A DNA stretch of 14,765 nucleotides from an uncultured Clostridium sp. (GTDB taxonomy: Bacteria; Bacillota; Clostridia; Clostridiales; Clostridiaceae), in assembly GCA_946575275.1 (NCBI GenBank), contig CAMNZV010000019.1:1-14765 (forward strand). The letters run 5' to 3'. The number at the start of each line of letters is the position of its first letter. Position 1 is the stretch's first letter. Shown one piece after another: positions 1-14,765 of this stretch. The position numbers and the translations under genes are program-made. The notes below the pieces were generated by a model. It was given only the letters and a program-made list of their open reading frames with translations, did not search any database and was not told the DNA's origin.

Positions 1-18
1 GAAAAGATTGAAGCATAA
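1..18 (+). CDS. rplU: 50S ribosomal protein L21, C-terminal end only (partial)
   Basis: The window opens in frame with five codons reading E-K-I-E-A followed by a TAA stop at 16-18. L21 proteins commonly end in a short stretch of this kind, and L21 is the standard gene immediately upstream of prp and rpmA in Firmicutes. The call rests on that context plus the fitting C-terminal residues; the rest of the gene lies outside the window. The prp start is only five bases downstream, so the two are probably translationally coupled. Confidence 0.75.
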   Translation, partial: EKIEA

Positions 19-23
19 TTCTT

Positions 24-395
24 ATGATAGAAGTTGAAATTAAAAGCCAAAATCAAAATATAATTTCTTTTAAAATCAATAATCATGCTTTAATAGGTCG
101 TGAAGCTATTATAGCTGGGGATGCCTTTGATATGGTATGCAATTCTGTATCAATTTTATCTCAAAGTGTTATTATAGGTTTAGATGATGTATTAAAGCTT
201 AATGTTAATTATGAAATCAAAGATGGATTTATTTCATTAGATATAAGTGATTTTAGCAAGGAAGAAATAGATAAGGCACAAGTTTTACTAAAAACCTTTG
301 AGATAAGCTTAGAAAGTGTAATTTTAGGCTTGGATGAAATGTTTGGAGTAAAAGAGGGAAATAAATATATTACTTTAATAAAGAAGGAGGTGTAG
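24..395 (+). CDS. prp: Ribosomal-processing cysteine protease Prp
   Basis: A 123-residue protein of the Prp (YsxB) family, the cysteine protease that removes the N-terminal extension of ribosomal protein L27 in Firmicutes. The expected catalytic pair is visible: His21 in N-H-A and Cys39 in D-M-V-C, followed by the conserved serine-rich stretch N-S-V-S. In most family members the residue before the histidine is Gly; here it is Asn20. Length is slightly above the usual 105-115. The gene sits exactly between rplU and rpmA, its normal position. No strong ribosome binding site precedes the ATG, which fits coupling to rplU translation. Its substrate, the cleavable L27, is encoded next door, which supports the function strongly. 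Confidence 0.93.
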   Translation: MIEVEIKSQNQNIISFKINNHALIGREAIIAGDAFDMVCNSVSILSQSVIIGLDDVLKLNVNYEIKDGFISLDISDFSKEEIDKAQVLLKTFEISLESVILGLDEMFGVKEGNKYITLIKKEV

Positions 396-398
396 GTT

Positions 399-701
399 AT
401 GCTAATTATGAACCTTCAATTATTCGCTCATAAAAAAGGAGTGGGTAGTACAAAGAACGGAAGAGATTCAGAATCTAAGAGATTAGGTGTTAAATCAGCT
501 GATGGACAATTTGTTTTAGCTGGAAACATAATAGTTAGACAAAGAGGAACTAAAATTCACCCAGGAAACAATGTTGGAAAGGGTAAAGATGATACTCTTT
601 TTGCTAAAATTGATGGAGTTGTAAGATTCGAAAGAATGGGTAAGGATAAGAAAAAAGCAAGCGTTTATGAAAAAAACGTTCTAGACCAAATAGCTGAATA
701 A
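399..701 (+). CDS. rpmA: 50S ribosomal protein L27, with Prp-cleavable N-terminal extension
   Basis: A 100-residue L27, a large-subunit protein whose mature N-terminus reaches the peptidyl transferase centre. The precursor begins M-L-I-M-N-L-Q-L-F followed by A-H-K-K-G. The N-L-Q-L-F/A-H-K-K sequence is the recognition site of Prp, with cleavage after Phe9. Conserved L27 motifs follow, such as G-S-T-K-N-G-R-D-S near residues 16-24 and I-V-R-Q-R-G-T-K near 45-52. A strong Shine-Dalgarno (AAGGAGGTG, 384-392) overlaps the prp stop region and sits six bases before the ATG at 399. The second ATG at 408 is too far from it. A hairpin terminator follows at 720-757, so this is the last gene of the ribosomal protein operon. 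Confidence 0.98.
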
Positions 702-719
702 TTATTCTTTGTTTAAGAG

Positions 720-757
720 GGCTGTTGCACTAAATATTATTATGCAACAGCCTTTTT
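720..757 (+). terminator. Rho-independent terminator after rpmA
   Basis: A perfect 10-bp inverted repeat, GGCTGTTGCA (720-729) and TGCAACAGCC (743-752), encloses a 13-base loop and is followed by five T residues (753-757). This is a textbook intrinsic terminator closing the rplU-prp-rpmA operon. Confidence 0.93.
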
Positions 758-769
758 ATGCTAAAAATA

Positions 770-778
770 TGATATAAT
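770..778 (+). promoter_or_regulatory. Extended -10 promoter element upstream of obgE
   Basis: TGATATAAT at 770-778 combines a consensus TATAAT (773-778) with an upstream TG at the extended -10 position, 30 bases before the obgE start. No good -35 hexamer is present at 15-19 bases upstream, where the terminator T-tract lies, so an extended -10 promoter is the best reading. It lies directly after the rpmA terminator, as expected for the start of a new transcription unit. Confidence 0.6.
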
Positions 779-808
779 AAAAAAAAGATTTAGATTGGAA
801 GTGAATTA

Positions 809-2095
809 ATGTTTATAGATAAGGCTAAAGTTTATATTAAATCTGGAAGAGGTGGAGATGGCGCAATTTCCTTTAGAAGGGAAAAGTATGTTCCACTTGG
901 AGGACCAGATGGAGGAGACGGAGGAGACGGCGGAAGTATAATATTTGAAGTAGAGACCGGTATGACAACACTACTTGACTTTAAGTACAAAAGAAAATTT
1001 GTAGCTTTAGATGGTCAAAATGGTGGTACATCAAAATGTTATGGAAAAGATGCTGATGACCTACATATAAAAGTTCCTATGGGAACAATAATTAGAGAAG
1101 CTGAAACAAATAAATTTATTGCAGACCTTTCACATAAGGGAGAAAAGTACGTTTTCTTAACAGGTGGAAAAGGTGGAAAAGGTAATTGTAAGTTTTGTAC
1201 TCCTACAAGGCAGGCACCTGATTTTGCAGAGCCTGGTATGCCAGGAGAAGAAATGAATATAATCCTAGAGCTAAAATTACTTGCAGATGTAGGACTTTTA
1301 GGTTTTCCAAACGTAGGGAAATCTACATTTTTATCAATGACAACTGCTGCAAAACCTAAAATAGCTAACTACCATTTTACCACATTAAAGCCTAACCTTG
1401 GAGTTGTTGCACCAGAAGGAACAGAACCTTTTGTAATGGCAGATATTCCAGGTATTATTGAAGGTGCAGCTGAAGGTGTTGGGCTTGGAATAGAATTTTT
1501 AAAGCATATAGAAAGAACAAGACTTTTAATACATGTAGTTGATATTTCAGGAATTGAAGGAAGAGATCCCTTTGAGGACTTTGTAAAAATTAATGAAGAA
1601 TTAAAAAAATATTCTGTAAAGCTTTGGGATAGACCACAAATAGTAGTTGCAAACAAATGTGACATACTATTTGATGATAGTGTATTTGAAGACTTCAAAA
1701 AGAAGGTAATGGAGCTTGGATTTGACAAGGTATATAAGATGTCAGCTGCTACAAGAGAAGGTGTTGATGCTGTAATTAAAGAGGCTGCTACAATTCTTAA
1801 GAGCATACCTGTTAAGGAACTTGAAATAGCAGATGATGAAAGATATATTCCAAAAGAAAAGAAGTTTACTTATGAAATTAATGTTGAACATGGAGAAGAA
1901 TTTGACACATATTTTGTAACAGGTTCTTTTGTTGATAGATTACTTAATGCTGTAAATGTAAATGATGCTGATTCCTTAAGGTATTTCCATAAAGTTCTTA
2001 AAAATAAAGGAATTTTAGATGAAATTAGAGAAATGGGAATTAAGGATGGAGACATGGTAAACCTTAATGATTTTGAATTTGAATATATATTATAG
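809..2095 (+). CDS. obgE: GTPase ObgE/CgtA
   Basis: A 428-residue Obg-family GTPase that acts in 50S subunit assembly and links ribosome maturation with growth and stress control. Three domains are visible. The N-terminal Obg fold (about 1-158) has glycine-rich segments such as G-G-P-D-G-G-D-G-G. The G domain (about 159-330) carries the P-loop G165-F-P-N-V-G-K-S-T173, the G3 motif D-I-P-G, the G4 motif N-K-C-D and a G5-like S-A-A. The C-terminal OCT domain (about 345-428) is present. Length and architecture are typical for Firmicute Obg. The start ATG is preceded by a modest GGAAGTG site. It leads a plus-strand unit continuing into yhbY and nadD. Confidence 0.98.
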
Positions 2096-2107
2096 GAGAT
2101 AAAGATA

Positions 2108-2410
2108 ATGATTACAGGAAAGCAAAGAGCTTATTTAAGAGGCCTTGGGCAAAAGATAGACCCTATTTTTCAAATAGGAAAAAGAGGAATTGAAGATACA
2201 TTTATAATTCAAGTGGAAGAAGCACTAGAAAAAAGAGAAATAATAAAAATTAAGGTACTTGAAAATAGTGGACTTGATACAAGAGAAGCTTCTGATATGA
2301 TTTGTGAAAGAGTTAAATGTGAAGGAATTCAAGCTATAGGTAATAAAATAGTTTTGTATAAACAGTCAAAGAAAAATCCTAAAATAGAATTACCAAAGGG
2401 AAAAGAGTAA
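2108..2410 (+). CDS. yhbY: YhbY family CRM-domain RNA-binding protein
   Basis: A 100-residue single-domain protein of the CRM/YhbY family, which binds pre-50S particles and is implicated in ribosome assembly. The N-terminus M-I-T-G-K-Q-R-A-Y-L-R-G and the motif F-Q-I-G-K-R-G (near residues 21-27), which corresponds to the family GxxG loop region, are characteristic. The C-terminal part ends in a basic tail typical of the family. The gene starts 12 bases after obgE with an AGGAGA ribosome binding site at about 2094-2099 and runs one base short of the nadD TTG start, so it is co-transcribed with both. The obgE-yhbY-nadD order is common in clostridia. Confidence 0.94.
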   Translation: MITGKQRAYLRGLGQKIDPIFQIGKRGIEDTFIIQVEEALEKREIIKIKVLENSGLDTREASDMICERVKCEGIQAIGNKIVLYKQSKKNPKIELPKGKE

Positions 2411-2411
2411 C

Positions 2412-3023
2412 TTGAAAACCCTAGGGATAATAGGAGGAACCTTTGATCCGATTCATTATGGACACTTATATATTGCAGAGGTTGCAATATATAAGTTAAA
2501 ATTAGATAAAGTTATATTTATGCCAGCAGGAAGTCCACCTCATAAGGAAAATAAGAGGGTAACAGAGGCTTCCTTAAGGCTTTTAATGGTAGAAAGTGCT
2601 ATAAAGGACATAAGTGGATTTCAGGTTTCAAATTATGAAATTGAAGAAAAGGGCAAAAGTTACACATACAAAACTTTAGAATATTTTAGTACAGATAATG
2701 AGGAAATATACTTTATAGTTGGTTCTGATGGGCTAATAAATTTTCATACCTGGGAGGAACCAGATAAAATACTTAAATTATGTACATTAGTAGTTGTTAC
2801 AAGACCAGGCTTTAATAAAGAGGAACTATTAAAAAAGAAAACATATTTTGAAGATAAATATAATGGAAAAATTATATTTTTAGAGGTTGAAGGCAAAGAA
2901 ATTTCATCTACAGAAATTAGAAATAAAATAAAAAATAATGAAAATATAGAGAAATTATTGCCAAAATCAGTATATGATATTATAAATGAAAAGGGATTAT
3001 ACAGGGGTGGAAAATTTGATTAA
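2412..3023 (+). CDS. nadD: Nicotinate-nucleotide adenylyltransferase NadD
   Basis: A 203-residue NadD, the cytoplasmic enzyme that adenylates nicotinic acid mononucleotide to deamido-NAD with ATP in NAD biosynthesis. The nucleotidyltransferase signature G8-G-T-F-D-P-I-H-Y-G-H18 contains the HxGH ATP-binding motif (H15 and H18). The C-terminal I164-S-S-T-E-I-R170 matches the second ATP-binding motif ISSTxIR. Length is normal (190-215). The start is a TTG at 2412, which places the GGTFDP motif at the usual distance from the N-terminus. Candidate ribosome-binding purines (AAAGGGAAAAGAG) lie just upstream at the end of yhbY. The 3' end overlaps the preferred start of yqeK. Confidence 0.96.
   Translation: MKTLGIIGGTFDPIHYGHLYIAEVAIYKLKLDKVIFMPAGSPPHKENKRVTEASLRLLMVESAIKDISGFQVSNYEIEEKGKSYTYKTLEYFSTDNEEIYFIVGSDGLINFHTWEEPDKILKLCTLVVVTRPGFNKEELLKKKTYFEDKYNGKIIFLEVEGKEISSTEIRNKIKNNENIEKLLPKSVYDIINEKGLYRGGKFD
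3003..3010 (+). promoter_or_regulatory. Ribosome binding site that sets the yqeK start
   Basis: AGGGGTGG at 3003-3010 lies five bases before an in-frame TTG at 3016. It is the only good Shine-Dalgarno near the possible yqeK starts, and it argues against the longer reading from the ATG at 2986, which would overlap nadD by 38 bases. Confidence 0.6.
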
Positions 3024-3585
3024 CATAGAAGATGCTTATGATTATATTAAGGCAAACCTAAAGGATGGCAGATATATTCATGTTTTAGGTGTTGTAAGTG
3101 TTGCAAAAAAACTGGCAATAATAAATAATGTTAATGTAGAAAAGGCAGAAATAGCTGCTTTAAGCCATGATATTGCCAAGAATTTGTCAAAAAATAAAAT
3201 GTTAGAAATAATTAAAGATAATAATATTACTTTAGGTGAGAATGAAAAAAATACTCCAGCATTATGGCACAGTATAGTTGGGCCAATATTAGCCAAGGAG
3301 ATTTTAGAGATAGATGACATAGAAATATTAGATTCCATAAGATGGCATACAACAGGTAGGGCTAATATGACTACCTTAGAAAAAATAATTTATATTTCAG
3401 ATATGATTGAACCTTCACGGGTATTTAAGGGTGTTGAAAAAATAAGAGAAGAAACCCTTAAGGATTTAGATAAGGGACTATTACTTGGAATGGATCATTC
3501 AATTAATTATTTATTATGGCAAGGTAGCCTTCTTGATATACATACAATAGAAGCTAGAAATTACTTGTTGTTACATAGAAAATAA
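3016..3585 (+). CDS. yqeK: YqeK family HD-domain symmetrical Ap4A hydrolase
   Basis: A 189-residue HD-superfamily protein of the YqeK family, which symmetrically hydrolyses diadenosine tetraphosphate (Ap4A) to ADP using bound metal. The HD signature appears as H22 (in Y-I-H-V), H51-D52 (in S-H-D-I-A-K), H85, H111 (in R-W-H-T-T-G) and D129 (in I-S-D-M-I-E-P-S-R), the usual spacing for YqeK. I prefer the TTG start at 3016 because AGGGGTGG precedes it by five bases and it gives the usual family length. An ATG at 2986 would add ten residues with no visible binding site. The gene overlaps the nadD stop by eight bases, so translation is probably coupled. The nadD-yqeK pair is conserved in Firmicutes. 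Confidence 0.93.
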   Translation: MINIEDAYDYIKANLKDGRYIHVLGVVSVAKKLAIINNVNVEKAEIAALSHDIAKNLSKNKMLEIIKDNNITLGENEKNTPALWHSIVGPILAKEILEIDDIEILDSIRWHTTGRANMTTLEKIIYISDMIEPSRVFKGVEKIREETLKDLDKGLLLGMDHSINYLLWQGSLLDIHTIEARNYLLLHRK

Positions 3586-3617
3586 ATAAATCTAATCTAT
3601 GGTTGTGGGGTGTATTT

Positions 3618-5024
3618 ATGGATAAAAATAAAAGGGTACCAGAAACTGTTAGAAAAAAAAAGAATAGAAATCTTTCAGAAGAGGAAATAAGAAGGCGCAA
3701 AAGAATTAGGGCAAAAAGAGAATCGGAAAGAAAACTTTTAGAAAGACTAAACCAGGAAGATAGAGAAAAGGAAACTAAAAGTAAACCGAAAAAAGAAAAG
3801 GTATATAAATCAAATAATAAGAAAATATACAAAAAGATATTTATGGGAATAGCAGTAGTATTAGCTTTATTGATTCTATCTGGTATTTTTAGTATAATTA
3901 GCTTTTTTAATAAAATAGATAATACAAATGTAATTTCAAAAACTCTACCTTCAAATAATTCGCCTGTTAATATTCTAGTATTAGGAATGGATATAGGGGA
4001 TCCAAGTCAAGTAAATAACCAAGATATTAAAAGAACAGATACAATGATGGTTGTTAATTACAATCCTAATAGCAAAACAACAAAAATCATATCTATCCCA
4101 AGGGATATATTAGTTAAAGGCAATGGTGGTAACTATAAAATTAATGCTGCATATCAAAAAGGTGGAGAAGGCAAAGTTAAAGAAATTGTAGATGAAATGC
4201 TAGAAATAACTATAAATTATGTTGTAAAAATAGACTATGCTGCCTTTAGGGACTTTATTGATGCTATTGGTGGGGTAGAGATGGAAATTGATAGAAATAT
4301 GATTTATGATGATGAAGGGCAAAACTTGCATATTAATTTTACTGCTGGAACTACTGTACATTTAGATGGACAAAAAGCAGAGGAATTTTTTAGATGGCGT
4401 AAAAATAACGATGGCTCTGGATTTGCAAATGGTGACCTTGACAGAATTAATAATCAGCATAAATTAATTGAAAAGATAACAGAAAAATGTTCCAATATAG
4501 GATTTGCCTTTAAAATCCCTAAAATTTTAAATTCTATTGCAGAGAATATGGAAACTAACATGTCGGCTGGAGATATTATAAATTATGGTATGAAATCAGT
4601 TTTTTCATTGAAAAATGGGTTGGAAATGAAAACATTAGTTGGTACTCCTAAAACAATAGGAGGGCAAGATTATTTGGTATATGATAAGGAAAGTAATGCA
4701 GAAATTATAAGTTCCCTTTATTCTAATGCAAAGGCTAAAACTTTAAATAAAGAGGATGTCAAAATAATCATTTTAAATGGTACAAATGTAAATGGACTTG
4801 CATCACAGGTTAAAACAGATTTAAGTGCAGCAGGATATAAAAGAATTGATACAGGCAATGGTAATAAAATTTCTAAGTCTGTTATAATGACAGATGACAG
4901 TAAAATTAAGGATAATATATTAGAGTTACTTCCTAGAATAAGCAAATCAGATTCTAAATCTACAGATAGTAATTATAAAAGTTATGATGTTGTAATTATG
5001 CTAGGAGAGGATTACAAAAAGTAG
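3618..5024 (+). CDS. LCP (LytR-CpsA-Psr) family cell-wall glycopolymer transferase
   Basis: A 468-residue membrane protein. LCP enzymes transfer undecaprenyl-linked glycopolymers, such as teichoic acids or capsule, onto peptidoglycan. Residues 1-73 are very rich in Lys, Arg and Glu and are probably cytoplasmic. One membrane helix spans about 74-97, and the rest should lie outside. The LCP domain (about 115-290) shows V-L-G-M-D near its start, R-T-D-T-M-M, S-I-P-R-D-I and K-I-N-A-A-Y; near its end are F-R-W-R and N-G-D-L-D-R. A LytR_C domain follows (about 375-465), with the I-I-L-N-G-T-N-V-N-G-L-A motif. The ATG at 3618 is preferred: GGGGTG at 3607-3612 fits it, whereas an upstream in-frame TTG at 3603 has no binding site. 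Substrate cannot be read from sequence. Confidence 0.93.
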   Translation: MDKNKRVPETVRKKKNRNLSEEEIRRRKRIRAKRESERKLLERLNQEDREKETKSKPKKEKVYKSNNKKIYKKIFMGIAVVLALLILSGIFSIISFFNKIDNTNVISKTLPSNNSPVNILVLGMDIGDPSQVNNQDIKRTDTMMVVNYNPNSKTTKIISIPRDILVKGNGGNYKINAAYQKGGEGKVKEIVDEMLEITINYVVKIDYAAFRDFIDAIGGVEMEIDRNMIYDDEGQNLHINFTAGTTVHLDGQKAEEFFRWRKNNDGSGFANGDLDRINNQHKLIEKITEKCSNIGFAFKIPKILNSIAENMETNMSAGDIINYGMKSVFSLKNGLEMKTLVGTPKTIGGQDYLVYDKESNAEIISSLYSNAKAKTLNKEDVKIIILNGTNVNGLASQVKTDLSAAGYKRIDTGNGNKISKSVIMTDDSKIKDNILELLPRISKSDSKSTDSNYKSYDVVIMLGEDYKK

Positions 5025-5035
5025 GAGAAAAAGCT

Positions 5036-5941
5036 ATGAGTATACTTGAAAATAAAGTAGTAGACAAATATGATGGAGTTTTAATTAGAGAATACTTAAA
5101 GGAAGAACTTGGATTATCAACAAGACTAATTAGAAATGCATCAGTTGAAAATAGAATTCTTGTAAATAATAATCCAGTAAGAATGAGATATGTCCTACGT
5201 GAAGGAGATACTGTTATAGTTAGACTAGATACAAAGGAAAGTCAAAATATTAATCCTGAAAAGATAGATATAGATATAGCCTATCATTATGAGGATATTT
5301 TAATTGTAAATAAAGAACCTTTTATGGTAGTTCATCCAACTAAAAGCTATCAATCTGGTACCCTTGCAAATGGAATTTTATATTATTTTAAGGAAAGTAA
5401 GCAGGATTGTATTGTAAGGCTTGTAAGTAGGCTAGATATGAATACATCAGGTTTAATCATTATAGCTAAAAATCAATTTGCTCATATGGCATTATCAAAA
5501 GATATGAGTGATAACAATCTTAAAAAAAGATATTTGGCAATAGTTCATGGAAATTTTACTGAAAAGGAAGGAACAATTGATAAACCAATTTATAAACCAG
5601 AGGATGAAAGTGGAATCAAAAGAATTGTAGATGAAAGAGGTCAAAGAAGTATAACGCACTATAAGGTAATTAAAAGTTATAAGGAGGCTTCTCTTGTTGA
5701 ATGTCTTTTAGAAACAGGACGTACTCATCAAATTAGGGTACATTTAAGTCATTTAGGACATCCAATCTACGGTGATACATTGTATGGTATTTATGAAAAA
5801 GAAGATGGATTAATTAATAGGCAGGCATTACATGCTTATGGTCTTGATTTAAAATCTCCAAGAACTAAGGAAACAATTGAAATAAGATCAAAACTTCCAA
5901 GGGATATGGAAGAATTATTATTATCCTTTAGAGAAAAATAA
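5036..5941 (+). CDS. RluA family pseudouridine synthase
   Basis: A 301-residue RluA/RluD-type enzyme that isomerises uridine to pseudouridine in rRNA or tRNA; the exact target cannot be assigned. An S4-like RNA-binding domain occupies about residues 13-70. The catalytic domain carries the RluA signature S-R-L-D-M-N-T-S-G with catalytic Asp134. Further conserved stretches are I-V-N-K-E near 90-94, L-L-E-T-G-R-T-H-Q-I-R-V-H and G-H-P-I-Y-G-D. The ribosome binding site AGGAG at about 5023-5027 overlaps the stop codon of the LCP gene, so the two are co-transcribed. It ends in a hairpin shared with the convergent carboxypeptidase gene. In several clostridia rsfS follows the LCP gene, but it is not here. 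Confidence 0.94.
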   Translation: MSILENKVVDKYDGVLIREYLKEELGLSTRLIRNASVENRILVNNNPVRMRYVLREGDTVIVRLDTKESQNINPEKIDIDIAYHYEDILIVNKEPFMVVHPTKSYQSGTLANGILYYFKESKQDCIVRLVSRLDMNTSGLIIIAKNQFAHMALSKDMSDNNLKKRYLAIVHGNFTEKEGTIDKPIYKPEDESGIKRIVDERGQRSITHYKVIKSYKEASLVECLLETGRTHQIRVHLSHLGHPIYGDTLYGIYEKEDGLINRQALHAYGLDLKSPRTKETIEIRSKLPRDMEELLLSFREK

Positions 5942-5976
5942 AAGGTAAGGGCTGTCCAAAGTAGCTCTTACCTTTT
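5940..5976. terminator. Bidirectional terminator between convergent genes
   Basis: AAAAGGTAAGGGCT (5940-5953) pairs with AGCTCTTACCTTTT (5963-5976) over 14 positions, with one G-U wobble and a 9-base loop. An A-tract on one side and a T-tract on the other make it work in both directions. It overlaps the stop codons of both the pseudouridine synthase gene (5939-5941) and the carboxypeptidase gene (5968-5970, minus strand), a very compact convergent junction. Confidence 0.9.
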
Positions 5977-7260
5977 ATAATATTTAGAAATATTTTTTAG
6001 TTTTCTCTTATTAGCACGTCGCCTTTTCACATAAAGGATTCTTGCAAATAACAATATTAATATAGAAAATCCTAAAGCAATAATATATGTATTATCCTTA
6101 AATGCATCACTAGATTTTTCACTTATTGAAGGCGGGGGATTATAATCTTCACCACTAACTAAATTTACAGTATAATAAGGGGTTCCACCAATTGAAATTG
6201 CAGCAGTTGTAATTGTTTCGCCTCTAGCTATAGCATTATCTTTAGATATAGATGGATCTGTAAAATCAATTTTCGAATTAATTATATCTGTGTTCCCTAT
6301 TGGAACTGTATAGTAAACATCCTCACCAACAAGTAAAGGAATTTCTTTATCAGAATCAATTTTAAGATATCCTGCTATATCACCTTCAGAATATATTTTT
6401 TTAGATTCAAAATTATTGAAACCGTAGTCAAATATTTTATCAACATCACTATAAACTTGATTTATACCATCGCCTTTTAGAAAGGATGCAACATATGTAG
6501 TACCATTTTTTGTGGCAGAAATAACATTTGTAAATTTAGCTATGTTAGTATATCCCTTTTTAGAACACTCTGAATATTCATAATAGTATCTAGAATTTTT
6601 AGATAAAATATAATTATGATTATTTAAAATCCTTTCAGCACCATCAATTGTACTTGGTGACATAGTAAGGGTTTGTTGCATTGATATTTCTTTAAAATCT
6701 TTATTTTTAATAGCTTCTTTCATTATAAGGGCTAAATCTGTTGGAGTTGTATAATGATCTTCATCTGGAAGTCCACTTGGATTTTTAAAATTTGAATTTG
6801 TAGCACCAAGTTCTTTTGCACGTTTATTCATAAGTTCTGCAAAAGCTTCATTTGAACTTGATATATGTTCTGCTAGAACTTCTGCACAATCATTGCCAGA
6901 TTCTAAAATAAGACCTGTTAAAAGTTCACGAACAGTAAATTGTTCCCCTTCTTTAAGTCCGATTTTTGTTCCATCAACATAAGGAGGCTTTGCACCAACG
7001 GTAACAATATCCGTAAGTTTAGTGTTTTCAAGAACAACTAGAGCGGTAAGAACCTTAGTTGTAGATGCAGGATAATATTTTGTATTTGGATTTTTAGAAT
7101 ATACAATTTGACCTGTATTTGCATTCATAAGAACAACACCCTCTGAATTTAAATCAGGTGGACTTGCAGTTGATGCAAAAGTTGAAATTGTATACAAGTT
7201 TATAAATAGTAATATTAATATAATAGAACCCAATAAGGGTTTTAAATTCTTTCTTGTCAT
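5968..7260 (-). CDS. D-alanyl-D-alanine carboxypeptidase (S11, DacF-like) with atypical KKG motif
   Basis: A 430-residue low-molecular-weight penicillin-binding protein. Relatives remove the terminal D-Ala from peptidoglycan stem peptides outside the cell. A signal sequence covers about 1-30. The S11 domain shows S66-T-T-K69, with Ser66 as nucleophile, and S121-G-N123. The third motif, normally K-T-G, reads K234-K235-G236 and is followed by Y-T as in normal members. The common A-G after it is A-K. A C-terminal beta-rich domain (about 290-375) fits PBP5_C, and a membrane helix at about 392-411 precedes a strongly basic tail, so it is anchored at its C-terminus. The start has a GAGGT site seven bases upstream. 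Catalytic activity may be reduced because of the motif change; that is inference. Confidence 0.92.
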   Translation of the reverse strand: MTRKNLKPLLGSIILILLFINLYTISTFASTASPPDLNSEGVVLMNANTGQIVYSKNPNTKYYPASTTKVLTALVVLENTKLTDIVTVGAKPPYVDGTKIGLKEGEQFTVRELLTGLILESGNDCAEVLAEHISSSNEAFAELMNKRAKELGATNSNFKNPSGLPDEDHYTTPTDLALIMKEAIKNKDFKEISMQQTLTMSPSTIDGAERILNNHNYILSKNSRYYYEYSECSKKGYTNIAKFTNVISATKNGTTYVASFLKGDGINQVYSDVDKIFDYGFNNFESKKIYSEGDIAGYLKIDSDKEIPLLVGEDVYYTVPIGNTDIINSKIDFTDPSISKDNAIARGETITTAAISIGGTPYYTVNLVSGEDYNPPPSISEKSSDAFKDNTYIIALGFSILILLFARILYVKRRRANKRKLKNISKYYKR

Positions 7261-7289
7261 ATTTACCTCACAAATAAAATTACCTATTT

Positions 7290-7318
7290 ATTTTATCAAA
7301 AACTAAGCTATATGGCAA
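7290..7318 (-). promoter_or_regulatory. Promoter of the carboxypeptidase gene
   Basis: Read on the minus strand, TTGCCA (7313-7318) and TAAAAT (7290-7295) are separated by exactly 17 bases, close to the vegetative sigma-A consensus. The -10 lies about 30 bases before the ATG, leaving room for the GAGGT ribosome binding site. Confidence 0.7.
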
Positions 7319-7368
7319 TACCAGTAAATGTAAAGATTAAATTCGTAGAAAATGTTAATAATATAATT

Positions 7369-7376
7369 GAGGTGAG
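7369..7376 (+). promoter_or_regulatory. Ribosome binding site that sets the comEA start
   Basis: GAGGTGAG at 7369-7376 is followed after four bases by an in-frame TTG at 7381. It favours this start over the ATG at 7312, which would place 23 atypical residues ahead of the membrane helix and overlap the divergent promoter. Confidence 0.65.
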
Positions 7377-7380
7377 AATA

Positions 7381-7971
7381 TTGAAAAAGTATAAAGGTAT
7401 AGGAGTTATAGTAATAATAGTTGCAATTTCAATATTTGCTATTTTTTCTTATGTAAATGGTGGAAAAGATAGTTTAAATAAAAATAATACAGAAAGTATT
7501 TTTGTTGAATCAGAGGAAGTAGTGAATATAAGTAACAATGTAAATGAAATAGTTGTTGAAATAAAGGGGGAAGTTGTTAATCCTAATATATATTGGATGA
7601 GGGAAGATAGTATTATTCAGGATTTAATTGATAAAGCAGGAGGTCTTACATCAAATGCAGAAATATCAGGTATTAATAGGGCAGAACTTTTAAGTAATCA
7701 CAGCTCTATTATTATTCCAAATAAAAATTCTAATGAAAGTGCTAGCATAGATATAAAGGAAAATGTACAAAATAAAGATGGAAAAATAAATATTAATACA
7801 GCAAATGAAAGTGAGCTTGATTCACTTCCGGGAATTGGGAAAAGTAAAGCTGAAGCTATAATTAAATATCGGGAGGATAATGGCAAATTTAAATCAATAG
7901 AAGATATCAAAAATGTTAGTGGAATTGGTGAGTCTGCCTTTGAAAAAATAAAAGAAAAAATAACAATATAA
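7381..7971 (+). CDS. comEA: ComEA-like helix-hairpin-helix DNA-binding protein
   Basis: A 196-residue membrane-anchored protein resembling ComEA, the surface DNA receptor of natural transformation. One membrane helix spans about residues 6-25, with the rest outside. A soluble-ligand-binding beta-grasp (SLBB) domain lies at about 58-120, including V-E-I-K-G-E-V and D-K-A-G-G-L. The C-terminal tandem helix-hairpin-helix domain (about 135-196) has I-N-T-A-N-E-S-E-L, L-P-G-I-G-K-S-K-A and V-S-G-I-G-E-S-A-F, the usual DNA-backbone-binding pattern. Start chosen at TTG 7381 from the GAGGTGAG site. No comEB or comEC follows, so competence is not shown by this locus alone. It is divergent from the carboxypeptidase gene. 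Confidence 0.9.
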   Translation: MKKYKGIGVIVIIVAISIFAIFSYVNGGKDSLNKNNTESIFVESEEVVNISNNVNEIVVEIKGEVVNPNIYWMREDSIIQDLIDKAGGLTSNAEISGINRAELLSNHSSIIIPNKNSNESASIDIKENVQNKDGKININTANESELDSLPGIGKSKAEAIIKYREDNGKFKSIEDIKNVSGIGESAFEKIKEKITI

Positions 7972-7977
7972 GATAGG

Positions 7978-8041
7978 TTGTTTAAAATTAATTAAATTAA
8001 TGATATAATGTATCAGTGTTAGGTAAAAATGTTTTAAACAA
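7978..8041. repeat. 10-bp inverted repeat flanking the lipoprotein promoter
   Basis: TTGTTTAAAA (7978-7987) and TTTTAAACAA (8032-8041) are perfect reverse complements separated by 44 bases, with the -10 element and an imperfect palindrome between them. The arms are A+T rich, so chance is possible; a regulator site or a leader-RNA stem is the alternative. Confidence 0.4.
7981..8009 (+). promoter_or_regulatory. Promoter upstream of the lipoprotein gene
   Basis: TTTAAA (7981-7986) and TATAAT (8004-8009) are 17 bases apart, and TG at 8001-8002 gives an extended -10. This starts about 10 bases after the comEA stop. The -10 lies within an imperfect palindrome, TGATATAATGTATCA (8001-8015). Confidence 0.6.
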
Positions 8042-8062
8042 TATCACTTATGGAGGGATATT

Positions 8063-8758
8063 ATGGCTAAGAAAATATTAACTATAGTTATAGGTACCCT
8101 GATGTCACTTTCTTTAGTAAGCTGTGGTTTTCAATCTAAAGTAGAAAGTACAAGTGAATCTAATAATGCTATTTCTATTGAAGAATCTTATGATAAGTTA
8201 GAGGGAACTTGGGCTGAAAATATAACATCATTGGAATTGACATCAAAATATAACGAGCTATTAAAAAAGGTTGAAGACAAAACAAAACAATATGGTTTAA
8301 AATATACAAAGGAAGAAGATGTTGTCAAGGGAGAGGGAGACAAAATAGAGAATTCAAGTTACATATATCTAGATCAAAAGGATCCAGAGAAAAATCGTAT
8401 GGAAAGTCTTTATTTTGGAATAACTTTCTTTGGTCAATCTAAGGAGACGGGTCAAATAGTGCTAAAAACTTCTTTGAATTTCGATGGGGATTTGGCGTTA
8501 AAAGATAGTGATTTTGATTTTGGGAAAACAGCGTTAGCATCTTATGGAGCATTATTAACTGGAGATGAAGATAGAGATTATTCTGATATTAATACACAAA
8601 TTAAAAATGTATTAGAAAGCGAAAGTGGAGAAGGAATAATTAAAAATAGCATTGATGGTTTATATGAAGAATTTACTGTTTCAAAGGATTGTATAGTGTA
8701 TAGACTTGAAACAAAGAAATTTGATTTCTTAAAAGGTGCAGAAACAATCGGTAATTAA
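8063..8758 (+). CDS. Putative lipoprotein of unknown function
   Basis: A 231-residue protein I do not recognise. The N-terminus is a lipoprotein signal: positive M-A-K-K, a hydrophobic stretch, then the lipobox L18-V-S-C21, so Cys21 should be lipidated and the protein anchored on the outer face of the membrane. The mature part is hydrophilic and acidic, has no cysteine pattern or enzyme motif I can name, and looks like a single globular domain. It has a clear ribosome binding site (GGAGGG about 8052-8057) and its own promoter upstream. The small RDD membrane protein follows 24 bases after its stop, so the two are probably expressed together. Confidence 0.85.
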   Translation: MAKKILTIVIGTLMSLSLVSCGFQSKVESTSESNNAISIEESYDKLEGTWAENITSLELTSKYNELLKKVEDKTKQYGLKYTKEEDVVKGEGDKIENSSYIYLDQKDPEKNRMESLYFGITFFGQSKETGQIVLKTSLNFDGDLALKDSDFDFGKTALASYGALLTGDEDRDYSDINTQIKNVLESESGEGIIKNSIDGLYEEFTVSKDCIVYRLETKKFDFLKGAETIGN

Positions 8759-8782
8759 TTATTATTTTTAGGAGGAAAGATT

Positions 8783-9010
8783 ATGAAAAGACTACTTGCT
8801 AGCATTGTAGACGAAATAATTATTTTTGGAGGATCAGCTTTAATTTATTTATTAATTGAACTAATTATGAACTTAATAGGTTTTAGATTCACAGGATTTT
8901 TAACAGTTTATATTATTATTGCAGCTGTATTAAGTGTAATATATTTTCCAATTGTTGAATCAACAGGATTAAACAACACAATTGGTAAGAAAATTTTTGA
9001 TGTAAAATAG
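8783..9010 (+). CDS. Small RDD-family membrane protein
   Basis: A 75-residue membrane protein. Its start, K-R-L-L-A-S-I-V-D-E-I-I, matches the beginning of RDD domains (Arg, Ala, Asp pattern), and its end, N-N-T-I-G-K-K-I-F-D-V-K, matches the T-x-G-K segment that follows the second helix. Two membrane helices are likely at about 12-33 and 39-59. Most RDD proteins are longer and carry a third helix, so this is a minimal or truncated version; the strong AGGAGG site at about 8770-8775 and the clean frame suggest it is expressed. The function of the RDD family is mostly unclear, with transport roles proposed for some members. It lies between the lipoprotein and the RNA methyltransferase genes. 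Confidence 0.78.
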   Translation: MKRLLASIVDEIIIFGGSALIYLLIELIMNLIGFRFTGFLTVYIIIAAVLSVIYFPIVESTGLNNTIGKKIFDVK

Positions 9011-9031
9011 AATTTTAAGTAGGAGTATTAG

Positions 9032-10396
9032 ATGAAAAAAGGAAGCGAAATATTAGTAAAAATAGAAAAGACTGAATTCCCATCTATTGGTGTTGGAAAT
9101 CTTGAAGGTAAAAAAATATATGTAAAGAATAGTTTTCCGGGACAAGTTATAAGGGGAAAGGTTAAAAAGAAAAAAGCTGACTATGCTGAAATAAAATTAT
9201 TAGAAGTGGAAGAGAAGGCAGATTATGAAATACAGGCAAAATGTCCACATTTTGGTGTTTGTGGAGGCTGTTCATCTCAAACTCTAACTTATGAAAAGCA
9301 ATTAGAATTATTATCTGAAGAGGTAAAGGACCTGTTTGCAAATGCAAATTTACAAACAGGAACATATGAGGATATAGCCTTTAGTGAGCTTCAATATGAA
9401 TATAGAAATAAAATGGAGTTCACTTTTGGTGATATGGAAAAGGGCGGAGAATTAACTCTTGGAATGCATATTAAAAATAAATCCTTTGGAATTATTAATG
9501 TAGATGAATGTAAAATTGTTGATGAGGATTTTAGAAAAATAATTAAATCAACAGTTGAATATTTTAGAAAAACAAACTTACCCTATTACAGAGTAATGAA
9601 AAGGGAAGGTTATTTAAGGCATTTGGTTATTAGAAAGGCAAAAAATACTGGGGAAATAATGATTAATATTGTTACCACAACTCAGATAGATTTTGACTTA
9701 AGTGAATATACTGAAATACTTAAAAACATTGATTTTACAGGTAAATTAGTATCAGTACTTCATACTGAAAATGATTCCTTTTCTGATGCAGTTGTGCCAG
9801 ATAAGGTTAACATTTTATATGGTATTGATCATATTCAAGAAAATCTACTTGGACTTAAATTCAACATATCTCCATTTTCTTTTTTTCAAACTAATTCTAA
9901 GGGAGCAGAAGAGCTTTACAGTATAGTTAGGGATTATTTAGGAAATAGTGATAACAAGGTAGTATTTGATTTGTACTGTGGAACAGGAACTATAGGACAA
10001 ATTGTTGCTCCTAATGCAAATAAGGTTGTGGGAATTGAGCTTGTAGAAGAGGCAGTGCTTGCAGCAAGAGAAAATGCAAAGCTTAATGGATTAAATAACT
10101 GCGAGTTTTTACCTGGAGATGTAGCTGAAATTATTAAGACAGTTAAGGATAAGCCAGATATTATTATTTTAGATCCGCCAAGAAGTGGAGTTCATCCAAA
10201 GGCATTAGATTATGTTATTAAATTTAATGCTCCTGAAATAATTTATGTGTCTTGTAACCCTAAATCCTTAGTTAATGATTTGTCTGTTTTAGTGGAAAGT
10301 GGGTATAGGGTTGTAAAAACTAGGGTTAAGGATATGTTCCCTAATACACCTCATGTGGAGACGGTAGTAGGAATACGTCGCAAAGATACCTTATAA
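9032..10396 (+). CDS. rlmD: 23S rRNA (uracil-C5)-methyltransferase, RlmD/RumA family
   Basis: A 454-residue SAM-dependent RNA m5U methyltransferase. An N-terminal TRAM RNA-binding domain covers about 1-65. An iron-sulfur cluster motif follows, with C71, C77 and C80 ([10 protein letters not shown]) and probably C160. The SAM-binding domain shows D313-L-Y-C-G-T-G, D381-P-P-R-S-G and the catalytic Cys408 in Y-V-S-C-N-P. A C-terminal H-V-E-T-V supplies the usual catalytic-base glutamate. Length and motif order match the RumA/TrmA family. Which uracil is modified (U1939, U747 or both, in E. coli numbering) cannot be told from sequence, so the gene symbol marks the family. An AGGAG site lies about ten bases before the ATG. 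Confidence 0.94.
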
Positions 10397-10407
10397 TCCT
10401 TGAATTC

Positions 10408-10503
10408 ATGCACTTTACCAGCTTTTTTAACTTTAACACAAAAGACGATGATTTTAGAAATAAAGAGGTCATAAAAGGTGTTAAGGTAAGAGTTGGTATT
10501 TAA
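10408..10503 (+). pseudogene. Short open frame, possible 3' relic of a lost gene
   Basis: An ATG-started frame of 31 codons ends at TAA 10501-10503. The residues after position 12, including D-D-D-F-R-N-K-E-V-I-K-G-V-K-V-R-V-G-I, look like ordinary protein rather than random A+T-rich translation. There is no ribosome binding site before the ATG, and I do not recognise the family. A remnant of a gene end left by a deletion or insertion event downstream of rlmD is one explanation; a chance frame is the other. Confidence 0.3.
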
Positions 10504-10547
10504 TAGGGTGTGAGGGGATATGTTAGTGTAATTTTAATATGAAATAG

Positions 10548-10596
10548 AAAAAGACTATGAAGGAAGCTTTTTAGATAATAACTTCATGGTCTTTTT
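10548..10596. terminator. Terminator upstream of the ATPase-TIR operon
   Basis: AAAAAGACTATGAAG (10548-10562) pairs with CTTCATGGTCTTTTT (10582-10596) across 15 positions with one G-U wobble and a 19-base loop. The flanking A and T tracts would allow termination in either direction. It separates the lipoprotein-RDD-rlmD unit from the ATPase-TIR pair, so the latter needs its own promoter. Confidence 0.88.
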
Positions 10597-10751
10597 ATGT
10601 TTTAGAAAGCGAGATTGATGTTATTATTCATATAATAGTGTACAAGGATATATATATTGTGGAAGATTGTTGGTAATTCAGAAGGAAAATTAGGAGTTTT
10701 GTAGAATATTAATAATTGATTTACAGGAATTGACGAAAGGTAGAATTACTT

Positions 10752-13700
10752 ATGGCATATATTGATAAAATACAAGATGCTCAGAAAAAAGCATATAGTC
10801 ATTTAATTGCAACTAAAATTCTTGACTTAATGGATAATTTAAGGTTGAATTCCAATGGGAATGCTTCAAGGCGTTGGATATGGGAACTGCTTCAAAATGC
10901 AAAAGATGTTTCTTATGAAGATAGAAAAATTGTCACTAAAATAAATTTAGATACAAATAAAAAAATATTAGAATTTAGCCATAATGGGAAACCATTCACA
11001 TCCGAAAATATAACATTTTTAATTGAGCAAGTTTCCACAAAAGAAAGAGAAAAAAGTAAAGAAATTGCATCTAAAACGACAGGGAAATTTGGGACCGGAT
11101 TTCTAACTACGCATTTACTATCTGAAATTGTAACTATTAGTGGGGTATTGAAAGATCCTGATGAACCATATAAAAAATTCGAACTAACTTTGGATAGAAG
11201 CGGTAGGAATATTAATTCAATTATAGAATCGGTGGAACGTTCCATAGAAGAACTTAATAGTATTGATTTTACTCCAGATATGAAAAATTATTTTCCAAAT
11301 GATTTTAATACTAAATTTATGTATCAACTTGATGAAAATGGTGTCCTAGTTGCTGAAAAAGGTATTAAAGACATATTTGATTCTCTCATTTTTACATTAG
11401 TTTTTTTACCAGAGATTAAATCTGTTTATATTGATAATTTAAATGTTAAATATGAAGTGCTAAAAGATTATGAATATTTGAGCGAAAATATTAAACTTTA
11501 TACAGTAATTGAAACAGCTGGAGATATTATAAAACAGCATAAGATTATTGTTTTAAATAGAAATAACGTTACAATAGCAATTCAAGTAGAGCAAATTAAT
11601 AATCGAATATTTTTAAAGGAGTTTAATAGATATACACCAAGAATATTTTGTGATTTTCCACTTGTGGGAACAGAGAACTTTCCGTTTCCTACTATAATTA
11701 ATAGCCCTAATTTTAATCCTAATGAGCCACGTGATGGAATTTATTTAACTGACAATAATGATGAAAAGATTATTGAAAATAAATCAATTATGTTAAATGC
11801 ATTAGAATTATATTATGAGTTAATTGATTTTGCATCAAATGAAAATTGGGGAAATATGTACTTGTTTGCATCTAAGGTTAATTCAATATTAGATGTGGAG
11901 TGGCTTTCAAATAAATGGATTATAAACGAGATTAGTAACAAAATTAAAGATAAGCTTCTAACTGTTCCTATTATTGACACACAAAATGGAGAGAGAGTTG
12001 CAATAAAAAACGAAGAGGGTAAGTTTAACATTTGGTTTCCATCAAATAAAGATAAGACAATAAGAAATAAAATTTGGAAATTGTGTAGTTATTGGATACC
12101 AAGCAAGCTACCACTTAAAGAAGATATAGATAGTTGGTATGATGTCTTATGGGCAAAATGTAGAAATTTAACTATGGAAGAGTTAACAAGTAGGTTGCAA
12201 GAAAAAAAAGATATAAAATCTTTACAAGATAAGCTTGGTAGCTGTATAGATGTTATTGAATGGCTGAACTTATACTATGAATTATTAAATGATGAATCGA
12301 TTTTTATTGAAAATATTGTTGGGGATAAGTACTCAGTAATACCAAATCAAAATGGAGTATTAAAAAAAAGAACGGAGCTTAAAATTGACAAAGATATAGA
12401 GGAAGAGCTAAAAAATGTTTTATGTATTTTAGGTGAGGACTGTAGAGATTATTTAATACATAAGAATGTGTTAACTGGAGAAAAAATACAATATTATACT
12501 ATAGAACAAAAAAGTATTATTAATAAAATCAATGAGTTTCTTACAGAAAATTCCAACAAATTCACTAATGATGCTTGCTACTATTTAATTTCCTTATTTT
12601 CTAGTGAAATTGATTTTCCAAAAGAACGTGAAACGATATATAAATTTTGTAGAACTATTTTTCAAGCAAAAGTTAAAGATAAGAGAAAAATAGTTAATTG
12701 GTCTAAAAATATATGGGAGAATGTTGATAAAAAAGTAATTTTTAATTTGGTAATGGAAATATCAAAAAATAAAAATATAGAAAAGTTAACTGAAGAATTT
12801 ATGTTTACTGATTGTAGTGAAGCATTGAAATGGCTTAATAGTTTGATAACATTCCTTGTTGAAAATGGGTATGATTATTTAATCAATCATAGAGAAATGC
12901 CAATCTTACCAAATCAAAACGGTAATTTTGTTATTAAAGATGATTTGTTTCTTGATAATGGTGACATTGATAATGATTTAAAAGACATATCATATGATTT
13001 GGGTTATGACTTCAGAAAAGAGATGCTAAGTATGGATATTTTTTTAGATTTACCTCAAAATAGAACTAAGACTCAAAAAGATGTGGCAGATGAAATTTCA
13101 AATATGGTAAAAAAGAAACTGCATGAAGTACCAATAAGTGATGAAATAAAACAAATATTTAGAAAATTGCTCATTTGGTTTAATGAAAATGAGGAGAAAG
13201 CAAAAGAGTATTTTACAGATTTATATAAGAATAAGCATAAATTGTATGATGATGCTGAAATAGTTGAGAATATGGAAAAAGCAGCGAAATATGATGAAAT
13301 AATGGACAAGTTTAATATTAAAGACTATAAGAGTCTAGAAAAAATATTGGAGTCTACTACATACTACAATATGGATGAATCAAGTAATAAACAAGAAATA
13401 ACGGAAAATATTTTAGCACAATTGGGAATTTTCACACCTGAAGAATTGGAGGCTGCTTTCGGAAATAAAGTATTTTCAGATAATTTTATCCACGTTTCAG
13501 ATAAGGAACTTTTTAAATTTGAATATGTTCAAAATATTATTAAACGTTCAATAAATAATGTTTTTAGGCATTTAGAAAGTAAATCTGAATATAAATTGGA
13601 GGATTGTGAAGAAATAGCTAAAACCATTTTTTCTGTTACAAAAAATGATGAAGATATTTATATAATAATTAGACCGTCAGATTATGATCAAATAATAATT

Positions 13701-13850
13701 TATTATGATTCAGAAAAAGATTTACTAGATTATGAAAAAGATTGTGAATTATGGGTTGATGACGGCGTTTCAACTCCTCAAAAAATTACTTTTGGCAAAA
13801 TATTAAAAATAACTGGAGTAAATAAAATCCCACTTAAAAAGATAAGATGA
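10752..13850 (+). CDS. Large sacsin-like GHKL ATPase, putative defence protein
   Basis: A 1032-residue cytoplasmic protein with no membrane segment. Residues 1 to about 200 form a GHKL (Hsp90/sacsin-N-like) ATP-binding domain. The N-box is E45-L-L-Q-N49-A-K-D52; a G1-like loop reads S77-H-N-G80, without the usual Asp; the lid glycine motif is G112-K-F-G-T-G-F118. The middle has no named domain that I recognise, but three Q-N-G motifs in similar settings (411-413, 533-535, 722-724) suggest repeated modules as in sacsin-like proteins. The last 75 or so residues (I-I-R-P-S-D, then E-L-W-V-D-D-G) look like a separate C-terminal domain. AAAGG precedes the ATG. The AlbA_2-TIR gene follows after 16 bases. 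I infer ATP-driven sensing or switching of that partner; function is not established. Confidence 0.8.
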   Translation: MAYIDKIQDAQKKAYSHLIATKILDLMDNLRLNSNGNASRRWIWELLQNAKDVSYEDRKIVTKINLDTNKKILEFSHNGKPFTSENITFLIEQVSTKEREKSKEIASKTTGKFGTGFLTTHLLSEIVTISGVLKDPDEPYKKFELTLDRSGRNINSIIESVERSIEELNSIDFTPDMKNYFPNDFNTKFMYQLDENGVLVAEKGIKDIFDSLIFTLVFLPEIKSVYIDNLNVKYEVLKDYEYLSENIKLYTVIETAGDIIKQHKIIVLNRNNVTIAIQVEQINNRIFLKEFNRYTPRIFCDFPLVGTENFPFPTIINSPNFNPNEPRDGIYLTDNNDEKIIENKSIMLNALELYYELIDFASNENWGNMYLFASKVNSILDVEWLSNKWIINEISNKIKDKLLTVPIIDTQNGERVAIKNEEGKFNIWFPSNKDKTIRNKIWKLCSYWIPSKLPLKEDIDSWYDVLWAKCRNLTMEELTSRLQEKKDIKSLQDKLGSCIDVIEWLNLYYELLNDESIFIENIVGDKYSVIPNQNGVLKKRTELKIDKDIEEELKNVLCILGEDCRDYLIHKNVLTGEKIQYYTIEQKSIINKINEFLTENSNKFTNDACYYLISLFSSEIDFPKERETIYKFCRTIFQAKVKDKRKIVNWSKNIWENVDKKVIFNLVMEISKNKNIEKLTEEFMFTDCSEALKWLNSLITFLVENGYDYLINHREMPILPNQNGNFVIKDDLFLDNGDIDNDLKDISYDLGYDFRKEMLSMDIFLDLPQNRTKTQKDVADEISNMVKKKLHEVPISDEIKQIFRKLLIWFNENEEKAKEYFTDLYKNKHKLYDDAEIVENMEKAAKYDEIMDKFNIKDYKSLEKILESTTYYNMDESSNKQEITENILAQLGIFTPEELEAAFGNKVFSDNFIHVSDKELFKFEYVQNIIKRSINNVFRHLESKSEYKLEDCEEIAKTIFSVTKNDEDIYIIIRPSDYDQIIIYYDSEKDLLDYEKDCELWVDDGVSTPQKITFGKILKITGVNKIPLKKIR

Positions 13851-13852
13851 TG

Positions 13853-13857
13853 AAAGG
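13853..13857 (+). promoter_or_regulatory. Ribosome binding site of the AlbA_2-TIR gene
   Basis: AAAGG at 13853-13857, three bases after the ATPase stop, is nine bases before GTG 13867 and fifteen before the next in-frame ATG at 13873. Spacing therefore favours the GTG. An ATG at 13865 is out of frame and meets a stop after three codons. Confidence 0.5.
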
Positions 13858-13866
13858 AAAATTTAT

Positions 13867-14712
13867 GTGTCGATGAGATATGAAATTGAAAATTTAATTT
13901 CTAATATAAATGTAGCTTCAGTAATATGCAAACCAATATTAGTTAATTCCAAAAATATTGCTAAAATGATAAGTGCATTTTCAAATACTAATGGTGGTGG
14001 TTATATAATTTTTGGTGCAGAGTTAGATAGTGAAAAAATTAATATTCTAGGCTTAAGTAGAGAATTTTATGTAGATTCATTTATTGATAAAGCTATCAAT
14101 TTGTTAGAGACAAAAACAGAGATAGAATATGAATTTATGAATATTAATAATAATAATATACTTGCAATTAAAGTTTCAAAATCTAAAGAAATTATATTAT
14201 TTCAAAATAATAAATATATTATTGAAAATAATGAAATAACGAAATGTAAAGGAGAGATTATTTTGGATAAAACAAAAGTATTTATAGTTCACGGGCATGA
14301 TAATTTAGCAAAAGAAGAAACAGCAAGGTTTATTGAAAAACTTGGTTTTGAAGCTATAGTATTACATGAACAAGCAAGTGGTGGAGATACTATTATAGAA
14401 AAAATTGAGAGATATTCAAATGTAGGATTTGGAATTGTTTTGTATACACCATGTGATTTAGGGAAAAATAAAGATGGTGTAGAATTAAAGAAACGTGCTA
14501 GACAAAATGTTATTTTTGAGCACGGATATTTAATTGGAAAAATTGGACGTAAAAATGTATGTGCATTAGTGAAAGATGAAATAGAAAAGCCAAATGATAT
14601 CGCTGGGGTAGTATATATTGATATGGATACAAGTGGATCATGGAAAAGCAAATTAATATTAGAAATGAAAAATTCAGGTTATAATATAGACGCTAATCTA
14701 CTTTATAAGTAA
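13867..14712 (+). CDS. AlbA_2/Schlafen-like domain fused to a PF10137-type TIR-like domain
   Basis: A 281-residue two-domain protein. Residues about 5-125 resemble the AlbA_2 (Schlafen-related) domain, with I35-S-A-F-S-N-T-N-G-G-G-Y-I-I-F-G50 as its hallmark; this fold often binds nucleic acid. Residues about 136-275 match the TIR-like predicted nucleotide-binding domain (PF10137): V138-F-I-V-H-G-H-D145, V-L-H-E-Q, G173-D-T-I-I-E178-K-I-E, V-L-Y-T-P, R210-A-R-Q-N-V-I-F-E218 and a G-x-W near the end. Glu178 is in the place of the TIR NADase glutamate. No signal or membrane segment is seen. Relatives of this TIR-like domain act as immune effectors. Paired with the ATPase 16 bases upstream, a nucleotide-consuming effector role is a reasonable inference, not a demonstrated one. 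Confidence 0.86.
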   Translation: MSMRYEIENLISNINVASVICKPILVNSKNIAKMISAFSNTNGGGYIIFGAELDSEKINILGLSREFYVDSFIDKAINLLETKTEIEYEFMNINNNNILAIKVSKSKEIILFQNNKYIIENNEITKCKGEIILDKTKVFIVHGHDNLAKEETARFIEKLGFEAIVLHEQASGGDTIIEKIERYSNVGFGIVLYTPCDLGKNKDGVELKKRARQNVIFEHGYLIGKIGRKNVCALVKDEIEKPNDIAGVVYIDMDTSGSWKSKLILEMKNSGYNIDANLLYK

Positions 14713-14722
14713 ATAATTTCTA

Positions 14723-14739
14723 TTATGTAAATTACATAA
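14723..14739. repeat. Perfect palindrome after the AlbA_2-TIR gene
   Basis: TTATGTAA-A-TTACATAA is an 8-bp inverted repeat with a one-base centre, eleven bases after the last stop codon. The centre is too small for a terminator loop and no T-tract follows. A TATAAT at 14750-14755 lies downstream, so an operator near the promoter of a gene outside the window is possible. Confidence 0.45.
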
Positions 14740-14765
14740 ATTTACAATATATAATTATGTGAATT

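What the first reader, a model, noticed from the sequence alone, without database searches (positions are those of the whole stretch)
10752..14712. Two-gene operon: sacsin-like GHKL ATPase plus AlbA_2-TIR fusion, a candidate undescribed immune system
A 1032-residue Hsp90/sacsin-type ATPase and a TIR-like protein are encoded 16 bases apart, behind a strong terminator and after a run of housekeeping genes. TIR-like domains act as NAD-consuming or nucleotide-binding effectors in several bacterial immune systems, and large ATPases often serve as their sensors or switches. The ATPase may detect infection or a misfolded/phage assembly and license the TIR-like effector. I do not recognise this exact pair as a named system.
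Basis: partly seen in the sequence, partly recalled or inferred. Interest (0 to 1): 0.85.

Follow-up and report, generated by a model that had tools for sequence, protein, structure and literature searches.

The report
Modular immune operon with swappable effectors
Two neighbouring bacterial genes look like an anti-virus alarm (an Hsp90/sacsin-type ATPase) and its plug-in weapon (an enzyme likely to destroy NAD), and relatives in other bacteria keep the alarm and the plug but fit different weapons, which suggests how a defence family of unknown mechanism may work.

Summary
The pair is real: a 1032-aa sacsin/Hsp90-type GHKL ATPase (10752-13850) and, 16 bp on, an AlbA_2-TIR protein (13867-14712). 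It is not wholly uncatalogued: PADLOC calls the ATPase TmtA (Tiamat) and the partner PDC-S35, as separate entries.

What I did not find described is the link. The ATPase matches its best TmtA model only over residues 1-606 and ends in a different ~140-aa C-terminal domain (CTD). The CTD predicts an AlbA_2 partner: 29 of 31 distinct CTD-bearing records have an AlbA_2-effector adjacent or fused (many are near-copies); two cyanobacterial plasmids do not. Sacsin-type ATPases without the CTD in the same 295 genomes: 0 of 5. Of these 5, three end in a NOV_C domain and one in a helicase.

The AlbA_2 end is shared; the effector end varies: PF10137 TIR, TIR_2 (one SpbK-type), PD-(D/E)XK-like nuclease, caspase, an unassigned helical domain. 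Two same-genus genomes fuse ATPase, CTD, AlbA_2 and caspase in one chain.

Best reading: the ATPase senses infection; its CTD docks AlbA_2 and activates the TIR NADase. Docking, direction of control and immunity are inferred.

The parts
10540..10604 (.). Stem-loop (22 pairs, 19-base loop) with a T-rich arm, probably a terminator between the upstream methyltransferase gene and the pair
   Evidence: RNA fold -22.2 kcal/mol, z -6.88, 0 of 200 shuffles as stable; not reported by the consensus terminator scan, whose loop limit is 8
10752..13850 (+). Sacsin/Hsp90-type GHKL ATPase, 1032 aa, TmtA (Tiamat)-like over residues 1-606
10881..11108 (+). ATP-binding motifs: N-box WELLQNAKD (E45, N49), G1-like HNGKPF, G2-like GKFGTGF
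   Evidence: positions 44, 74, 111; E45, N49, H77, G111 and F113-L118 invariant in the 26-row alignment
13428..13847 (+). C-terminal domain (CTD, residues 893-1032), proposed docking domain for AlbA_2
   Evidence: HMM hit 893-1032, E 4e-60 (the window's own sequence is in the seed); CTD presence tracks an AlbA_2 partner
13867..14712 (+). AlbA_2-TIR effector, 281 aa (GTG start; ATG at 13873 possible)
   Evidence: PF04326 and PF10137; PADLOC PDC-S35 E 2.4e-87
13867..14241 (+). AlbA_2 (Schlafen-type) domain, residues 1-125, proposed adaptor
14275..14628 (+). TIR domain of the CAP12/Pycsar type (PF10137), residues 137-254
   Evidence: E 1.5e-39
14518..14520 (+). Codon of E218, predicted catalytic glutamate in R212-x-N214-x-x-x-E218
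   Evidence: aligns with R-x-N-x-x-x-E of 7un8 (printed positions 86, 88, 92, i.e. 8 above the paper's R78, N80, E84); R212 and E218 in 121 of 121 aligned rows

Best explanation
A two-gene immune system of modular build. Step 1 (inferred): the Hsp90/sacsin-type ATPase watches for a sign of infection and changes shape with ATP. Step 2 (inferred, supported by conservation, by a control and by natural fusions): its C-terminal domain binds the Schlafen-type AlbA_2 domain of the partner. Step 3 (inferred from proven TIR relatives): docking on the ATPase assembly brings TIR domains together, which completes the NADase site (E218) and empties the infected cell of NAD+, stopping phage growth at the cost of the cell. 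In relatives the same plug carries a nuclease, another TIR type or a caspase, so sensor and weapon evolve separately. Shown here: the genes, domains, partner conservation, effector exchange and fusions. Not shown: binding, ATP use, NAD loss, defence.
For: (1) CTD to partner: 10 of 10 CTD hits among 295 genomes of the family of G540, 8 of 8 among 398 genomes of the class of G539 (one genome shared), and 3 of 3 among 391 genomes of the window's own class, window included, have an AlbA_2-effector adjacent or fused. (2) Control: the 16 sacsin-type ATPases above 60 bits in the same 295 genomes (a line I drew after seeing the list; the next hit has 53) are the 10 with CTD, all with AlbA_2, and 6 without; of these 6 one is cut by a contig end and the other 5 have no AlbA_2 in the stretch fetched. 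10/10 against 0/5 gives Fisher p about 3e-4 (by hand; near-copies make the true weight less). (3) Fusion: G051 and G066 (same genus as the window) and G719 encode ATPase-CTD-AlbA_2-caspase in one chain by Pfam; G767 has the same layout with a caspase-like match (Raptor_N) under its cut-off. (4) Exchange: effector class changes at least twice on a 41-row ATPase tree by well-supported branches; ATPase and AlbA_2 distances correlate, Mantel r 0.84, 0 of 2000 permutations as high. (5) ATPases of two different TmtA models, PDLC03967 (window) and PDLC03972 (L025), carry the same CTD and AlbA_2 module. (6) In the 5 controls the C-terminus is a NOV_C domain in 3, a helicase in 1 and unassigned in 1: in 4 an enzyme-type domain in the same chain. 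(7) The TIR is of the CAP12/Pycsar type, whose SfSTING member is a proven NADase switched on by filament formation (PMC9402430, passages).
Against: No phenotype or biochemistry. Two cyanobacterial plasmid relatives have the CTD without an AlbA_2 gene in the stretch seen. The CTD has no Pfam match and its fold was not tested alone. The module is rare (10 of 295, 8 of 398 and 3 of 391 genomes). No ATPase match in 50,697 phage records and one relative in IMG/VR. Downstream of the pair the contig ends, so its island context is unseen. AlbA_2 may do more than dock: bacterial Schlafens with phage-sensing RNase action are cited in PMC12839542 (passages), and I did not test the AlbA_2 active site. Across effector classes the ATPase and AlbA_2 distances do not correlate (r 0.07). 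Pairing in the protein database (29 of 56) rests on equal contig lengths, not on read neighbourhoods.
Confidence: 0.63

Rival explanations
1. The ATPase is a restraint, not an activator: it holds the AlbA_2-effector inactive like an antitoxin or chaperone, and phage attack on the ATPase releases the effector.
For: The partner dependence and fusions fit either sign of control; Hsp90-type proteins are known client keepers (recalled).
Against: Single-chain fusions and the controls with an enzyme-type domain in cis look more like a sensor-effector machine; but nothing here measures the direction of control.
Confidence: 0.2
2. The AlbA_2 domain is itself the sensor or an RNase (Schlafen cores bind and cut RNA), and the ATPase is an assembly platform.
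Against: AlbA_2 is the part kept beside the CTD while effectors change, which fits an adaptor; neither its nucleic-acid binding nor its active-site residues were tested.
Confidence: 0.1
3. Two independent defence genes (a Tiamat and a PDC-S35) that merely travel together in defence islands.
For: Both have their own PADLOC entries, and PF10137 TIR proteins are common without this ATPase: 1137 plasmid records match the partner, only 2 of them over 80% of its length (40 rows seen), and 42 of the best 120 protein relatives list no PF04326.
Against: The AlbA_2 gene is next to or fused with CTD ATPases in 29 of 31 records, whatever the effector, and absent beside 5 of 5 ATPases without CTD.
Confidence: 0.07

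Closest known systems
Tiamat (TmtA, PADLOC)
   Same: Sacsin/Hsp90-type N-terminal ATPase region; window residues 1-606 match model PDLC03967.
   Different: TmtA models match two control proteins almost end to end, C-terminal NOV_C domain included (L103, L104). The window protein lacks it, ends in the CTD and has a partner gene. Tiamat is listed with systems of unknown mechanism in PMC10482375 (2023; passages); that it is a single-gene system is recalled.
PDC-S35 (PADLOC candidate)
   Same: The AlbA_2-TIR protein matches five PDC-S35 models, best E 2.4e-87.
   Different: That PDC-S entries are single-gene candidates is recalled; here the protein is one of several kinds of partner of the ATPase.
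CBASS Cap12 / Pycsar TIR effectors (SfSTING)
   Same: PF10137 TIR; R-x-N-x-x-x-E motif conserved.
   Different: No STING or cyclic-nucleotide-binding domain found by Pfam; AlbA_2 in its place, and an ATPase as neighbour.
SpbK
   Same: One relative (G733, L061) has an SpbK-type TIR (PADLOC spbK E 3.2e-63, residues 106-284).
   Different: SpbK has an N-terminal 4-helix bundle that binds the phage portal (PMC12847820, passages); in L061 AlbA_2 stands there.
Schlafen / SAMD9 AlbA_2 domains
   Different: Here the ATPase is Hsp90-type and mostly a separate protein.
Lamassu (LmuB, LmuC)
   Same: Four relatives (L004-L007) have two genes directly upstream of the ATPase; those of L004 were scanned and are LmuC and LmuB, and those of L005-L007 start almost identically.
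   Different: No such genes upstream in the window.
AlbA_2 fused to Argonautes
   Same: AlbA_2 (PF04326) also occurs fused to long-B prokaryotic Argonautes (PMC6299218, passages), another case of this domain attached to an immune protein.
   Different: No sacsin-type ATPase or TIR-AlbA_2 fusion in the passages seen; there AlbA_2 is read as DNA-binding.

Membership tests
Tiamat (TmtA) | Sacsin/Hsp90-type N-terminal ATPase region | tested here: met
   PDLC03967 E 2.2e-148 over residues 1-606; fold matches Hsp90 and sacsin
Tiamat (TmtA) | Match to a TmtA model over its whole length, C-terminus included | tested here: not met
   best stretch is model 1-595 of 1063 (a second, partial stretch 426-775); no NOV_C match in the whole protein or its C-terminus, while controls L103 and L104 match TmtA models almost end to end and have NOV_C
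Tiamat (TmtA) | Single-gene system (recalled) | tested here: not met
   conserved partner gene, 29 of 31 CTD-bearing records
Tiamat (TmtA) | Protects against phage | not testable with these tools
   needs an experiment
PDC-S35 | Match to the PADLOC models | tested here: met
   five models, best E 2.4e-87
CBASS / Pycsar TIR effectors | PF10137 TIR with the catalytic Glu | tested here: met
CBASS / Pycsar | Cyclase gene and a cyclic-nucleotide-binding domain | tested here: inconclusive
   no such domain in the effector; none of the four upstream proteins scanned with Pfam is a cyclase, but the contig ends 53 bp downstream
SpbK | N-terminal 4-helix bundle that binds the portal | tested here: not met
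   AlbA_2 at the N-terminus instead
Lamassu | LmuB and LmuC genes in the operon | tested here: inconclusive
   not seen upstream (ORF list; Pfam scans of four upstream proteins; those were not run against PADLOC); downstream not visible
Schlafen AlbA_2 nucleases | AlbA_2 fold | tested here: met
   PF04326 E 1.6e-10
Schlafen AlbA_2 nucleases | Intact RNase active site | not tested
   no residue-level comparison was run

The most novel reading that the evidence does not exclude
A plug-and-play immune class: Hsp90/sacsin-type sensor ATPases whose C-terminal socket takes any effector that carries a Schlafen-type AlbA_2 plug (NADase TIRs of two kinds, restriction-like nuclease, caspase, a further helical domain). 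Ordinary Tiamat proteins would be the hard-wired form with an enzyme domain in the same chain. This would make AlbA_2 an immune adaptor in bacteria, with SAMD9 and Schlafen as possible animal counterparts.
Probability: 0.55. Interest if true: 0.87.

Novelty: new variant of a known kind. Interest (0 to 1): 0.74.

Why it matters
Tiamat was spoken of as a system of unknown mechanism in 2023 (PMC10482375, passages). The variant described here separates its parts: a sensor ATPase, a docking domain and effectors with known or recognisable chemistry. That gives direct tests (NAD+ loss, loss of E218, exchange of partners) and would explain why one ATPase family sits with several different killers. It would also suggest a docking role for AlbA_2, a domain found in the animal Schlafen and SAMD9 proteins.

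Tried and rejected
E178 as the catalytic residue: set aside; it is invariant, but SfSTING E84 aligns with E218.

CTD as a dead NOV_C (DUF3883) domain: tempting by position, not supported. Profile comparison with three NOV_C C-termini gave probability 0.2; only a group of longer ATPases (P0103 type) links weakly to the CTD (probability 82, E 1.1e-5; HMM E 7e-7 to 3e-5), and neither the CTD nor the P0103 end has a Pfam NOV_C hit. My plan to use P0103-type proteins as 'no CTD' controls was dropped for that reason; their neighbourhoods were not seen.

Phage or plasmid cargo: no ATPase match in 50,697 phage records; 3 of 72,556 plasmid records, one of them over 11% of the query only; CTD scan of IMG/VR 0 of 9 stretches confirmed, ATPase alignment 1 of 51. 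So it is not mainly a phage gene in these collections at that sensitivity.

AlbA_2 profile in 398 genomes of the phylum: 12 hits, but only the window's own is strong (162 bits); the other 11 score 32 bits or less, and none of their stretches has a CTD hit. AlbA_2 alone is therefore not diagnostic.

The unassigned helical effector domain (L066, L111) has no Pfam match above its cut-off and no PADLOC match beyond AlbA_2; a HEPN-like RNase is a guess from the string RHLYSHRNG only.

Literature: no paper was found that links an AlbA_2-effector gene to Tiamat or to a sacsin-type ATPase in the listings of searches, of which 49 and 77 returned mostly unrelated papers. Passages were seen in nine papers; a tenth had none of the terms. 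Only openly licensed PMC papers are held. The founding Tiamat paper and the cited preprint on bacterial Schlafens (named in PMC12839542) were not read.

Rows dropped: L010 (contig ends in the ATPase; its genome G546 is counted through L014/L041), G053 and G727 (ATPase cut by contig end) were not counted. The control L101 has only about 1 kb of sequence after the ATPase before its contig ends.
Full report
OBSERVATION. The window is contig C19 of a 71%-complete, 327-contig assembly. It probably belongs to Clostridium: a same-genus genome (G060) holds a contig of 110,243 bases, the length given for a protein named 'Clostridium sp.'; this is inference. The ORFs stand as described: ATPase 10752-13850, 16-bp gap, AlbA_2-TIR 13867-14712. 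A hairpin of 22 pairs lies upstream at 10540-10604 (z -6.9). The four upstream proteins scanned are ordinary or unassigned (a tRNA uracil-methyltransferase-type protein, a D-Ala-D-Ala carboxypeptidase, a helix-hairpin-helix protein, an unassigned one).

COUNTS. CTD profile in 295 genomes of the family of G540 (Paenibacillus): 10 hits, 10 with an AlbA_2-effector adjacent or fused. In 398 genomes of the class of G539 (Lysinibacillus): 8 hits, 8 with it, one genome (G598) shared with the first set. In 391 genomes of the window's class: 3 hits, 3 with it, window included. Adding G060, G051 and G066, five further genomes (G543, G545, G546, G547, G549), one IMG/VR contig (L040) and two cyanobacterial plasmids (L020, L021), there are 31 distinct records with the CTD: 29 with the partner, 2 without (both plasmids). 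Effectors of the 29: nuclease 13 (by alignment), TIR_2 8 (one SpbK-type; one followed by GAF; one, G637, in pieces and under the Pfam cut-off), fused caspase 4 (three by Pfam, G767 by likeness), PF10137 TIR 2, unassigned helical 2. In G637 and G640 the ATPase is in more than one frame. Several nuclease loci are near-copies (L004-L007), so these are not 29 independent events.

CONTROL. The sacsin N-terminal model in the same 295 genomes gives 16 hits above 60 bits: the 10 with CTD and 6 without. I chose 60 bits after seeing the gap to the next hit (53); the weaker hits, mostly of 590-700 aa, are probably HtpG and were not looked at. Of the 6, one (G727) is cut by its contig end; the other 5 have no AlbA_2 in the 9.3-16.5 kb fetched around them (in G783 only about 1 kb follows the gene). 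10/10 against 0/5 gives Fisher p about 3e-4 (by hand). Three of the 5 end in a NOV_C domain (L100, L103, L104), one in a helicase (L102), one is unassigned (L101). L103 and L104 match TmtA models almost end to end. So 4 of these 5 carry an enzyme-type domain in the same chain, where the CTD proteins keep a separate or appended AlbA_2-effector.

EVOLUTION. On a 41-row ATPase tree the effector class (PF10137 TIR or nuclease) needs 2 changes, forced by well-supported branches, against 9 in shuffles; the program warns of a long-branch join of L016 with the Paenibacillus group, but the second nuclease pair (P0015, P0037) sits within a TIR clade apart from it. ATPase and AlbA_2 distances correlate (Mantel r 0.84, 0 of 2000 permutations); r is 0.87-0.92 within classes and 0.07 across classes, so AlbA_2 and effector may have been exchanged together rather than the effector alone. 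Thirty-one of the 41 pairings in that tree rest on equal contig lengths. Of the 86 partner relatives that align over most of their length (P0121-P0206; best 120 of 7681 listed), 56 have a contig of 6 kb or more, and 29 of these share a contig length with one of the 120 best ATPases (of 1923), a lower bound. Of those 120 ATPases, 114 match the CTD profile at E below 1e-5, 6 of them only weakly (P0103 type).

MECHANISM. I take the ATPase as sensor and switch, CTD as socket, AlbA_2 as plug, TIR as weapon. Proven TIR relatives act when packed together (SfSTING filaments; SpbK on the portal ring), so an ATPase oligomer that gathers AlbA_2 tails is a natural trigger. L061 is telling: its TIR is SpbK-type, but AlbA_2 stands where SpbK has its portal-binding 4-helix bundle. 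The direction of control (activate or restrain), the trigger, and whether AlbA_2 has an activity of its own are not known.

DEFENCE CONTEXT. Neighbours chosen by eye: LmuB/LmuC (L004; same gene starts in L005-L007), a Type I R-M pair (L011), a TIR gene (L010), an Mrr-type endonuclease (L013), and integrases or a resolvase (L003, L012, L014, L009). Three further neighbours given to PADLOC had no match (L014, L016, L020). This favours an immune role, but there is no random-gene control.

VERDICT. Real, conserved, and a new variant of a known kind: a Tiamat-type ATPase whose effector is outsourced to an AlbA_2 partner with interchangeable effectors. It is not a plain Tiamat, since the C-terminal and single-gene features were tested and not met.

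Noticed in passing
L024:2228-7267 (-), L025:2907-7946 (+): Single 1679-aa chains: TmtA-type ATPase, CTD, AlbA_2, caspase.
   Followed up: yes
L004:7566-9970 and the same places in L005-L007: LmuC and LmuB (Lamassu) directly upstream of the ATPase and AlbA_2-nuclease pair, with no ordinary LmuA seen between; possible hybrid in which this pair serves as the Lamassu effector. The L004 effector matches LmuA's C-terminus only at E 0.007. Only L004 was scanned.
   Followed up: partly
L061:1975-2832: AlbA_2 in front of an SpbK-type TIR (PADLOC spbK E 3.2e-63), in the place of SpbK's portal-binding domain.
   Followed up: partly
L066:1949-3046 and L111:406-1503: AlbA_2 fused to a ~230-aa helical-looking domain with no assigned family; string RHLYSHRNG suggests a HEPN-like RNase (guess).
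   Followed up: partly
L110:1923-3416: AlbA_2-TIR_2-GAF effector running off the stretch (GAF match under its cut-off).
   Followed up: no
L020, L021 (Calothrix and Dolichospermum plasmids): ATPase with CTD but no AlbA_2 gene in the stretch seen; partner may be elsewhere or absent.
   Followed up: partly
L067, L068, L069, L061: Shorter CTD-bearing ATPases (open frames of 803-887 aa) paired with AlbA_2-TIR_2, perhaps a separate branch of the same design.
   Followed up: no
P0103, P0106, P0108, P0109, P0111, P0113, P0116, P0118-P0120: ATPase group of about 1093 aa with a diverged C-terminus and an extra tail; their partner genes were not visible.
   Followed up: no
L100:606-7125 (-): Control sacsin-NOV_C ATPase followed by an AAA/OLD-like and a UvrD-like gene that recall Gabija, with a TnsD-like gene on its other side (read by eye, not scanned).
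   Followed up: no
window 8063-8758: Predicted lipoprotein (LSLVSCG string, by eye) with no confident family, two genes upstream of the operon.
   Followed up: no
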